Below are positions 1 to 64,000 of a DNA stretch of 64,000 bases, in pieces. This stretch comes from Lachnospiraceae bacterium (lineage in GTDB: Bacteria > Bacillota > Clostridia > Lachnospirales > Lachnospiraceae): NCBI GenBank assembly GCA_902363835.1, contig CABJBM010000009.1, forward strand, positions 62,001 through 126,000. The letters run 5' to 3'. A program made the position numbers and the translations under genes. Every line of letters starts with the position of its first letter. Position 1 is the stretch's first letter. The notes beneath the pieces were generated by a model that saw only the letters and a list, made by a program, of their open reading frames with translations, searched no databases and was not told the origin of the DNA.

Positions 1-253
1 CGGCAAAATAACTGACTCCTTCCACGTCTTCCTTTAAAGCTTCCATTTTCTTTAAGATCTCTTTATTATCCCAATAGACTGCCCAGACATGGATCTTTTT
101 ATTTGCGGCGCCTGTGCTGTCTCCATGGCTCCCCACAAAGCCAGAAGCCTCTTGCTGAATTTCTCCTTCTGCCTCCACTCCCCGCATCTCCCTTTTTCTT
201 CCTGTACATCCTGCAAGAAGCAGTATACAGCCCAGAAGACCAAGAAGTGCCAT
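1..253 (-). CDS. lipoprotein of the exopolysaccharide operon, partial (runs off left edge)
   Basis: Only the first 84 codons are inside the window. The start ATG is chosen because it begins a short hydrophobic signal peptide ending in the lipobox LLLAGC, with Cys-16 as the predicted lipidated residue; this predicts an exported, membrane-anchored lipoprotein. A polar Glu/Gly/Ser-rich linker follows, then a segment beginning KKIHVWAVYWDNKEIL, which resembles the first strand of sugar-acting TIM-barrel (GH18-like) proteins, though too little is visible to assign a family. It starts 13 bases after the stop of the deacetylase-like gene upstream and is the fifth visible gene of that operon. No strong Shine-Dalgarno is seen, so translational coupling is possible. 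Lipoprotein call good; enzymatic role unknown. Confidence 0.7.
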   Translation of the reverse strand, partial: MALLGLLGCILLLAGCTGRKREMRGVEAEGEIQQEASGFVGSHGDSTGAANKKIHVWAVYWDNKEILKKMEALKEDVEGVSYFA

Positions 254-266
254 GCAGCCGGCTTTA

Positions 267-2084
267 TTACAATGTTTTGATAAACCAGTTAATAATCCGG
301 TTCCAGGTTTTTCTGATTCCATAAAAGACCAGTTCCCCTCCCTTCAGTTGATTATCATAAAGTACATTCCCGCTGTCATCTTTGATCAGTAGATTTTCAA
401 AAACGCCGTCGTAAACATTGTCTGCAATATTTCTCTGACTGTAACCAAAGTTTTCAAATGCCGACTCCAAATAAAGGGCGCCGGCCTGCGCATTGGTTAC
501 TGCCAGGTCTGATACCGCATTTCTTCCGTCAATATCAATGGAAAGATGGCTGCCCTTTAAGGTGATATCAAGCTTCCGGCTGCCACTTTCATTGATTTGA
601 AAATCCGGAACATAATCCTTATCCGGCAAATCAGACTCTTCCTTTTGTTTAATTTCCGCCTTTACCTCTTCTATATTGTAGCTTAGCTGGCTGTTGTTTT
701 TGTATAAAGTTTCCGCTCCCTTTAAAGCTTCCAGTTCATCTTCCCTGACTGTTTTAAATACCTTCCCATCGAATTCTGCCAGATCTGTTTCATAAATAGA
801 GGAACCATTGTCATAGACGGACAACACATTATTCTTCAGCTCTATTATCACGGACTTTTCCAGGGCATCCCCTGCCCTTAAACAGACTCTCTGTATCCCC
901 AGGATGTTTCCTTTCAAATCAACGGAAAGGGAAAGGTCCTGGAATGTCCTGCTCTCTTCCAGCCGCAAAAGGCCATGACCTTCCGGTTCAGAAGTCAAAA
1001 CGATCTGGCTGTCCCTAAATTCCCCGGCTCCTTTGAGAATTTCCCAATCAGCCTTTCTTTTTTTATCCCCTTCTTCAAAAATCATATCCCTGCCTGTATC
1101 AGCTTTGATTCTCATTAACAGATGGTTGGGATACCAGTAAGTCTGAGGCTGCATTCTGGTCAAGTCATACCGGTTGGTCTCTCTGTCATTTTTAGAATCC
1201 CCCTCCCGGTTAAAATTCATGTAAAAGAATTTTTTGATCCATTCTTCATTGACCTGGCTCACTTTTTCGTGGTTTCCAAATCTTCCTGTATTGGCATGCA
1301 TTAAAACATAAAGAACCGGAAGCCCTCCCAATTTATTTGTATACACATTTTCCATCAATTGATAATCCTTGCTTATCCGTTCCTTCATTTGTCCCTGGGT
1401 CTCCTTGGGAATGGATTCTTCATCGCGAATATAATCCATCAGGTACTGATTGTAATTTCTTCCCAGATATTGACGCATATCATTGAACTCCTGAAGGTTC
1501 AATTCTCCCAGATAGTGATCATACCGGTCAAACACGTTAATGTAGGACAGGCGGTAGCCATTGGTCCCCCATTCCCAAAAACTGGATTCTTTAAGCTTTT
1601 CCAAGTCTTCAGGCAATAAAAAGGCGTCATCCTTGCCTTCTAATTTCTGGCCATAGCTCAATATTGTGGCAAAGTAATTGTACTTCTCTAATATTTTAGA
1701 AGAAAAGACAGCCGTATCCCGCCTTCCATCTTCAAACATCAGGAACAGGGAATGTTCAGGCAAAGGAGTTCCTTTGCTGTAATATTCCATTATGTCTTTC
1801 TGGGATATGGTAACATATCCATTGCGCTTTAAGGCATTGATATGTTCCTCCAGCCTTTGGGTGCTGATTAAAGTCGAAGTTCCATCCCGATCCACTCCAA
1901 AATAAGACAAAGCAATAAAACCCGGATCTCCCTGTTTTACCCGTTCTTCCTCCTGAAAAGGAATGTACCGATTGGCCATGAAAAAAGCACGGAATAAAAG
2001 TACAAGAAGCACTGCCAGAATGATTGCCTGTATCACGCTCCCTATTGTTTTTCTCTGATCCTTTGATAATTTAACCACCTTCAT
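267..2084 (-). CDS. membrane-anchored degenerate polysaccharide deacetylase-like (PgaB-type) protein
   Basis: 605 residues. One N-terminal membrane segment at about 14-37 predicts an extracellular body. Residues about 55-260 look like the deacetylase module of PgaB-type proteins: a strand ending LMFEDG stands where active enzymes have FDDG, followed by an ATILSYG strand. The histidine motif expected after the second strand is absent (WEWGTNGYR is seen), so metal binding and catalysis look lost. The last 250 residues are beta-rich and could bind glycan; I do not recognise a named family there. The start has AAGGAG just upstream. It lies 29 bases after the GT2 synthase in the same operon, suggesting an accessory role in polymer modification or export. 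Family assignment is moderate; loss of activity is inference. Confidence 0.65.
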   Translation of the reverse strand: MKVVKLSKDQRKTIGSVIQAIILAVLLVLLFRAFFMANRYIPFQEEERVKQGDPGFIALSYFGVDRDGTSTLISTQRLEEHINALKRNGYVTISQKDIMEYYSKGTPLPEHSLFLMFEDGRRDTAVFSSKILEKYNYFATILSYGQKLEGKDDAFLLPEDLEKLKESSFWEWGTNGYRLSYINVFDRYDHYLGELNLQEFNDMRQYLGRNYNQYLMDYIRDEESIPKETQGQMKERISKDYQLMENVYTNKLGGLPVLYVLMHANTGRFGNHEKVSQVNEEWIKKFFYMNFNREGDSKNDRETNRYDLTRMQPQTYWYPNHLLMRIKADTGRDMIFEEGDKKRKADWEILKGAGEFRDSQIVLTSEPEGHGLLRLEESRTFQDLSLSVDLKGNILGIQRVCLRAGDALEKSVIIELKNNVLSVYDNGSSIYETDLAEFDGKVFKTVREDELEALKGAETLYKNNSQLSYNIEEVKAEIKQKEESDLPDKDYVPDFQINESGSRKLDITLKGSHLSIDIDGRNAVSDLAVTNAQAGALYLESAFENFGYSQRNIADNVYDGVFENLLIKDDSGNVLYDNQLKGGELVFYGIRKTWNRIINWFIKTL

Positions 2085-2113
2085 AAGACTCCTTCATTTC
2101 AATCCGCCGGCCA

Positions 2114-3982
2114 TCACCCTGCTTTTTTCTGTGTTGTCCCCTTCCTCTTCTCCTCTTTCCTGCGCTTTTCATCTGCATCTCTTTGGGTCATCCTGGTGCC
2201 CCATGTGGATTTCCAGAAAGTAACCCAGGCCACTGGCATCTGCCAAAGTAAAACCGCTTCATAGTACAGGCAGAAGGCCAGGCCGAAAATCCAGGTAGTG
2301 CTTCTGCGCAGCAGCAGCTGGGCCATACTCATGAGAAATGCCATCAAGAGAAGGCCAACCAAAAATGTGGTTGGGAACACATGGCGGGTAACAGGAACAT
2401 AAACCAGATTATACAAAACAACAACAGGAGCCATAACAGGCACAAGCAGGCCTATATAAAAAAGGGCAGCGGCAAATGGTTCCTTTTTAAACATAAAGCT
2501 TCCTGCAATTAAAGATTCTCTCAGCCATGAACGCTTCCATCTCATCTGCTGCTTTAAAAACACCTGGTACTTGTTTGGCACTATGGTCTGACAGACCGCA
2601 CTGTCCTGGTAAGAAGTCCTGTGGTGCCTTAAAATAAAGTTGGTCATGGAACGATCATCCCCAAAGGTCGCTTTCTGGCCTAAAAAGCTTTGATTCAGCC
2701 AGCGTTCCATATTGTCCATGACAAGCTGCTTTTTATAGCAGGAGAGAGGACCTGACAGGCAGGTAACCACGTCAAAATAGGCTTCCGCCGCTTTCATAAT
2801 CCGGAAGGCGATATAGTATCTGACAGCCTGCATCTTTGTCAGGCCGTTGGTATAGGTATTGGCCACATCCGTTCTTCCGGACACCCCTCCCATCTTTGGA
2901 TCCTTAAATGGCTGCACCAGGTTCCTGATGGCAAAAGGATCTAAAAAACTGTCTGAATCAACAAACACCAGAAGCTCATGTTTTGCTTCCCGGGCGCCTG
3001 CAGCAAGAGCTTCTCTTTTTCCTGCATTTTTGTTTAAAGCTATGTATTTCAGTCTGGATCTGGTTTCAAACTGCTCCCCCTCCCGGTAAAGTCTCTGGAC
3101 AACCTCTTCTATCTTTTCCAAAGACTTATCGCTGGAGCAGTCGTCAATGATAATAACCTCTATCTTATCCACAGGATAGTCCTGGTTTATGCAGCTAAGA
3201 ATGGTTTTTTGAATCCACTGCTCCTCATTAAAGCAGGGGATCAGTATTGTCACTCCCGGTGTAAAATTAATATCCAGAGGAACTTCCCGATATAATGCCC
3301 CGAACAAATAGCGGCTGAGTAAAAACACGGCAGCCATAATGCTGTACAAATACAGCAATTTATTAAATTTAAAGTAAATCACGCTTTCCGCGCGCATCAG
3401 AATTACAAATGCGCTGATAAAAAACAGCAGCATGCTGGATATCATCAGCATATACTTACCCCTTTTCTTTGCTGAATAAAGGGATAGGGGAATTTTAAAG
3501 AGAAATCCGCAGTTGTAAGAGGAATCCTTCAGCAGCTGCCACCTGGCAACAGACGCCTTTATTTTGACCTTCATTTCCAGGCCCTCAGGCAGTGTCCCAG
3601 GGATAATTTCAAATTTCAGCAGGATTTGATCCGCTTTCTTTAAAATATCCATAGTTTCTTTGGAAGGTATATTCAATAAAATTCCCGTCATGGAAATATC
3701 CAGGCCTTTGCATACCATTCTTTCCTTCTTTTTTCCGGAAACGCAGACTACTTCCACATCATAATCAATCTTGTACCTTAATCCTGACTGTTTTTGTGCA
3801 ATATAATCATTGATATTGCCGCTTTTAAATGTTTTTCCCCTTCTGTCTGTATTGGTCCTCACATGGGTCTTATCCGGAACATTGGACAGTAACCTTCTGT
3901 CTTCTTTTAACTCTGCAAGAACCTCTTTTGAAATCCGTCCTTTTTCTGTTTTATTGTGGTGAAGATTCATTTTCTTTTTCAT
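2114..3982 (-). CDS. processive family 2 glycosyltransferase with N-terminal PilZ domain
   Basis: 622 residues. An N-terminal PilZ-like domain (about 60-170) contains the LDISMTG signature (DxSxxG), which in known PilZ domains helps bind cyclic di-GMP; the arginine pair RxxxR is not clearly intact. Two membrane segments follow (about 178-205 and 212-232), then a GT2 catalytic domain: ILIPCFNEE, IIDDCSS, VDSDS, the acceptor-site GDD and the QQMRW (QxxRW) motif of processive synthases such as cellulose and hyaluronan synthases. Several C-terminal membrane helices could form the polymer channel. It should polymerise and translocate a polysaccharide from UDP-sugar in the membrane. It overlaps the upstream deacetylase-fusion gene by 32 bases. 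A second in-frame ATG at 3970 sits better behind AGGG and may be the true start. PilZ ahead of the GT2 domain differs from BcsA, where it is C-terminal. Confidence 0.85.
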   Translation of the reverse strand: MKKKMNLHHNKTEKGRISKEVLAELKEDRRLLSNVPDKTHVRTNTDRRGKTFKSGNINDYIAQKQSGLRYKIDYDVEVVCVSGKKKERMVCKGLDISMTGILLNIPSKETMDILKKADQILLKFEIIPGTLPEGLEMKVKIKASVARWQLLKDSSYNCGFLFKIPLSLYSAKKRGKYMLMISSMLLFFISAFVILMRAESVIYFKFNKLLYLYSIMAAVFLLSRYLFGALYREVPLDINFTPGVTILIPCFNEEQWIQKTILSCINQDYPVDKIEVIIIDDCSSDKSLEKIEEVVQRLYREGEQFETRSRLKYIALNKNAGKREALAAGAREAKHELLVFVDSDSFLDPFAIRNLVQPFKDPKMGGVSGRTDVANTYTNGLTKMQAVRYYIAFRIMKAAEAYFDVVTCLSGPLSCYKKQLVMDNMERWLNQSFLGQKATFGDDRSMTNFILRHHRTSYQDSAVCQTIVPNKYQVFLKQQMRWKRSWLRESLIAGSFMFKKEPFAAALFYIGLLVPVMAPVVVLYNLVYVPVTRHVFPTTFLVGLLLMAFLMSMAQLLLRRSTTWIFGLAFCLYYEAVLLWQMPVAWVTFWKSTWGTRMTQRDADEKRRKEEKRKGTTQKKAG

Positions 3983-6900
3983 CCCTATTCAATTCACTGG
4001 CAGTTGCTTTCTGAGTTTCCTTCGCGGCGGCCTCAGCAGGCGCAGCCTTTTTCTCTAATGGTTTCGACAAATAATTGCTTATTTTGTCAAACCGGTATCC
4101 CTGACTGAGCAATGCAGGAATCGCAGTATCAAGTGCCTTTGCCGTAATATCAGGATCAGCAGAAGGCCCATTGAAATCATCGGACATGTGCAGGATTATC
4201 ACGCTTCCATTTTGCAGAGAATATCTGGAGCCGTCACCTCTCCTGATGCCCTTTAACAGCTCATCAGACAGCTCCCGGGGTGTCTTTGCATCGTAATCAT
4301 GGCTGCTGAAGTCACCGCTTAGAATGTATTCAAATCCCATATCAAATATAGCTTCCATGCCGTTTTTGCTCATAGCCAGGGTGGGTGGGCGGAACACCTT
4401 TGTCAGTACAGGCCTGCCGTCGGTTGCCATGTCTCCCACAACGGAACTGAGTTTTCTGTAAGACAGAACCAGATCCGCCATTCTTTCTGTCTCCTCTTCA
4501 CTGCTTAAGGAGTTATAAAACGGCCTCTTCTCCCGCCTGGATTTGATCTGGTCATAAATAGCATAAGGGAGATGACTATCCGTATGGGTTCCAACATCAT
4601 GACCTTCCGCAGCAATGGCCCTCAGCAGGTTGGGGTTTTCCTCGATACGATTGGTCCTTATGTGAAAGCTGGCCTTGATCCCGTATTTTCTCAGTACGTA
4701 CAGGATCTGGTTGACCGGCTTATCAGATCCCCAGTCATCAAAGGTTAAAAAAAGCACCTTTTCATTTGTAAACCGTCCGGTCATATCTGTCAGCTTCAGT
4801 TCTCCCGGGGAAAATCCAGGCAGTACATTTTCATCGCTGTAATCAGGGCTTCCTACATACCGTTCCTTTATGGTTTTGAACTTTTCCTCATCCGTAAACC
4901 AGGCCATATGCCCTGGAGCAATATCACCCACTCCGGCTGTATAATCAGCTTCCTTTACAGGGTACTGGTACAATCCCGGACTGTTCCTCAATTCTCCCAC
5001 GCTGACAATGCGGTACCTTGATCCGTTGTTTTCGATCCCATCCTCATAGGAGTTTGTCAAAACACGGTTCTTATAAACATCCAGAAGCAAATTCCCTATG
5101 AGATCTTTGTCACTATAGTAATCCATGCGAAAATATACAATATAACCTCTTCTGGCAGATATATTGCCTGCGTTAAAGGAACTGGATATGACCGTTTCCA
5201 AGGTTCCATCTGGCCCAACTTTGGAATTTGCCATGGAAAGATCCTGCCATACCAGGGTGCAGCCCGCGCTTGCAATGGCTTCCGACACCTCACCTGTAAT
5301 CTCCGCCATATAAGGATATCTGACTAAAACAGGCTGTACTCCAAATTCCTTACTCAATCTTTCCTGCATGCCGGTAAGACTTTGATACACAGACTTAAAA
5401 TCATTTCCGCTTTTCCCCGTGAGGCAGAGCCCGATTTCATGCCCCCGGCTCAATATCTGTCTGATCTCTTCCTTATTCTGGTCGATCTCTTCACTGGTCA
5501 CGAAAAACGTGCCTTTTCCCTGAATCTGGTCCATCTTATTCAGGACATCATACAAGACCTCTGTCCGGCTGATCCCGGAAAAAGTGAAGGAAAGCTCCTG
5601 GCTGGTGCTGTGCACAGTATAGATCGTCTCTGCCTTCCGCCCCTGGTTATCCTGGCGTATTTTATCAAAATCAATGGAACTGACCGCTTCCCTTGGGTTT
5701 TCAGGGGAAGGGGAAAGAGATGCATAAGAAGTGTCCTGTATTTTATTTATCATATCCTGCAGAAAAGAAACACTGTAATTTTTTTTACCCAGATTCGACA
5801 GTACGTATTCTGTTACTTCCCCCACATCATTACTGATATCCAGCCTGAGGTGGATAATTTCCCCTTTTCCTATCCCTTTTCTAAAATATGTTTTTATTTC
5901 ATCTATGGACCTTCCTTCTGCCATAGGATTTTTAGAATATGTAACAAGTTCATAAGAAAGAGTTGAAGCTGCTTCCCGCACCAGATCATTATACTTTGCA
6001 TAAACAGGCATGAACAGCTTTGTATTGACGCCATATTTCTCCTTTAACAGTTTGTCAGTTTTATATATTTCAAAACATATGCCGGAAAAATCCATGTCAG
6101 ACAAATCTTTTCCGGTTAAGCCACCGTTTCCGATTTCATGGCCTTTGGCAATGATTTCTCTTACCGTGTCTTCATATTCCTCCAGTTCCCTTCCGGTAGC
6201 AAAAAAGGTGGCCTTTATATGGTTTTCTTCCAGAAGCAGTAAAACCCTCTCCACATTTTCCCGGCTGCCTATTCCTCTGAAGGTAAGGCCCACTTTACTG
6301 TCCCTGCCTCCCATGGTATGAATATCAGAAAGCTTTCCGCCATTTTTCTCTCTTAGCTCAGAAAAATCCATGGCAAAGTCCTCATCCTGATATTGGGAAA
6401 TCTCCTCTGCAAACACGGTTTCATATCCGGTTTCCACCAGGGCTTTTGACAGCCAGTCCACCACCTGAAGCAGGCGCTCCTCCTCAGTTTTTTCGTTTTT
6501 CTCTTTTTCTTCACTCTCATTTAAGGAATTGTCACTGTCTTCCTGTGTGGAGACTTCTTCCACTTCTTTGGTATATTCCGTCTCATCCAGAATTCCTGAC
6601 ATTTTAATGGTGAGCATGCTTCCCCACTTTAAGCCCTTCACATAATCAAGTGCCTGCTCATAACTGGAAAAACTCTGATAATTAAGAAATTTCCTGCTCT
6701 CAGACACGTATTCATATCCACATGCAGAAGCCGCTTCCAAAAATTCCTTTGAGCTATGAGGAAGAATCCCCTGCACCATCCCTGGCATCTCTCCTGTAAC
6801 CTGGTATAGGATATGATTTGTTTTTGCAAGATTTTCAATCAGTTTCTCTTGAGAAAGCGTTGCCAGTTCCTTCTCTCCTTTTAATCCGCTGCTGCCGATC

Positions 6901-8207
6901 CTGTTCCCTGTTTCTTTTGCTTTAAGAACAAATTCCGTATCCTCTGCCGCCGTTATTCCTGATACCATAAAGGTGGCTTTCTGTCCGTTTTCAGACAGCA
7001 GTTCCAGAACCTTTTCATTGGTTTTGCTGTCGCTTGTACCTAAAAAATTAATGGCAACCACTTTTTTCATGGTATCCACATCCGTTGCTGTTTTAGCTTC
7101 CCTTTTTTCAATCTTCATCTGGTCCAAAGCACTATTGATATCCTGGGAAGCATCGTATAAAACTTGTCCGGCAGAAAAATTGCCTGCCTGTCTTGGCTTT
7201 AACTTTGCTGCGGCAATGGCTACAGCAGAAGTAATTGCCAGTAAAAGCGCGGTTATTTTCAAATATCCTGCATACTTGCCCAAACTAATAATTTTCCTGG
7301 GTGCTTTTGAAGAAACCACAGAAGGCACTGCGTCTTCCTTAACAGATATAATCTCCATTAATTCTTCTGTTATGGAACTGACCTTATCCTCTCTGATTGG
7401 TTCCGGAACACTTTTTTTCTCCCGGGTTTTCACAGGAGAAATGGGCGCTTCTCTATCCTGAACGGCTTCTTCCATGAGAACACGAATCAGCAGTTGATAT
7501 TCACTTACCATATCATAAGCGCCATTATTGCAGAGAATGGACAATTTTTCTGCATCGGAAAGCACTTCCTGTATTCTCACGTCAATATCTTCACTGTGGG
7601 TATGGTAAATGGATTCATGATAATCTGCAGGGTCAAAATAACGCTCAAATCCGGCAAGAAGGGATTCTCCTTCATGTTTTCGGATCCATGCCACAAGATT
7701 TGAAACACAATTATAAAGGAATTCCAGCTTGGTGAGATTTTTTATATTGGAAACGACCATAGATGCATCCAAAGGAATCATGCGGGAATATTTTTTTGTC
7801 AGGTTTTCCATTTCCTGAGAAAGTTCCATGACACATTCCCGGATCAAATCTTTTCCAGTCATAATTTCATATGTATGACAGCGCAAACGGAAACAAGTCA
7901 ATTCCTTTTCGCTCAGTAAATATTCCTCAATGTCTGAGATGTGGAGGGCATATGAAAAGCGAAGATCAAGCATTGCAGACTCAAGCAGTTCGGTATCCGC
8001 CATGCCAAGCAGCTCTTTCAAAACCAAGGCGCCAACCATAACTTTTACAGATTTGTCCGGACTGGATGCCTTGCTGCCGTAAAGTGCGGAGAATATGCGC
8101 TCATCAATGATGGGAAACAGGCATTCCGCAAAATCCTTAGCCCATGTTTTTTCCAGCATATCCTTTTTGCGTTGTGTTATCTCAAACGATACATCCCTAA
8201 CATTCAT
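3951..8207 (-). CDS. IS1182-type transposase N-terminal half fused to membrane anchor and four NodB deacetylase modules
   Basis: 1418 residues with a strong AGGTGGGG site 5 bases before ATG. Residues 1-255 match the front half of IS1182-type transposases: the DUF772 region (LYGSKASSPDKSVKVMVGAL, then LKELLGMADTELLESAMLDLRF), the first catalytic-Asp motif LDASMVVSNIK, and the later EYQLLIRVL segment. The match ends where the transposase core should continue. A Lys/Pro/Glu linker leads to one membrane helix (about 311-336), then four NodB-like modules starting near 378, 635, 869 and 1145. The first three have NFLG, TFRG and TFSG in place of FDDG and lack metal histidines. The fourth has TFDDW, HDVGTHTDSH, FRPP and ILHMSDD, i.e. 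a complete active site. Predicted topology is cytoplasmic transposase-like domain and extracellular deacetylase. It sits between the sugar dehydrogenase and the synthase, arguing for polymer N- or O-deacetylation. Confidence 0.85.
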   Translation of the reverse strand: MNVRDVSFEITQRKKDMLEKTWAKDFAECLFPIIDERIFSALYGSKASSPDKSVKVMVGALVLKELLGMADTELLESAMLDLRFSYALHISDIEEYLLSEKELTCFRLRCHTYEIMTGKDLIRECVMELSQEMENLTKKYSRMIPLDASMVVSNIKNLTKLEFLYNCVSNLVAWIRKHEGESLLAGFERYFDPADYHESIYHTHSEDIDVRIQEVLSDAEKLSILCNNGAYDMVSEYQLLIRVLMEEAVQDREAPISPVKTREKKSVPEPIREDKVSSITEELMEIISVKEDAVPSVVSSKAPRKIISLGKYAGYLKITALLLAITSAVAIAAAKLKPRQAGNFSAGQVLYDASQDINSALDQMKIEKREAKTATDVDTMKKVVAINFLGTSDSKTNEKVLELLSENGQKATFMVSGITAAEDTEFVLKAKETGNRIGSSGLKGEKELATLSQEKLIENLAKTNHILYQVTGEMPGMVQGILPHSSKEFLEAASACGYEYVSESRKFLNYQSFSSYEQALDYVKGLKWGSMLTIKMSGILDETEYTKEVEEVSTQEDSDNSLNESEEKEKNEKTEEERLLQVVDWLSKALVETGYETVFAEEISQYQDEDFAMDFSELREKNGGKLSDIHTMGGRDSKVGLTFRGIGSRENVERVLLLLEENHIKATFFATGRELEEYEDTVREIIAKGHEIGNGGLTGKDLSDMDFSGICFEIYKTDKLLKEKYGVNTKLFMPVYAKYNDLVREAASTLSYELVTYSKNPMAEGRSIDEIKTYFRKGIGKGEIIHLRLDISNDVGEVTEYVLSNLGKKNYSVSFLQDMINKIQDTSYASLSPSPENPREAVSSIDFDKIRQDNQGRKAETIYTVHSTSQELSFTFSGISRTEVLYDVLNKMDQIQGKGTFFVTSEEIDQNKEEIRQILSRGHEIGLCLTGKSGNDFKSVYQSLTGMQERLSKEFGVQPVLVRYPYMAEITGEVSEAIASAGCTLVWQDLSMANSKVGPDGTLETVISSSFNAGNISARRGYIVYFRMDYYSDKDLIGNLLLDVYKNRVLTNSYEDGIENNGSRYRIVSVGELRNSPGLYQYPVKEADYTAGVGDIAPGHMAWFTDEEKFKTIKERYVGSPDYSDENVLPGFSPGELKLTDMTGRFTNEKVLFLTFDDWGSDKPVNQILYVLRKYGIKASFHIRTNRIEENPNLLRAIAAEGHDVGTHTDSHLPYAIYDQIKSRREKRPFYNSLSSEEETERMADLVLSYRKLSSVVGDMATDGRPVLTKVFRPPTLAMSKNGMEAIFDMGFEYILSGDFSSHDYDAKTPRELSDELLKGIRRGDGSRYSLQNGSVIILHMSDDFNGPSADPDITAKALDTAIPALLSQGYRFDKISNYLSKPLEKKAAPAEAAAKETQKATASELNRDEKENESSPQ

Positions 8208-8257
8208 ATTTTCCCCACCTCTTTTCCTTCAATCTCATATCACAAATTGCACCCTTT

Positions 8258-9571
8258 TTAAAGGCTCCAATAAAAATAGCCTGATTCACGCAGCTGTTTT
8301 CCATTAAAAATGTTTTTCACATCAATAACAACCCTTCCCGAATCAGGAAAATCCCTAAAAAAGCTTCCTAATTGTTCTGTACTGATTTCTAAAAATTCCT
8401 TATGAGAAACAGCAAATACAATCCCATCCGCTTCTTTTACTTCCTCCATCTTTACAACATGTATCCCATAATCCTTTTCTGTCAGTTCCCCAAGGTAGGG
8501 ATCCACCACTTTCACTGAAACCTCATATTCCCTTAGCCGTTCCACAATGTCCAGTACTTTCGAATTTCTGATATCCGGACAGTTTTCCTTAAACGTAAAT
8601 CCAAAGACATAAACCAAAGCATTCCTTACCAGCTTATTTGCTTTGATCAGCTGTTTTACGGTCATATCCGCTACATATTCTCCCATGCTGTCATTGATCT
8701 TTCTCCCTGATAAAATAATCTGGGAATGGTATCCAAGACTCTCCGCCTGATAAATAAAATAATAGGGATCTATCCCTATGCAGTGACCGCCAACCAGCCC
8801 GGGAGTAAATCCCAATGCATTCCACTTGGTATTCATGGCATCCAGCACTTCCTTTGTACTGATCCCCATTTTATCAAAAACAACGGCCAATTCATTCATA
8901 AATGCAATATTAATATCTCTTTGCGCATTTTCCACCAGCTTGGCGGCTTCCGCAATTTTTATGCTTCCTGCGCGGTAAACACCTGCCTCAATAATCAGTT
9001 CATAGATCCCAGCGATCTCTTCCAGGGTTTCTTCATCCATCCCTGAAACGATTTTAACAATATTGCTTAAGATATGTACCTTATCACCGGGATTAATCCG
9101 TTCCGGAGAATATCCCACCTTAAAATCCCTGCCACAGACCAGCCCTGACATCTCTTCCAATATTGGAACACAAATATCCTCTGTAACTCCCGGATAAACG
9201 GTGGATTCAAATACTACAATGCTGCCCCTGGATAAATTTCGTCCAACGATCCTGCAGGCATTTGATAAAGGTCCTAAATCAGGGGTTTTATCCTTATGTA
9301 TGGGCGTAGGAACTGCTACCACAAGAAACTTAGCCTCTTTAAGCCGTTTTTCATCTGCAGTAAATTCCATATCCAAATTTTTAATATCTTCTCCAACTTC
9401 GTTTGTTATGTCTATTCCCTGTAAATATGCCTCAATCTTTTCTGAGTTGGTATCAAAACCAATGGTTTTAACCTTTTTGGAAAATGCTGCGGCAATAGGA
9501 AATCCCACATAGCCCAGCCCAACAACAGCTATATTTTCTTTCCTGTCAACAATTTTATGGTACAGTGTCAT
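8258..9571 (-). CDS. UDP-N-acetylhexosamine 6-dehydrogenase family (WbpA/WbpO/TviB-like)
   Basis: 437 residues, cytoplasmic. An N-terminal Rossmann fold (VVGLGYVGFPIA) binds NAD; the central domain carries the catalytic-cysteine motif GGHCIGIDPYYF, typical of enzymes oxidising UDP-HexNAc C6 to the uronic acid (UDP-glucose dehydrogenases usually differ here). The C-terminal UDP-binding domain has FGFTFKENCPDIRNSK. ATG 9571 is preferred over the upstream TTG because AGGGAG lies 6 bases before it. It is the first gene of the exopolysaccharide operon and most likely supplies a HexNAc-uronate donor to the GT2 synthase, which would fit a deacetylase acting on acetylated sugars. Which epimer (GlcNAc, GalNAc or ManNAc) is used cannot be told by eye. 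Confidence 0.88.
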   Translation of the reverse strand: MTLYHKIVDRKENIAVVGLGYVGFPIAAAFSKKVKTIGFDTNSEKIEAYLQGIDITNEVGEDIKNLDMEFTADEKRLKEAKFLVVAVPTPIHKDKTPDLGPLSNACRIVGRNLSRGSIVVFESTVYPGVTEDICVPILEEMSGLVCGRDFKVGYSPERINPGDKVHILSNIVKIVSGMDEETLEEIAGIYELIIEAGVYRAGSIKIAEAAKLVENAQRDINIAFMNELAVVFDKMGISTKEVLDAMNTKWNALGFTPGLVGGHCIGIDPYYFIYQAESLGYHSQIILSGRKINDSMGEYVADMTVKQLIKANKLVRNALVYVFGFTFKENCPDIRNSKVLDIVERLREYEVSVKVVDPYLGELTEKDYGIHVVKMEEVKEADGIVFAVSHKEFLEISTEQLGSFFRDFPDSGRVVIDVKNIFNGKQLRESGYFYWSL

Positions 9572-9665
9572 GCTATCTCCCTTTCTCAATAAAACACTTT
9601 GCTGTAAACTGAGAGGAACCAGACCTCAAGGAATTTGCTGTTCATGACAGCTTTCTGATAGATGT

Positions 9666-9694
9666 ACTATATCACCCTGCATACCTTTGTGCAA
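9666..9694 (-). promoter_or_regulatory. sigma-70-type promoter of the exopolysaccharide operon
   Basis: On the minus strand TTGCAC and TATAGT are separated by exactly 17 bases, about 95 bases upstream of the dehydrogenase start. The long leader between predicted transcription start (about 9659) and ATG 9571 has no obvious strong hairpin. Confidence 0.6.
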
Positions 9695-9709
9695 TAAATA
9701 CTTCCCGGC

Positions 9710-9766
9710 TTTTTTCATGTTTTTTCGCGCTTTTTCGTGCTTTTTCATGTCTTTTCATGCTTTTTT
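9710..9766 (-). promoter_or_regulatory. six helically phased A-tracts upstream of the exopolysaccharide promoter
   Basis: On the plus strand T-tracts of 4-6 bases begin at 9710, 9720, 9731, 9741, 9752 and 9761, a period of about 10.2 bases; read toward the promoter these are phased A-tracts ending 16 bases before the -35 element. Such phasing gives intrinsically curved DNA and can act as an upstream promoter element. The spacers are variants of CATG/CGCG. Confidence 0.6.
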
Positions 9767-9817
9767 ATATCCAAAATAAAACCTTAAATCCCTCTTTTCA
9801 TGCATCTGAAGAACATT

Positions 9818-9860
9818 AAGAGCCAGTCTGGATGGACAAAGTCCATGCCAGCCGGCTCTT
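9818..9860 (-). terminator. imperfect hairpin after the purine operon
   Basis: AAGAGCC and GGCTCTT pair around an imperfect inner stem with GGAC/GTCC. It lies 38 bases beyond the stop of the amidohydrolase gene. The following bases are only weakly T-rich on the minus strand, so termination efficiency is uncertain. The rest of 9572-9897 holds the promoter and A-tracts listed separately. Confidence 0.4.
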
Positions 9861-9897
9861 GGATCGTTGGGCATAATTGCCCTTAACAGTATTCAAT

Positions 9898-11223
9898 TCA
9901 GCAGTTTTTCATATAAATTCCAAACTCAGTTTTTTTCATTTTTTGAGAAAGTTCATTCCTGATTTCTGCCATATCAGCCTTTACAAGCCTCTTATCTTTC
10001 ACAACACATTCCCCTGCAACGTACACTTCCTCCACATTGGAAGGGTTTGCGCTGTAAACAAGGGCTGAATAAGGGTTGTAAACCGGAAACATGTTGACGG
10101 AACGTGTCTCAACCAAAACCAGATCCGCCTGTTTTCCCGGCTCCAGAGAACCTGTAAGGTGGTAAAGTCCCATGGCCTTTGCTCCCTCAGCCGTTGCCAT
10201 TGCCACAATGGTTTCCGCCGGAAATGCACTTCTGTCCCTGGTTACATTTTTGTGAAAATTGGCACAAAGCTTCATTTGCGTGAAAATATCCAGGGTGTTT
10301 CCGCTGGCAGGGCCATCTGTTCCAAGTCCTACGGGAATTCCCAGACGGAGCATGGCGCTTACGGGAGCCACTCCCTTTGCAGCCTTTGTATTGGAGCCGA
10401 TGCAGTGGGCTACCTTTGCCCCTTTTTCTTTAAAAAGCAGAAGATCCTTTTCCGTCATATGGATGCAGTGGGCTGCCAGAGTCTCTTTTCCCAATACCCT
10501 GATGCTGTCTAAATACTGTGCCGGAGACATGTTGTATTCCTTTCGGAAATAATCCATTTCATAATCCATCTCTGCCGTATGTAGAGTAAAGGGAACCTTT
10601 AGGGATGAGTCAATGCGGTAAGCCTCTAAAAGCAGCTCTTTTGAACAGGTATTGGTTCCGTGAGGTGCAATACAGGCCGATATTCGGGGATGAGATTGAT
10701 ACTTTTTTATCAATTCTTCTCCATGAGCCAGCGCTTCATAGGGATCCTCAAAATCACAGGCCCCCTCTTCCATCACCGTCTGCCCTGCAATCCCTCTCAT
10801 CCCCATTTCATCCATGGCTTTTGCCGCTTCTTCCTCAAAGTAATACATATCAAGAGCTGTGGTCACGCCGCCAAGAAGCATCTCCCCCGCCCCGTAGCGG
10901 GTAGAGAAGTAAACAAGCTCCTCATCCATGGCCTTCCGCTCCATGGGAAGCAAAAACACCCGGAGCCGGTCCTTGCAGTCATCCCCAAGCCCCCGAAAGG
11001 GGATCATTCCCATATGGGTATGGAGATTCACCATTCCCGGCATCAGGATGCCATTTTTCCCGTCCACTGTTTTTGTATCCAAATGACCGGCTTCTTCCGG
11101 CAGATCCTTCATATCCCCCACTGCTGTGATGATGTCGTTTTCAAACATCACAAAGCCGGGTTCATGGATTTTACGCTGTTCATTCATTGTTACCACAGTC
11201 ACATTTATGATTATTGTTTTCAC
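9898..11223 (-). CDS. amidohydrolase, 5-methylthioadenosine/S-adenosylhomocysteine deaminase-like
   Basis: 441 residues, cytoplasmic. Shows the metal-dependent amidohydrolase pattern: NLHTHMG (HxH) near residue 65, a further His in LHTAE, HCIHM, and the Asp motif GTDGPASGN, which is closest to MTA/SAH and related aminopurine deaminases. GTG 11223 is taken as the start because AAAGG is correctly spaced before it; TTG 11232 would leave no gap to the ribosome site. It follows adenine deaminase by 19 bases at the end of the Pot-like transporter operon, so its substrate is probably a purine or purine nucleoside. Guanine deaminase or another aminohydrolase remains possible. Confidence 0.75.
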   Translation of the reverse strand: MKTIIINVTVVTMNEQRKIHEPGFVMFENDIITAVGDMKDLPEEAGHLDTKTVDGKNGILMPGMVNLHTHMGMIPFRGLGDDCKDRLRVFLLPMERKAMDEELVYFSTRYGAGEMLLGGVTTALDMYYFEEEAAKAMDEMGMRGIAGQTVMEEGACDFEDPYEALAHGEELIKKYQSHPRISACIAPHGTNTCSKELLLEAYRIDSSLKVPFTLHTAEMDYEMDYFRKEYNMSPAQYLDSIRVLGKETLAAHCIHMTEKDLLLFKEKGAKVAHCIGSNTKAAKGVAPVSAMLRLGIPVGLGTDGPASGNTLDIFTQMKLCANFHKNVTRDRSAFPAETIVAMATAEGAKAMGLYHLTGSLEPGKQADLVLVETRSVNMFPVYNPYSALVYSANPSNVEEVYVAGECVVKDKRLVKADMAEIRNELSQKMKKTEFGIYMKNC

Positions 11224-11242
11224 GCTTATCAACCTTTACCTT

Positions 11243-12964
11243 TTAAGGTTCCTGTTTTTCCACCAAAGGAACCTTCTCCTTTGTAGTTACATCAAACAGA
11301 CCTTTATCACTTATTTTTAGCTCCGGTGAAACCAGAAGTGTCAGAGTGGAAATGGACATAATGACATTGCTGTTTACATATCCCATTGCCTCAATTTCCT
11401 TTCTCACCTCACCCAGTTCCTCCGAAAGCTCTGAAAGATTTCCGTCGAAAATAATTCCCCCTACCGGAAGGGCCGCACAAGCCGTGATCCTGCCTTCCCG
11501 GGCCGTTACATATCCGCCCTGCATATGGACTGCCCGGTTCTGGGCAAGCACCATGTCTTCCACTGAATTTCCAAGCACCAGCAGATTATGGCTGTCATGG
11601 CTCCAGGTGGTTGCAACCGCTCCGGGAGACTTTAAGGCATGTTCCACAAGCCCATAGGAAACGTCTCCTGTCTTTCCATGGCGTTCAAATACCACTGCAA
11701 GGCAGAGTCCTGCCTCCTGCCAGCATATGCACCTGTTCCGAATGGGAATTTCCCGTTTCACATGCCTGACCCTTGTTCCAAATTCCTGGATCTGCATGAC
11801 ATTGACGGTTGCTGTACCCTCCCGTATTTCGCACCGGTTCAGTTTAAAATCAGAAGCCAGGGCAAGACGGCATTTTACAGACTGGTAAAAATGATCCGGG
11901 AAAACTGCCTTTGGAGAGTCCGGACTTTTTTTATGCTGCTTACCGTTTTTATAAACCGAAGAAGGTACAAAACTTACCAGATCATCAAGGATAACAAAAT
12001 CCGCCAGCTTCCCGGGAGCGATCATCCCCCTGTCATCAAGGCCCATTCTCCGGGCAGGTGTCAGGGTGGCACAGTAAATGGCCTTTTCCGGTGGCATCCC
12101 CTGCTCTACCGCCAACGCAAGGATCTTGTTCAAATGGCCCTTTGCCAGATGGTCCGGCATGGTATCATCCGTAACAAGGGCAACATTTTCATAAAGATCG
12201 TGGGATATCACGGTTTCCACCACATCAGGAGTCAGGGATTTTGCCTGCAGCTCTAAAAACATACCCATGTCCGTCTTTTCCATAACCGACTCCCTTGTCT
12301 GCTGGGTGTGGTCCGCATCCACGCCGCCTCTGATAAAGCCTGCCAGGGCATCTCCTGACAGGGCGGGGCAATGCCCTTCGATTCTTAAGGGGCGCCCGGC
12401 CTTCTGGCACAGGCTGACAATGCGTTTGATTAAAGTATCTTCCTCTGAAACCAGGTCTAAGTCATTCATCACTTCTCCAAGGCAGATGACTCTGTCATCC
12501 TTTAAAAGCTCCAGAACCTCTTCTTCCCCGATTTGTCCGCCTGAGGTCTCCAGACAACTTCCTGTGGAAGGAACGCTGGACGGAATCCCGTAATAGATGT
12601 CCAGTTCTGTTTCCTGTTCCATAAAGCTTTTTATTCCTTCCAGTCCATACACATTGGCGATCTCATGGGGATCAGCAACCACACAGGTGACTCCCCAGGG
12701 CAGAACTGCTCTGGAAAACTCCCCCGGATATGTCATGGAGCTTTCAATATGCATATGAATATCGATCAATCCCGGTATGATATATTTTCCAGTCCCATCC
12801 ACCACACATTCCGCCTCATAAGGAATACTCTTTTTATCCCTATGATATGAGGAGGGGGAAATGTCGTAAAACCTTTCCCCCACAACCGCAATGTCCATTT
12901 TTTCAAAACATTGCCTGTATGTCCGGTAGACCCATCCATTTTGAATAAGTAAGTCAACCTTCAT
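11243..12964 (-). CDS. ade: adenine deaminase
   Basis: 573 residues. Converts adenine to hypoxanthine and ammonia in purine salvage. Family marks are GLIDIHMHIESSM (metal-binding HxH followed by Glu-Ser-Ser), ADPHEIANV, CLGEVMN, EGHCPAL and the C-terminal adenine-deaminase domain (about 390-570), the last separating it from generic amidohydrolases. ATG 12964 is chosen because AAGGACAGAGAG lies upstream and it follows the substrate-binding-protein stop by 13 bases; a longer reading would overlap that gene. Its place directly after an ABC transporter suggests the transporter brings in adenine or a related base. Confidence 0.92.
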   Translation of the reverse strand: MKVDLLIQNGWVYRTYRQCFEKMDIAVVGERFYDISPSSYHRDKKSIPYEAECVVDGTGKYIIPGLIDIHMHIESSMTYPGEFSRAVLPWGVTCVVADPHEIANVYGLEGIKSFMEQETELDIYYGIPSSVPSTGSCLETSGGQIGEEEVLELLKDDRVICLGEVMNDLDLVSEEDTLIKRIVSLCQKAGRPLRIEGHCPALSGDALAGFIRGGVDADHTQQTRESVMEKTDMGMFLELQAKSLTPDVVETVISHDLYENVALVTDDTMPDHLAKGHLNKILALAVEQGMPPEKAIYCATLTPARRMGLDDRGMIAPGKLADFVILDDLVSFVPSSVYKNGKQHKKSPDSPKAVFPDHFYQSVKCRLALASDFKLNRCEIREGTATVNVMQIQEFGTRVRHVKREIPIRNRCICWQEAGLCLAVVFERHGKTGDVSYGLVEHALKSPGAVATTWSHDSHNLLVLGNSVEDMVLAQNRAVHMQGGYVTAREGRITACAALPVGGIIFDGNLSELSEELGEVRKEIEAMGYVNSNVIMSISTLTLLVSPELKISDKGLFDVTTKEKVPLVEKQEP

Positions 12965-12977
12965 ATTCTCTCTGTCC

Positions 12978-14048
12978 TTAATTATTAATAATTCTGTTCC
13001 ACTGGTCAATCCAGTCGCTTAAAATCGGATTGACAAAAGAATAGTCCAGAACCTTTGCACCTTCGGCAGTCGCGCCGTAAGTCATGTTTGCAGCATCCTC
13101 TGGGGAAATCTCCACCTGGCTGTTGGTTGGCGCTTCATTTAAAGCCTTGCTGGTCTTGCTCTGAAGCTCCTTGCTTAAACGGTAATTAATGTATGCGTAA
13201 GCCAGCTCCTTGTCCTTGCAGTTTTTGGTAATGCTGATGGTATTAAAGTTTGCATAGGTCACATCAGGAGTTACATATACCAGATCAGGGCTTGCTTCCT
13301 GAATGGTGGGAACGCCGAAGTCACCTACAATGGCAGCCTTGATTTCTCCGGAAGTGAACATATTGATCAGATCGGAAGATTTTGCATAGGTCTTTACAAG
13401 GTTTGGCTTTAATTCCTCCAATGCCTCAAAAGCAGCCGCTCCCTCATCGCTGGTAACGTCTACACCCTTGTAATCGCTTGCCATGTAAACCATGGCAGGT
13501 CCAAAGGTGGTGGTAATATCCGGAATGGCAACGCTTCCTTCCAGCTCTGCCTTCCATAAATCGTCAAAACTCTTGATCTCAAAACCAACTGCCTCAGGAT
13601 CATACATGATGCCGATGCTGTTAATGGTATAGGCAGCGCCCTGTCCTGCATCTGCCATGGTCTTTGCCGCTTTGATCAGATACTGACTGTTCTCAATCTT
13701 GCTTAAATCCAGAGGCTCAAACAATCCCTCATCGATTCCCTTTGCCGTCATTGCCTGTGACAGCTCGATTACATCAATGGTGCTTTCGGAGTTTGCAGAA
13801 AGCTTTGTGTAACGCTCATTGGTGCTTCCTGTCTCCGTCACGATCTTGCAGTTGTACTGGTCCTCAAAGGGCTTGTACACCTCTTCTTCTGAGATGTCCT
13901 CGCTTAATCCGTAAGTGGATAATACCAGTTTCTTTTCTTCTGTGCCGCCTTTTTTCTCTCCTGCCGCTGTTGTTCCTGCAGTTCCGGCACCGCCGCAGCC
14001 TGTCAATACAATGGCTGCACACAGGGATAATGCCAATACTTTCTTCAT
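12978..14048 (-). CDS. ABC transporter substrate-binding lipoprotein, PotD/PotF family
   Basis: 356 residues. Signal peptide ends in lipobox VLTGC with a Gly/Thr-rich linker after it, so it is a membrane-anchored receptor on the outer face. The body (LVLSTYGLSEDI at the front, later FTSGEIKAAIVGDFGVP) has the two-lobe layout of spermidine/putrescine-type binding proteins. It follows its ATPase gene by 93 bases. Purine deaminases immediately downstream make a purine-type ligand more likely than a polyamine; this is context inference and the pocket residues cannot be judged by eye. Confidence 0.85.
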   Translation of the reverse strand: MKKVLALSLCAAIVLTGCGGAGTAGTTAAGEKKGGTEEKKLVLSTYGLSEDISEEEVYKPFEDQYNCKIVTETGSTNERYTKLSANSESTIDVIELSQAMTAKGIDEGLFEPLDLSKIENSQYLIKAAKTMADAGQGAAYTINSIGIMYDPEAVGFEIKSFDDLWKAELEGSVAIPDITTTFGPAMVYMASDYKGVDVTSDEGAAAFEALEELKPNLVKTYAKSSDLINMFTSGEIKAAIVGDFGVPTIQEASPDLVYVTPDVTYANFNTISITKNCKDKELAYAYINYRLSKELQSKTSKALNEAPTNSQVEISPEDAANMTYGATAEGAKVLDYSFVNPILSDWIDQWNRIINN

Positions 14049-14141
14049 AATCTTGATCCTCTCTTTTTTATAATTGACCGGCTTTATCAGCCGCAGTTAC
14101 CTTTGAATCGCCCATATTTTGGGGTTGTAAAGCCTTACTCT

Positions 14142-15176
14142 TTAAGACACAAGAATCAGCTTTGACTCCGGCAGATAAAGGCGGATCCTGCTGCCCTCTT
14201 CATAAGCTTCTTCTGCCGGTCTGTTTACCAGAAACTTTCCTGCAGCAGTAAGAACCTCATACTGATAACCTTTGCCAAGAAACGTCCGGACACCTACCGT
14301 TCCTTCCAGAATGTTGTTATCCTGTCCCTCATCTGCCACCCGGATGTCCTCCGGCCGTATGGTTCCCATACAGGAACCCTCCCTGCGGGCAGTCTCTACG
14401 TTAAATACTGCGCCGGTCTCGGTTTTATATACATCTCCCTGCTTCTTTAAAGGAAGAAAATTTTCAAAGCCGATAAATCTTGCAACAAATTCCGTATCTG
14501 GTCTCTGATAAATGTTTTCCGGCGTATCAAACTGTTCAATCACACCCTGGTTCATGACCGCCACCTTATCGGAAATGGAGAAACACTCCTCCTGGTCATG
14601 GGTGACGAACAGGGTGGTAATGCCCAGCTTTTTCTGGATCCGCTTAATCTCCATACGCATGTTAATGCGCAGCTTTGCATCCAGATTGCTTAATGGCTCA
14701 TCAAGAAGGAGAAGCTTTGGCTCGATCACCAGCGCCCTGGCAAGAGCCACCCTCTGTCTCTGGCCGCCGGACATCTGCTGGGGAAACCGGCCGCGAAACT
14801 CCGTAAGGCCGCAGACCTCTAAAATCTGTTCCACCTTTTTATCAATTTCCGCCTTATCAAGCTTTCTCATCTTAAGCCCAAAGGCCACATTGTCATAAAC
14901 GCTTAAATGGGGAAACAGGGCATAGCTTTGAAATACGATTCCAAAATTCCTCTTATGGACCGGAACCTTTGTCAAGTCCTCTCCATCCAATGCGAAAACT
15001 CCGTTCTGGGGCTGAATAAATCCGGCTACCACCCGGAGGGTTGTAGTCTTTCCGCAGCCGCTTGGCCCTAAAAGAGAAACCAGCTCCCCTTCCTGTACCT
15101 CTAAATGAAGTCCTTTTAAAATCTGCTTCTTCTTATCATAACAGACATCAATATCCTGCAGTGTCATATATGCCAT
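14142..15176 (-). CDS. ABC transporter ATP-binding protein, PotA family
   Basis: 344 residues. Walker A GPSGCGKTT near 38, Q-loop, signature MSGGQRQRVALARAL, Walker B LLLLDEP, D-loop SNLDAKLR and switch His in FVTHDQEE are all intact. A C-terminal TOBE-like regulatory domain follows from about 240 (ENFLPLKKQGDVY). It energises the two permeases encoded just upstream. AGGAGG sits 8 bases before the ATG. The function is ATP hydrolysis on the inner face of the membrane for uptake of the ligand bound by the lipoprotein downstream. Confidence 0.92.
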   Translation of the reverse strand: MAYMTLQDIDVCYDKKKQILKGLHLEVQEGELVSLLGPSGCGKTTTLRVVAGFIQPQNGVFALDGEDLTKVPVHKRNFGIVFQSYALFPHLSVYDNVAFGLKMRKLDKAEIDKKVEQILEVCGLTEFRGRFPQQMSGGQRQRVALARALVIEPKLLLLDEPLSNLDAKLRINMRMEIKRIQKKLGITTLFVTHDQEECFSISDKVAVMNQGVIEQFDTPENIYQRPDTEFVARFIGFENFLPLKKQGDVYKTETGAVFNVETARREGSCMGTIRPEDIRVADEGQDNNILEGTVGVRTFLGKGYQYEVLTAAGKFLVNRPAEEAYEEGSRIRLYLPESKLILVS

Positions 15177-15188
15177 GGTTTTTTCCTC

Positions 15189-15971
15189 CTATTTCGCCAA
15201 AGCGGCAATTCCCAGGGTCCTGTCAACAATCACCATGAGAAGGACCGTTATGGCCATCAAAAGCACGGAAACCGCTGATACGGTAGGGTCATAATTATAT
15301 TCAATGTAATTCATGAGAGTCGCCGGGAACGTGGATACCCCGGGGCCTGAAAGAAACATGGAAACCGGAATGTTATTAAAAGAGTTAATAAAAGCCAGCA
15401 TAAAAGCCGCAGAGATTCCTGAGGTGATATTTGGCAGGACCACACGGAAAAATGCTCCCTTTTTTGTGCAGCCCAGACTCCAGGCCGCCTCTTCCACCGA
15501 AAAATCAAACTGATCCAGGCTGGAGCCCACCACCCGGATCACATAGGGCAGGGTCACCATAAAATGTCCGGCCAAAAGCCCGAAAAACACCGGGATCCTT
15601 AAGGTCAGCACCAAAAACTGGTAGAGAACAAAACCGATTACAATGCCAGGAACAATGGTGGGAGAAAGGAATACGGATTTTAAAACTCCCTTTCCCTTTA
15701 TGCCAGATCTTGCCAGGGCATAAGCGGCCGGAATCCCCGCAATAAGGGCGGCAACGGTTGCAAGCAGGGCAACTTCCAGGCTGGTTAAAAAGGAAACCCG
15801 GAAGGATTTTAATGCAAATACGTTGATAAACCAACGGAAAGAAAAGGACTTAATGGGAAAGGTGATGGCGCTGCCCTCTCCAAAAGCAGTTACAGTGATG
15901 ATCACAAGGGGCAGGATCAAAAACATAAATACCAGCACGGCAAAAGCCGTAAGCATCTTATTTTTACGCAT
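15189..15971 (-). CDS. ABC transporter permease, PotC family
   Basis: 260 residues with six predicted membrane helices and the EAA loop (VEEAAWSLGCTKKGAFFRVVLPNI) that docks onto the ATPase. AGAGGAGG precedes the start. It overlaps the PotB-like gene by 8 bases and ends 12 bases before the ATPase gene, so subunits are probably made by coupled translation. Confidence 0.9.
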   Translation of the reverse strand: MRKNKMLTAFAVLVFMFLILPLVIITVTAFGEGSAITFPIKSFSFRWFINVFALKSFRVSFLTSLEVALLATVAALIAGIPAAYALARSGIKGKGVLKSVFLSPTIVPGIVIGFVLYQFLVLTLRIPVFFGLLAGHFMVTLPYVIRVVGSSLDQFDFSVEEAAWSLGCTKKGAFFRVVLPNITSGISAAFMLAFINSFNNIPVSMFLSGPGVSTFPATLMNYIEYNYDPTVSAVSVLLMAITVLLMVIVDRTLGIAALAK

Positions 15972-16797
15972 GATTTCCTCCTCTTCTGTCCATTCTGGCA
16001 GCCAGGGTATTCAATCCCTTGATAACAGCCAGGGTCACAACAATCATAATCAGGGAAATGACCGCAGCTCCATTCCAGTCTCCCACGCTCATGGCTCTCT
16101 GGTAGATGAATGTGGCAAGGACCATATGCTTATTTCCTCCCAAAAGCTGAGGCGTGGTATAGGCGGTCAGGGTCCCGGTAAACACCAGGATTCCTCCCAC
16201 AATGATTCCAGGAAGGCTCATAGGGAAAATCACCTTCATAAAAGCCTTGAACCGGTCCGCTCCCAGGCTGAGGGCAGCCTCCATCATGTCATCATCTATA
16301 TTTTCCATTATACCGGCCACTGTAACGATCATCAGCGGAAGAAACAAGTAAACGGAACCAATGATGATGGAGAAATCCGTGTATAACAGCTTGGCAGGCT
16401 TTTCCACAAAACCGGCCGCCATAAGAAACCGGTTAACAATGCCGTTGCTGCCTAAAATGTTGATCCAGGCAAAGCTTCTGATCACGGAATTGGTCATCAG
16501 AGGAAAAATGGAAACGGACAGGAGAATCCCCCTCCATTTTTTCCTGCACCGGCTGATAAAATACGCCGTAGGAACCCCCGCCGCCATGCAGACAGCCGTA
16601 GTGATGAAAGCCACTTTAACCGTCCTCATGAAAATTTTAAGATAATACTCATCCTGGAAAAATTCCACATAGGCGCTGAAAGGATAGTCCCCGGTGTGAA
16701 AAGACGGGATCAATACCCTTAAAAGCGGAAGGAACAGACACACTGCCAGTATTACAAGTCCTGGCACAACCATAATAAATGCACTACTTTTCTTCAT
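15964..16797 (-). CDS. ABC transporter permease, PotB family
   Basis: 277 residues, six predicted membrane helices, EAA loop near 185 (MMEAALSLGADRFKAFMKVIFP). GGGGAGG precedes the ATG by 5 bases. First gene of the six-gene operon permease B, permease C, ATPase, binding protein, adenine deaminase, amidohydrolase. It is transcribed from the divergent region shared with the LysR gene. Confidence 0.9.
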   Translation of the reverse strand: MKKSSAFIMVVPGLVILAVCLFLPLLRVLIPSFHTGDYPFSAYVEFFQDEYYLKIFMRTVKVAFITTAVCMAAGVPTAYFISRCRKKWRGILLSVSIFPLMTNSVIRSFAWINILGSNGIVNRFLMAAGFVEKPAKLLYTDFSIIIGSVYLFLPLMIVTVAGIMENIDDDMMEAALSLGADRFKAFMKVIFPMSLPGIIVGGILVFTGTLTAYTTPQLLGGNKHMVLATFIYQRAMSVGDWNGAAVISLIMIVVTLAVIKGLNTLAARMDRRGGNHA

Positions 16798-16847
16798 CTC
16801 GGCCTCCCCATGGGTTTTTTACATATTCATTGTCATCACTTATGATT

Positions 16848-16857
16848 ACTTATAAGT
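16848..16857. promoter_or_regulatory. palindrome in the LysR/transporter intergenic region
   Basis: ACTTATAAGT is a perfect 10-base palindrome in the short divergent region, about 20 bases downstream of the predicted start of the transporter transcript. It has no T-N11-A spacing of a textbook LysR box, so an operator role is only suggested by position. Confidence 0.3.
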
Positions 16858-16882
16858 ACAGTTAATTTATATCTATACTTTT

Positions 16883-16911
16883 ATTATAATTTATGATATA
16901 GTGTACGTCAA
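16883..16911 (-). promoter_or_regulatory. promoter of the Pot-like/adenine deaminase operon
   Basis: On the minus strand TTGACG and TATAAT are separated by 17 bases, near-consensus for the housekeeping sigma factor, 86 bases upstream of the first permease gene. It lies between that gene and the divergent LysR gene, where a LysR protein would be expected to act. Confidence 0.75.
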
Positions 16912-16989
16912 ATACATATAATCTATATTTTTTATGCAGTAAAGCTATAATAGAAGCATACCATCACTTAAACAGAAGGGGGCACACTT

Positions 16990-17919
16990 ATGGAATTAAA
17001 AGAAGCAAGATACATCCTGGCCATTGCAAGGCAGAAAAACATCAGCAAAGCAGCAGAGACACTTTTTATCTCCCAGCCATCCTTAAGCAAATATTTAAAA
17101 AACTTAGAGCATCAGCTTGGAGTCCGCCTTTTTGACCGGGTTGGAAGCGGTTATTTTCCAACCTACATCGGAGAGCGCTACATCCATTACGCGGAAAAAA
17201 TCGTGGAATACGGCCTGGAATGGGATATGGAATTTGATGATATCATGCACCAGAATCATGGGCGTTTAAACATCGCCATTCCAATTATGCTTGGAAACAG
17301 CCTGATTGGTCCTACTCTTTCCACATTCCACCGGCTGTATCCCCATGTCACGGTGAATATGATGGAGGAGGTCAGTTTTGTGGCTGAACATACCCTGACC
17401 GACCACACCGTTGACTTGACCTTTTACAATGTCCATGAATTTCCCACCGGCCTGGATTACCAGATCATTGGAACGGAAGAAATGGTTCTGGTCTTATCCG
17501 CCTCAAATCCTCTGGTTAAAAAGTCAGAAATTAAAGAAGGTTTCCAATATCCCTGGATTGATTTAAGCCTTCTTGCAGACGAACCCTTTATCCTGCTCTA
17601 CCCGGACCAGAACACCGGAGGCCTTGCCTTAAAGCTCTTTAAGGATTACGGTCTGGAACCAAATGTTCTGCTTCACACCAGAAGCAGTGAAATGTCCATC
17701 CGCCTTGCCATGGAAGGCCTGGGAGCTGCTTTTGCCCCGGAAAGCTACTATCATTTTTTAAAGGGCAGGGAGCCAGGCGCCTCTGTCTGCCTTTCCATTG
17801 GAAAAGAGATAATCAAAAACACCCTTATAGCCGCTTACCAGAAAAATCGCTACCTTCCTAAATATGCCAAGGCCTACCTTGATATCCTGGCCGGATATTA
17901 CCAGACAAATCAAACATAA
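16990..17919 (+). CDS. LysR-family transcriptional regulator
   Basis: 309 residues. The N-terminal winged helix-turn-helix (about 1-60: ILAIARQKNISKAAETLFISQPSLSKYLKNLE) is classic LysR; the remainder is the two-lobed effector domain (from about 90). AGAAGGGGG precedes the ATG. Divergent from the Pot-like/deaminase operon with 192 bases between, the usual arrangement for a LysR protein controlling its neighbour and itself. A purine or its breakdown product is a sensible inducer, but this is inference. Confidence 0.92.
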   Translation: MELKEARYILAIARQKNISKAAETLFISQPSLSKYLKNLEHQLGVRLFDRVGSGYFPTYIGERYIHYAEKIVEYGLEWDMEFDDIMHQNHGRLNIAIPIMLGNSLIGPTLSTFHRLYPHVTVNMMEEVSFVAEHTLTDHTVDLTFYNVHEFPTGLDYQIIGTEEMVLVLSASNPLVKKSEIKEGFQYPWIDLSLLADEPFILLYPDQNTGGLALKLFKDYGLEPNVLLHTRSSEMSIRLAMEGLGAAFAPESYYHFLKGREPGASVCLSIGKEIIKNTLIAAYQKNRYLPKYAKAYLDILAGYYQTNQT

Positions 17920-17936
17920 TTACGGGTTCCCTCTCT

Positions 17937-17964
17937 TTGCTTTTTCAGGAACTTGTGGTAATAT
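17937..17964 (+). promoter_or_regulatory. probable promoter of the lipoprotein/PanE genes
   Basis: TTGCTT and TAATAT are separated by 16 bases, ending 22 bases before the lipoprotein ATG. Confidence 0.45.
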
Positions 17965-17986
17965 AGACTAAAAAAAGAGGTTTCCT

Positions 17987-18451
17987 ATGATAAAAAAAAT
18001 ACAAAGAATCTTTTTTCTTATAATCCTTCTTATATTATCCCTAACCGCATGCCAGAGCCAGAAAAAAGAGGCAAAGGACCTTACCGACATTCCTATTGAC
18101 AGGTCAAAAACCGAATCCGTTTCCATTTACTATGGTTCCATCTGCTATTCCTTCTTTGACGAGAACGAGGAAACCATAGCAAAGGTCGCAGATCTCTTCC
18201 ACGGCTTCTCTTTAGAAGAAGTTCCTGACGGAGCCCTTGACAGCTCTACCACCTACCAGATTTATTTTTCTAACGCCCAAGGTCAGACCGGGGCAATTAA
18301 TGTGGACGAAAACAGCATGTTCTATCTGGCTGATACAAAAAAATTCTACAAAGTATCTGAAGGGGTTTTTCATCTGGAAGAATTGGAAAAAATATATCAG
18401 GACAGCATGAATGCGGGGGGCTTTGATAAAAACCAGTGCCTTATTCCGTAG
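17987..18451 (+). CDS. small lipoprotein of unknown function
   Basis: 154 residues. Hydrophobic signal peptide ends in lipobox SLTAC, giving a lipidated Cys near position 22. The mature part is about 130 residues, mixed alpha/beta and acidic, with repeated aromatic residues (SVSIYYGSICYSFFDENEE; TTYQIYFSNAQGQTGAINV). No catalytic motif is visible. GAGG (AAAGAGGTTTCCT) precedes the start. It ends 26 bases before the PanE-like gene and is probably co-transcribed. I do not recognise the family beyond its exported lipoprotein nature. Confidence 0.75.
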   Translation: MIKKIQRIFFLIILLILSLTACQSQKKEAKDLTDIPIDRSKTESVSIYYGSICYSFFDENEETIAKVADLFHGFSLEEVPDGALDSSTTYQIYFSNAQGQTGAINVDENSMFYLADTKKFYKVSEGVFHLEELEKIYQDSMNAGGFDKNQCLIP

Positions 18452-18477
18452 ACAACCCTTAGTTGAAAGGAGATTTT

Positions 18478-19395
18478 ATGAGCGATCACGCTAAAACAAC
18501 TGCAATCGTCGGGCTGGGCGCTTTGGGAATGCTTTATGCCAGCCAGATTACCGCCTCCCTTGGCCCGGAAAACCTATTCTTTCTCGGGGACCGTGAACGA
18601 ATGGACCGTTACCGCAAAATGCCCTTTTCCATAAACGGCAAACCCTTTTCCTTTCGGATAGAGGACTGTACAAAAGCCCGGCCAGTGGATTTTCTTATTG
18701 TGGCAGTCAAATACGGCGCCCTTTCCTCCGCCCTGGATACCATGAATGCCAGCGTTGGCCCTGATACCACGATCCTATCGGTCATGAATGGAATCGACAG
18801 CGAGGAGATCATAGCGGAACGGTTTGGCAGGGAAAAAGTACTTTATTGCATTGCACAGGGAATGAATGCCATGAAGTTTGGTTCCAGTCTTACATACACC
18901 CGTCCGGGCACACTCTGTCTTGGAACCAGGACCGAAGGACAGGAATCCAGGCTAAAGGACCTGACCCGTTACTTTGATAAGGCAGGCGTATCCTATACGG
19001 TTGAAGCCGACATTGTAAAACGTCTTTGGGGAAAATTCATGCTGAATGTGGGAATTAACCAGACCTGCATGGCCTTTGAAACCAATTATGGCGGAGCCCT
19101 TGCTCCCGGGGAGGCTTACGACTCCCTGATGGGAGCCATGAAGGAAGTGATCAGCCTCTCCAAAAAAGAAGGAATTGGCCTATCGGAAGAGGATATGGAC
19201 TTTTACATTAATCTGATCAAAACCCTTTCACCGGAAAGCGTTCCCTCCATGCGTCAGGATGGAATAGCCCGCCGGTATTCTGAAGTGGAAATGTTTTCCG
19301 GAGTTGTCCGCCGTCTGGCAGCAAAACACGGATTAATGGTTCCGGTCAATGATATGCTTTATAAAAAGATCAAAGAAATAGAAGCTGCTTATTAA
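18478..19395 (+). CDS. panE: 2-dehydropantoate 2-reductase family (PanE/ApbA)
   Basis: 305 residues. The N-terminal NADP-binding motif is IVGLGALGMLYA; VAVKYGAL and the Lys/Asn-containing KRLWGKFMLNVGINQTC segment match the catalytic region of ketopantoate reductases, and the C-terminal helical domain ends in the expected SEVEMFSG stretch. It would reduce 2-dehydropantoate to pantoate for coenzyme A synthesis. AAAGGAG lies 7 bases before ATG 18478. No other pantothenate gene is nearby and the family includes paralogues with other keto-acid substrates, so the exact role is less certain than the fold. Confidence 0.8.
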   Translation: MSDHAKTTAIVGLGALGMLYASQITASLGPENLFFLGDRERMDRYRKMPFSINGKPFSFRIEDCTKARPVDFLIVAVKYGALSSALDTMNASVGPDTTILSVMNGIDSEEIIAERFGREKVLYCIAQGMNAMKFGSSLTYTRPGTLCLGTRTEGQESRLKDLTRYFDKAGVSYTVEADIVKRLWGKFMLNVGINQTCMAFETNYGGALAPGEAYDSLMGAMKEVISLSKKEGIGLSEEDMDFYINLIKTLSPESVPSMRQDGIARRYSEVEMFSGVVRRLAAKHGLMVPVNDMLYKKIKEIEAAY

Positions 19396-19526
19396 TGCAG
19401 ACCGTAAAAAACTTTAATTATAAACGCTTCTCATTTCCTTCATCGCCTCATTATTTATAATAATCATAATTGGAATCTCTTTGCATAAATATGTATGGCA
19501 CCAGAATGCAAAGAGGGGGCTTGATT

Positions 19527-21200
19527 TTGGAAAGAATACTTGACAATAATTATTACGATCTGTTCGTAAATAACGCTCTCATTCCGCTATATCATAATGA
19601 CAGTGAGATTACCTACCTCAATGAAAGGCTTTCTTTGGAACATGTCCCGGTAGAATCTATGAATGCTTGTAACCTGGGGCTATATTCTTACAACAGTTTT
19701 TCGTCAATTTACACCTTAAATTCAATGGTTAGTTTAGACAAATCCGGAATTACAGCGGTTCAGAACAATCCTGATTTAAGCCTGTCCGGAAAAGGCGTAA
19801 TCATAGGAATTATCGATACCGGGATTGACTACCTGCATCAGGCTTTTAAAAACAGTGACGGAACCACCCGCATTCAGTCCATATGGGATCAGACCGACCA
19901 AAACGGAGAACGCCCGGAAGGCTTTACCTTTGGTTCCGAATACGGCAGAGACTTAATAAACAAAGCTTTGCAGTCGGATGATCCGTACTCTATTGTTCCC
20001 TCGGTCGATACCAATGGTCATGGTACGGCAATTTCCAGCATTGCGGCCGGCAGCCAAACCAATGACCATAGCTCCCGCGGAGTCGTCCCGGAAGCTGATC
20101 TGGCAGTCGTAAAATTGAAAGATGCAAAAAAAAGTTTAAAAGATATCTTTTTAATACCGGAGGAACTTCTGTGTTTTCAGGAATCTGATATTATGCTTGC
20201 CGCACGTTACCTGGTTTCCGTTGCCCAAGAATTGAATAAGCCAATGGTTATTTGTATTGCCCTTGGAACAAGTCAGGGAGGACATGACGGAAACGGCCCT
20301 TTAAGCAGCTATTTGGATTACCTTGCACAGTTTCCCGGAGTTGGGGTTGCAGTCGCAGCCGGAAATGAAGGAAACAAACGCAGACATTATTTTAATGCCA
20401 CTTTACCCGAAGTCCATTATGATGATTTTGAATTAAATGCAGGAAATGATGACAGCACGTTCTTCATGGAAATTTGGGCCGCTTCTCCGGCTCAGCTGTC
20501 TATCAGCATAACCTCCCCCACCCTGGAGTATACAAGATTAATTCCCCCATCCATCAATGGCTGCATCAATTATAATTTCAATATAAGCCAGACATATGTC
20601 TGGATAAATAATATTATTTACGAGCCGAATACGGGAGATCAGCTTATCCTGCTGCGTTTTGATAACACGTTTCCGGGAACCTGGCATTTTCATGTGGAAA
20701 ATAATAATAATGAACCATTCTCCTTTCATGCATGGCTCCCGGCAGGAAACTTGATAACAGACGAAACATACTTTATAAACTCAGATCCAAACGTTACTAT
20801 AACTTCTCCGGGAAATGCAATAAGCCTGTTGACCGTTACCGCCTATAATCAGTTCAATGACCTCATTCTGGAAGAATCAAGCAGAGGCTACACAAGAATA
20901 GGAGCGGTTAAGCCTGACCTTGCAGCCCCGGGCTATCAGATCCAATGTGCGGTTCCGGAAAATAAATACGGCACTGCCACAGGAACAGGAGCCGCAGCTG
21001 CCCACACGGCAGGCATCATGGCAATGGTTTTTGAATGGGGGATTGTCAAAGAGAATTATATCCAGATGACCGGCGGTATTGTTAACCGGCAGCTGATCTG
21101 GTATGCAATGCGTGACAGCGCCAATACTTATCCAAATAACATATGGGGTTATGGCCAGGTGGAAGTTAATAACCTTTTTGAAGTTGTTGACAGTGTTTAA
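19527..21200 (+). CDS. subtilase-family (S8, Csp-like) pseudoprotease lacking the catalytic serine
   Basis: 557 residues from TTG 19527, chosen because GAGGGGG lies 7 bases upstream; a longer in-frame start at 19470 has no ribosome site. No signal peptide. The S8 fold is clear: catalytic Asp motif IIDTGIDYLH, catalytic His motif NGHGTAISSIAAG and the oxyanion AAGNEG. At the serine position the sequence reads GTGAAAAHTAG where active enzymes have GTSxAxPxxAG; the codon is GGA, so Ser is Gly. The inserted jelly-roll-like region (about 290-420) resembles the Csp spore-germination subtilases. Clostridioides CspC and CspA are known pseudoproteases in bile-salt and co-germinant sensing, which makes a sensing role plausible here, but no other Csp gene is adjacent. 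Confidence 0.85.
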   Translation: MERILDNNYYDLFVNNALIPLYHNDSEITYLNERLSLEHVPVESMNACNLGLYSYNSFSSIYTLNSMVSLDKSGITAVQNNPDLSLSGKGVIIGIIDTGIDYLHQAFKNSDGTTRIQSIWDQTDQNGERPEGFTFGSEYGRDLINKALQSDDPYSIVPSVDTNGHGTAISSIAAGSQTNDHSSRGVVPEADLAVVKLKDAKKSLKDIFLIPEELLCFQESDIMLAARYLVSVAQELNKPMVICIALGTSQGGHDGNGPLSSYLDYLAQFPGVGVAVAAGNEGNKRRHYFNATLPEVHYDDFELNAGNDDSTFFMEIWAASPAQLSISITSPTLEYTRLIPPSINGCINYNFNISQTYVWINNIIYEPNTGDQLILLRFDNTFPGTWHFHVENNNNEPFSFHAWLPAGNLITDETYFINSDPNVTITSPGNAISLLTVTAYNQFNDLILEESSRGYTRIGAVKPDLAAPGYQIQCAVPENKYGTATGTGAAAAHTAGIMAMVFEWGIVKENYIQMTGGIVNRQLIWYAMRDSANTYPNNIWGYGQVEVNNLFEVVDSV

Positions 21201-21229
21201 ATTCCATAAAACGTTTTGGTATACCGAAA

Positions 21230-21402
21230 AAGGTCAGCACCATGGATAAAACAGCACCCGGCAATGCCATGGCAATGTTGCCGCCCTGACACCAGGAAAC
21301 GCCGATTCCAAATCCGATCCCCATAAACTTAAGTGAATCTTTCGCTCCTTCCGAAGCAACTAAGATTTCGGAAATAGTCATTGATTCCGAATACATTATT
21401 TT
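21230..21402 (-). pseudogene. remnant of an OPT-family oligopeptide transporter gene
   Basis: Two pieces of the intact OPT gene at 28174-30096 are joined here in the same orientation: 21230-21293 matches about 28977-29048 and 21300-21402 matches about 29546-29648. The missing 486 bases lie between two AAAACCGCC direct repeats (29053-29061 and 29539-29547) in the intact gene, so slippage or recombination between such repeats explains the deletion. An extra C and further substitutions show decay. The translated remnant still reads SEGAKDSLKFMGIGFGIG and GGNIAMALPGAVLSMVL. No start context or rest of the gene remains. Confidence 0.8.
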
Positions 21403-21485
21403 GATGCTTTAAGTTTTAGTTTAAGGCAGGCAAAGATGATTGTACTTTATGCAAAATATTGACAAATGAATAGAGGGAAGGATAT

Positions 21486-22271
21486 ATGAATATTCAGGAA
21501 ATGGTATACTCCAACTACAAATATCTAAATGAAACAGACCTGCATATTTGGCGGTATGTCTGTGAAAACAAAAAGATATGCAGTGTACAGTCCATTGATG
21601 AAATGGCTGAAAAATGCAACATTTCAAGAACTACTATCACACGTTTTGTAAAAAAAATAGGACTGAAAGGCTTCAGTGAATTCAAAGTATTGCTTAGCTG
21701 GGAAAATAATAGCGGTCACTATGTAGAGGACAATGCATTTGACACTGCGTGTGATTTCATTGCACAGTATGTGGAAAACCAGAAAAAGAATAACTATGAG
21801 TCAATATGCCGTATGATTTATGAGGCGCCACGTATTTTTATATATGGAACGGGAGACATCCAAAATTCAGTGGCAAGGCAGTTTAAAAGGATGTTTTTAT
21901 CTTGCCAAGAGATTATTTATGATTTTGATGGGAGGACATTTGATAAAGCTTTTTTTAGCCTTGTTCATAAGGATGATCTTGTTATTATGATATCATTAAG
22001 CGGTACAAATGAGGAAGCGCTTTGTATTGCTGATCAATTAAAGGTAAAGGGAACAAAGATTATATCGATTACAGAATTTAAAGATAATCCATTAACAAGC
22101 CGAAGTGACGAGTCATTGTATGTATCCGTGGCAAACCTTTCAATTTTAAATACACATCCGTCATTTAAGGCAACCATGTTGTATTATATTTTGGCTGAAT
22201 TGCTTTTCATAAAATACAGCATCTATAAAAGGCACCGGATGATTTCAGAAGGGCTGGAATGTGATATATAG
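21486..22271 (+). CDS. RpiR/MurR-family transcriptional regulator with SIS domain
   Basis: 261 residues. N-terminal helix-turn-helix of the RpiR type (about 1-75; SIDEMAEKCNISRTTITRFVKKIGLKGFSEFK), then a SIS sugar-phosphate-binding domain (about 105-240) with IYGTGDIQNSVARQF and VIMISLSGTNEEAL. Such proteins sense phosphosugars and control sugar-use operons. GGAAGG lies just before the ATG. It precedes the alpha-glucoside PTS genes, separated by its own terminator and an operator-rich region, so it is the likely regulator, sensing an alpha-glucoside 6-phosphate or glucose 6-phosphate. Confidence 0.92.
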   Translation: MNIQEMVYSNYKYLNETDLHIWRYVCENKKICSVQSIDEMAEKCNISRTTITRFVKKIGLKGFSEFKVLLSWENNSGHYVEDNAFDTACDFIAQYVENQKKNNYESICRMIYEAPRIFIYGTGDIQNSVARQFKRMFLSCQEIIYDFDGRTFDKAFFSLVHKDDLVIMISLSGTNEEALCIADQLKVKGTKIISITEFKDNPLTSRSDESLYVSVANLSILNTHPSFKATMLYYILAELLFIKYSIYKRHRMISEGLECDI

Positions 22272-22274
22272 TGC

Positions 22275-22302
22275 AAAAAAAGAGGTGAGACCTCTTTTTT
22301 TT
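22275..22302 (+). terminator. intrinsic terminator after the rpiR-type gene
   Basis: AAAGAGGT-GAG-ACCTCTTT stem followed by a run of eight T residues, 4 bases after the stop. Confidence 0.85.
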
Positions 22303-22325
22303 GTTTTAGGAAATTGCATCTTACG

Positions 22326-22363
22326 CAAATTCATGTGAAAAATTCACACGAGATGTGAATTTG
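22326..22363. promoter_or_regulatory. nested inverted-repeat operator upstream of the PTS operon
   Basis: An inner palindrome TGTGAA-AAA-TTCACA (22334-22348) is enclosed by an outer perfect inverted repeat CAAATTCA (22326-22333) and TGAATTTG (22356-22363). TGTGAA occurs three times counting both strands. It lies about 40 bases upstream of the -35 element, consistent with binding by the RpiR-type regulator encoded next door. Confidence 0.55.
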
Positions 22364-22403
22364 GTCGCATTGCCGAAAAAATTCCAGAAACAATCCGAAT
22401 ATA

Positions 22404-22431
22404 TTGCATTATTTTTCTACGATGCTATTAT
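22404..22431 (+). promoter_or_regulatory. probable promoter of the alpha-glucoside PTS operon
   Basis: TTGCAT and TATTAT are separated by 16 bases, about 50 bases before the PTS start, which itself has AAAGGAGG. Confidence 0.5.
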
Positions 22432-22482
22432 GAAAATGTGGAAACATAAAAACAGGGAAATAATAAACAAAGGAGGTTAGTT

Positions 22483-24060
22483 ATGGTTAAAAAAATTCAA
22501 CGCTTTGGGGGCGCGATGTTTACTCCGACTCTTCTATTTGCTTTTGCGGGAATTATGGTCGGTTTTTGCATTGTATTTCAAAATCAAGCAATTATGGGTT
22601 CGTTAGCAGCGCCTACCAGTCTGTGGTATCAGTTCTGGGGAGTTATATCATCCGGGGCATGGATGGTATTTATGCAGCTTCCGCTACTCTTTGCAGTAGC
22701 ACTGCCAATTGCTCTGGCTAAAAAGCAGCAAGGAAGAGCATGTATGGAAGCAGTCGCTACTTATTTGACTTATAATTATTTTGTAGGATCTATGCTAAGC
22801 TATTGGGGAGATTCTTTCGGGGTGAATTACGCAGCGGATATTACAACGGGAAGCGGATTGACAATGATTGCTGGAATTAAAACTCTCGACACAGGCATGC
22901 TAGGAGCATTATTAATCTCAGGAATTGTCATTTGGATACATAATCGCTATTTTGACGCTGAATTGCCAGATGTAATTGGTATTTTTAAAGGGTCTTCACT
23001 CGTTGTTGCAATTGGATTTTTTATAATGTTACCGGTTGCATTGGTAACCTGTTTGCTATGGCCTCATGTGCAAGGTGCTATGAGAGGAATGCAAGTATTT
23101 TTTATTAACAGCGGTAATATAGGTATTTGGTGTTATGCATTTTTACAGAAAATTTTAATTCCCACAGGATTGCATCATTTTATCTATGCGCCGTTCTGCT
23201 ATGACAATGTAATTGTTCAGGGTGGAACATCGGTATATTGGGCGACACATATACCGGAGTTCCAGACTTCCGCTCAGACTTTAAAAGAAATGTATCCTAT
23301 TGGGTTTTCTTTATCAGGGTTGTCAAAAGTTTTTGGTTCCCTGGGAATTTTCGGTGCTTTCTATGTAACCGCAAAGCCAGAGAAGAGAAAAAAAGTATTA
23401 GGACTGATGATACCCGTAACTTTAACAGCAGTATTGACAGGAATTACGGAACCTTTGGAATTTACATTTTTATTTATTGCGCCTGCACTATTCGTCGTTC
23501 ATGCATTTTTAGATGCCTGTCTGCAAACGACCGCATTTGCACTAGGGGTAGTGGGTGATTTCGGTGGTGGTATTATTAACTGGGTTGCATTGAACTGGTT
23601 GCCACTCGGTATGTATCATTATAAGACTTATATAACACAGGTAGTTGTAGGCATTATATTTTCAGTAATCTGGTTTGTTGTATTTACATTCCTCATTAAA
23701 AAGATGAATTTAAAGACACCAGGGCGTGAAGAAGATAATGAGGAAATGAAATTATACACGAAAAATGAGTATTTGGAAAAGAAAGAAGAACATAAACAGG
23801 GAAATGATAAGAATCGTAGCAAGGCATCCATTCAGGCAGAGCAGTTTATGAAATTGGTTGGTGGGAAAGAAAATGTCCTTGACGTTACAAATTGCGCAAC
23901 AAGACTGCGGATCACATTAAAAGATGATAGCAAGCTTGCAAAAGAAGCTGCATTTAAAGATACCGGAGCATATGGTTTGGTACATAATGGAACTGCGGTC
24001 CAGATTATTGTGGGACTTTCAGTGCCGCATGTCAGAGATGAATTTGAACAATTATTATAG
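22483..24060 (+). CDS. PTS alpha-glucoside transporter subunit IICB
   Basis: 525 residues. The IIC domain (1-420) has about ten membrane segments and the substrate-site motif GITEPLEF typical of the glucose/glucoside family. The IIB domain (about 445-525) carries VTNCATRLR with the phospho-accepting Cys and the following DDSKL and GxVxNGTxVQIIVG elements. It imports and phosphorylates a sugar; the closest family in overall layout is the maltose/alpha-glucoside GlvC/MalX/AglA group, in agreement with the GH4 enzyme encoded next. There is no IIA domain, so phosphate must come from a IIA made elsewhere. AAAGGAGG precedes the ATG; first gene of a plus-strand operon. Confidence 0.92.
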   Translation: MVKKIQRFGGAMFTPTLLFAFAGIMVGFCIVFQNQAIMGSLAAPTSLWYQFWGVISSGAWMVFMQLPLLFAVALPIALAKKQQGRACMEAVATYLTYNYFVGSMLSYWGDSFGVNYAADITTGSGLTMIAGIKTLDTGMLGALLISGIVIWIHNRYFDAELPDVIGIFKGSSLVVAIGFFIMLPVALVTCLLWPHVQGAMRGMQVFFINSGNIGIWCYAFLQKILIPTGLHHFIYAPFCYDNVIVQGGTSVYWATHIPEFQTSAQTLKEMYPIGFSLSGLSKVFGSLGIFGAFYVTAKPEKRKKVLGLMIPVTLTAVLTGITEPLEFTFLFIAPALFVVHAFLDACLQTTAFALGVVGDFGGGIINWVALNWLPLGMYHYKTYITQVVVGIIFSVIWFVVFTFLIKKMNLKTPGREEDNEEMKLYTKNEYLEKKEEHKQGNDKNRSKASIQAEQFMKLVGGKENVLDVTNCATRLRITLKDDSKLAKEAAFKDTGAYGLVHNGTAVQIIVGLSVPHVRDEFEQLL

Positions 24061-25407
<1,347 letters not shown>

Positions 25408-25412
25408 TGTAG

Positions 25413-25460
25413 TATAAATCCCATTTTGGAAGGATTGATAGTTCCAAAATGGGATTTATA
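25413..25460 (+). other. 19-bp perfect inverted repeat between GH4 and the membrane-protein gene
   Basis: TATAAATCCCATTTTGGAA (25413-25431) is perfectly repeated in reverse complement at 25442-25460 with a 10-base loop. It begins 6 bases after the GH4 stop. No T-run follows, so it is more likely an intercistronic RNA stem (processing, stability or partial termination) than a full terminator. Confidence 0.75.
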
Positions 25461-25479
25461 TCAGTTTGGAGTAAATGAT

Positions 25480-25965
25480 ATGATCAGATTATGGAAACCA
25501 ATCGCTAATATGACAAATGAAAAAAACTTTCTGAATCTGCAAGTTGTTGTATTTTTAGTCTTGCCTGTTCTCTATCTTGTGTATCTGCAGATGACAAATA
25601 TGGTTACGGGAGTGGGGATAAAGGGTATTTATGCACAAAATCCACTGGAAGGTTTGAATCTACTGATGAATGCAAGTAATGTTTATAGTGCGTACGTCAT
25701 CTATCACTATAGAAAAAACCAATATATAAAGGGAAATTTTCTTGCCTATATTGTTGTTGGAATCGCCCAGATATTTATGATGAATGCGGTAGGGATCTTA
25801 ATGATGCTGTACTCGATTTGTTATTTTACAGGTCTGTCTGGTATAAAAAAATGCTTTGCCGAATATCCTTGGGGGAAAAACTACAAAATTATTTTCTCGG
25901 CAGGATTAGTATTCGTAATTTCTTTGATACTCCTGGCAGTTCGGATAAAATCTATAATAATATAA
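25480..25965 (+). CDS. small integral membrane protein of unknown function
   Basis: 161 residues. ATG 25480 has GGAG 8 bases upstream. Three to five predicted membrane segments (FLNLQVVVFLVLPVLYLVYL; NVYSAYVIYHY; GNFLAYIVVGIAQIFMM; IIFSAGLVFVISLILLAV). I do not recognise a family and no catalytic motif is seen. It sits between the GH4 gene and the EIIA-like mini-gene in the alpha-glucoside operon, so a role in sugar transport or sensing is possible by context only. Confidence 0.65.
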   Translation: MIRLWKPIANMTNEKNFLNLQVVVFLVLPVLYLVYLQMTNMVTGVGIKGIYAQNPLEGLNLLMNASNVYSAYVIYHYRKNQYIKGNFLAYIVVGIAQIFMMNAVGILMMLYSICYFTGLSGIKKCFAEYPWGKNYKIIFSAGLVFVISLILLAVRIKSIII

Positions 25966-25976
25966 GGAGAGGAAGC

Positions 25977-26204
25977 ATGTTTTTTAAGAAAAAAGAGAAA
26001 AAACAAGAGATACACGGGTATGCCGGCGGAAGAATTATTCCGGTAAACCAACTGAATGACAAAACCTTTTCTTTAGGAAAACCGGGAGAAGGGGGCGCTG
26101 TCTATCCAAATAAAAATATTATTTATGCTCCATGTGATGGATTGATAAAAGCTAACGAAGAGATGACTAGGGACGATGTGATTATGCATCTGGTAAAAGC
26201 ATGA
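25977..26204 (+). CDS. miniature EIIA(Glc)-like protein without the phospho-acceptor histidine
   Basis: 75 residues. AAGGAGAGG precedes the ATG. After a lysine-rich head, residues about 13-55 follow the first strands of EIIA(Glc)/Crr (compare SGEIVNIEDVPD, GDGIAIKP and MVAPVDGTI of E. coli Crr with GGRIIPVNQLND, GEGGAVYP and IYAPCDGLI here). The middle of the family, including both active-site histidines and the HFGIDT motif, is missing; the sequence passes straight to a short IMHLVKA tail. The stop overlaps the MFS start in ATGA, so translation is coupled. It cannot be a normal phosphocarrier; a regulatory or decoy role, or gene decay, are options. Confidence 0.6.
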   Translation: MFFKKKEKKQEIHGYAGGRIIPVNQLNDKTFSLGKPGEGGAVYPNKNIIYAPCDGLIKANEEMTRDDVIMHLVKA

Positions 26205-27367
26205 AACCGGTAAAGGGGCAGCATTTTTTTATTAGTTTTTATTTTATATCTTATATTGGCTTTGCGTTTTTAATGACCAACTACACGCCGTTCTTATCGT
26301 CCATTGGATACGATGCCAGATATCGTGGTTATATTTTGTCAGGGTATGCAATAACCACAATTTTATTTCAGCTATTGTTTGGTATCGTATCTGATCGGTT
26401 TCAGACCATTAAAAAAATTGTCGTGATTTGCCTTGGTGTAATGGGCATTGCCGCAGGGCTTCTTTTTAGCAATATGTTCTCCTATATTGCAATACATTTT
26501 TTATTAATTGCTCTGACAGGCGGATTGGTTAATGCCTGCTGTGGAATGTATGATACGTGGCTATTGGGAAGTAATGAACATCTGAAAAATTCGATGTCTT
26601 TTATCAAAGCCTTTGGTTCTATCGGCTGGGCATTGGGAAGTATATTGGCATCAAGAATTATCATTCAGTTTTCCTATCTGGGGCTGGGGGTTGCACTCAT
26701 TATTCTGGTTATCCTGATGGAGATAAACTTATTGGCATTAAGCGATATAAATAAGATCGCTCGACCCAAGGAGACAAAAAAAGATGATTTGATTCAACTG
26801 TTCCGCAACCGAAATTATTGCTTGCTGCTGGTTGTGCTGTTTTTTATGTATTCGATGGTGGTTACGAATAACTGCACGGTTGTCGATAAAATGTTGGAAC
26901 TTGGAGCGAACAATCAGCAGATTTCAATGAAGTGGTCACTGCAATCACTGCTTGAGATTCCTACCTATATTGCGGGGGCTATTCTTTTAAAAAAATTCAG
27001 CAGTATTAAATTACTTCGCTTCAGCTCCTTTGTGATTGTTGTACAATTTATTATGTATGGCTTGGCGACTACGGTTGGGCAGATCATAATGATAAGTGCA
27101 ATGCAGATATTTACAACGCCGCTTATAATGATCGCTTCCAAGATGATAATTTTTGATATTACACCCAAACATCTGCGAAACAGCAGCCAGTTGATTGCGC
27201 TGAGTGTCTTTATAGGGAGTTCGTCTTTGTTAATTCCCTCAATTGCAGGGACTATAAGCGTAAATTTGGGTTATAATTTCATGTTATTTATGGCAGCCTT
27301 TCTCGGTGTTGTGTCCTTTCTGCTTATACCAAAATTTTCTGGAAATAGTGAAAAGAAATTACAATGA
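26201..27367 (+). CDS. major facilitator superfamily transporter
   Basis: 388 residues, about 12 membrane segments, with the MFS loop motif GIVSDRFQTIKK between helices 2 and 3 and a long central loop near residue 190. The layout resembles the sugar/nucleoside proton symporter (LacY/NupG-like) branch. It overlaps the mini-EIIA stop by 4 bases and ends the alpha-glucoside operon. A plausible substrate is an alpha-glucoside or glucose, by context. Confidence 0.8.
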   Translation: MKPVKGQHFFISFYFISYIGFAFLMTNYTPFLSSIGYDARYRGYILSGYAITTILFQLLFGIVSDRFQTIKKIVVICLGVMGIAAGLLFSNMFSYIAIHFLLIALTGGLVNACCGMYDTWLLGSNEHLKNSMSFIKAFGSIGWALGSILASRIIIQFSYLGLGVALIILVILMEINLLALSDINKIARPKETKKDDLIQLFRNRNYCLLLVVLFFMYSMVVTNNCTVVDKMLELGANNQQISMKWSLQSLLEIPTYIAGAILLKKFSSIKLLRFSSFVIVVQFIMYGLATTVGQIIMISAMQIFTTPLIMIASKMIIFDITPKHLRNSSQLIALSVFIGSSSLLIPSIAGTISVNLGYNFMLFMAAFLGVVSFLLIPKFSGNSEKKLQ

Positions 27368-27529
27368 CTGATGCACTTTTTAAAGCCAAAAACTATCGTA
27401 TGCTACACCCTTTGTGAAGGGCTTCCAAAGAACCTCTGATTCATGATAACTCTTTATATCGTCGGATAATCGAATACGGAATATGCGAAAAGGGGTAAAC
27501 TGTACCCTTTGTCAAGGACATATTAAAAG

Positions 27530-27562
27530 AAGGCGTTGATTTTTAATAGATCGACGCCTTTT
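27530..27562 (+). terminator. terminator-like hairpin inside the IS remnant
   Basis: AAGGCGTTGAT pairs with ATCGACGCCTT (one G-U) and is followed by TTTT on the plus strand. It is placed to end transcripts from the MFS gene and also sits at the end of the transposase remnant. Confidence 0.55.
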
Positions 27563-27698
27563 AATATGGTATTTTCCCAGTTGTCAAATAGGTATTATAC
27601 TCATTGGGTGACATATATTTCAAATCCCACTGATATCTATAATTATTATAATAGTTCAATCTCTTCTTTTGAAAAATCTTGATTGCGATGAGCTGGGG
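27561..27698 (-). pseudogene. C-terminal fragment of IS3-family OrfB transposase
   Basis: About 45 codons ending in TAA. The peptide includes YYNNYRYQWDLKYMSPNEY, matching the conserved end of IS3-family OrfB proteins (YN..R.Q..L..M.P..Y). The upstream integrase core with its DDE residues is gone; upstream of the fragment the frame is closed. Confidence 0.75.
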
Positions 27699-27765
27699 TT
27701 ATTCTTTTTCCTCCCATAAGAGTTTTATCCTCCTTAGACATTTTTTTATATTATACAACAAAAAG

Positions 27766-27818
27766 TACCCTAATAGTTTAACACAGCCTCTTTTTCTGTG
27801 TCTTACTATTAGGGTACA
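27766..27818 (-). repeat. long imperfect inverted repeat at the IS right end
   Basis: GTACCCTAATAGTTTAACACAG pairs with CTGTGTCTTACTATTAGGGTAC except at two or three positions, around a CCTCTTTTT loop. It makes a hairpin covering the terminal repeat of the deleted element; it may also stop read-through from the PqqD-like gene, which ends at 27831. Confidence 0.6.
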
Positions 27819-27830
27819 GTTTATTCTTTT

Positions 27831-28184
27831 TTACCCCCTGCTGGTATTTTCAATATAGTGAAATTGCTGCTCCAAGTGGCTGACGAATAACAGCAGTCTT
27901 TCATACAGCGGCTCCACCTTGTTACCATACGTTTCTTCCAGGCTTTTACCGATATCCCCAATGGTTTTACTGCCGTCAATCTGAAGAAAAACACAGCTTC
28001 CATATTCATCCATTGTAATTCTTTTATATTCCGGAATTCTGAAACCAAGTTTTCTAAAAAACCTCTGGATCTTGTGATCCTGTTTTTCAAGCATGGTCAC
28101 AATTCCGTTTTTATCAACCTCATATTCCAGTTCATCGGAAACCTTAAATATTATATTTAAAACCTCATCATTATTATTTAACAT
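27831..28184 (-). CDS. PqqD-like small protein
   Basis: 117 residues. Residues about 35-110 show the PqqD pattern: a first strand with an aromatic-rich lead, DEYGSCVFLQIDGSKTIGDIGKSLEETYG, then a helix pair ending in FVSHLEQQ. Classic PqqD binds a peptide substrate and presents it to a radical SAM enzyme; none is adjacent here. It overlaps the OPT transporter gene by 11 bases and is the last gene of the PepD-OPT operon, so it may bind peptides or regulate uptake. The fold call is by pattern only. Confidence 0.6.
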   Translation of the reverse strand: MLNNNDEVLNIIFKVSDELEYEVDKNGIVTMLEKQDHKIQRFFRKLGFRIPEYKRITMDEYGSCVFLQIDGSKTIGDIGKSLEETYGNKVEPLYERLLLFVSHLEQQFHYIENTSRG

Positions 28185-30096
28185 TCTTCACTTCACTCTT
28201 AAAAATCGGTATTGCGGTAGCTGCCACAAGAATGATCAGTAAGATAAATGCCATTCCATTTGTGTTCGCAAATCCGCTTGGGCCGGTTCCTTTGATAACA
28301 CCCGTTACCTGCAAAACGATTCCGATCAGTCCGATGATTGATCCGCCGGCAACAAGACCTGATGACAAGCTTACGCCGTTAGAAACTTTCGTTTCCTTTT
28401 CTTTCTCATTTTTGGAATACTGCTCGGCAAAGTAACGAACCAGTGCTCCTATCAAAATGATGGAAGTTGTGGATATTGGTAAATAAAACCCTATTGCCAC
28501 TGTCATTACAGGGAGTCCCAGCAAAAACAAAACGATTCCCATCACAATGCCGCAGATGATCATAACCCAGGGCAATTGACCCGACATGATTCCAGCTGTC
28601 AATGTTGCCATTAAATTCGCCTGAGGCAATGCAAACGGAACATTGTCTCCAGTCATTGCCAGCTGATTTGAAAGCAATAATATGACGCAGGTAACTACCA
28701 CAACACCTACTACAGAAGCAATGGCAAAATATTTCTGCATCTCATTCTTGTTTCCGCCAATGATAAAAGAAACTTTTTGGGATTGACAATAACCGCCCGC
28801 AGCAGCGACTGCAGTTACAATAAAGGAACCGAACAGCAGCAGAGCCTTGTTATCATCCACGCTCTTCCACCCCAATCCCACAAACAGCAATGTGACAATA
28901 ACAATGGAAGCAATTGTCATTCCGGATACAGGTAGGTTTGAAGTTCCGATGGTTCCGGTTAAACGGCCGGAAACAATAACAAACATCAAGGACAGCACCA
29001 TGGATAAAACAGCTCCCAGCAATGCCATGGCAATGTTGCCGCCTGACACCAGAAAACCGCCGAGAAAACCTATGATGATACCTGACAGTAAGATAACAGT
29101 TTCAATCGAAGATCCGGCACCGCCGGCGCCTTTTCCTCTGGCATTCATGGTAACCTTTATAGAATTGATAACCGTTGGAATCAGTTTTACCGCACCTATG
29201 AGTCCGCCGGAAAGCATCATGCCTGCACCGATATATTTTACGTAGCTGCCTGCAATATCGCCGACTCCCATACTGTTTACGCTGACAGAAGGATTATTCC
29301 ATACGGCCGGTCCGCCGCTGCCTAAGGAAGCAAAATATCCGATAAGAGGCGTAACTGCAAAATTGGATAATATGGAGCCGGCAAACATGGTCACAGATAC
29401 CTGCATTCCAACAATGAAGCCGATTCCCAGCAGAAGTGGATTCACTTCCAGCTGAAATTTCCATTTGTAAAAAGGTTCATTTACAAAGCTGATCACATTG
29501 TTGGTGATATTTAAGAATGAGCTGGTTAACATGGTTATAAAACCGCCTATTCCAAATCCGATCCCCATAAACTTAAGGGAATCTTTAGCACCTTCCGAAG
29601 CAACCAGGGTTTCAGAAATAGCCATTGATTCCGGATACATTAATTTCCCATGCTCTTCCACGATCAAATAATTGTAAACAAGAGAGGCAGCTCCTATTCC
29701 AAACAGCGCACCACCCACACCGATCACAAAGCCTTCTAAAAATGTCACTTTGGAACCAATCAAAAGAATTGCCGGTAAAACAAATATCATGCCGCTTGCA
29801 ATGGATTCACCACCGCTTGCCATCCCCTGCATGAGTGTCTTTCCAAGAATCCCCTTTTCCTTTGCAAAAATAGCGATAAATACAGAACCTAATATGGAAC
29901 CCGGTATCCCGGCGGCAACTGTAAGACCTGCTTTCATTCCCGAGTAAGCAGTTGATGCAGCAAACAACGCAGACAGAAGAATACCAATGATTAATACTGT
30001 CATATTTCCGCCCAATGCTGAGCTTTTGGAAACGTATGGCACGTAATCTTTTCCGGATACGCCGCCATATGCTCCTTTCGATAATTTTTGGTTCAT
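28174..30096 (-). CDS. OPT-family oligopeptide transporter
   Basis: 640 residues, about 15 membrane segments. The family-typical stretches are VAAGIPGSILGSVF near the front, VYNYLIVEEHGKLMYPESMAISETLVASEGAKDSL, and GGFLVSGGNIAMALLGAVLSM. OPT proteins import oligopeptides with protons or, in some branches, metal chelates. It lies 91 bases after PepD on the same strand, and a decayed partial copy lies at 21230-21402. Peptides taken up would be cleaved by PepD. Confidence 0.93.
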   Translation of the reverse strand: MNQKLSKGAYGGVSGKDYVPYVSKSSALGGNMTVLIIGILLSALFAASTAYSGMKAGLTVAAGIPGSILGSVFIAIFAKEKGILGKTLMQGMASGGESIASGMIFVLPAILLIGSKVTFLEGFVIGVGGALFGIGAASLVYNYLIVEEHGKLMYPESMAISETLVASEGAKDSLKFMGIGFGIGGFITMLTSSFLNITNNVISFVNEPFYKWKFQLEVNPLLLGIGFIVGMQVSVTMFAGSILSNFAVTPLIGYFASLGSGGPAVWNNPSVSVNSMGVGDIAGSYVKYIGAGMMLSGGLIGAVKLIPTVINSIKVTMNARGKGAGGAGSSIETVILLSGIIIGFLGGFLVSGGNIAMALLGAVLSMVLSLMFVIVSGRLTGTIGTSNLPVSGMTIASIVIVTLLFVGLGWKSVDDNKALLLFGSFIVTAVAAAGGYCQSQKVSFIIGGNKNEMQKYFAIASVVGVVVVTCVILLLSNQLAMTGDNVPFALPQANLMATLTAGIMSGQLPWVMIICGIVMGIVLFLLGLPVMTVAIGFYLPISTTSIILIGALVRYFAEQYSKNEKEKETKVSNGVSLSSGLVAGGSIIGLIGIVLQVTGVIKGTGPSGFANTNGMAFILLIILVAATAIPIFKSEVKNVK

Positions 30097-30187
30097 ACAC
30101 AGTACTCCCTTTTATTTATATAGTCATTGTTTGATTCAATTATTGCCATAAATTGAAATTTTAACAAACAGCCATACCCCTGTGCTG

Positions 30188-31651
30188 TTATTTGAGAGCT
30201 TTCAGTGCTTCTGTTAAAAACTGCCATGTCCTCTGAGTAGACGGAATACTTAAATGCTCCTCCGCAGTATGTACTCCGAACATTGTTGGCCCAATGGATA
30301 TCATATCTAAGTTTCCATCAAACTTTTTATCAAAAATCGCGCATTCAAGTCCTGCATGAATTGCACTGATAAGCGGTTTTTCACCAAATAATTTCTCATA
30401 TAAATCGATAAGAAGCTGTCTTACTTTTGAATCGGGGTTATATTTCCATTCCGGGTAATCCGATTCAGCAGTCACCTTTCCATTTGTAAGGCTGGCAATG
30501 GCGGCTACGGTATTGTAAATATTATCCTTAATACTTCCAACAGAGCTTCTTATAGAACTGATGACTTCAACACTATCCTCTTCTGTCTGAACTACCCCAA
30601 GATTCAGGGAACTCTCTACCAACCCCTCAATATCCATGCTTACGCTTTGTATTCCATTTGGAATCAGATACATAAAATTAATAATGTTTTCCTTTGTATC
30701 TTTTGACATGATTCGTTCCGGCATATTTTCAGCAGGCTTTAACTCAACTTTTATATCCGGATCCGCTACTTTGAATTCATCCTTAAACATTTCTTCCAAA
30801 CCGGAAACTTTCTCTTTCAGTTCAGAGACATTGTCCATATTTACACACACCACAGCCTGTGCATTACGGGCAATGGCGTTATGCTTTGAACCTCCGTTAA
30901 CGGAGCATAAATGTAATTCCATATCCGAGCTTACGCTTTTCAGCAGCCGGCCCATTAATTTATTGGCATTTGCTCTGCCTTTGTGTATTTCCACTCCGGA
31001 GTGGCCGCCCTGCAGGCCCGAAATATCAATTGTATAAGCCGCCCGGCCGGGATCTGCGCTTTCCCATATGATGGGAATATTAATCCTGGAGGTACAGCCC
31101 CCTGCACAGCTTACTGTTAAGATTCCCTCTTCCTCTGAGTCGATATTAATAAGAGTTTTACCCGATACGTTTTTCGGATCCAGCACATGGGCGCCATCCA
31201 TTCCAGTCTCTTCGGAAGTGGTGACCACCAATTCCACCGGAGGATGTTCCAGCGTGTCAGATGCCAGAACCGCTAACCCCATGGCAACCGCAATACCGTC
31301 ATCTCCTCCCAGAGTTGTTCCGTTTGCGTAAAGCATATCTTCAACGATTTTCAATTGAATGGGATCCGTCATGAAGTCATGGATTACATCAGGCCTTTTC
31401 TCGCAAACCATATCCATATGCCCCTGAATCACAACGCCGGGGCTTTCTTCATAGCCCCTGGTACCCGGCTTCTTGATGATTACATTCAGTGCTTTATCCT
31501 GTATGACCTCCAGATCGTGTTCTTTTGCAAAAGAAACTAAATAATCACTGATTCTTCTTTCATTTCCTGAACCTCTGGGAATACTGCTGATTTCCTCAAA
31601 ATACTGAAACACTTCAACCGGTTCCACGTTTACCAATGCTTTGCTACCCAC
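30188..31651 (-). CDS. pepD: aminoacyl-histidine dipeptidase PepD (M20C)
   Basis: 487 residues, cytoplasmic. Metal ligands are seen in GHMDMV, GDDGIAVAMG and the catalytic pair EETGMDGA; the lid domain contains GLQGGHSGVEIHKGRANA. The length is that of bacterial PepD dipeptidases, which cleave Xaa-His and other dipeptides with zinc. Start is GTG with AAAGGAG 9 bases upstream. First full-length gene of the peptide operon, 25 bases behind a possible 35-residue ORF. Confidence 0.93.
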   Translation of the reverse strand: MGSKALVNVEPVEVFQYFEEISSIPRGSGNERRISDYLVSFAKEHDLEVIQDKALNVIIKKPGTRGYEESPGVVIQGHMDMVCEKRPDVIHDFMTDPIQLKIVEDMLYANGTTLGGDDGIAVAMGLAVLASDTLEHPPVELVVTTSEETGMDGAHVLDPKNVSGKTLINIDSEEEGILTVSCAGGCTSRINIPIIWESADPGRAAYTIDISGLQGGHSGVEIHKGRANANKLMGRLLKSVSSDMELHLCSVNGGSKHNAIARNAQAVVCVNMDNVSELKEKVSGLEEMFKDEFKVADPDIKVELKPAENMPERIMSKDTKENIINFMYLIPNGIQSVSMDIEGLVESSLNLGVVQTEEDSVEVISSIRSSVGSIKDNIYNTVAAIASLTNGKVTAESDYPEWKYNPDSKVRQLLIDLYEKLFGEKPLISAIHAGLECAIFDKKFDGNLDMISIGPTMFGVHTAEEHLSIPSTQRTWQFLTEALKALK

Positions 31652-31676
31652 TCTATATTTCTCCTTTACTAAAAAA

Positions 31677-31784
31677 TTAGCCCTCCATGTGTTTATAAAT
31701 CAGGTTTATGGGCAAAAAACCTAATAACATATTAACATAACCAAAGCCAAAACACAATAGAATTAATTGTGCATTTTTACTCAT
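31677..31784 (-). CDS. 35-residue hydrophobic small ORF upstream of pepD
   Basis: ATG with AAAAGGTG about 11 bases upstream, running 35 codons to TAA, 25 bases before the pepD ribosome region and on the same strand. The peptide starts MSKNAQLILLCFGFGYVNML, continues LGFLPINLIYK and ends HMEG: one predicted membrane helix with a charged tail. No known family is recognised. Coding status rests on start context, position and amphipathic composition; an untranslated leader is the alternative. A TATAAT-like -10 lies at 31805-31810 without a convincing -35. Confidence 0.4.
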   Translation of the reverse strand: MSKNAQLILLCFGFGYVNMLLGFLPINLIYKHMEG

Positions 31785-32104
31785 TTTTTATTCAACACCT
31801 TTTCATTATATGTTCAATAAGTCTATTTTTATCTTGGTTTACCTTTCATTTTTAGTCTATAATTAATAAATATGCATTTAACGCGCCGTCCAGTTCTGAT
31901 GATATTTCATATATCCCCTGATATAAACCGGCATTGGCTGAAAATACACATTGAATAATATACACAATTCTATATTATAATTTGTAAAACCCCCAATTCC
32001 CTTCCGGCGTTTTTATAAGCAGGCAAAAGCTTTCATAAGTTTTAAAAGAACCTTTGATTCATTATTCCCCTTTCTGCTGCTGCATAAGCGAATGGGAAAT
32101 ATAC

Positions 32105-32142
32105 AAAAAAGTGCATTTTCCGGACATGAAAACGCACCTTTT
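32105..32142 (-). terminator. intrinsic terminator of the nickel/lar operon
   Basis: On the minus strand GTGCGTTTTC pairs with GAAAATGCAC (one G-U) around a 7-base loop and is followed by six T residues, about 65 bases after the larE stop. The remainder of the 31785-32104 gap shows no further gene or structure that I can support. Confidence 0.8.
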
Positions 32143-32208
32143 CGTATCAGAATAAAATCAAAAACCATCACAGGAATATCTGTAATGTCACAAGAAGCTC
32201 AATCAGTT

Positions 32209-33039
32209 TCACCCAATGGGTTCAATCCCCACATCCATACTTCCGGACCGGAACCCTTCCAAATCCATGGTGATATAGGTAAATCCCAATTCCTTCAGAT
32301 AAGAGATGATCTCCTTCCCTTTTTCCATCACTTCTCCCATGGCATCCCGGTCTACCTCCATGCGGACAATGTCTTTATGAAGTCTCAGCCGCACATTTCC
32401 TTTCACCAGAGAGCTTACAAATTCCTCTCCTTTTCCAATGCGGTTCAGAATATCATAATCAATTTCCGTATTATACGGAAGGCGGGTCGCCATACATGGA
32501 GCAGACGGCCTGGAAGCCACGGAAATGCCATACCATGAAGCAAGCTCCTTTACCTGGGCCTTGGTAATATGAAGCTCTGCCAGAGGGCTTATGATTCCCA
32601 GCTCCCTTAAAGCCTTGATTCCCGGACGGTAAACATGCAGGTCATCTTCATTGGTCCCATCCATGATATAAGGAATATTCTTTTCCCCAGCATAATCCTT
32701 CAAAGACTGGAACAATTTCTTTTTGCACAGATAACAACGGTTTACAGGATTAAAGCGTATCTCCTCCTGTTCCAGCTCATTGACGGAAACCACCTTATGC
32801 ACTCCTCCCAGCTCCTTTGCAACCCTGGCAGCGATCTCCAGATCACAGGAGGGATGGAGGCGGCTGTCAAAGGTTACAGCATAAACGGTTTTTCCCTTCT
32901 TTTCTGCAGCCTCTGCCGCCACCTTAAGCAATAAGCTGGAATCCACTCCCCCGGAAAAAGCAAGGCAAATATCCTCTTTGGCATAATCCGCCATCATCTG
33001 TTCCAGTCTCATTTTTATTTCCATCATATTCTGTTCCAT
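32209..33039 (-). CDS. larE: LarE, sulfur transferase of nickel-pincer cofactor synthesis
   Basis: 276 residues. The ATP-pyrophosphatase loop AFSGGVDSSLLL activates the substrate carboxylate. Three cysteines, CYLC near 125 and PCMATR near 180, match the LarE branch that binds a [4Fe-4S] cluster as sulfur carrier, in contrast to the single sacrificial Cys of the Lactiplantibacillus enzyme. It converts the biscarboxylate mononucleotide to the bisthiocarboxylate form. The ATG shares one base with the larC stop (TAATG) and has GGAGGCGGAG upstream, so it is translationally coupled. Confidence 0.93.
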   Translation of the reverse strand: MEQNMMEIKMRLEQMMADYAKEDICLAFSGGVDSSLLLKVAAEAAEKKGKTVYAVTFDSRLHPSCDLEIAARVAKELGGVHKVVSVNELEQEEIRFNPVNRCYLCKKKLFQSLKDYAGEKNIPYIMDGTNEDDLHVYRPGIKALRELGIISPLAELHITKAQVKELASWYGISVASRPSAPCMATRLPYNTEIDYDILNRIGKGEEFVSSLVKGNVRLRLHKDIVRMEVDRDAMGEVMEKGKEIISYLKELGFTYITMDLEGFRSGSMDVGIEPIG

Positions 33040-34388
33040 TATTTCTCCGCCTCCCTGCGTATGATGCTGTATACAGTCTGGTAATCCAGCCCATTTTGTC
33101 TGCAAATACTTCTTACACTTTCAAATTCCGGGTAGCAGAACGTTCTGCCTTTGCAGGTACAGACTTTTACCTCTGCCTCTCCGAATTCGGTCATAACAAT
33201 CCTTTTCTTCCGCTCCAGAACGGTTCTGGATACCGGGTATCTTCTGACTCCGATGGTGGTGGTCTGAATGAAAAGGATATCCTCCATTCTGCTTATCTCT
33301 TCTTCCCGGCAGATCAGGCTGAGCATATAAGCAGGCCGGTTCTTTTTCATAAAGACTGGAGTATACCAGACATCTGCCGCTCCTGCTTCCAATATGCATT
33401 CCATGGCTAAGCCAAAGGCTTCCCCGCTGCAGTCGTCAATATTGGCTTCCAAAACCCACATATGTTCTCCTGCTCCTTCTTCCTCCTCCAGAAGAAGCAT
33501 GGCCCGCAGAACGTTTGCCTGTTTAAAGTCCTTTTTCCCTGCACCAAGCCCTGTCTTTAAGATCTGAAAAGAGGAAGGGAGATTTTTTCTTGTCCCAAGA
33601 GCCGCTGCTATGGCTGCTCCGGTGGGAGTCACCATTTCTCCTTCATTGTCCGTAAGACGAAGCTTCAGACCATGGGCTGAAGCAATGTTGGCCGTTGCAG
33701 GAACAGGAACCGGGATAACACCATGCTGGCACCGGACACTGCCATATCCTTCCGCCAGAGGAGATACCACGATCTCATCCACTCCCAAGCTGTCCACACA
33801 GACCGCCACACCGATGATGTCCACAATGGAATCAATGGCTCCTACCTCATGGAAATGCACCTCTTCCACAGGAATTCCATGAGCCTTTGACTCCGCCTCT
33901 GCCACAATATCAAACATCCGCTTCGCCATTGCCTTTACTCTGCTGCCGGAATCCAGCCTATCGATGATCGCGTATATATCCTGAAGATTCCTGTGGACTT
34001 TCAGGTGATCCTGTCCATGATTATGGCTGTGGTCATGGGCATGTTTGTGATCATGGGCATAGGTGTGGTCATGCCCATGGGCGTGATCATTCTCATGGGC
34101 ATGGGCATGATCATATTCATTGTCATGATCATGGTCGTGGTTATGGTCATGGGTATGACCGCATTCGTGACCGTGGTCATGCCCCTCGTTTTCCAGAAGA
34201 ACGTCAAAATCATAAGCATCCAGGCCGCATTTCCTGGTCCTGCCAAAGTGAAGTTGATAACCTTCTACTCCCAGGCTTTGCAGGGCTTTTGTAAAAGCTT
34301 CCCTATCCGCTCCCAGGTCTAAAAGAGCGCCTACCGTCATATCGCCGCTGATTCCTGAATTGCATTCCAAATACAGTATTTTTCCCAT
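33039..34388 (-). CDS. larC: LarC, nickel insertase of the nickel-pincer nucleotide pathway (fused form)
   Basis: 449 residues. The front domain starts ILYLECNSGISGDM, the family signature. A very His-rich segment at about 70-125, built of HD/HA/HN dipeptides, probably stores or passes nickel. The second domain continues in the same frame, so the two parts known as LarC1 and LarC2, joined in Lactiplantibacillus by a frameshift, are here a single protein. LarC inserts Ni(II) into the bisthiocarboxylate mononucleotide with CTP. Start codon follows the larB stop directly. Confidence 0.93.
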   Translation of the reverse strand: MGKILYLECNSGISGDMTVGALLDLGADREAFTKALQSLGVEGYQLHFGRTRKCGLDAYDFDVLLENEGHDHGHECGHTHDHNHDHDHDNEYDHAHAHENDHAHGHDHTYAHDHKHAHDHSHNHGQDHLKVHRNLQDIYAIIDRLDSGSRVKAMAKRMFDIVAEAESKAHGIPVEEVHFHEVGAIDSIVDIIGVAVCVDSLGVDEIVVSPLAEGYGSVRCQHGVIPVPVPATANIASAHGLKLRLTDNEGEMVTPTGAAIAAALGTRKNLPSSFQILKTGLGAGKKDFKQANVLRAMLLLEEEEGAGEHMWVLEANIDDCSGEAFGLAMECILEAGAADVWYTPVFMKKNRPAYMLSLICREEEISRMEDILFIQTTTIGVRRYPVSRTVLERKKRIVMTEFGEAEVKVCTCKGRTFCYPEFESVRSICRQNGLDYQTVYSIIRREAEK

Positions 34389-35132
34389 TTATTTCACCGC
34401 CAGTCGATTGATTTGTGTTGCAATATACCCGGCCCCGTAACCATTATCAATATTTACAACGGAAATTCCGTTTGCGCAGGAATTCAGCATGGTCAAAAGA
34501 GCGGACAGCCCATGAAAGCTGGCTCCGTAACCTACGGAAGTAGGAACTGCAATGACCGGGCAGTCTGCCAGCCCGGCGATGACCGTTCCCAGGGCACCTT
34601 CCATTCCGGCCACCGCAACAATACAATTGGCATTTCTGATCCTGTCCCTCTGGGACAGAAGGCGGTGGATTCCGGCGACTCCCACGTCGAATATCCGGTC
34701 CACATGACAGCCAAAATATTCCGCGGTCTGTGCCGCTTCCTCTGCCACCGGGATGTCCGCCGTACCGCCTGTACAGACCGCCACACAGCCCTTTCTTTCT
34801 TTTCCTTGCCGCTCCACCTTCAGGATCCTGGATATGGGATCATACTGAACCTCCGGGACTACGGATCTTACCAGCTCAAATTGCTCTTTTTGGGCTCTGG
34901 TTCCCAACACCTCTCCGTCTCTTTCGTAGAATTTCTTATAGATTTCCACCAGGTATGGGTCCGGCTTCCCCTGACAAAAAACCGTCTCCCCAAAGCCTGA
35001 GCGAAGCGCCCTGTGATGATCCAGCTTTGCATAGCCCAGGTCCTCATAGGGAAGATCCTTTAACAGCTGTTCTGCTTCCAGAATTTCCATTTCACCTGAT
35101 TTTACCAGGTTAAGCATATCTCTAATATCCAT
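34389..35132 (-). CDS. larB: LarB, pyridinium-3,5-biscarboxylate mononucleotide synthase
   Basis: 247 residues. The N-terminal helical part contains YAKLDHHRALRSGFGE; the C-terminal half is a PurE-like domain (VAVCTGGTADIPVAEEAAQT; VAGMEGALGTVIAGL; PVIAVPTSVGYG). LarB carboxylates and hydrolyses nicotinate adenine dinucleotide, the first step of the pathway. It lies 18 bases after the small ABC ATPase gene. A larA-type epimerase/racemase gene is not visible in this window. Confidence 0.93.
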   Translation of the reverse strand: MDIRDMLNLVKSGEMEILEAEQLLKDLPYEDLGYAKLDHHRALRSGFGETVFCQGKPDPYLVEIYKKFYERDGEVLGTRAQKEQFELVRSVVPEVQYDPISRILKVERQGKERKGCVAVCTGGTADIPVAEEAAQTAEYFGCHVDRIFDVGVAGIHRLLSQRDRIRNANCIVAVAGMEGALGTVIAGLADCPVIAVPTSVGYGASFHGLSALLTMLNSCANGISVVNIDNGYGAGYIATQINRLAVK

Positions 35133-35150
35133 TATTCCGAGTCCCTCCTC

Positions 35151-35762
35151 TTACGGTGTTCCGTTTAACTCAAGTCTTCTTGTACATGTGCGATCCAAAA
35201 GGCCCTGGGAATGGCTGACAACCAAAAGGCCGATTTTTCGTCTCTCCGCTTCTGATATGAGAAAATTCCAGATCTGGCTCTGGGTAATCAGATCCAGCAT
35301 GGTGCTGATCTCATCCGCCAGGAGAAACCTGGTTCCCCCGCCAAGCGCCCGGGCTATGCAGAAACGCTGAAGCTCACCTCCAGAAACCTCGGAAGGGTAC
35401 CGGTTTAACCATTCCGGTTCAATGCCAAGTCCTTCTATCACCCGATCTTCCACCCCGTCCCCTTCCTTTAAAACCTCTTTAAGCTTAAGCCTTGGGTTTA
35501 CGGAACTTTCCGGGTGCTGCCAAATCATCTGGACCGGACAATAGCCTTTGTAGGAAGAAAGGGGCCTCCCATCCAGAAGCACCTCTCCCTTGTCCGGCGT
35601 TTCATATCCGGCAAGAATTTTACAACAGGTAGTCTTCCCAAAGCCGCTGGGAGCCACCAGTCCCAGCCGCTCGCCGCTGTCCATGTACATGGTCAGATTG
35701 TTTAATATCTGCTTATTCCCACTATCATACCGGAATGATATGTTTTTCGCTTCCAGTCTCAC
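35151..35762 (-). CDS. nickel/oligopeptide-type ABC transporter ATPase (NikE-like)
   Basis: 203 residues, short for the family, with Walker A APSGFGKTT, Q-loop MIWQHPESSVNP, signature VSGGELQRFCIARAL and the H-switch VVSHS. In the Walker B region ADEIS stands for the usual DEP/DEA. The start is GTG one base after the stop of the partner ATPase. It lacks the C-terminal extension of typical OppF/NikE proteins. With the partner it drives the permeases encoded upstream. Confidence 0.85.
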   Translation of the reverse strand: MRLEAKNISFRYDSGNKQILNNLTMYMDSGERLGLVAPSGFGKTTCCKILAGYETPDKGEVLLDGRPLSSYKGYCPVQMIWQHPESSVNPRLKLKEVLKEGDGVEDRVIEGLGIEPEWLNRYPSEVSGGELQRFCIARALGGGTRFLLADEISTMLDLITQSQIWNFLISEAERRKIGLLVVSHSQGLLDRTCTRRLELNGTP

Positions 35763-35763
35763 C

Positions 35764-36699
35764 TTATCCCTCCTCTGCCTTTACACACCGGACCATTCCA
35801 TCCTTCAGGCCAACATACTCCACTTCCCTTGAACACCTTGCCTCCTGAAGCTCACACCTGGGGGCATAGGGGCAGCCTGAGGGGCGGTCCTTTAAATAAG
35901 GCTGGGCTCCCGGCGCCGCACAAAATCCATGTTCAGGCATAGCCCTGTATAAGGCCCTTGAATATGGATGGCGCAGAAACCGTTCCTCTCTGAAATCAGC
36001 GGCAAAAGCTTCCTCAACGCTGGTTCCTGCATAGAATACCACAATCCGGTCCGCAACCTCAAGCGCCAGCTCCAGATCATGAGTGATAAGAAGCACGCCT
36101 GCTCCTTCATCAGCCATTTCCCTGAAATGGGACAGCACCCGTTTTGCGGCCTCCAGATGAAGGCCAGGGGTAGGCTCATCTGCTATGACCAGCTTAGGTT
36201 TTTCCATGACAGCAGTGGAAATCAGGATTCTTCTGGTCATTCCCCCTGACAGTTCAAAGGGGTAAAGCTTTTCCACTGTCTCATCAAGTCCATACCGTCT
36301 AAGGGTTTGAAGGCTTTCGCTCCGGCTCCCCTGATCCCGTTTCCCCTTCCTGATCTGAGGCCCTGCCTTCATTAAGGGATCCAGATAAGAAACGCTTTGA
36401 GGAACCAGAACGATCTCCTTTCCCCGAAGCTTTTCCATCCGTTTTTCCGTAAGTCTTTCCCCATAATAAGATATTTCCCCTGACCAGGACGCATTGTAAG
36501 GCAGAATTCCCAGCACACTATGAGCCAGCAGGCTCTTTCCCGAGCCGCTGGAACCCACCACAGCCACCAGCTCTCCTTCTCTCACGGTCAGGCTTACGTC
36601 CTTGACAGCCAAAAGAGTAGTCCTTTGGATCCACCGTTCATATTGGGTAAATGAAACTGACAGGTTTTTTACCGACAGAACCGTTTTCTTCTCTTCCAA
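35764..36699 (-). CDS. nickel/oligopeptide-type ABC transporter ATPase (NikD-like)
   Basis: 311 residues from TTG 36699, chosen because AGGAGGG lies about 7 bases upstream and the longer reading overlaps the permease gene. Walker A GSSGSGKS, signature LSGGMTRRILISTA, Walker B KLVIADEPTPG, H-switch LITHD. The C-terminus carries the CxxRC-type motif (GCPYAPRCELQEARCS) seen in oligopeptide/nickel ATPases, where it is linked to ligand-group specificity. Confidence 0.88.
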   Translation of the reverse strand: MEEKKTVLSVKNLSVSFTQYERWIQRTTLLAVKDVSLTVREGELVAVVGSSGSGKSLLAHSVLGILPYNASWSGEISYYGERLTEKRMEKLRGKEIVLVPQSVSYLDPLMKAGPQIRKGKRDQGSRSESLQTLRRYGLDETVEKLYPFELSGGMTRRILISTAVMEKPKLVIADEPTPGLHLEAAKRVLSHFREMADEGAGVLLITHDLELALEVADRIVVFYAGTSVEEAFAADFREERFLRHPYSRALYRAMPEHGFCAAPGAQPYLKDRPSGCPYAPRCELQEARCSREVEYVGLKDGMVRCVKAEEG

Positions 36700-36710
36700 T
36701 CCATTCCCTC

Positions 36711-37535
36711 CTATTGATGCAGGGCACCTGGGTCCATAAGCCTGCTCACCATTTCTCCTGTTAAATGAAACAATAAAACAACAGCAACCAGAAGCACTCC
36801 CGGAAACAAGGCCAGCCACCATTTTCCCATTGCCAGGTATTTCATGCTCTCAGACAGGATCACGCCGATGGCAGGCTGTTCCGGGGAAAGCCCGAAGCCC
36901 AGAAACGTGATGCTTGCCTCATGAAGGATTGCATGGGGAAATAACAGCACAAGCCCTACCAAAAGCTGGGGGATCAAATGAGGCGTCATATGCTTAAGGG
37001 CCGTTTTAAAACCACCGTGGCCAAGCTTACGGGCGATTTTTATGTATTGGCTCTCCTTAAGCTGAAGGACCTCTCCTCTGATCAGCCTGGCAAGGGAGGT
37101 CCAGTGGGTTAAGGAGATTCCCACCACAACGCCCTTAAAGCCTTTTCCTATGGCAAAGGAGATCAAAACCAGCAAAAGGATATGGGGAATTCCCATGACA
37201 AGATCAATGAGCCCATTCACAAGTCCATCCGCCGCCTTTCCCATAGACGCTGCAAAAAGCCCCAGAAAAAAGGCAATCACTGTGCTGACTGCTGCTGTGA
37301 GAAGGCCGATGCGGATGCTCATGGAAAGGCCGGTCAGGGTCCGGACAAACATATCCCGGCCCATCCAGTCCGTGCCAAAGGGGTGGGATAAGCAGGGCGG
37401 CATATTTTTTCTGGAAAAATCAGTGACCATGGCCTCTGTCCTGTAAAGCTGCCCGGCAATGGTCACAGCCGCCAAAAGAGCGGTAAAAAGTATCAGAAGG
37501 CAGATCATGGACTTTCGGCCATTCCATTGTTTCAT
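36711..37535 (-). CDS. nickel/oligopeptide-type ABC permease (NikC/DppC-like)
   Basis: 274 residues. The front has the DppC/NikC sign HPFGTDWMGRDMFVRTLTG before the transport domain, five to six membrane segments and the EAA-type loop (IARKLGHGGFKTALKHMTPHL). It overlaps the other permease gene by 4 bases and ends 11 bases before the first ATPase. Confidence 0.9.
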   Translation of the reverse strand: MKQWNGRKSMICLLILFTALLAAVTIAGQLYRTEAMVTDFSRKNMPPCLSHPFGTDWMGRDMFVRTLTGLSMSIRIGLLTAAVSTVIAFFLGLFAASMGKAADGLVNGLIDLVMGIPHILLLVLISFAIGKGFKGVVVGISLTHWTSLARLIRGEVLQLKESQYIKIARKLGHGGFKTALKHMTPHLIPQLLVGLVLLFPHAILHEASITFLGFGLSPEQPAIGVILSESMKYLAMGKWWLALFPGVLLVAVVLLFHLTGEMVSRLMDPGALHQ

Positions 37536-38542
37536 GCGCCTTCCCTCCCTTTCCTCATTCTTGGATCCACCGTGCCATAAAGCACATTTGCGGTAAAATT
37601 CCCTGTAAATACAATGGCCGCACTGATGACTGTGATTCCCAGAAGCAGAGGTACATCACCGCCAAGTCCGGCTGTCACAGCCGCCTGGCCCAGTCCCGGA
37701 TAGGAAAATACTTCTTCCACCAGAACCGAACCTCCAAAGATTTCGCTGACCGAAGCAAGCTGAAGGGTTAAGGCAGGCAGAAGAATATTCCGGATTCCGT
37801 GGCGAAAGACAATCTGGCCCCTGGACTCTCCCCTTGCTCTTGCAAAGAGGACGTAATCACTTTCCATAACCTGGATCATTTTCCCTCTTGTATGGAGAAG
37901 AATATTGGACATTCCGGTAATGGAAAGGGTCAGGCAGGGCAAGATCCCATGCACTACCCGGTCCTTTAAGGTGACCTCTGCCGCTTCCATGCCTATGGGA
38001 ACGCTTAACCCAATGGGAAGCATCTTAAGCCAGACTGCAAACACCATCAAAAGAACCAGTGCCAGCCAGAAAGCCGGAGTGCTTGCGGTCATAAGAGCAT
38101 AAGCGGAGATCACCTTATCCACCGCTTTTCCTCTGTTTGCCCCTGCCAGGGTTCCCAGGGCAAAGCCGGCCCCTCCGGAAATCAGCCAGGAAACTGCCAT
38201 CAGCCATAGGGAGTTTGACAGCTTTACACCAATCACATGGGAAACCGGCTGGCGGTATAAAAGAGAGGTTCCCATATCCCCCCTTAGAAAATCGCCAGCC
38301 CAGGAAAGGAAACGTTCTGTTGGCGGTAAGTTGGTTCCCCAGTATTCCGAAAGCTTTGCAATCTGCTCCTGGCTCATAGAGCCAAGGGCCACCTGGCCAA
38401 TATTGACCTTTAAAGGATCAATGGGGGAAACCGATACCAGAAAAAAGGCTGCTGCACTTACGAGAAAAAGGAGGACGGCCATCCGTGTGAGCTGTTTCAG
38501 TAAAAACCAAAAGACGTTCCTTTTGAACCGGCCGCTTTTCAT
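37532..38542 (-). CDS. nickel/oligopeptide-type ABC permease (NikB/DppB-like)
   Basis: 336 residues, six predicted membrane helices, with the DppB/NikB hallmarks DMGTSLLYRQPV and the loop FARARGESRGQIVFRHGIRN. The ATG overlaps the binding-protein stop (ATGA), giving the start at 38542. One half of the membrane channel. Confidence 0.9.
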   Translation of the reverse strand: MKSGRFKRNVFWFLLKQLTRMAVLLFLVSAAAFFLVSVSPIDPLKVNIGQVALGSMSQEQIAKLSEYWGTNLPPTERFLSWAGDFLRGDMGTSLLYRQPVSHVIGVKLSNSLWLMAVSWLISGGAGFALGTLAGANRGKAVDKVISAYALMTASTPAFWLALVLLMVFAVWLKMLPIGLSVPIGMEAAEVTLKDRVVHGILPCLTLSITGMSNILLHTRGKMIQVMESDYVLFARARGESRGQIVFRHGIRNILLPALTLQLASVSEIFGGSVLVEEVFSYPGLGQAAVTAGLGGDVPLLLGITVISAAIVFTGNFTANVLYGTVDPRMRKGREGA

Positions 38543-40185
38543 TGTTCCCAGCTCCACTGATCCACGTTATTTACAATAGACCAGCCGTGGCCATGGGGAT
38601 GAAGCTTCTGGTCCGCAACCTTTAATCCATCTCTTACCCAATATAAATGATCAATATTTACAAGCCAAATCCATGGAATATCTCCGTTTTGGGTAATGCC
38701 TGTTTCTCCATCCCACTGAGCTTTTTTCCACAGCTCATACGATTTTTCCAGATCGCTTTCCGCCAGAGCTTCATCCATGTACTGGTCCAGCTTTTGATTG
38801 GCATAAGGGGAATAAGCTGCAAGCCCGGTTTCCTTCATGGTATGGTAAATATTATAAAGCTCCATGGGAGTATGAGCACCCCAGCCCCAGATCAAAGGCT
38901 GTGATTGAGCTCTGTCATAAGCAGTATCCCAGCTTGCACCTTCCATCTGTCCGTCAATTCCTAACTTTTTAAGCTGATTGATGGTGTCTGCCGCAAGGGC
39001 CTGCCTTACAGAATCTCCTGCCGGATAAAGAAAATGGAGTTCAGCCCGTTTTCCCTCCTTCACTCTGATTCCGTCGCCGCCCACATTCCAGCCTGCCTCA
39101 TCAAGCAAGGCCTTTGCTCCTTCCGGGTCATATTCCGTCTTTGCAGAAGGCTCATACCATGGCATCTTGTCACAGACGCTGTAAGCGGGGGCGCCGTATC
39201 CGTTCAGCACGTTATTTATCATTTCTTCCCGGTTGATTCCAATGTTGATGGCTCTTCTGACCTTTACATCACTGGTAAAATCATTTCCCAAAGGAATTCC
39301 CTCTTCCGATACGCTTCCGGATGGAATGGCCGGAAGGTTAAATCCACGGTTATCCACGGTTTTGCAGTCCAAAAGACCATACCCGGGTACATTAAGATCC
39401 GAATAGGAGGCAGCCGTATACGCAATATCCGCCTGTCCGGACTGGACTGCCGCCAAAGCCCCATCTTCTTCCATGAAGAGGACCGTAACCCGTTTCATCT
39501 TTGGTGCTTCTCCATAATAGTCCGGATTGGCTTCCAGGATCACCTGCTGGCCTCTGTCCCATTGCTTTAATATGTACCTGCCTGATCCGATGGGATGCTC
39601 CCCATAATCCGGTCCATATGCATGTTCCGGTACGATCCCTGTCACAGCCATAGTGTATGGCCAGATGGAATAGGGATGCTTCATATGGAACTCCACGGCC
39701 GTGTCATCCACTGCCTCTGCCCTGTCAAGCATTGTGAAATCATTCACAGAGCTGGTATCTCTCAAGGTATTATAAGTAAATGCCACATCCTGGCCGGTCA
39801 GCTTTTCCCCATCTGTAAAAAACACGTCATCCCGGATCTTTACGGTCCAGGTCATGCCGTCGCTGCTGACCTTTAAATCCGTTGCCAGATCATAACCAAT
39901 ATTCAAATCCTTATCAGTGACCGTAAGCGTGCTTTGAATCAAAGGCTCATGAACGTGCTCCCCTGCTCCCCAGCCATAAGCCGGATCAAATCCTGCCTCA
40001 GGTTCTGAACTGACACCCATCACCACTACGACCCTGTCCTTATTCCCGGCATCATCTGCTTCCGTTGATTCCGCAACCGCCTGGGTCTGTCCTCCGGCCT
40101 GTGTCCCGCCGGCCTTTCCACAACCATTCATAACCATGGCAGACAGTACCAGCACTGCGGCGATCCCCCATCTATTCTTTATCAT
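38539..40185 (-). CDS. nickel/oligopeptide-type substrate-binding lipoprotein (SBP family 5, NikA-like)
   Basis: 548 residues. Signal peptide ends in lipobox VMNGC. The family-5 binding protein signs are present: EPLIQSTLTV, LKVSSDGMTWTVKIRDDVFFTDGEKLTGQDVAFT and the later IGINREEMI. First gene of the eight-gene operon that ends with larE; nickel (perhaps as a chelate with histidine-like ligands) is the likely cargo because LarC needs it, although peptide uptake cannot be excluded from sequence alone. Confidence 0.88.
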   Translation of the reverse strand: MIKNRWGIAAVLVLSAMVMNGCGKAGGTQAGGQTQAVAESTEADDAGNKDRVVVVMGVSSEPEAGFDPAYGWGAGEHVHEPLIQSTLTVTDKDLNIGYDLATDLKVSSDGMTWTVKIRDDVFFTDGEKLTGQDVAFTYNTLRDTSSVNDFTMLDRAEAVDDTAVEFHMKHPYSIWPYTMAVTGIVPEHAYGPDYGEHPIGSGRYILKQWDRGQQVILEANPDYYGEAPKMKRVTVLFMEEDGALAAVQSGQADIAYTAASYSDLNVPGYGLLDCKTVDNRGFNLPAIPSGSVSEEGIPLGNDFTSDVKVRRAINIGINREEMINNVLNGYGAPAYSVCDKMPWYEPSAKTEYDPEGAKALLDEAGWNVGGDGIRVKEGKRAELHFLYPAGDSVRQALAADTINQLKKLGIDGQMEGASWDTAYDRAQSQPLIWGWGAHTPMELYNIYHTMKETGLAAYSPYANQKLDQYMDEALAESDLEKSYELWKKAQWDGETGITQNGDIPWIWLVNIDHLYWVRDGLKVADQKLHPHGHGWSIVNNVDQWSWEQ

Positions 40186-40237
40186 TGTTCTCCTCCTCCA
40201 TAAGCGCTTTTCTCCGTGTCCGGTATTTTCTGCAAGA

Positions 40238-40304
40238 AAAACAGATACCAGAAACAGTCATACGTATTCCTTGGGAATACCCATACCTTCCTGGTATCTG
40301 TTTT
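40238..40304 (-). promoter_or_regulatory. leader hairpin (possible attenuator) of the nickel/lar operon
   Basis: AAAACAGATACCAG (40238-40251) and its exact reverse complement (40291-40304) form a 14-base outer stem; inside is a second perfect stem GTATTCC-TTG-GGAATAC (40264-40280). On the transcribed minus strand the outer stem ends in CTGTTTTTC. It lies between the predicted transcription start and the binding-protein gene, as expected of a transcription attenuator. Confidence 0.55.
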
Positions 40305-40363
40305 CATTTATGATTATAGTTTGATCATTCTGTCAGTGGTGACTTCTGTCAGCCGTTAAAAAA

Positions 40364-40392
40364 AGTATACGTAGAAATCAGTCATACGTCAA
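40364..40392 (-). promoter_or_regulatory. promoter with overlapping operator-like repeat for the nickel/lar operon
   Basis: TTGACG and TATACT lie 17 bases apart on the minus strand. The spacer and -10 element contain GTATGA and GTATAC, 11 bases apart. The motif CAGTCATACGT (plus strand 40379-40389) is repeated exactly at 40255-40265 in the leader hairpin. The -35 element overlaps the stop codon of the acetyltransferase gene. Confidence 0.6.
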
Positions 40393-40949
40393 CGGCTTTT
40401 TATGCAAACGTTTGGGAAACAGGCAGCATCCTGGAAAAGTTCCTTTAATAAAATATCTCTTAAATATCCGCCGTATTTTTCCTTGGTCATGACAACCTGA
40501 TAGCCCTGCTTAATAATATTGTTCTTGCTGTATATATTCTCCGGATGGACGGTGCACATCAGATACCGGTACCCCTGTTTCCTCAGTTCTTCCTCTGCGG
40601 TATTCATGAGGACATACTGAAGACCGTTTCCCCGGTATTCCGGCAGAATGGCCACTGACTCCATATGGGCCACCTTTCCTAATTCTTCTTGGGAAAGCCC
40701 TATGTCCCTGCCAAGGTTTTCTTCCCTGTTTCCCGGCAATGCAGCAATAAACACGCCTGCCAGGGCCCCGGAATCCTTTTCAAAGGCCTTATAACCGATC
40801 CCATTTCCCTCTGTAAGCATGTGGCAGGTGTATTCCGAATCATCGGCAACAAACCAGTCCTTCTGCCGGATCTGCTGCCACACTGACTGGATCACGTCAG
40901 CCATGATCTGATAATCCTCAATGGCTGCCCTTTTAATCAAAAATTCCAT
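40389..40949 (-). CDS. GNAT-family N-acetyltransferase
   Basis: 186 residues from ATG 40949, behind GAGGAAGGGCCGGAG. The acetyl-CoA-binding region is VAHMESVAILPEYRGNGLQYVLMNTAEEEL (motif A, Q/RxxGxG/A form RGNGLQ), and the CTVHPENIYSKNNIIKQGYQ segment is motif B. A Cys/Phe-rich tail closes the protein. Substrate unknown. It may form an operon with the small membrane protein upstream (16-base gap). Confidence 0.85.
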   Translation of the reverse strand: MEFLIKRAAIEDYQIMADVIQSVWQQIRQKDWFVADDSEYTCHMLTEGNGIGYKAFEKDSGALAGVFIAALPGNREENLGRDIGLSQEELGKVAHMESVAILPEYRGNGLQYVLMNTAEEELRKQGYRYLMCTVHPENIYSKNNIIKQGYQVVMTKEKYGGYLRDILLKELFQDAACFPNVCIKSR

Positions 40950-40965
40950 GCTCCGGCCCTTCCTC

Positions 40966-41160
40966 TTAAACAACTGCCTTCCAAAACTCTGCAGGCTCCC
41001 AATGTTCCTCTTGAAGAACCTGGACCTTTTCCCGGGGCACTTCCATATCAGGAATGGCATCCCCGCCATGGAACCAGCTGTACGTACCGGCGCAAAGCAA
41101 AATCATAATCAGACAAAACGCGATCAGCATAATCTTATTATATAAATTCTTATCTTCCAC
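40966..41160 (-). CDS. small single-pass membrane protein
   Basis: 64 residues from GTG 41160, preferred because AAGGGG lies 7 bases upstream; ATG 41181 has no ribosome site. One membrane helix (KIMLIAFCLIMILLCAGTY) is followed by an acidic tail with WFHGG and EEHWEPAEFW. Function unknown. Confidence 0.55.
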   Translation of the reverse strand: MEDKNLYNKIMLIAFCLIMILLCAGTYSWFHGGDAIPDMEVPREKVQVLQEEHWEPAEFWKAVV

Positions 41161-41264
41161 ACCGTTTCCCCTTTCTTTCATTATGTAACCAGTCTATGCT
41201 TCCAATGAATGCCTGCATTCCTGCGCCCGCTCATTGTTTGCAGAAACAGCATTCAAAACTGTTT

Positions 41265-41942
41265 TTAAACATTCCTTGTAAAACGGCACTGAGGGAAGTT
41301 GGTACAGCCATAAAATTCTCCGAATTTTCCGCTGCGGAGCTTAAGCACCCCGCCGCATTGCGGGCATATCTCAGCTTCTTCCTTATTGTTATTGTCAAGC
41401 AGTTTTCCCATCTGCTCATAGCACTTCTGGTTCATAATACAATCAGAAAGCGCCCGGTGAGCCCCTTCCGTATTGATATGGAAATACGCCGAAATATCCG
41501 TCAGACGGTGACGGCCAAGCTGTGGCAGGCAGGCCTTTGCCATAAAAAGAGTGTCCACGTAATCATTGGGCACCTCTCTCTCAAGAAGCTCTTCTGCCGC
41601 CCGGTAAAGGAAAAGCAAGTCAAAGGACTGAATATTATGGCCTACCAGAATTTCTCCTTCAATAAAGGAAAAGAAATCCGGCAGGACCTCTTTTAATCCG
41701 GGGGCCTCCCTTACCATGTCATCTGTGATTCCATTTACGTTGGTGGCTCCGGCCGGAATATGGGTTCCCGGATTGACCAGCATATTAAATTCGGCAACAG
41801 GCTCATGTCCCTTCACCTTGATGGCGGAAATCTCAATAATGGAATCCTCTCCTGGGCTGATGCCTGTTGTCTCTAAGTCAAATACTACGTAATTCTCTGC
41901 GTATTGGTTTAAACGTCTGCCTGTAAACTGTCTGACAGCCAT
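41265..41942 (-). CDS. DnaQ/PolC-type 3'-5' exonuclease with C-terminal topoisomerase-type zinc finger
   Basis: 225 residues. DEDDh exonuclease motifs are intact: VFDLETTG (Exo I), GHNIQSFDL (Exo II) and HRALSDC (Exo III, His plus Asp). After residue 190 a zinc ribbon CPQCGG...GCTNFPQC of the topoisomerase I zf-C4 type is added, which in topoisomerases contacts single-stranded DNA. GGAGGA precedes ATG 41942. Probably acts in DNA repair or RNA/DNA end trimming; the exonuclease-zinc ribbon pairing is less usual. Confidence 0.85.
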   Translation of the reverse strand: MAVRQFTGRRLNQYAENYVVFDLETTGISPGEDSIIEISAIKVKGHEPVAEFNMLVNPGTHIPAGATNVNGITDDMVREAPGLKEVLPDFFSFIEGEILVGHNIQSFDLLFLYRAAEELLEREVPNDYVDTLFMAKACLPQLGRHRLTDISAYFHINTEGAHRALSDCIMNQKCYEQMGKLLDNNNKEEAEICPQCGGVLKLRSGKFGEFYGCTNFPQCRFTRNV

Positions 41943-42026
41943 AGGTTCCTCCATTCTTTTGTATGTAAACAGGATACTTGTAACAACTCCATTATACCCG
42001 CTATCCTTCCATACATCAAGTAAAAA

Positions 42027-42743
42027 TCAATGAAGGGCAACCATCTGTTCTGCCACTGTCTCCGCTTCTTCCGCTGAAAAGTATCCGCACTCCTCCATTC
42101 TCCGAAGGACTTTCATCTGTCTTTTCTCCGCCAGTACCGGGTTTTTAGACGGCGCATATTTGGAAGGAGCATTAGGCACACCGGCTAAAAGAGTGCTCTC
42201 ATACTCTGTCATGTCCCCGGGCACTTTATTAAAGTAACCTTCACTGGCATCGCCTACGCTGTAATATCCCTCCCCAAAATAAATGCAGTTCACATACAGC
42301 TCAAAAATTTCCTCCTTGGAATAATTTTTCTCAATATCAAAGGCCATGAACACCTCAGCCGCTTTCCTTGTAATATCCTTATCCTGATCAAAATACAGGT
42401 TCTTGGCAAGCTGCTGGGTTATGGTGCTGCCGCCTTCCACAAGCCTTCCGGCCCTGATATCGTTTGTCACTGCCCGGGCAATTGCAATTAAGTCGATCCC
42501 GTTATGGCGGTAAAACCGGTGATCCTCCACCGATAGGACTGCGTTTACATAAATCTGGGGCAGACTTTCGTATTCCGTGTAGCCTTCCTTATCCCGGACA
42601 GCTTCCACACGTTCCTGAAGCCCGGTTTCCTCAAGAGCCTCCCGGTACATTTCATAGCCTTTATATGCCACAGTGAATCCGGCCAAAAGACATACTGTCA
42701 TCAGCAAAAACATAATTCTTCTTATAAATGTTCCAATCTTCAT
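42027..42743 (-). CDS. monofunctional peptidoglycan glycosyltransferase (GT51)
   Basis: 238 residues. One N-terminal membrane helix (about 8-27), then GT51 motifs: VLSVEDHRFYRHNGID with the catalytic Glu, GGSTITQQLAKNLYF, KEEIFELYVNCIYFG and GVPNAPSKYAPS. There is no transpeptidase domain, so it polymerises lipid II glycan strands only. ATG 42743 is preferred over 42767 because the protein then begins MKIGTFIRRIMF, a usual start for this family; AAAGGTGG lies 11 bases upstream. Confidence 0.9.
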   Translation of the reverse strand: MKIGTFIRRIMFLLMTVCLLAGFTVAYKGYEMYREALEETGLQERVEAVRDKEGYTEYESLPQIYVNAVLSVEDHRFYRHNGIDLIAIARAVTNDIRAGRLVEGGSTITQQLAKNLYFDQDKDITRKAAEVFMAFDIEKNYSKEEIFELYVNCIYFGEGYYSVGDASEGYFNKVPGDMTEYESTLLAGVPNAPSKYAPSKNPVLAEKRQMKVLRRMEECGYFSAEEAETVAEQMVALH

Positions 42744-42958
42744 AGATTCACTGCCACCTTTCCTCATTTTCGCCCATGCTTTTTGGGCATACAGGTATCC
42801 CCAAAAGGGGTTCTGTTATATGATATGTTATGGTTATGACTAAATTGTACCATAGAGTTCCTCTAAAAATAGGAATAATTCCTTATATTTCCCTAAAGTT
42901 TTCGGACAGGTTCTGACAAAACTCTTACCAGTTCTTACAAATTAATGAAAGGATGGGA

Positions 42959-43004
42959 AAAATCAGCATTTCACAGGCTCATAACTGCCTGCAGAATGCT
43001 GATT
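42959..43004 (-). terminator. intrinsic terminator of the arabinose-oligosaccharide operon
   Basis: AATCAGCATT and AATGCTGATT pair; on the minus strand the stem is followed by TTTTTCCC. It lies 13 bases beyond the GH43 stop. Confidence 0.75.
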
Positions 43005-43016
43005 TCTTTCTTAATA

Positions 43017-43985
43017 TCATCTTATTTGATTTTTCCAGTCAAATACAGGACCATGATCCTCCCAGCCAATCCTCATCATATAAGTATGCCGGTTGGGATC
43101 ATAGAGAGGATCTCCGGTGATCTCATCGTACTGCCTTGCATGATAAACCATGACATCCTGAATTCCGTCCTCACCTTTCACAAAACAATTGTGCCCTGGG
43201 CCAAAAATACCTGCCTCCGGCACCGTCTTAAATACAGGCTCCCGCTCCTTTTTCCATGCATTCCGGTCCAGCAAATCTGCATCTGCATCAATGCTTAAAA
43301 GCCCCATGCAATAGCATTCCCCTGTGGCGCTGGCAGAATAAGTGACATAAATCCTGTTTCCATGCTTTAAAACAGCCGGCCCTTCATTGACCCAGAACCC
43401 CACCCGTTCCCAGTCATAGTCAGGTGCAGAAAGAGTCACCTGCTCTGATGAAAGCTTCCAGGGCGTTTCCATTCCGGCTATGTAAAGATTGGAAATCTTC
43501 TTCCCTACGCTGACCTTTTCCGCCCAGATGCAATACCTCTTCCCTCCATGGTCAAAAACCGTCATATCCAGGGAAAAATCCCGGAACGAATAATCATCAA
43601 AGGGCTGCACCATGCCCAGCTCCCTCCATGTCCCTGTCATTGGGTCCTCTTCCCTGCATTCCAGCACATAAGGGCGGATGGCCCAGACATCATCCGCATC
43701 TCCTGCTGCAAAATAAATGTACCACCTGCCATCCAAATAATGAAGCTCCGGAGCCCAAATGTGGGCACTCATAATCCCTTTCCGGTGTTTTTCCCAGACG
43801 GTCACTTCCTTTTCATCCTTTAAGCCCAAAATTCTGCTGGAACGGCGGAGGATGATCCGGTCATATTCCGGCACTGATGCAGTAAAATAATAACTTCCAT
43901 CCTTATGCCTGTATACATAAGGATCTGCCCTTTGGGCGATAAATGGTTCATTATAAGGGGTTTTCTTAAAGTTACTGTTGTTCAT
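43017..43985 (-). CDS. glycoside hydrolase family 43 (probable alpha-L-arabinofuranosidase/xylosidase)
   Basis: 322 residues, no signal peptide, so cytoplasmic. Five-bladed propeller enzyme with the three acidic residues placed as expected: RADPYVY (general base), FSLDMTVF (pKa-modulating Asp) and VNEGPAV (general acid). HIWAPELHY is also family-typical. It acts on sugars brought in by the adjacent ABC transporter; together with GH127 this points to arabinofuranose-containing oligosaccharides. It is the last gene of the operon. Confidence 0.9.
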   Translation of the reverse strand: MNNSNFKKTPYNEPFIAQRADPYVYRHKDGSYYFTASVPEYDRIILRRSSRILGLKDEKEVTVWEKHRKGIMSAHIWAPELHYLDGRWYIYFAAGDADDVWAIRPYVLECREEDPMTGTWRELGMVQPFDDYSFRDFSLDMTVFDHGGKRYCIWAEKVSVGKKISNLYIAGMETPWKLSSEQVTLSAPDYDWERVGFWVNEGPAVLKHGNRIYVTYSASATGECYCMGLLSIDADADLLDRNAWKKEREPVFKTVPEAGIFGPGHNCFVKGEDGIQDVMVYHARQYDEITGDPLYDPNRHTYMMRIGWEDHGPVFDWKNQIR

Positions 43986-43997
43986 CTTCTGTCACCT

Positions 43998-44858
43998 CTA
44001 ACCTTTCACTGCTCCTGCCATCATTCCTTCAATAAAATATTTCTGGAATGCCACAAACAAGAGGAATATGGGAATTACCGAAAAAACGGAGCCCACGATC
44101 AAAAGGCTGTAATTATCCCCGTAAGGATTAATAAGCGTATTTAAGCCCAGAGTCAGGGGATACTTTTCAGAGGACCGGATCACCAGAAGAGGCCAAAGAT
44201 AATTGTTCCATGCATTCATTCCATTGAGAATGGCCATGGCGGAAAATGCAGGCTTCATCAAAGGAACGATCAGCTTATAAAAAATCCCGTACTCAGTGGC
44301 TCCGTCGATTCTCCCTGCCTCTAAAAGAGATCCCGGAATGCTCACCAGATACTGGCGGAAGAAAAAAATCGTGGAGGCATGGGCAACAAAGGGGAGAATA
44401 ACAGCAGCATAGCTGTCCATCATTTTCCAGGCAGACATCTGTTTATAAAGAGGAAGCATGACCACCTCCAGGGGAATGGAAAGGATCAGAAGAACAACAA
44501 CAAACAGCACCCTTTTTCCCTTGAATTCATAAGCTGCAAATCCATATCCCACAAAGGAGCTTACAACCAGGGTGCCTGCCACAGTGACAACCGTAAGGCA
44601 GATGCTGTTAAAGAACCATTTCCAGTATTCATGCTGTCCTGCAAACAGCAGAACATAGTTATCCAAATTCATTCTTGAAACGCGAATATCCAGGTTAAGG
44701 CCGTATTGCAGCAGATCACTGCCGGGCTTAAAGCTGGCCACAAACAGCACCCAGATGGGAAGAATGATCAGCAGGGCAAGAACAGCAAACAAAAGGACCA
44801 GCGCAGCGGAGACCGCCTTTCTTCTGCCCTGTAAGTTTGCTCTGTTTTTCTCTCTCAT
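43998..44858 (-). CDS. carbohydrate ABC transporter permease (AraQ/MalG-like)
   Basis: 286 residues, six membrane helices, EAA loop near 190 (LLEAGRIDGATEYGIFYKLIVPLMKPA). Paired with the other permease one base upstream. CUT1-type sugar uptake systems use a shared ATPase encoded elsewhere, and none is in this operon. Confidence 0.92.
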   Translation of the reverse strand: MREKNRANLQGRRKAVSAALVLLFAVLALLIILPIWVLFVASFKPGSDLLQYGLNLDIRVSRMNLDNYVLLFAGQHEYWKWFFNSICLTVVTVAGTLVVSSFVGYGFAAYEFKGKRVLFVVVLLILSIPLEVVMLPLYKQMSAWKMMDSYAAVILPFVAHASTIFFFRQYLVSIPGSLLEAGRIDGATEYGIFYKLIVPLMKPAFSAMAILNGMNAWNNYLWPLLVIRSSEKYPLTLGLNTLINPYGDNYSLLIVGSVFSVIPIFLLFVAFQKYFIEGMMAGAVKG

Positions 44859-44859
44859 G

Positions 44860-45744
44860 TCATTCCCTCCCTTCTTTAAAGGTTCCTGTGATTTTCAGCT
44901 GAATGATGTTTACCAGCATGACAACCAGCAAAAGGATCAGGCCCACCGCACAGGCATAACCCAGGGCCCTCTTTTCAACACCCTGCCGGTAAAGGTATCC
45001 CACAATGGTAAGGCCGATGTTATTTGGAGAATTATTCCCCTTAAACAGCATATTGCTTTCAAGAAACATGGACAGGCCCGCATAAATGCTGATGGTAAGG
45101 ACATAAACCGTTGTAGGCTTGACCAGGGGCACGGATATTTTAGAAAACTGCTGCCATTTGGAAGCGCCGTCAATGGCTGCCGCCTCATAAAGATCAGAGG
45201 GAATGCTTTGAAGTCCTGAAAGAAAATACAGGATATTCACTCCGGTCCATCTCCAGCAGGCCAAAAGCAAAAGGGCAAAATAACTAGTCCCGGCTCCTTT
45301 CAGCCATTTCACAGGGGCTGCTCCGAAAAAGCCCAGTACCTGATTAAAAAGAGAGGTGGAGGACTCTCCGAACATAAGGCGGAAAATGGTACCTGCCACC
45401 ACAACGGAGGTCAGCGCCGGTATGAAATAGACGGATTTAAAAAGGTCTGCCTTTTTCATCAGCCTGCTGTTTAATAAGGTTGCAAACAGCATGGGAAAAG
45501 GAATCAGAAGGACCAGGGTCCCTGCCATATATTTAAAGCTGTTCCACAATGCCTTCATAAATATTTTATCAGACAGCAGCCGCGTATAATTGTCAAATCC
45601 CACCCATTGCTCTTTTAATACATCCTGAAAGCTTAAAAGGACCCCATTGCATATGGGCACAAGCCAGAATAACAATACGGTGATCACAAACGGGCAGATA
45701 AATACATAAGGAGCTATCTTTTTCGAGTAAAAGAATTTCTTCAT
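44860..45744 (-). CDS. carbohydrate ABC transporter permease (AraP/MalF-like)
   Basis: 294 residues from ATG 45744, which begins MKKFFYSKKIAPYVF; AGGGG lies upstream. Six membrane helices and EAA loop DLYEAAAIDGASKWQQFSKI. The longer frame upstream adds a non-family stretch. With the MalG-like partner it forms the membrane channel of a CUT1 importer. Confidence 0.92.
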   Translation of the reverse strand: MKKFFYSKKIAPYVFICPFVITVLLFWLVPICNGVLLSFQDVLKEQWVGFDNYTRLLSDKIFMKALWNSFKYMAGTLVLLIPFPMLFATLLNSRLMKKADLFKSVYFIPALTSVVVAGTIFRLMFGESSTSLFNQVLGFFGAAPVKWLKGAGTSYFALLLLACWRWTGVNILYFLSGLQSIPSDLYEAAAIDGASKWQQFSKISVPLVKPTTVYVLTISIYAGLSMFLESNMLFKGNNSPNNIGLTIVGYLYRQGVEKRALGYACAVGLILLLVVMLVNIIQLKITGTFKEGRE

Positions 45745-45823
45745 TTTGCATACCCCTTTTCTAATAGGAACTGGCTGGTCAGCTGCAGGAAACACGCCTG
45801 CCTCCTGCAGCCTGCTGCCTTTC

Positions 45824-47200
45824 CTATTCCTTAAATTCGTTGTTCAGGGTTTCCTGGGAGGATTGAAGAGCCTCTGTTACATCTACCCCGTCTTCAAAAA
45901 TGCTGTTTAAGGTCACATTGCAGAATTCATTGTTAATGGAGGGATATTTTTCATCCGTATAGGCCCGTAAGGATCCTATGCTGTCCTTTGCCTTAAGAAG
46001 GGTATCAAAGGGGTAATTGGTAAAATACTGGACAAACTGGTTATCAGGATTCTGTGTCAGGGAGGTGTCGGTCCACACCGCAGTATTGACCGGATCAAAG
46101 CCCAATACATTCCATACTTCCCTGTTGGCATCTTCAGAAAGTTTGATATAGGCCATTACTTCCGCTGCCAGCTGTGCGTGTGCACCGGACTTCACAATGG
46201 CAGTACCGGTACCGCCCCCGCCGATGGTGGCCACTTTACCGTCGGTTTCACTCCATACCGGGACCGGTGCAATGGCTATCTGCTTCTTTAAATCCTTCAT
46301 ATAATTCACATACCTGGAGGTCTGCCAGAAGGGCATGATCTGAACAGCATAATCTCCTGAGTTGTAGAACGGATACGCTTCCTCATTATCCGGCTGTCCG
46401 CCAGGAACCGTTGCAAATGCGCCGGTTTCCTGCATTCCCTTTATGTATTCCAGCACTTCCCCCATTTCCCTGCTTGTCAGGTTGAGTTTTCCGCTTTCAT
46501 CAATATAATCCCCGCCCTTTTGTGCCAGCATCAGGTTGACCATCCACTGGGCGGAAGTTTCCACACAGGCAAAATATTTCCCTGTGGCCTCATGATACTT
46601 TACGCCTGCTTCCTTAAACTGATCCCAGGTCTTAATGTCCTCATAGTTTATCCCTGCGTCACTTAACAGCTTTTCATTGTAAAATGCCACCGTTGTTCCT
46701 ACATGTGTAGGAAATCCGTACTCCTTCCCGTCTTTTGTGTAAATATCCAGCCTGGATTTTACAATGTTCTTCCGGTAGGGTTCAATGGTATCATTAAGCT
46801 CCATAAGGCCTATTTTTCCCGTCATAAATGCAGGGAACTTGCCAAGCTCAATATCCACAATATCCGGCGCCCCTTCCCCTGATTCCAGCGCAAGGGACAG
46901 CTTGTTATGCATGTCATCATAGGGCATATTGCTTAAGACCAGCTTCACCTTTTTATCCGGATTGGCTTCGTTCCACTTTTCTGCCATTGCCACATAAAAA
47001 TTCTGATGCAGCTCAATAAAGGTCCACACATTCAATGTGGTCACATCATTTCCGCCCACCTCCATCTCCTTTTTCCCTGCCGAAGATACGCCTTTGGTGG
47101 TTTCCGGGGAATCCCCCTTGGCGGTACTGCTGCTGCATCCTGTGATCATGGATGCTGCCATTACTGCACACAGCAGCCCTGCTAATACCCGTTTTTTCAT
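45824..47200 (-). CDS. carbohydrate ABC transporter substrate-binding lipoprotein
   Basis: 458 residues. Lipobox MITGC. Family-1 sugar binding protein signs: TTLNVWTFIELHQNFYVAMAEKWNEANPD near the front, DIVDIELGKFPAFM, and a GGGGTGTAIVKSG loop. It probably binds arabino-oligosaccharides, inferred from the two hydrolases in the operon. Confidence 0.92.
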   Translation of the reverse strand: MKKRVLAGLLCAVMAASMITGCSSSTAKGDSPETTKGVSSAGKKEMEVGGNDVTTLNVWTFIELHQNFYVAMAEKWNEANPDKKVKLVLSNMPYDDMHNKLSLALESGEGAPDIVDIELGKFPAFMTGKIGLMELNDTIEPYRKNIVKSRLDIYTKDGKEYGFPTHVGTTVAFYNEKLLSDAGINYEDIKTWDQFKEAGVKYHEATGKYFACVETSAQWMVNLMLAQKGGDYIDESGKLNLTSREMGEVLEYIKGMQETGAFATVPGGQPDNEEAYPFYNSGDYAVQIMPFWQTSRYVNYMKDLKKQIAIAPVPVWSETDGKVATIGGGGTGTAIVKSGAHAQLAAEVMAYIKLSEDANREVWNVLGFDPVNTAVWTDTSLTQNPDNQFVQYFTNYPFDTLLKAKDSIGSLRAYTDEKYPSINNEFCNVTLNSIFEDGVDVTEALQSSQETLNNEFKE

Positions 47201-47261
47201 GATAAATCCTCCTTTTTATATTCCTGCTTTATCAAATCAGATGATACCATCTGTATGATTC

Positions 47262-49211
47262 CTACCGGATAAGCTCTTTTATCCATACAGCCATCTCTCC
47301 TGTTTTCCGGTTTCCCCAGCTGCTGTATGGAACTGCTTTTAAAGTCAGGTCTGTAAGCTCCATCTTCCTTTCTCCGTACAGCTGGTTTTCTTCCCAGTGA
47401 TCCTGACGTATCTTTTTTCCTTTAAGCCGGACCGTCAGCGTCCCTCCCATCAGGTCCGGTTCAAAAACTTCTTCCAGCCCCTGGTCTGCCTCCACATAAA
47501 CAGAGGCAAGGTTGTCCCCATTGTCAGCCTCTTCCAGACAATAAACCACCGGCCCTTTTACAATGGCAATTTTTCCTGCATCAGCCCTTACTTTCGGGTT
47601 TGCACGGATCAGCAGGGCCGGCTGCCGGAAGGTGACAGTTAATGTGGTATTTATAAATCTGCCGGAAAAATAAGCGTACCCTTTTCTTATTTCCGGCTGA
47701 ATCAGCCTTCCATCCCCATCATGGATCTTAAAATCCCGGGCATAAAAGGGGATACGGAAAGCCAGGGTCTTTTCAGAAGTTCCCTCACTCCCTATATCAA
47801 TCAGAACTTTTCCGTTTACAGGAAGCTCCGTTGTCATGCAAACGCTTACTTTTTCTCCGGAAAGCTCTGTTTCCACCTTGCTGCCAACATATAAATTCAT
47901 ATACAGGGTATGGTCATCTTTTAAGTAAATGTATTGTCCGAAAGATGCAAGGGTTCTGGCAATGTTAGGAGGACAGCAGGCAACCCCGAACCATTTCTGC
48001 CTCACCGGTTTTACGTGTTCCTTTGAGGTGCGTGGAAGGCAGTTATCAGGCCATACTTCCAAGGGGTTTACATAAAAAAAGCTTTTTCCGTCAAGGGCAA
48101 TTCCCGATAATACGGTGTTGTACAGGGAAAGCTCCACAACATCCAGGTAAGAGGCATCCCTTGTTATCTCTGCCATCCGTTTTCCAAACAATGCAAGTCC
48201 AATGGAGGCACAGGTCTCCGAATAATTGCAGTCATTGGGAAGATCGTAATCCGCCGTAAAACGTTCCAGAATTCCGGAGGACCCTATGCCGCCGGTTAAG
48301 TACATCCGCTTTGTCACAATATTCTGCCAAAGCTCCCTGCACACATGAAGCAGTTCTTCATCCTCATACTCATACGCCAGATCAGCCATGGAACAGTACA
48401 TATACACAGCCCGTACCCCATGTCCCTCCGCCGTTTTTTGCTCCCTGACCGGGATATGGGACTGGGAATACTTTGGATCATATCCCATGAATTCAGGGAA
48501 GATATACTGGTGCCCCCTGCGTCTGGTCTCTGAAAGAAAATAATTCTCCCCCACCCCCCGGCTGTCAATGAAATACTTTGCCAGATCCAGATACCTTTTC
48601 TTTCCTGTAACACGATATAATTTTACAAGTGCCAGTTCAATTTCCTGATGCCCCGGATAGCCGTGGCACTGCCCTGTTTCCGGCCCGAAAACCTGACAGA
48701 TCAAATCTGCCAGCCTGGAAACAATCGTCAGGAATTTCTCCTTTCCCGTTGCCTCAAAATAGGCCACCGCAGCTTCAATCATATGGCCGGCAGCATAAAG
48801 CTCGTGCCCTTCCATAAGGTTCTTCCACTTGTTTTCAGGTTCCCTGATAATAAAATACGTATCAAGGTACCCATCTTCCTGCTGGGCCCTTCCGATTAAG
48901 TCTATGGTCTCATCAGCAATTTTTTCCAGCTCTTCATCCCGATGGCATTCCAGGGTATAAGCCACCGCTTCCAGCCACTTTGCCACATCGGTATCCTGAA
49001 ATACCGCCCCCTTAAATTCTCCTTCTTCCTCTCCGGCAGCAATTTTAAAATTATGGATGCAATGACTTGGTTCCCCCTCATCTGTTAAATCGTTTAATAT
49101 ACTCCACTGATAAGGTATGATCACTTCCTTTACAAGCCCTATGTACCTATTCCAGTATTTATCATTAATCTGAATCATTTTTAGGGGAATACTCGTCAAC
49201 TTCTTATCCAT
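47262..49211 (-). CDS. GH127 beta-L-arabinofuranosidase family protein (DUF1680)
   Basis: 649 residues, cytoplasmic (no signal). Alpha/alpha-barrel protein with family signs: EDGYLDTYF, GHELYAAGHMIEAAVAY, YLTGGIGSS, ETCASIGLALF and the metal-binding Cys pair near VACCPPNIARTLAS. GH127 enzymes remove terminal beta-L-arabinofuranose as found on plant hydroxyproline-rich glycoproteins. GAGGTGACC lies 7 bases before ATG 49211. First gene of the LacI-controlled operon. Confidence 0.93.
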   Translation of the reverse strand: MDKKLTSIPLKMIQINDKYWNRYIGLVKEVIIPYQWSILNDLTDEGEPSHCIHNFKIAAGEEEGEFKGAVFQDTDVAKWLEAVAYTLECHRDEELEKIADETIDLIGRAQQEDGYLDTYFIIREPENKWKNLMEGHELYAAGHMIEAAVAYFEATGKEKFLTIVSRLADLICQVFGPETGQCHGYPGHQEIELALVKLYRVTGKKRYLDLAKYFIDSRGVGENYFLSETRRRGHQYIFPEFMGYDPKYSQSHIPVREQKTAEGHGVRAVYMYCSMADLAYEYEDEELLHVCRELWQNIVTKRMYLTGGIGSSGILERFTADYDLPNDCNYSETCASIGLALFGKRMAEITRDASYLDVVELSLYNTVLSGIALDGKSFFYVNPLEVWPDNCLPRTSKEHVKPVRQKWFGVACCPPNIARTLASFGQYIYLKDDHTLYMNLYVGSKVETELSGEKVSVCMTTELPVNGKVLIDIGSEGTSEKTLAFRIPFYARDFKIHDGDGRLIQPEIRKGYAYFSGRFINTTLTVTFRQPALLIRANPKVRADAGKIAIVKGPVVYCLEEADNGDNLASVYVEADQGLEEVFEPDLMGGTLTVRLKGKKIRQDHWEENQLYGERKMELTDLTLKAVPYSSWGNRKTGEMAVWIKELIR

Positions 49212-49237
49212 TATGGTCACCTCAGTCTTTATTTTAT

Positions 49238-49251
49238 ATTAAACGTTTAAT
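49238..49251. promoter_or_regulatory. LacI-type operator O1 of the arabinose-oligosaccharide operon
   Basis: ATTAAACGTTTAAT is a perfect 14-base palindrome with the central CG of LacI-family sites, in the leader about 70 bases beyond the transcription start and 27 bases before the GH127 ATG. Confidence 0.75.
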
Positions 49252-49313
49252 TTAAAAAATATGATAAAAGATAATTTTACCAGTTCATAATCACCTTAAA
49301 CCTCTATAATTGC

Positions 49314-49342
49314 ATACTAACACATGGTTTTTATTCTGTAAA
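49314..49342 (-). promoter_or_regulatory. promoter of the arabinose-oligosaccharide operon
   Basis: TTTACA and TAGTAT lie 17 bases apart on the minus strand, between operators O1 and O2. Confidence 0.65.
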
Positions 49343-49369
49343 GTACTTTTGCACAATTTTTATAAATTA

Positions 49370-49383
49370 ATTAATCGTTTAAT
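49370..49383. promoter_or_regulatory. LacI-type operator O2
   Basis: ATTAATCGTTTAAT differs from O1 at one base. It lies 27 bases upstream of the -35 element, so with O1 it brackets the promoter and could allow looping. Between O2 and the terminator at 49593 (49384-49592) I see no gene. Confidence 0.65.
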
Positions 49384-49592
49384 CATGTAACTTTTACTTA
49401 AATTTTGTTGTAAAGTGTAGAATCCCATCATTTGACCTGAAAACGGCCTGTTTCCGGCTGTCTCATTCTCTGTTGCTTATTTTCCCGCTTATTCTATGCT
49501 GCAGAAATAATTTCACTTGAGAAATGGAAAGAAAATCATATAGGCTGAAGATCAGGTAAAATAAAACACCGATGCTGTCCTCTGTACAGAAA

Positions 49593-49635
49593 AAAGAACG
49601 TCTTACATAGCATAGTCCCATGTAAAACGTTCTTT
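49593..49635 (-). terminator. intrinsic terminator of the lacI-type gene
   Basis: AAAGAACGTTTTACAT pairs with ATGTAAGACGTTCTTT on the minus strand (one mismatched pair), followed by TTTTTT, 21 bases after the regulator stop. Confidence 0.85.
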
Positions 49636-49656
49636 CCACTTAGATTGAAGCAATGG

Positions 49657-50703
49657 TTAATTCTCCATAATGTTTTTAACCGATTTACGAATCAGCAGCC
49701 TGCAGCCCACGGAGCAGACATTTTCGGAGTCAGTTTCCAATTCCTGCCCGTTTAATAATCCAATGGCCAGTTCACTGGCCTTGTGTCCGATATCATGAAG
49801 AGGAAGTCTTATGGTGGTAAGAGGCGGCCTGTAATATCCTGATAATTCCCGGTCATCGTACCCTGCCACTGATAAATCAACGCCAACGTTCAGCCCCAGT
49901 TCTTCCAGGCAGTCATACACTCCTCCTGCCATTAAGTCATTCATGCAGAAGATGGCGGTCACTCCCTTATCCAGGAGCTGACTGGCGCACCGGTAGCCGG
50001 ACTCTCTGGTCCAGTCCCCTTCCACCACCAGGCTTGGATCGTATAATATCCCATTTTGAAAAAGCACCTGCTGATATCCTACCAGCCTGGCCTGCGCATG
50101 AAGGCTGTCCGGCTTACCGGTTATGACTCCCACCCTCTTATGGCCATGCTCCAGCAGATACTGCATGATTTCAGCGGCACCATGGACATCATCCACAACC
50201 ACCGAAGGCACCTTCATGCTTTTTGAATATCCGTAAGCCATGACAGCAGGTATTGGCAGGGTATCGGGAATGCAGCGGATGACCCGCTCATGGGCAGCCA
50301 CATATATGATTCCCTCCACCTGCTTCTCCATCAGCTTCTTTATTTCAAGGCCTACCAGCCCATAATAATCTTCCCGGTTATAATAGGTGTCATTGTATTT
50401 TTTAAACAGCCTTAAATTTGTCAAAAGAATCTGATAATCCACCTCCTGGCAATAGTCCGTAATGCCGTCAATGATGTCCGGGATGCTGAATATGGTCATA
50501 TCTTCTGCTATGACCCCGATGCTTCTCGTCTTTTGCAGCTTTAAGTTTTTTGCAACAACATTGGGGGTGTAATTCAGCTTTTCGGCCATTTCCAGAACCC
50601 GTTTTCTGGTATTTTCACTTGCCCCAGGTTTGTTGTTTAATATGTTTGATACTGTGGCCACTGATACGCCGCAGCATTTCGCCAATTCCTTTATGGTTGC
50701 CAT
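49657..50703 (-). CDS. LacI-family transcriptional repressor
   Basis: 348 residues. N-terminal helix-turn-helix and hinge (ATIKELAKCCGVSVATVSNILNNKPGASENTR, then a hinge helix LNYTPNVVAKNLK), followed by the periplasmic-binding-like effector domain. It is transcribed in the same direction as the operon it probably controls, and its own promoter carries a matching operator, so it should also repress itself. The effector is probably L-arabinose or an arabino-oligosaccharide. Confidence 0.92.
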   Translation of the reverse strand: MATIKELAKCCGVSVATVSNILNNKPGASENTRKRVLEMAEKLNYTPNVVAKNLKLQKTRSIGVIAEDMTIFSIPDIIDGITDYCQEVDYQILLTNLRLFKKYNDTYYNREDYYGLVGLEIKKLMEKQVEGIIYVAAHERVIRCIPDTLPIPAVMAYGYSKSMKVPSVVVDDVHGAAEIMQYLLEHGHKRVGVITGKPDSLHAQARLVGYQQVLFQNGILYDPSLVVEGDWTRESGYRCASQLLDKGVTAIFCMNDLMAGGVYDCLEELGLNVGVDLSVAGYDDRELSGYYRPPLTTIRLPLHDIGHKASELAIGLLNGQELETDSENVCSVGCRLLIRKSVKNIMEN

Positions 50704-50730
50704 AACCTGCCTCCAGAACCTTTTGTTTTA

Positions 50731-50759
50731 ATTAACTCAGATTTTCATAGAATTGTCAA
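50731..50759 (-). promoter_or_regulatory. promoter of the lacI-type gene
   Basis: TTGACA and GTTAAT lie 17 bases apart on the minus strand, about 28 bases upstream of the ATG. Confidence 0.65.
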
Positions 50760-50775
50760 TAGGACAGATGGAAAT

Positions 50776-50788
50776 ATTAAACGTTTAA
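50776..50788. promoter_or_regulatory. LacI-type operator O3 (autoregulation)
   Basis: ATTAAACGTTTAA matches O1 over 13 bases. It lies 16 bases upstream of the regulator's -35 element and between the regulator and the divergent epimerase gene. Confidence 0.65.
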
Positions 50789-50932
50789 GTTACTGTTTTT
50801 TGCCAAATCCCATAGAATTTTCCTTTTTTATTTAGTATACTTATCATAAAGCAAGCATGATCACTTCAAAGAACAGCCTGAAAGACCATTTAAAAGGCAA
50901 AAACAACTGAACAAGAAACGAGGTAAATTAAA

Positions 50933-51817
50933 ATGCTGGTTACACTTCATGATTCCAAAGCAACGGCTGTCATCGATTCCATCGGTGCCCAGCTGATTTC
51001 ATTCAAGGACTCTTCTGGCACAGAATACATATGGCAGAGAGATCCCAGGTTCTGGGGTAAATGCTCCCCTCTTCTTTTCCCCATTGTAGGAAACTGCCGA
51101 AACGACAAGACCCGTCTGGAAGGTCAGGTGTGGGAAATCCCCAAACATGGCTTTTGCCGGGAAATGGATTTTACGGTCACAGGCCAGTCAGAGACTTCTG
51201 CGTCCTTTGAGATCCGGGACAGTTTGGAAACTAAAAAGATTTATCCCTACTCCTTTTGCTTAAGCCTTTCCTATACGCTCACTGACGGAAGCTTATTCAT
51301 GGAATACCAGGTTACAAACACCGACGACCGAACCATATACTACTGCCTGGGCGCTCACCCCGGTTTTAACTGCCCAATGGAGGATCAGGCCGCATTTGAA
51401 GATTATGATCTGGTGTTTGAAAAAGAAGAAACCATATCCAGCATGGTATACGACTGCCAGCGTCTGGAATTTAATCCTGAAAACAGGATTGACCGTTTAA
51501 AGGAAAGCCGCATTCTTCCTCTTAACCGGGAATTATTTAAAGACGATGCAGTCTATTTTGATGATCTGCAGTCCAGAGCGGTTTCCATTGTAAACAGAAA
51601 TACCGGCCATGGCGTGGAGGTTTCCTTCCCGGGCTTTGAAACGGTGGCCTTCTGGACGCCTTATCCCGGGGAAGCGCCTTTTGTCTGCATAGAGCCCTGG
51701 AATGGTTCCGGAATCTATGCTACGGAAGATGATACATTCATCCATAAGAATCATGTACAGTCTTTAAATCCTGGGAATGCAAAAACCTACGGTCTTTCCA
51801 TAAGAACCCTTAAGTAA
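50933..51817 (+). CDS. aldose 1-epimerase family protein (GalM/LacX-like)
   Basis: 294 residues. The galactose mutarotase-like beta-sandwich pattern is clear: IDSIGAQLISFKDSSGTEYIWQ, LFPIVGNCRNDK, the catalytic His in CLGAHPGFNCP and the Glu region ICIEPWNG. It interconverts anomers of an aldose. Divergent from the LacI gene and possibly under operator O3, so it may act on arabinose released by the neighbouring hydrolases. Confidence 0.88.
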   Translation: MLVTLHDSKATAVIDSIGAQLISFKDSSGTEYIWQRDPRFWGKCSPLLFPIVGNCRNDKTRLEGQVWEIPKHGFCREMDFTVTGQSETSASFEIRDSLETKKIYPYSFCLSLSYTLTDGSLFMEYQVTNTDDRTIYYCLGAHPGFNCPMEDQAAFEDYDLVFEKEETISSMVYDCQRLEFNPENRIDRLKESRILPLNRELFKDDAVYFDDLQSRAVSIVNRNTGHGVEVSFPGFETVAFWTPYPGEAPFVCIEPWNGSGIYATEDDTFIHKNHVQSLNPGNAKTYGLSIRTLK

Positions 51818-51823
51818 GGATAA

Positions 51824-51858
51824 AACAGGCAGCGGAATCGGCTGATTTCCGCTGCCTG
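51824..51858 (+). terminator. terminator-like hairpin after the epimerase gene
   Basis: ACAGGCAGCGGAA and TTCCGCTGCCTGT form a perfect 13-base stem with a 9-base loop; a short TTTT lies a few bases further on. Confidence 0.65.
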
Positions 51859-52020
51859 TCCTGATTTTAGAGAATAAGAAAATGACTCCTGATGTGATCT
51901 GCCGACTTTTGTAATAGAATTTTTATCTCTTTGGATAGGGACAACAATATCATGATCCCCTGCCTGAGACAAGCGGGTTTGCACATTTTAATTAAATTAT
52001 TGCGTCTTTTTAAAATGTTT

Positions 52021-52542
52021 CTAAAACATCATACAATTGTTCTTTAAAAAATCCCTGTACCTTTTTTCAAAATTCTTTCTTCTTCCGCCGTTTACATACA
52101 AAATCTCCCCATTCTGCATTTCCACTGCATCTCCTTTTACGCTCCTCACATACTGCATGCTAATGATGTTATGCCTGTTGATCCTGACAAACCAATCCTT
52201 TGGAAGCTTTTCTTCCTCTTCATCAAGCCTGGCTCTGATCCGCATCCTGCCGCTGCCTGTTACTATGCTGGTTTTCCGGTAATAAGATTCCAGATAAAGA
52301 ATATCCCTCACATCCAGGATGCAGGACTGGCCGTTAAAGAATACAGCATATTTTGTCTGGTGTATGTCAATGCTGTCTTTTGGATAAATTACAATCCTAT
52401 CATACACGGCACACTCCAACGTCAGAAAATGTCCCTCTTTTATGGAAAAACAGTCAACCTTTAACAGGTTGTTCCAGGTGCCGGGACAGACGATTTCCAA
52501 CCCGGGCATCTGTTTTTCATTTGTGAAAAAGACAATCCTCAT
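52021..52542 (-). CDS. LytTR-type DNA-binding regulator without receiver domain
   Basis: 173 residues from ATG 52542 behind GGGGGAG. The C-terminal 110 residues are a LytTR domain (DVRDILYLESYYRKTSIVT, then DWFVRINRHNIISMQYV and NGGRRKNFEKRYRDF). The front 60 residues are beta-rich, not a response-regulator receiver domain, so there is no phosphorylation site. How it is controlled is not visible; a membrane partner is typical for such orphan LytTR proteins. Confidence 0.85.
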   Translation of the reverse strand: MRIVFFTNEKQMPGLEIVCPGTWNNLLKVDCFSIKEGHFLTLECAVYDRIVIYPKDSIDIHQTKYAVFFNGQSCILDVRDILYLESYYRKTSIVTGSGRMRIRARLDEEEEKLPKDWFVRINRHNIISMQYVRSVKGDAVEMQNGEILYVNGGRRKNFEKRYRDFLKNNCMMF

Positions 52543-52726
52543 TTTCAACTCCCCCTGTATCCACTGATTCACTCATGGAGGATCATGTCCCCTGCCCTGT
52601 ATAACGATTTCCAATAAAACTTATAACGCAAAAACCAAAGAGATCATACTGGCAGCGAATAATTACGCTGTTTTTCCTCAAACTAAAAGAAGAGATCCTT
52701 AAAAGACTGCCAAAGGAGAATATGAA

Positions 52727-52939
52727 ATGAAATCAGAAAAAAAAGAAAACAAAAAGAAAACGGAGTCAACAACTGCCAAGAACAATTATGACGTTGACAT
52801 TCAGACCTGCTCTGCCATGGACTGCACAGGGCTTATTCCCTCACTGCCCCAATCAGAGGCAGAACTGGAAGCATATGAAGACCTTTATCCTTACTTACCC
52901 CATGCTAAGGACGTAGATAAAAACACAGACAAAGGCTGA
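52727..52939 (+). CDS. small acidic protein of unknown function with two close cysteines
   Basis: 70 residues. AAAGGAG lies about 9 bases before the ATG. A Lys-rich head (about 1-15) is followed by DIQTCSAMDCTGLIPSLPQ and then an acidic EAELEAYEDLYPYLP stretch. No signal peptide or membrane helix. The compact, conserved-looking core and good start context suggest a real gene, followed directly by a perfect terminator. The two Cys (C-x4-C) could bind a metal or make a disulfide. Family unknown to me. Confidence 0.7.
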   Translation: MKSEKKENKKKTESTTAKNNYDVDIQTCSAMDCTGLIPSLPQSEAELEAYEDLYPYLPHAKDVDKNTDKG

Positions 52940-52954
52940 GAAAATGAAACAATG

Positions 52955-52990
52955 GAAAGGAGGCAGGTAAAAAATCACCTGCCTCCTTTC
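52955..52990. terminator. bidirectional terminator between the small protein and the chemoreceptor
   Basis: GAAAGGAGGCAGGT and its exact complement form a 14-base stem with a loop of A residues. It lies between convergent genes and can serve both. Confidence 0.85.
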
Positions 52991-53008
52991 TGTCAAATAT
53001 CCCTGTTC

Positions 53009-55048
53009 TTAACGAAGACGGAATCTGCTCATTAATTCCCGCAAGTTCTCCGCCTGACCGGAAAGCTCCTCGCTGGCCGCAGCGCTTTGCTCTGCAGTAG
53101 CAGAGTTGTTCTGGACTACAGAAGAAATCTGCTCGATTCCAAAGGTTACCTGGGTAACCTTGCTGCTTTGTTCCTTTAATTCCTCTGCGGACTTGCGGAT
53201 GGCGGAAACCATGTTCTTGGTCTCGGAAAGAACTCCGTTTAAGGTTTCCCCTGTAGACGCCGCAATGCCGGTTCCCTTATTCACAGCTGCAATGGTATCT
53301 GCAACCAGGCTGGAGGTATCCTTTGCAGCATTGGCACTCTTGCCCGCAAGATTGCGGACCTCATCTGCAACAACCGCAAAGCCTTTCCCGGCTTCTCCTG
53401 CTCTGGCTGCTTCTACGGCAGCATTCAGGGCGAGAATGTTTGTCTGGAACGCAATATCTTCAATAAGCTTATTAACTTTCTCAATTTCCTTGGACTTTTT
53501 GCTGATCTGATCCATGGACTGCATCATGTCATGCATTTGGGCATTGCCGCTCTCCATGGCCTGTCCTACCCGTCCTGCCTGTTTATTCACATCTTCCACT
53601 GCTTTTGCAGTGCTCATAAGGCTGGTTGATATCTCATTTACTGAGGAAGATAATTCCTCTACAGAAGCCGCCTGTTCCACAGAACCCTGGCTTAAATTCT
53701 GCGCTCCCTGGGATACCTGGGTGCTGCCCTTTGCCACCTCATCTGCAGAAATGCTTATGGTTTCCATAGTCTTTGAAAGCAAATCCTCCGCCCTGTCAAT
53801 GGAGTCCTGGATCACCTTAAAATCTCCCTGGAATTCCATTCCAACAGACCGGCTGAAATCTCCTGATGCAATATTTCCCAATACAGAAGCAATCTCATTG
53901 ATATAGGATTTAACGCTATGTACGGAACTGGTAATTTCATCGGCAAGCTGGCCGATCTCATCCCTTCGCTTTACAACCGGAACTTCACTGGACAAGTCTC
54001 CTTCCGTAAAGAGCTTCATTCTTGCTGCAATGGCTGATACAGGGCCTGCAATGGATCCTGCAAACCAAAATGCCAGGAAGCAGCCGAAAACTACTGATAC
54101 AAGAGCAAAAACAGTCATGGCAAAAACTACCAGATAAATGGAAGAAGTGGTTTCCCTCACTGACGCTACCACGCCAAGAGCCCAGCCGTCACTGCCTGTT
54201 ACCGGACTGTAATAGCAAAAGCGGTCTTCTCCCTTATATTCATACCTGCTGATTCCGCTTTTACCGTTCAGCATGGTCTGGAACATGCTGCCGGCAGAAG
54301 CATAGGATTTATCGGTCTTTCCAAGTTCAATAAAGTTCTGGCGCTCATGAACCAGCTCCGGTGTGATGCTGGCGATCATGGTTCCTGTATTGTCAATGAT
54401 AAAGGCGTTGCCGCTCTCCCCAATGCGCAGGTCATTGATCAGGCCGCTTAAAATGGAACCGTCATAAGTTCCCAGAAGAACTCCGTATTCGTAAGGAGCT
54501 GCAACCCGGATTACCAGTTCCTTGTTTGCATCAAATTCCGTGGTGGAAATAGTGGTCTCTCCATTCATAGCCCTTGTTAAGTAATCAGCTTCCGGATATT
54601 TTTCTCCGATATTATCTCCGCTGGCACTGCGTGTAATGGTGCCATCCTTGTTGATTACTTCAAGCTCCTTGTAGCCGTAAAGCTTACACTGGTTGGAAAG
54701 GTATTCCGTCACAACTCTGGAATTTATGGATTTTAAACTTCCACCCTGGGAGCTGGCCTCAATGCTCAGCTTCATCTGATCCAAATTCTGCACTACCAGG
54801 CTGTTCACAAGCTTGCCCGTTGATTCAAGATCATTTTTTACAACATCTGTAATTCCTTTGTAACTGACTGAAATACTGATCACCATATTGGTCACAGCCA
54901 ATCCCAAAATAATTGCGATAATGAAAGCCAGCATCTTCATCTTCAGTGATTTCAGGAATGTGCTCTTATCCCCTTTTTTTTCCAGTTTCACTTTTTTCGC
55001 CGTCATTAACGTCTTCAGGTTTCGTTTCTTTTCCCCCGATGTCTTCAT
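53009..55048 (-). CDS. methyl-accepting chemotaxis protein
   Basis: 679 residues from ATG 55048 with GAGGAGCATAAGG upstream. Two membrane segments (about 40-65 and 310-340) enclose an extracellular dCache-like sensor; then HAMP (about 340-390) and the signalling domain with its hairpin tip [35 protein letters not shown]. The ligand cannot be predicted. It has its own promoter and terminator. Confidence 0.93.
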
Positions 55049-55114
55049 TGCCTTATGCTCCTCGTCTCGTCTTTGGTAAATGCAAACCATAACATTTTGT
55101 TTATGATTTTTTTC

Positions 55115-55144
55115 ATTATACAATATTTTGTAACCATTTGTCAA
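55115..55144 (-). promoter_or_regulatory. promoter of the first chemoreceptor gene
   Basis: Exact consensus TTGACA and TATAAT on the minus strand with an 18-base spacer, 66 bases upstream of the start. No flagellar sigma-28 motif is seen. Confidence 0.7.
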
Positions 55145-55240
55145 CGCATCCAGAAAATGACAGAGATATTTGTCAAATTTTCTCGAAAAAGAAATTATAT
55201 CATTGTATGATATTTTTTTCTACTATAATAAGTTGCAAAC

Positions 55241-55298
55241 AAAAAAACAGTCCCTTCCCGGCCGGCAGCGGCCGGCCCCAATTCTGTGGAAGAGACTG
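55241..55298 (-). terminator. intrinsic terminator of the mannonate operon
   Basis: On the minus strand CAGTCTCTTCC pairs with GGAAGGGACTG, with an inner GGCCGGC/GCCGGCC stem, then seven T residues. Confidence 0.85.
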
Positions 55299-55340
55299 AT
55301 ATTCTAAAAACTGCTTTTTTGTTGTTTTATTATGTCCTTA

Positions 55341-56189
55341 CTACACCCCGGAATAAGCGGAAAATCCGCCGTCAATGGGCAGTACCACGCCGGTGATAAA
55401 TCCTGCTGCCTCATTATTTAAGAAGAATAACAGGGCGCCGTTTAATTCCTCTGCTTCTCCGAAACGTCCCATTGGAGTTGCAGACAGAATTTTGTTAGTT
55501 CTTGGGGTAGGAGTGCCGTCTTCACAAAACAGAAGCTTCTCATTCTGTTTTGTGACAAAAAATCCCGGTGCTATTGCATTAACCCGGATGCCCACCTTGG
55601 AAAAATGAACGGCCAGCCACTGGGTAAAATTGCTGATGGCAGCTTTTGCGCCGCTGTATGCCGGAATCTTGGTAAGAGGGGTGAATGCATTCATGGAAGA
55701 AATATTCAGAATGCTGCAGCCTTCTCTGCCGATCATGTCCTTTGCAAAAATCTGACATGGAAGCAGGGTTCCAAGGAAGTTTAAGTTAAAGACGAATTCA
55801 ACGCCGGACTGGTCTAAGTCAAAGAAGGACTTTGTATCCGCCTCAATATCTCCAATTTCAAAATATTCTTTATCCGTATTGGCCCTTGCATTATTGCCTC
55901 CTGCACCGTTGATCAGAATATCACAGGGACCAAGCTCTGCCAAAACCTTTGCATGGACTTCCTCAAGACTTGCCCGTTCCAGAACATTTGCCTTGTAAGC
56001 CTTTGCCTTATAACCTGCTTCGTTAATAGAAGCCGCAATTTCCTCTGCAGCGCCTTCGTTTAAATCCAAAACAGCCACCTTTGCGCCTGCTTCTGCAAGA
56101 GTTTTTGCAAACATGCCGCACAATACTCCGCCTGCTCCCGTTACAACCGCTACCTTGCCGCTTAAATCCGTTCCAAATGACAATGCCAT
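55341..56189 (-). CDS. short-chain dehydrogenase, probable D-mannonate oxidoreductase (fructuronate reductase)
   Basis: 282 residues. Rossmann motif VTGAGGVLCGMFA, NGAGG, catalytic Ser in NISSMNAF and YSGAK (YxxxK). AGGGAG precedes ATG 56189. It lies downstream of mannonate dehydratase in the same operon, and SDR-type fructuronate reductases (YjmF-like) are known there, so it should reduce D-fructuronate to D-mannonate with NADH. The exact substrate is context-based. Confidence 0.85.
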   Translation of the reverse strand: MALSFGTDLSGKVAVVTGAGGVLCGMFAKTLAEAGAKVAVLDLNEGAAEEIAASINEAGYKAKAYKANVLERASLEEVHAKVLAELGPCDILINGAGGNNARANTDKEYFEIGDIEADTKSFFDLDQSGVEFVFNLNFLGTLLPCQIFAKDMIGREGCSILNISSMNAFTPLTKIPAYSGAKAAISNFTQWLAVHFSKVGIRVNAIAPGFFVTKQNEKLLFCEDGTPTPRTNKILSATPMGRFGEAEELNGALLFFLNNEAAGFITGVVLPIDGGFSAYSGV

Positions 56190-56257
56190 ATGATCTCCCT
56201 CTTTCCTGTTTGCTGCCCATGTTTTTCGGGCGTAAAGGTATTTCTGTAAGATGCTTC

Positions 56258-57313
<1,056 letters not shown>

Positions 57314-57486
57314 AAAATGCCTCCTTTGCAATCTAAAATTAATGGTTTCATTTCCTGTCTTATGAATCCAGTATATACAAAACAGAGGTTCATTACCATG
57401 GATTTATTTGCCGTTCACATTGCAAAACTTGCGGTCATGTCCTATAATATGATTGAGGCATGAGAAAAACGGGAAAGGAAATTAAA

Positions 57487-58365
57487 ATGAAAAAGGAATT
57501 GTCCACCGGCTTCAATGAACGGCAGTATATGAATTCAGGAGAATTTGAAGTGTTTTTTTATAAAGATCTGGACCTGGATCATGTGGTTGACCACAGCCAT
57601 TCCTATTATGAGGTGTATTTTTTTTTAAACGGGGATGTGTCCTATGAGGTGGAGGGAACCCAGTATCTTCTGCAATACGGGGATTATCTGCTGATCCCCC
57701 CTGAGGTGAAGCACCATCCCATTTTCCATTCTACGGGGAAAACTTATCAGCGCATTGTGCTCTGGATCAGCCGGTATTATTATGAAACCATGTGTTCCTG
57801 GTCAGAAGACTTTTCATATAGTTTCCGTTATGTATCGGAAAGTAAACATTACCATTTCCGCAGGGATTTTGTCACATTTCAGAATATCCAGGGACGCCTT
57901 CTGGATCTGCTAGAAGAAATCCACGGGAATAAGGCGTTTCACAGGCTGAATGCGGAGCTGCAGATCCATTCTTTTATGCTGCTGTTAAACCGGATCACTT
58001 ACGACATGCTTCATCAGGTCCCCGCTGCTTACGAAAACGTACTTTATCTGAATATTTGTGATTATATTAACAATCATCTGGAGGAAAATCTCTCCCTGGA
58101 CCATCTGGCATCCTTTTTTTATGTCAGCAAATACCATATCTCCCATGTGTTTAAAGACAATATGGGAATTTCCCTTCACCAGTATATCCTGAAAAAACGG
58201 CTTCAGGCAAGCAAAAACGGGATCCTTTCCGGCATCCCTTTCGGAGAGCTGTACCATCAATATGGTTTTTCCGATTATACCAGCTTTTACAGGGCTTTTA
58301 AAAAAGAATTCGGCCTTTCTCCCAAAGAATTCAGGGAGCAGGCCGTTCTTCCAAAAGGATATTAA
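57487..58365 (+). CDS. AraC-family transcriptional regulator with cupin domain
   Basis: 292 residues from ATG 57487, behind AAAGGAAAT. The N-terminal cupin domain (HSHSYYEVYFFLNGDVSYEVEG; LIPPEVKHHP) binds a sugar-type effector; the C-terminal double helix-turn-helix ends LHQYILKKRLQAS and YGFSDYTSFYRAFKKEFGLSPKEFR, the AraC signature. Divergent from uxuA, so it probably controls uronate use. Confidence 0.92.
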   Translation: MKKELSTGFNERQYMNSGEFEVFFYKDLDLDHVVDHSHSYYEVYFFLNGDVSYEVEGTQYLLQYGDYLLIPPEVKHHPIFHSTGKTYQRIVLWISRYYYETMCSWSEDFSYSFRYVSESKHYHFRRDFVTFQNIQGRLLDLLEEIHGNKAFHRLNAELQIHSFMLLLNRITYDMLHQVPAAYENVLYLNICDYINNHLEENLSLDHLASFFYVSKYHISHVFKDNMGISLHQYILKKRLQASKNGILSGIPFGELYHQYGFSDYTSFYRAFKKEFGLSPKEFREQAVLPKGY

Positions 58366-58381
58366 CGGCGCCTCACTTGCT

Positions 58382-58717
58382 TTAGGAAAACACCACCTGG
58401 ATCAGCACCATGTAAAGAACCGTTCCGGCACCAATGCTTAACAGGGAATTTCCCTTCCAAAGATGAAGTCCGGCAATTGCCGCAATGGAAATCAGTTCCG
58501 GAAGCCCGTGAGGATAAGAAATAAATTGAAGCCCTTTTAAACAGTAAACCACCAAAAGTCCAATGGTTGCATATGGCAGCGTCCGTCCCAGATAGAGGAT
58601 GTATTTGGGGGTTTCTTTCCCCGCCGGAAACAGGAGGAAGGGAAGAAAACGGGTAATCACCGTAGCAAGCACCATGGCTGCTGCAATGAAAATGTTGGCT
58701 GTTATATTCTGATTCAA
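58382..58717 (-). CDS. azlD: AzlD-family branched-chain amino acid export subunit
   Basis: 111 residues, three to four membrane helices, starting at TTG 58717, which overlaps the azlC stop (TTGA) and has AAGGGGG upstream. Contains ATVITRFLPFLLFP and LGRTLPYATIGLLVVYCL, the AzlD pattern. Works with AzlC. Confidence 0.85.
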   Translation of the reverse strand: MNQNITANIFIAAAMVLATVITRFLPFLLFPAGKETPKYILYLGRTLPYATIGLLVVYCLKGLQFISYPHGLPELISIAAIAGLHLWKGNSLLSIGAGTVLYMVLIQVVFS

Positions 58718-59421
58718 GACTGTTCCCCCTTTTTCTTTTCCATGTAATATCCGGCTGTAATAACAGTCAGAATGAGGATCATGGCCGGAATAATGAAAAC
58801 ACTCTGACCAAGGACTGCCACACAAAGGGCTGAGGCCCCAAGTCCCACACAGGCTGAGGGATGTCCTTTCCCTGATTTCCACTGGTCAACAAAGATCACC
58901 ACAAAAAGGGCAGTCAGGGCAAAATCCATTCCAGCCGTGTCAAAGCTTATCATGGTCCCTGCAAAAGCGCCGGCCACAGCCCCTGTTACCCAGTAAAACT
59001 GATCCAGTATTGACACAAAAAAATACACCCAGTATTTTGGAATCCCCTCAGGAATTTCCTCATTGCACAGGACGGAAAAGGTTTCATCCGTCAGGGAGAA
59101 TATCAGATATGGCTTCAGCTTTCCTGCATCCTTATATTTATCCAGCATGGAAATTCCATAAAATAAATGTCTGGCATTGAGCATTAAAGACATAAAAAAA
59201 GCGTACCACGGATTCACTGCCGCCGCAAAAAACGTGATTCCAAGATACTGCAGGCTTCCTGCATAAACAAACACGCTGATGGCCAGGGCCCACCAGACCC
59301 CATATCCATTGACATTCATAAGTATCCCATATGCTGCGCCCAAAACCAGATAACCGGCCATTACAGGCATTGTTTTGGGAAATGCATATCTAAGGGCAGC
59401 CAGCTTTTTCGTTTTACTCAT
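58714..59421 (-). CDS. azlC: AzlC-family branched-chain amino acid export permease
   Basis: 235 residues from ATG 59421 with AAAGGA upstream. About seven membrane helices; family signs MPVMAGYLVLGAAYGILM, FVYAGSLQYLGI and MSLMLNARHLFYGIS. Exports branched-chain amino acids or analogues. It is convergent with the AraC gene (pairing at the far end) and divergent from the radical SAM gene. Confidence 0.9.
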   Translation of the reverse strand: MSKTKKLAALRYAFPKTMPVMAGYLVLGAAYGILMNVNGYGVWWALAISVFVYAGSLQYLGITFFAAAVNPWYAFFMSLMLNARHLFYGISMLDKYKDAGKLKPYLIFSLTDETFSVLCNEEIPEGIPKYWVYFFVSILDQFYWVTGAVAGAFAGTMISFDTAGMDFALTALFVVIFVDQWKSGKGHPSACVGLGASALCVAVLGQSVFIIPAMILILTVITAGYYMEKKKGEQS

Positions 59422-59479
59422 CCTAATCGTTCCTTTGTACGTCATTTTTGTCTTGCATTCTTTTTGTATATTGTTTACT

Positions 59480-59508
59480 ATATTAATGCACAAAAGTGAC
59501 TTTGTCAA
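59480..59508 (-). promoter_or_regulatory. promoter of azlCD
   Basis: TTGACA and TAATAT lie 17 bases apart on the minus strand, in the short gap to the divergent radical SAM gene. Confidence 0.6.
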
Positions 59509-59545
59509 TGATGAGCAACACGCTTTGCAAACAGGAGTGAAACAT

Positions 59546-60454
59546 ATGAACTTTGACCACATTTATGAATCCTGCCGCCTCTGTCCCAGAAACTGCAGGG
59601 TAAACCGCCATTTAAGCACCGGCTTTTGCGGATGCGGAGATACCGTAAAGGCCGCCCGGGCCGCGCTCCACCACTGGGAAGAGCCCTGCATCAGCGGAAC
59701 CAGGGGAAGCGGCACCGTATTTTTTTCCGGCTGCACCCTTGGCTGCTGCTTTTGCCAGAATTATGCCATCAGCCAGGAGAACTTTGGGAAAGAAATAACA
59801 ATCAAAGAACTTTCTCATATTTTCTTGAGACTTCAGGAGGAAGGCGCCCACAACATTAATCTGGTCACAGCCACCCAGTACCTTCCCTCTGTTTTAAAAG
59901 CCCTGGATCTTGTAAAATCCAGGCTTTCCATACCGGTGGTCTATAACTGCGGCGGATATGAATCAGAAGAAATCATAAAGGAGCTGGCTTCCTATGTGGA
60001 TATCTGGCTTCCTGATTTAAAGTATTTCAGTTCTGAGCTCTCCTCCCGCTACAGCAAAGCTTCTGATTATTTTAATGCAGCCTCAAAAGCTGTAAAACAA
60101 ATGATCAACCAGACCGGGGCTCCCCGGTTTGATTCTGACGGGGTCATTATGGAAAAAGGGGTCATCATTCGTCATATGGTGCTTCCCGGAGCAAAGGAAG
60201 ATTCCATCCGTCTTCTTCAGTGGATGAAACAGGAATTGCCGGAAGAAATGTATTACATCAGCCTTATGAGCCAGTATACCCCATTTTATCAAAGCGGGAA
60301 CTTTCCGGAAATCAACCGGAGAATTACTTCTTATGAATATGGAAAAGTGTTGGATAAAGCCATCAGACTTGGTTTGGATCAGGGATTTATGCAGGAAAAA
60401 AGCAGCGCAAAAGAAGAATATACGCCGCCCTTTGATTTAAAAGGAATCTATTAA
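59546..60454 (+). CDS. radical SAM protein, PflA/PflX-like
   Basis: 302 residues from ATG 59546 behind AGGAGTG. The cluster motif GCTLGCCFCQN (CxxxCxxC) binds a [4Fe-4S] cluster and S-adenosylmethionine; GGYESEEIIKEL and VDIWLPDLKYF follow the activating-enzyme pattern. A Cys-rich head (SCRLCPRNCRVNR; GFCGCGD) adds further metal-binding potential. Related to pyruvate formate-lyase-activating enzymes, but no glycyl-radical partner is adjacent, so the target is unknown. Confidence 0.85.
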   Translation: MNFDHIYESCRLCPRNCRVNRHLSTGFCGCGDTVKAARAALHHWEEPCISGTRGSGTVFFSGCTLGCCFCQNYAISQENFGKEITIKELSHIFLRLQEEGAHNINLVTATQYLPSVLKALDLVKSRLSIPVVYNCGGYESEEIIKELASYVDIWLPDLKYFSSELSSRYSKASDYFNAASKAVKQMINQTGAPRFDSDGVIMEKGVIIRHMVLPGAKEDSIRLLQWMKQELPEEMYYISLMSQYTPFYQSGNFPEINRRITSYEYGKVLDKAIRLGLDQGFMQEKSSAKEEYTPPFDLKGIY

Positions 60455-60464
60455 TAAAACACAG

Positions 60465-60515
60465 ATAGAAACGGATACCGATTATAAATTTCCCTGCATC
60501 GATATCCGCTTCTAT
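60465..60515. terminator. hairpin after the radical SAM gene
   Basis: ATAGAAACGGATACCGAT pairs with ATCGATATCCGCTTCTAT at 16 of 18 positions around a 15-base loop, starting 11 bases after the stop. There is no strong T-run on the plus strand. Confidence 0.5.
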
Positions 60516-60516
60516 A

Positions 60517-60639
60517 TTATCTCATCCATTGGTCTTGATACCCCGTTTCTCTCATGCTTCTTCCTTGTACATGGTACACGTCTTTCACATGATCTATATT
60601 AATTTTATTCCGCTCTCCGTTGTTATACACCAGATTCAT
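60517..60639 (-). CDS. possible 40-residue small ORF
   Basis: ATG with AGGTGG 10 bases upstream, 40 codons to TAA, beginning MNLVYNNGERNKINIDHVKD. No family recognised. A second ORF (60657-60773) ends 18 bases upstream on the same strand. The strand is purine-rich, so chance openness is a real possibility. The rest of 60455-61098 is AT-rich with no gene that I can support. Confidence 0.2.
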   Translation of the reverse strand: MNLVYNNGERNKINIDHVKDVYHVQGRSMRETGYQDQWMR

Positions 60640-60656
60640 GGGCTGCTTTCCACCTA

Positions 60657-60773
60657 TTAACTGTTATCTCTCTTATTGTTTCCCAAAATTTCTTTTGTTC
60701 GACCTTTGGAATCTCCTACAGTTTTTCCTTGCCATGAATTCTCTCTTTTTCGTTCATCACCTTTCATGATCAT
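60657..60773 (-). CDS. possible 38-residue small ORF
   Basis: ATG to a double stop TAATAG, 38 codons, starting MIMKGDERKRENSWQGK, very polar. No clear ribosome site. It may be one piece of a decayed gene together with the ORF downstream. Confidence 0.15.
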   Translation of the reverse strand: MIMKGDERKRENSWQGKTVGDSKGRTKEILGNNKRDNS

Positions 60774-61098
60774 TCTTTATAGATTGGTTTTTAACATCGG
60801 CAGATTGGTTTTCCTTTTGCCTCATTTATTATGAAATAAATGAAGCGAGACTGCTCTTTCTGGTGGAGTGTACCTCCTTTCATTAGATTTGGTTTCCTTT
60901 TGTATCTCTCTTTGTTATGGCTTTATTATAGCGTACAAGCTTTCTTTTGTCAATACTATTTTATATTTTTTTATATATTAAATGTTAATTTTCAAATTGT
61001 ATATAATTATTTAGAAAATATATTCTTTTATTCACTGTTGTTTTAAAACATTTTTTTGCTTTTATTTGAATATTTTATATTTTTTGTACGTCTTTGTA

Positions 61099-61136
61099 AA
61101 AAAACAGAGCTAAGCCTCTTTCACTTAACTCTGTTT
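61099..61136 (-). terminator. intrinsic terminator of the second chemoreceptor gene
   Basis: On the minus strand AACAGAGTTAAG pairs with CTTAGCTCTGTT (one mismatch), followed by TTTTT, about 35 bases after the stop. Confidence 0.8.
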
Positions 61137-61170
61137 CCATTTGCCACATATGCAATAAATTATGTATTTC

Positions 61171-63360
61171 TCATCCCTCTCTCAAACGGAAGCCCTGCAC
61201 CAGATCCCGCAAAAGCTGTGCCTGCTGGGATAATTCCTCACTGGAAGCCGCACTCTCTTCTGCGGCAGCGGCATTGTTCTGGACTACGGAGGATATCCTT
61301 CCAAGCTCCTTTGTCACCTCTTCCACTGCTTTTGCTTCCTGGGAGGCTATGGAGGAGATGGAATCCACGGAATCCACTGCCAGGGCAGAGTCCTCTAAAA
61401 CCTTCATCATGGACTGAACGGTTTCATCTAATATTTCATTTCCCTTTTCCACGGCATTTATGGAATCCTTGATCAGAGCCGTAGTATTTTTTGCCGCTTC
61501 CGAGCTTTTGGCAGCCAGGTTCCGGACTTCACCTGCAACAACCGCAAATCCCCTTCCCGACTCTCCCGCCCTGGCAGCCTCAATTGCCGCATTTAAGGCC
61601 AGGATATTAGTCTGGAATGCAATATCCTCAATCACCTTAATGATCTTTCCGATCTCCCCGGAGGAAACATGAATCTCATTCATGGCATTGGAAAGATTCT
61701 GCATGGACATGTCACAGTTTACCACTTCTGTTCCGGTCTGCTGCACCTGCATGGAAACTTCACTTGCTTTATCAGCCAGACGTTTGACTTTTTCCGCCAC
61801 CTGGCTGATGGAGCCGGTCAGCACTTCAACGGTCTTTTCCTGCTCCTCCGCACCGTTTGCCAGAAGCTGGGAGCCGCCTGCAACCTGTCCGGAACTTACT
61901 GCCACCTGGGCTGCCGCCTGGTTGACTTCATTCATTACAGCATTTAAATTCATGACAATCTGCTTAACCGCTGTTTCAAGCTGGGAAAAGTCTCCTTTAA
62001 GGCCAAGTTCCACATCAAAGTCCAGATGATTGTCCGCAACCTCTTTTAAGGCAAAGGATATGCGGTCAATTACCTCTTTTAAGTTCACTGTCATCCGTTC
62101 AAAGGAAGCTGCCACAAGGCCGATTTCATCGCTGGACTCCACATCGACCAAAACGCCTAAATCCCCTTCCGCAATCTTCCCGGCAGCAGCCACGATTTTG
62201 TGAATGGGCTTTAACTGCCTTCTTATAACAATTGTAATGATAAAAAGAACAATGATCATGGCAATGATGGAAATAAGAGTCATAAAGGTGGACATCCTGT
62301 TTGCTTCCTGGTTCATATCGCCCGCCTCCACGGTTGTGACGGAGTACCAGCTGGAACCATTCAGCTGAATCGGTTCAAAGAAATAATATGTATCCCCCTT
62401 TTTTCCCGCATCCACAGTATAAAAGTCAGAGCCGGAAGCAATTCCTGTCTCTATCCCCTCCTTGCATCCTTTGCTGTGAACAAAGTCAGATACATTGGTC
62501 CCCACAAGCCCGCTGCCTGTGCTTTCTGAAATAATGGTTCCCGACTCATTTAAAATAAAGGTCTGCATGCTTGGATAGGAGGAGCCTGCCGTTTTTATCT
62601 GGCTGAAACGGTCCAGCCCTACATCAACCGCAACCACACACAACAACCTGTCGCCTACGATCACAGGCATTGCCATGGTAATGATCATCATTCCATTTGA
62701 TTCATAGGGCAGGGTAATGATCTGGGCTTTTTGTTCCATCACCTTCACGAAATAATCCGTGGAAGAATAATCCTCGTACATGCCGCAGTCCCTGACAGCC
62801 CCATCCTTGCCTGCATACAGGCCGTAGCTTCTGGTTGCAGAGCTCATGGCATACTGATCAAACAGAATGCCCACACCTACAATATCTTCAGAATAGAGAA
62901 CAGAGGACTTAATGGTTGTCAGCATGTAGTCCTCCATCTTCATACCGTAGCTGTCCAGGGTGACACTGTCAAATACCTGGCTTTTATAAAGCGGTTCGGC
63001 CGAGGGGCCTGACTTGATCCTCAGCCCCTGGAGGACCTTTCTGTTGGCCGCTGAGTTCTCAAGATAATAGGTAATATTATCTGATACCTGCCTTGCTTCG
63101 TCCAGGGTCTGCTGGATTACCTTTCCGTTTTCAGATGCCAGAGTCTTCAGCTCCCTGAAAGCGGACTGTTTCATGGCGTTCTTTGTCATCCTTGAGGTTG
63201 TCCCAATCAGTGCTGCAAAAACCACCACCAGCATGACTCCCGCAATACATGCGATCCTGGTTGAAAGATGGTGCTTTCCTGTCTCCTTCTCCCTTAACCA
63301 TGAAATTCCTTTGTACCCTGAACTACGATTCCTCCATTTTCTTAAAAACTGTTCCTTCAT
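61171..63360 (-). CDS. methyl-accepting chemotaxis protein
   Basis: 729 residues; AGAGGGGGA lies 10 bases before the ATG. Membrane segments near 33-55 and about 350-375 enclose a dCache sensor (periplasm-equivalent face, with YSSTDYF and [19 protein letters not shown] of the Cache type). HAMP and a signalling domain follow, with tip [39 protein letters not shown] paralogue of the receptor at 53009-55048, but the sensor regions clearly differ. Ligand unknown. Confidence 0.93.
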
Positions 63361-63399
63361 TAACTTAATCCCCCTCTGTAAGTTACAAACTCTATGGGG

Positions 63400-63427
63400 A
63401 TTATACCATATTTTACCAAAATGTAAA
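63400..63427 (-). promoter_or_regulatory. promoter of the second chemoreceptor gene
   Basis: TTTACA and TATAAT lie 16 bases apart on the minus strand, 40 bases before the ATG. Confidence 0.6.
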
Positions 63428-63493
63428 ATATCATTTCAGATTTATTTGGAACATATTTACAATTTTTGGATCTGTAACCGGCAGGCCTTTCTT

Positions 63494-64000
63494 TTAACTC
63501 TCATGAACTTCTGCAGAATCAAAGCCTGCGATCTTCATAAACTCTTCTCCTGTTATGGTTTCCCGCTCCAGAAGATATTCTGCGATCTTATGAAGCCGTT
63601 CCTCATTATCCTTAAGAATTTTTAAGGCTTTCTGGTGCTGCTCCTTTACGATTTTGATTACGTTGTCATCAATCTGTTTAGCCGTTTCAGGAGAACAGGT
63701 AAGAGTGGTGTCTCCGCCCAGATACTGATTGGTTACAGTTTCAAGGGCAACCATGTCAAACTCGTCGCTCATGCCATATCTTGTAACCATGGCTCTGGCG
63801 ATCCTGGTGGCCTGCTCAATATCATTGGCAGCCCCGCTGGTGACTGTTTGAAAGATCAGCTCTTCAGCCGCTCTTCCTCCGGTAAAGGTGGCGATCTTAC
63901 TCAAGGCGGCCTCCTTTGTCAAAAGATAGCGTTCTTCTTCATCCACCTGCATGGTATAGCCGAGAGCGCCGGAGGTCCTTGGAATAATGGTGATCTTATG
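63494..64000 (-). CDS. ftsH: ATP-dependent zinc metalloprotease FtsH, C-terminal part (cut by window edge)
   Basis: Only the last 168 codons are visible, reading in from the right edge with KITIIPRTSGALGYT. This is the M41 peptidase region: RYLLTKEAALSKIATFTGGRAAEELIF and VTSGAANDIEQATRIARAMVTRYGMSD are FtsH signatures, the GAANDI-Glu segment providing the third zinc ligand. The AAA domain and HExxH motif lie beyond the edge. FtsH degrades unneeded membrane and soluble proteins. Confidence 0.93.
   Translation of the reverse strand, partial: HKITIIPRTSGALGYTMQVDEEERYLLTKEAALSKIATFTGGRAAEELIFQTVTSGAANDIEQATRIARAMVTRYGMSDEFDMVALETVTNQYLGGDTTLTCSPETAKQIDDNVIKIVKEQHQKALKILKDNEERLHKIAEYLLERETITGEEFMKIAGFDSAEVHES

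Follow-up and report, generated by a model that had tools for sequence, protein, structure and literature searches.

A surface sugar-modifying enzyme of Lacrimispora and its close relatives contains, as a conserved inner part, the front half of an insertion sequence transposase. The gene was studied in a window of 64,000 nucleotides of a Lachnospiraceae genome (contig CABJBM010000009.1), where it forms a single uninterrupted frame of 1418 codons that starts with ATG, 50 bp downstream of the stop codon of a dehydrogenase gene (Table 1). The layout agrees with an earlier note, made from the letters of the window, which had described a good ribosome-binding site at the transposase start, a membrane helix and four NodB modules in one open frame, and a junction near position 7430; the transposase part was found to end at about 7419–7451 (residue 253–263).

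Table 1 The fusion gene, its parts and its neighbors (positions in the window)
Feature	Position	Strand	Remarks
Membrane protein	267..2084	-	Next gene; also in related loci
PilZ-like (sub-threshold) and GT2 synthase	2114..3982	-	32-nt overlap with the 3' end of the fusion gene
Fusion gene, 1418 aa	3951..8207	-	IS1182 transposase front half, linker, membrane helix, four NodB/CE4 modules
NodB module 4	4050..4769	-	TFDD (1155-1158) and HTDSH (1208-1212)
NodB module 3	4992..5609	-	Without catalytic motifs
NodB module 2	5730..6311	-	Without catalytic motifs
NodB module 1	6552..7073	-	Without catalytic motifs
Membrane helix, residues ~313-337	7197..7271	-	Hydropathy, one helix
Disordered linker, residues 264-312	7272..7418	-	Model disorder; weak constraint
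Transposase-derived domain, residues 1-263	7419..8207	-	Homology, helical model (~12-253), dN/dS
D147 codon, matching the transposase's first catalytic Asp	7767..7769	-	Alignment of fusions
DUF772 (PF05598) stretch, residues 50-111	7875..8060	-	Under the Pfam cut-off
Ribosome-binding site GAGGTG	8216..8221	-	8 nt upstream of the fusion ATG
UDP-glucose/GDP-mannose dehydrogenase family gene	8258..9589	-	Upstream neighbor; likewise in L001 and L027 (fused) and G049 (unfused)

Homology identifies residues 1 to about 263 as the front, helical half of a transposase of the IS1182 type. A profile search with the N-terminal part identified 49 proteins at E ≤ 0.01, of which 46 carry PF05598 and 41 the transposase domain PF13751. 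The best match to a full-length transposase (E = 2.7e-84, 49% identity) signifies a similarity far beyond chance, and direct alignment to this protein covers residues 1–263, slightly more than the 1–255 originally assigned to the transposase. The profile check proposed in the earlier note was strongly positive in this form, but the Pfam DUF772 model by itself scored below its cut-off, both in the window protein (E = 0.0017, 18.8 bits vs 23.1) and in the three relatives (E = 0.0088–0.015). The DDE core (PF13751/PF01609) yielded no match at E ≤ 1 across all 1418 residues. At D147, which we take to correspond to the first catalytic Asp in transposases, three of the four fusions have D and the remaining one (P0004) has E. 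The neighboring R, M and S of RMDS, which like the D are present in 37 of 37 transposases, have become P, L and A in each fusion. Lacking the DDE core and without strict retention of this Asp, the fusion protein is unable to transpose. Searches of two fused genomes each turned up one copy of the domain. A single IS left-end pattern, defined by eye on IS leaders and allowing up to three mismatches, had no match within the window.

The AlphaFold model suggested at the outset shows a mostly confident, all-helical domain up to residue ~252–253, with lower confidence at residues 41–50 and 91–100, no DDE core, no strand ahead of residue 303 and disorder at 252–317; the retained piece is predicted to be one complete helical domain. 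Lying N-terminal of the sole membrane helix, this domain is presumably cytoplasmic, with the topology read from a hydropathy scan only and basic residues flanking the helix on both sides. Neither sequence search nor fold search found a solved relative for DUF772 and the helical part that follows it; the NodB modules are matched by solved CE4 enzymes in both sequence and fold. Pfam Polysacc_deac_1 recognizes four stretches (E = 1.3e-62), but the D-D and HxxxH signatures, presumably the catalytic motifs of CE4/NodB deacetylases, appear in module 4 only. Of the proposed four-module deacetylase, the modules therefore stand, with catalytic motifs in just one of the four; judging from these motifs, module 4 is likely an active deacetylase.

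The same domain order is found in four protein clusters, the three besides the window protein extending over ~1405–1418 residues, with N-terminal parts 73–81% identical to that of the window; two of these three were placed, in genome G008 and in Lacrimispora celerecrescens. The transposase part is held by purifying selection at a level similar to that of the NodB modules. For residues 1–250, pairwise comparison of three DNA sequences gives dN/dS values of 0.154, 0.107 and 0.094 (Fisher p = 4.9e-18, 2.5e-27 and 9.6e-14), and in the window–G008 pair the four NodB modules give 0.131, 0.145, 0.056 and 0.089, and the linker 0.305. Measured across residues 259–312, linker dN is 0.10–0.28 in the three pairs, 2.7–4.6 times that of the domain; dN/dS is 0.09–0.16 for the domain vs 0.13–0.47 for the linker, although in one of the three pairs, G008–L001, the linker value (0.129) is close to that of the domain (0.104). 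Capture of a transposase part, as first proposed, is supported, together with its retention in relatives and the selection on it.

Three unfused homologues from other Lachnospiraceae (G049, G233 and G147) are without the transposase part, and no DUF772 is listed for them; the G049 and G233 proteins start at, or no more than ~20 residues from, their own membrane helix. In G049, the gene order is dehydrogenase, 24 bp, deacetylase beginning at the membrane helix, and GT2 synthase, and the deacetylase gene already possesses a ribosome-binding site. The GT2 synthase gene is the downstream neighbor at the fused and unfused loci that were read. Both these homologues and the beta-galactosidase fusion described below had been missed in the first reading of the window. 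The suggestion of a c-di-GMP-type exopolysaccharide operon now looks weaker, as it depends on sub-threshold PilZ matches in the window synthase (E = 0.048, 14.4 bits vs a cut-off of 22.5) and in two of three unfused-locus homologues (E = 0.018 and 0.0017; no match is listed for the third). In L027, the orthologue of the membrane protein at the end of the series matches NodB weakly, below the threshold (E = 0.0035).

Because the unfused homologues occupy the same gene setting, we infer a history of insertion followed by fusion. An IS1182-type element would have inserted into a polysaccharide operon of a Lacrimispora ancestor, at the 5' end of a gene encoding a membrane-anchored polysaccharide deacetylase; the element ends and the back half of the transposase would then have been lost, and the remaining front half joined in frame to the membrane anchor. 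The domain would most likely act as a protein–protein module that self-associates or tethers and in this way organizes the deacetylase at the membrane, a role that we propose tentatively, at just short of even odds; it might position the enzyme next to the GT2 synthase encoded in the operon. Outside the cell, module 4 would deacetylate the polymer, with modules 1–3 serving as non-catalytic binding or spacer modules. To this explanation as a whole, from IS1182 capture to a selected inner assembly or tethering domain of a surface deacetylase, we assign a probability of roughly 50%.

With regard to origin, an assembly join or a recent, decaying insertion has a negligible probability and is, in our view, already refuted. 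The L. celerecrescens 152B record does contain a frame break, but it falls within the NodB part, outside the transposase part, and an intact cluster of 67 sequences matches the second part of that gene at 99.9%; the search for the same order in relatives, which had been proposed as a test, returned the identical order in four clusters, in G008 on a 6.4-Mb contig. It is also very improbable that the domain is an older, generic helical domain common to transposases and the deacetylase and not derived from a transposase. The sub-threshold DUF772 score would be in line with such a domain, but identity to transposases reaches 50% over most of the fragment, the DDE domain accompanies it in 41 of the 49 matched proteins, and the unfused homologues lack it. 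A quick tree places the fusions inside a 17-row set with 12 transposases (SH-aLRT 95), although a careful tree does not fix their position.

With regard to role, the front part of a transposase is expected to recognize DNA, and R117 and R119 of the transposase are present in all four fusions, as would suit a membrane-tethered DNA binder that contacts IS ends or the promoter of the operon and links the enzyme at the surface with gene expression, in the manner of one-component membrane regulators. We nevertheless consider such a binder quite unlikely. Residues invariant in 37 of 37 transposases are changed in all four fusions, including basic and loop positions (R59, N65, Q106, P107, R115 and R155, as well as S158, in P0006 numbering), and the eye-drawn IS left-end pattern is not matched in the window. 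Given these replacements, a protein–protein domain is favored over a DNA binder, so that of the 'DNA- or protein-binding' domain proposed initially the second half is preferred and the first disfavored; the replaced residues may, however, once have touched the catalytic core rather than DNA. Retained positions (same numbering) are W32, F36, F41, P42, D91, R93, A97, L98, G128, E172, Y175, L248 and L249. The net charge of the domain is the same as in transposases and hence uninformative on its role. Somewhat less unlikely is that the element contributed a ribosome-binding site and start codon, the front half being a merely tolerated leader. The fusion leader in G008 and L001, GAGGTGAGCGAA, looks like the IS1182 leader in L032, GAGGTGATCGAA, a resemblance that is suggestive only, and a cut at the domain border is compatible with a foldable leader; selection may act merely to retain a foldable, non-toxic one. 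Against this, the domain changes far more slowly than the linker at the protein level, it is kept in all four clusters, and the unfused G049 gene has a ribosome-binding site of its own.

A related IS1182 front half occupies the N-terminal position on another Lachnospiraceae glycan enzyme, a GH2 beta-galactosidase (LacZ). Among 61 genomes searched from a different genus of the family, at least 21 have this fusion, and its front half is likewise under strong selection. Unlike in the deacetylase fusions, transposase similarity here ends at transposase residue 135–187, and the loop residues missing from those fusions are mostly retained. It is possible, although somewhat less likely than not, that the IS1182 front half works by itself as an assembly module and that Lachnospiraceae have added it to glycan enzymes on at least two occasions, with front-half-only copies elsewhere representing further captures or intermediates. 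If so, bacteria would have their own counterpart of host–transposase fusion, by which new enzyme architectures can arise.

Transposase domestication is a familiar phenomenon in eukaryotes; to our knowledge, few domesticated transposases have been described in bacteria, and the literature searched yielded no comparable bacterial transposase–enzyme fusion. Compared with IS1182-family transposases (PF05598 with PF13751/PF01609), to which its N-terminal ~263 residues are homologous throughout at up to about 50% identity, the fusion lacks the DDE core, has transposase-invariant residues replaced and has a surface enzyme as partner. Compared with CE4 polysaccharide deacetylases (PF01522; PgdA, PdaA, PdaC), whose D-D and HxxxH it carries in the last of four NodB-like modules, it adds the N-terminal transposase domain and three modules without the motifs. 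As far as the parts of the sources used here describe them, the eukaryotic host–transposase fusion genes SETMAR, CSB-PGBD3 and KRABINER (PMC12062965) similarly combine a captured transposase domain and a host domain in one frame; the present fusion differs in being bacterial, in retaining a whole helical front half and in having a membrane-anchored carbohydrate enzyme, not a gene-expression regulator, as partner. TnpA-REP, called the first described domesticated transposase in bacteria in the portion consulted (PMC8266576), is likewise a bacterial transposase co-opted by its host, but is an HuH enzyme acting on REP DNA and not a domain of a fusion protein. Features of host–transposase fusion genes found here are the joining of transposase and host domains in a single frame, homologues of the host part that lack the fusion, and selection on the captured part across species. 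Unfused genes in a matching setting can serve as controls, which makes origin and function directly testable, and the fusion offers a handle on DUF772 and the adjoining helical half. An IS fragment appears here as a selected structural domain in ordinary surface and metabolic enzymes.

The frame of the fusion gene is uninterrupted over 1418 codons; a gap of 50 bp separates its start from the preceding UDP-glucose/GDP-mannose dehydrogenase gene, and it overlaps a GT2 synthase gene by 32 nt. Pfam detects four NodB stretches in the protein (E = 1.3e-62). Its DUF772 match at residues 50–111 stays below threshold (E = 0.0017) and, by itself, would be weak. A profile built from the four fusion clusters over their first ~330 residues was searched against 5.8 billion proteins; among the 7999 scored candidates sharing most words with it, 49 matched at E ≤ 0.01, of which 46 contain PF05598 and 41 contain PF13751. 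The best match was P0005, a 283-aa protein consisting of the transposase front half (3.8e-90), and the best full-length transposase (2.7e-84, 49% identity) aligned directly with fusion residues 1–263. This search settles the homology of the N-terminal part with transposases.

The architecture is shared. With residues 1–340 as the query and targets limited to 0.55–1.75 times the length of the query protein, four proteins matched at E ≤ 0.01, all with the fusion architecture, and the three other fusion proteins are 73–81% identical to that of the window over this region. P0002 corresponds to the fusion of genome G008 (99.9%), and the second part of the Lacrimispora celerecrescens 152B gene matches P0003 (99.9%), which represents 67 sequences. 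The 152B record (L001) itself has a frame break inside the NodB part, and the near-identical cluster is intact. An assembly artefact was rejected as the source of the fusion, given the same architecture in four proteins and the intact copies of the 152B-like gene.

Among 25 genomes of the genus of genome G001, three contain matches to the N-terminal part: two carry the fusion, and the third, G019, has a decayed copy (IS1182-like, 32% identity, seven stops; locus L018). At the thresholds used, searches with the deacetylase and with the GT2 synthase each hit only these two fusion-bearing genomes of the 25, so that the operon itself is patchy in the genus; no operon lacking the fusion was detected among the genomes of this genus searched.

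Across 299 genomes of the family, the NodB part has matches at E ≤ 1e-30 in four, one of them G001. Unfused deacetylases are encoded in three Lachnospiraceae genomes. In G049, the dehydrogenase gene is followed after 24 bp by a deacetylase (1129 aa) with the membrane helix directly at its start, then by the GT2 synthase and the next membrane protein. In G233, the deacetylase (1088 aa) precedes the same two genes, and the dehydrogenase gene is absent from the stretch before it, in which the contig begins; in G147, the deacetylase (808 aa) lies between the same two downstream genes and, on the other side, the dehydrogenase and one extra gene. Pfam lists 4, 4, and 3 NodB stretches, respectively, the same number as in the fusion for two of the three, and DUF772 in none. 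Most simply, an older deacetylase gene would have gained the transposase piece at its 5' end, the direction of change that we infer. A left-end-like IS pattern, drawn by hand, had no match in the window. The ribosome-site leader of the G008 and L001 fusions resembles that of the IS1182 copy L032, which would suggest, at most, that the IS leader came along with the captured piece.

Sequence and fold searches with the enzyme part match CE4 enzymes, with CE4 pseudoenzyme structures heading the fold-search list (model from 7 sequences, mean pLDDT 72.5). TFDD and HTDSH are present in module 4 only; because two of the three unfused relatives match the fusion in their number of NodB stretches and, judged by eye, TFDD occurs in their last module only, the lone active module, as predicted from motifs, looks older than the fusion. 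Orthologues of another operon gene (table) in loci L027 and L028 show weak, sub-threshold NodB matches, so that the operon may include several degenerate deacetylase modules.

Coordinates of the genes and frames discussed
Sequence	Feature	Coordinates	Strand
Window	Gene whose orthologues have sub-threshold NodB matches	267-2084	-
Window	GT2 synthase	2114-3982	
Window	Transposase–deacetylase fusion	3951-8207	-
Window	UDP-glucose/GDP-mannose dehydrogenase	8258-9589	
L001	Frame break in the 152B fusion	around 11464-11566	
L060	Beta-galactosidase fusion of G292	6248-10063	-
L061	Front-half-only copy	9181-10026	+
L062	Front-half-only copy, 267 aa	347-1150	+

P0005 matches 24 of 397 family genomes, and one match, in G292 from another genus, lies inside a frame of over 1200 aa that joins the front half to a GH2 beta-galactosidase. 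Among 61 genomes of that genus, 16 have one match spanning both parts. We fetched 20 further loci (L088–L107): 14 come from these 16 genomes (G459 was left aside), and in the other six the match is split but stays within one frame; both parts form a single ORF of 1210–1542 aa in all 21 loci, including G292. Residues 1–165 of one LacZ fusion, searched against long proteins only, yielded 19 matches (P0054–P0072), some identical to proteins of the fetched loci, all with GH2 and 17 with precomputed PF05598. In five chosen pairs, dN/dS of the N domain is 0.065, 0.048, 0.119, 0.032, and 0.082, in each case below that of the LacZ part; the domain is under strong purifying selection in these pairs. 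Transposase similarity ends at transposase residue 135–187 in the LacZ fusions versus ~271 in the deacetylase fusions and, judging from these end points, the two are separate events; in trees, both groups stay clades, and a shared source is not rejected.

In eukaryotes, host-transposase fusions have been described before (PMC12062965). Domesticated transposases of bacteria are few, and TnpA-REP has been called the first described (PMC8266576). Among the papers listed by our literature searches on DUF772, host-transposase fusion, and IS1182 domestication, no such bacterial fusion appeared, and searches for a transposase domain with beta-galactosidase in Lachnospiraceae or for a transposase–polysaccharide deacetylase fusion protein or chimeric gene gave no papers.

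Among the window, G008, and L001 sequences, dN/dS of residues 1–250 is 0.154, 0.107, and 0.094 in the three pairs. For window–G008, the values are 0.131, 0.145, 0.056, and 0.089 for the NodB modules, 0.434 for the membrane stretch, and 0.305 for the linker (259–312; 0.468 and 0.129 in the remaining pairs), and dN over the three pairs is 0.221, 0.275, and 0.105 in the linker versus 0.083, 0.082, and 0.023 in residues 1–258. The AlphaFold2 model (53 aligned sequences) has helices across residues ~12–253, with pLDDT mostly 79–96, falling to 62–64 at residues 41–50 and 91–100, and shows residues 252–317 as disordered. What was captured is a whole domain under selection, and in this model the cut follows a domain border, keeping the helical half but no RNase-H strand. 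Programmed frameshifting lets some IS1182 (DUF772) elements produce the transposase from two frames, at up to 24% when tested in E. coli (PMC3711429), so that in part of the family a front half can arise naturally as a protein product; the paper leaves unstated whether the shift coincides with this domain border.

The IS1182 copies in loci L066 and L067 are split near codon 265 between two overlapping frames, one for the front and one for the back part, and have another break upstream, which could be frameshifting or decay. Front-half-only copies also occur in L062, where the 12 kb read contains no back half, and in L061 and L032, whose loci as read lack one too; for L061 and L062, the similarity ends at transposase residue 255–256, near the same domain border. 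The L062 copy lies 61 bp before a gene resembling, by eye, a decarboxylase-operon gene; in its genus, 2 of the 11 genomes have a match to the copy, and one of these two matches contains a stop. P0005 (6 contigs) carries an S-to-A change beside the presumed first catalytic Asp, as do the deacetylase fusions; over the N domain it shares 76% identity with transposase P0006 and is therefore possibly a recent derivative.

In the deacetylase fusions, the catalytic core has been lost. When the fusions are aligned together with 37 full-length transposases (P0006 numbering), R59, N65, Q106, P107, R115, R155, and S158, among others, are invariant in all 37 and replaced in all four fusions, and many core positions are retained. 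At the position that we take to be the first catalytic Asp, three fusions have D and one has E. The LacZ fusions retain most of the loop residues lost here, and just 4 of 19 have the catalytic Asp. Net charge of the fusion domain is no different from that of the transposases. We take the replaced invariant residues and the kept core to mean that the fold was retained while DNA-end recognition and catalysis were lost; the best explanation would hence be that the captured front half serves, presumably on the cytoplasmic side and with a partner, as an inner protein-protein domain of the membrane-anchored enzyme.
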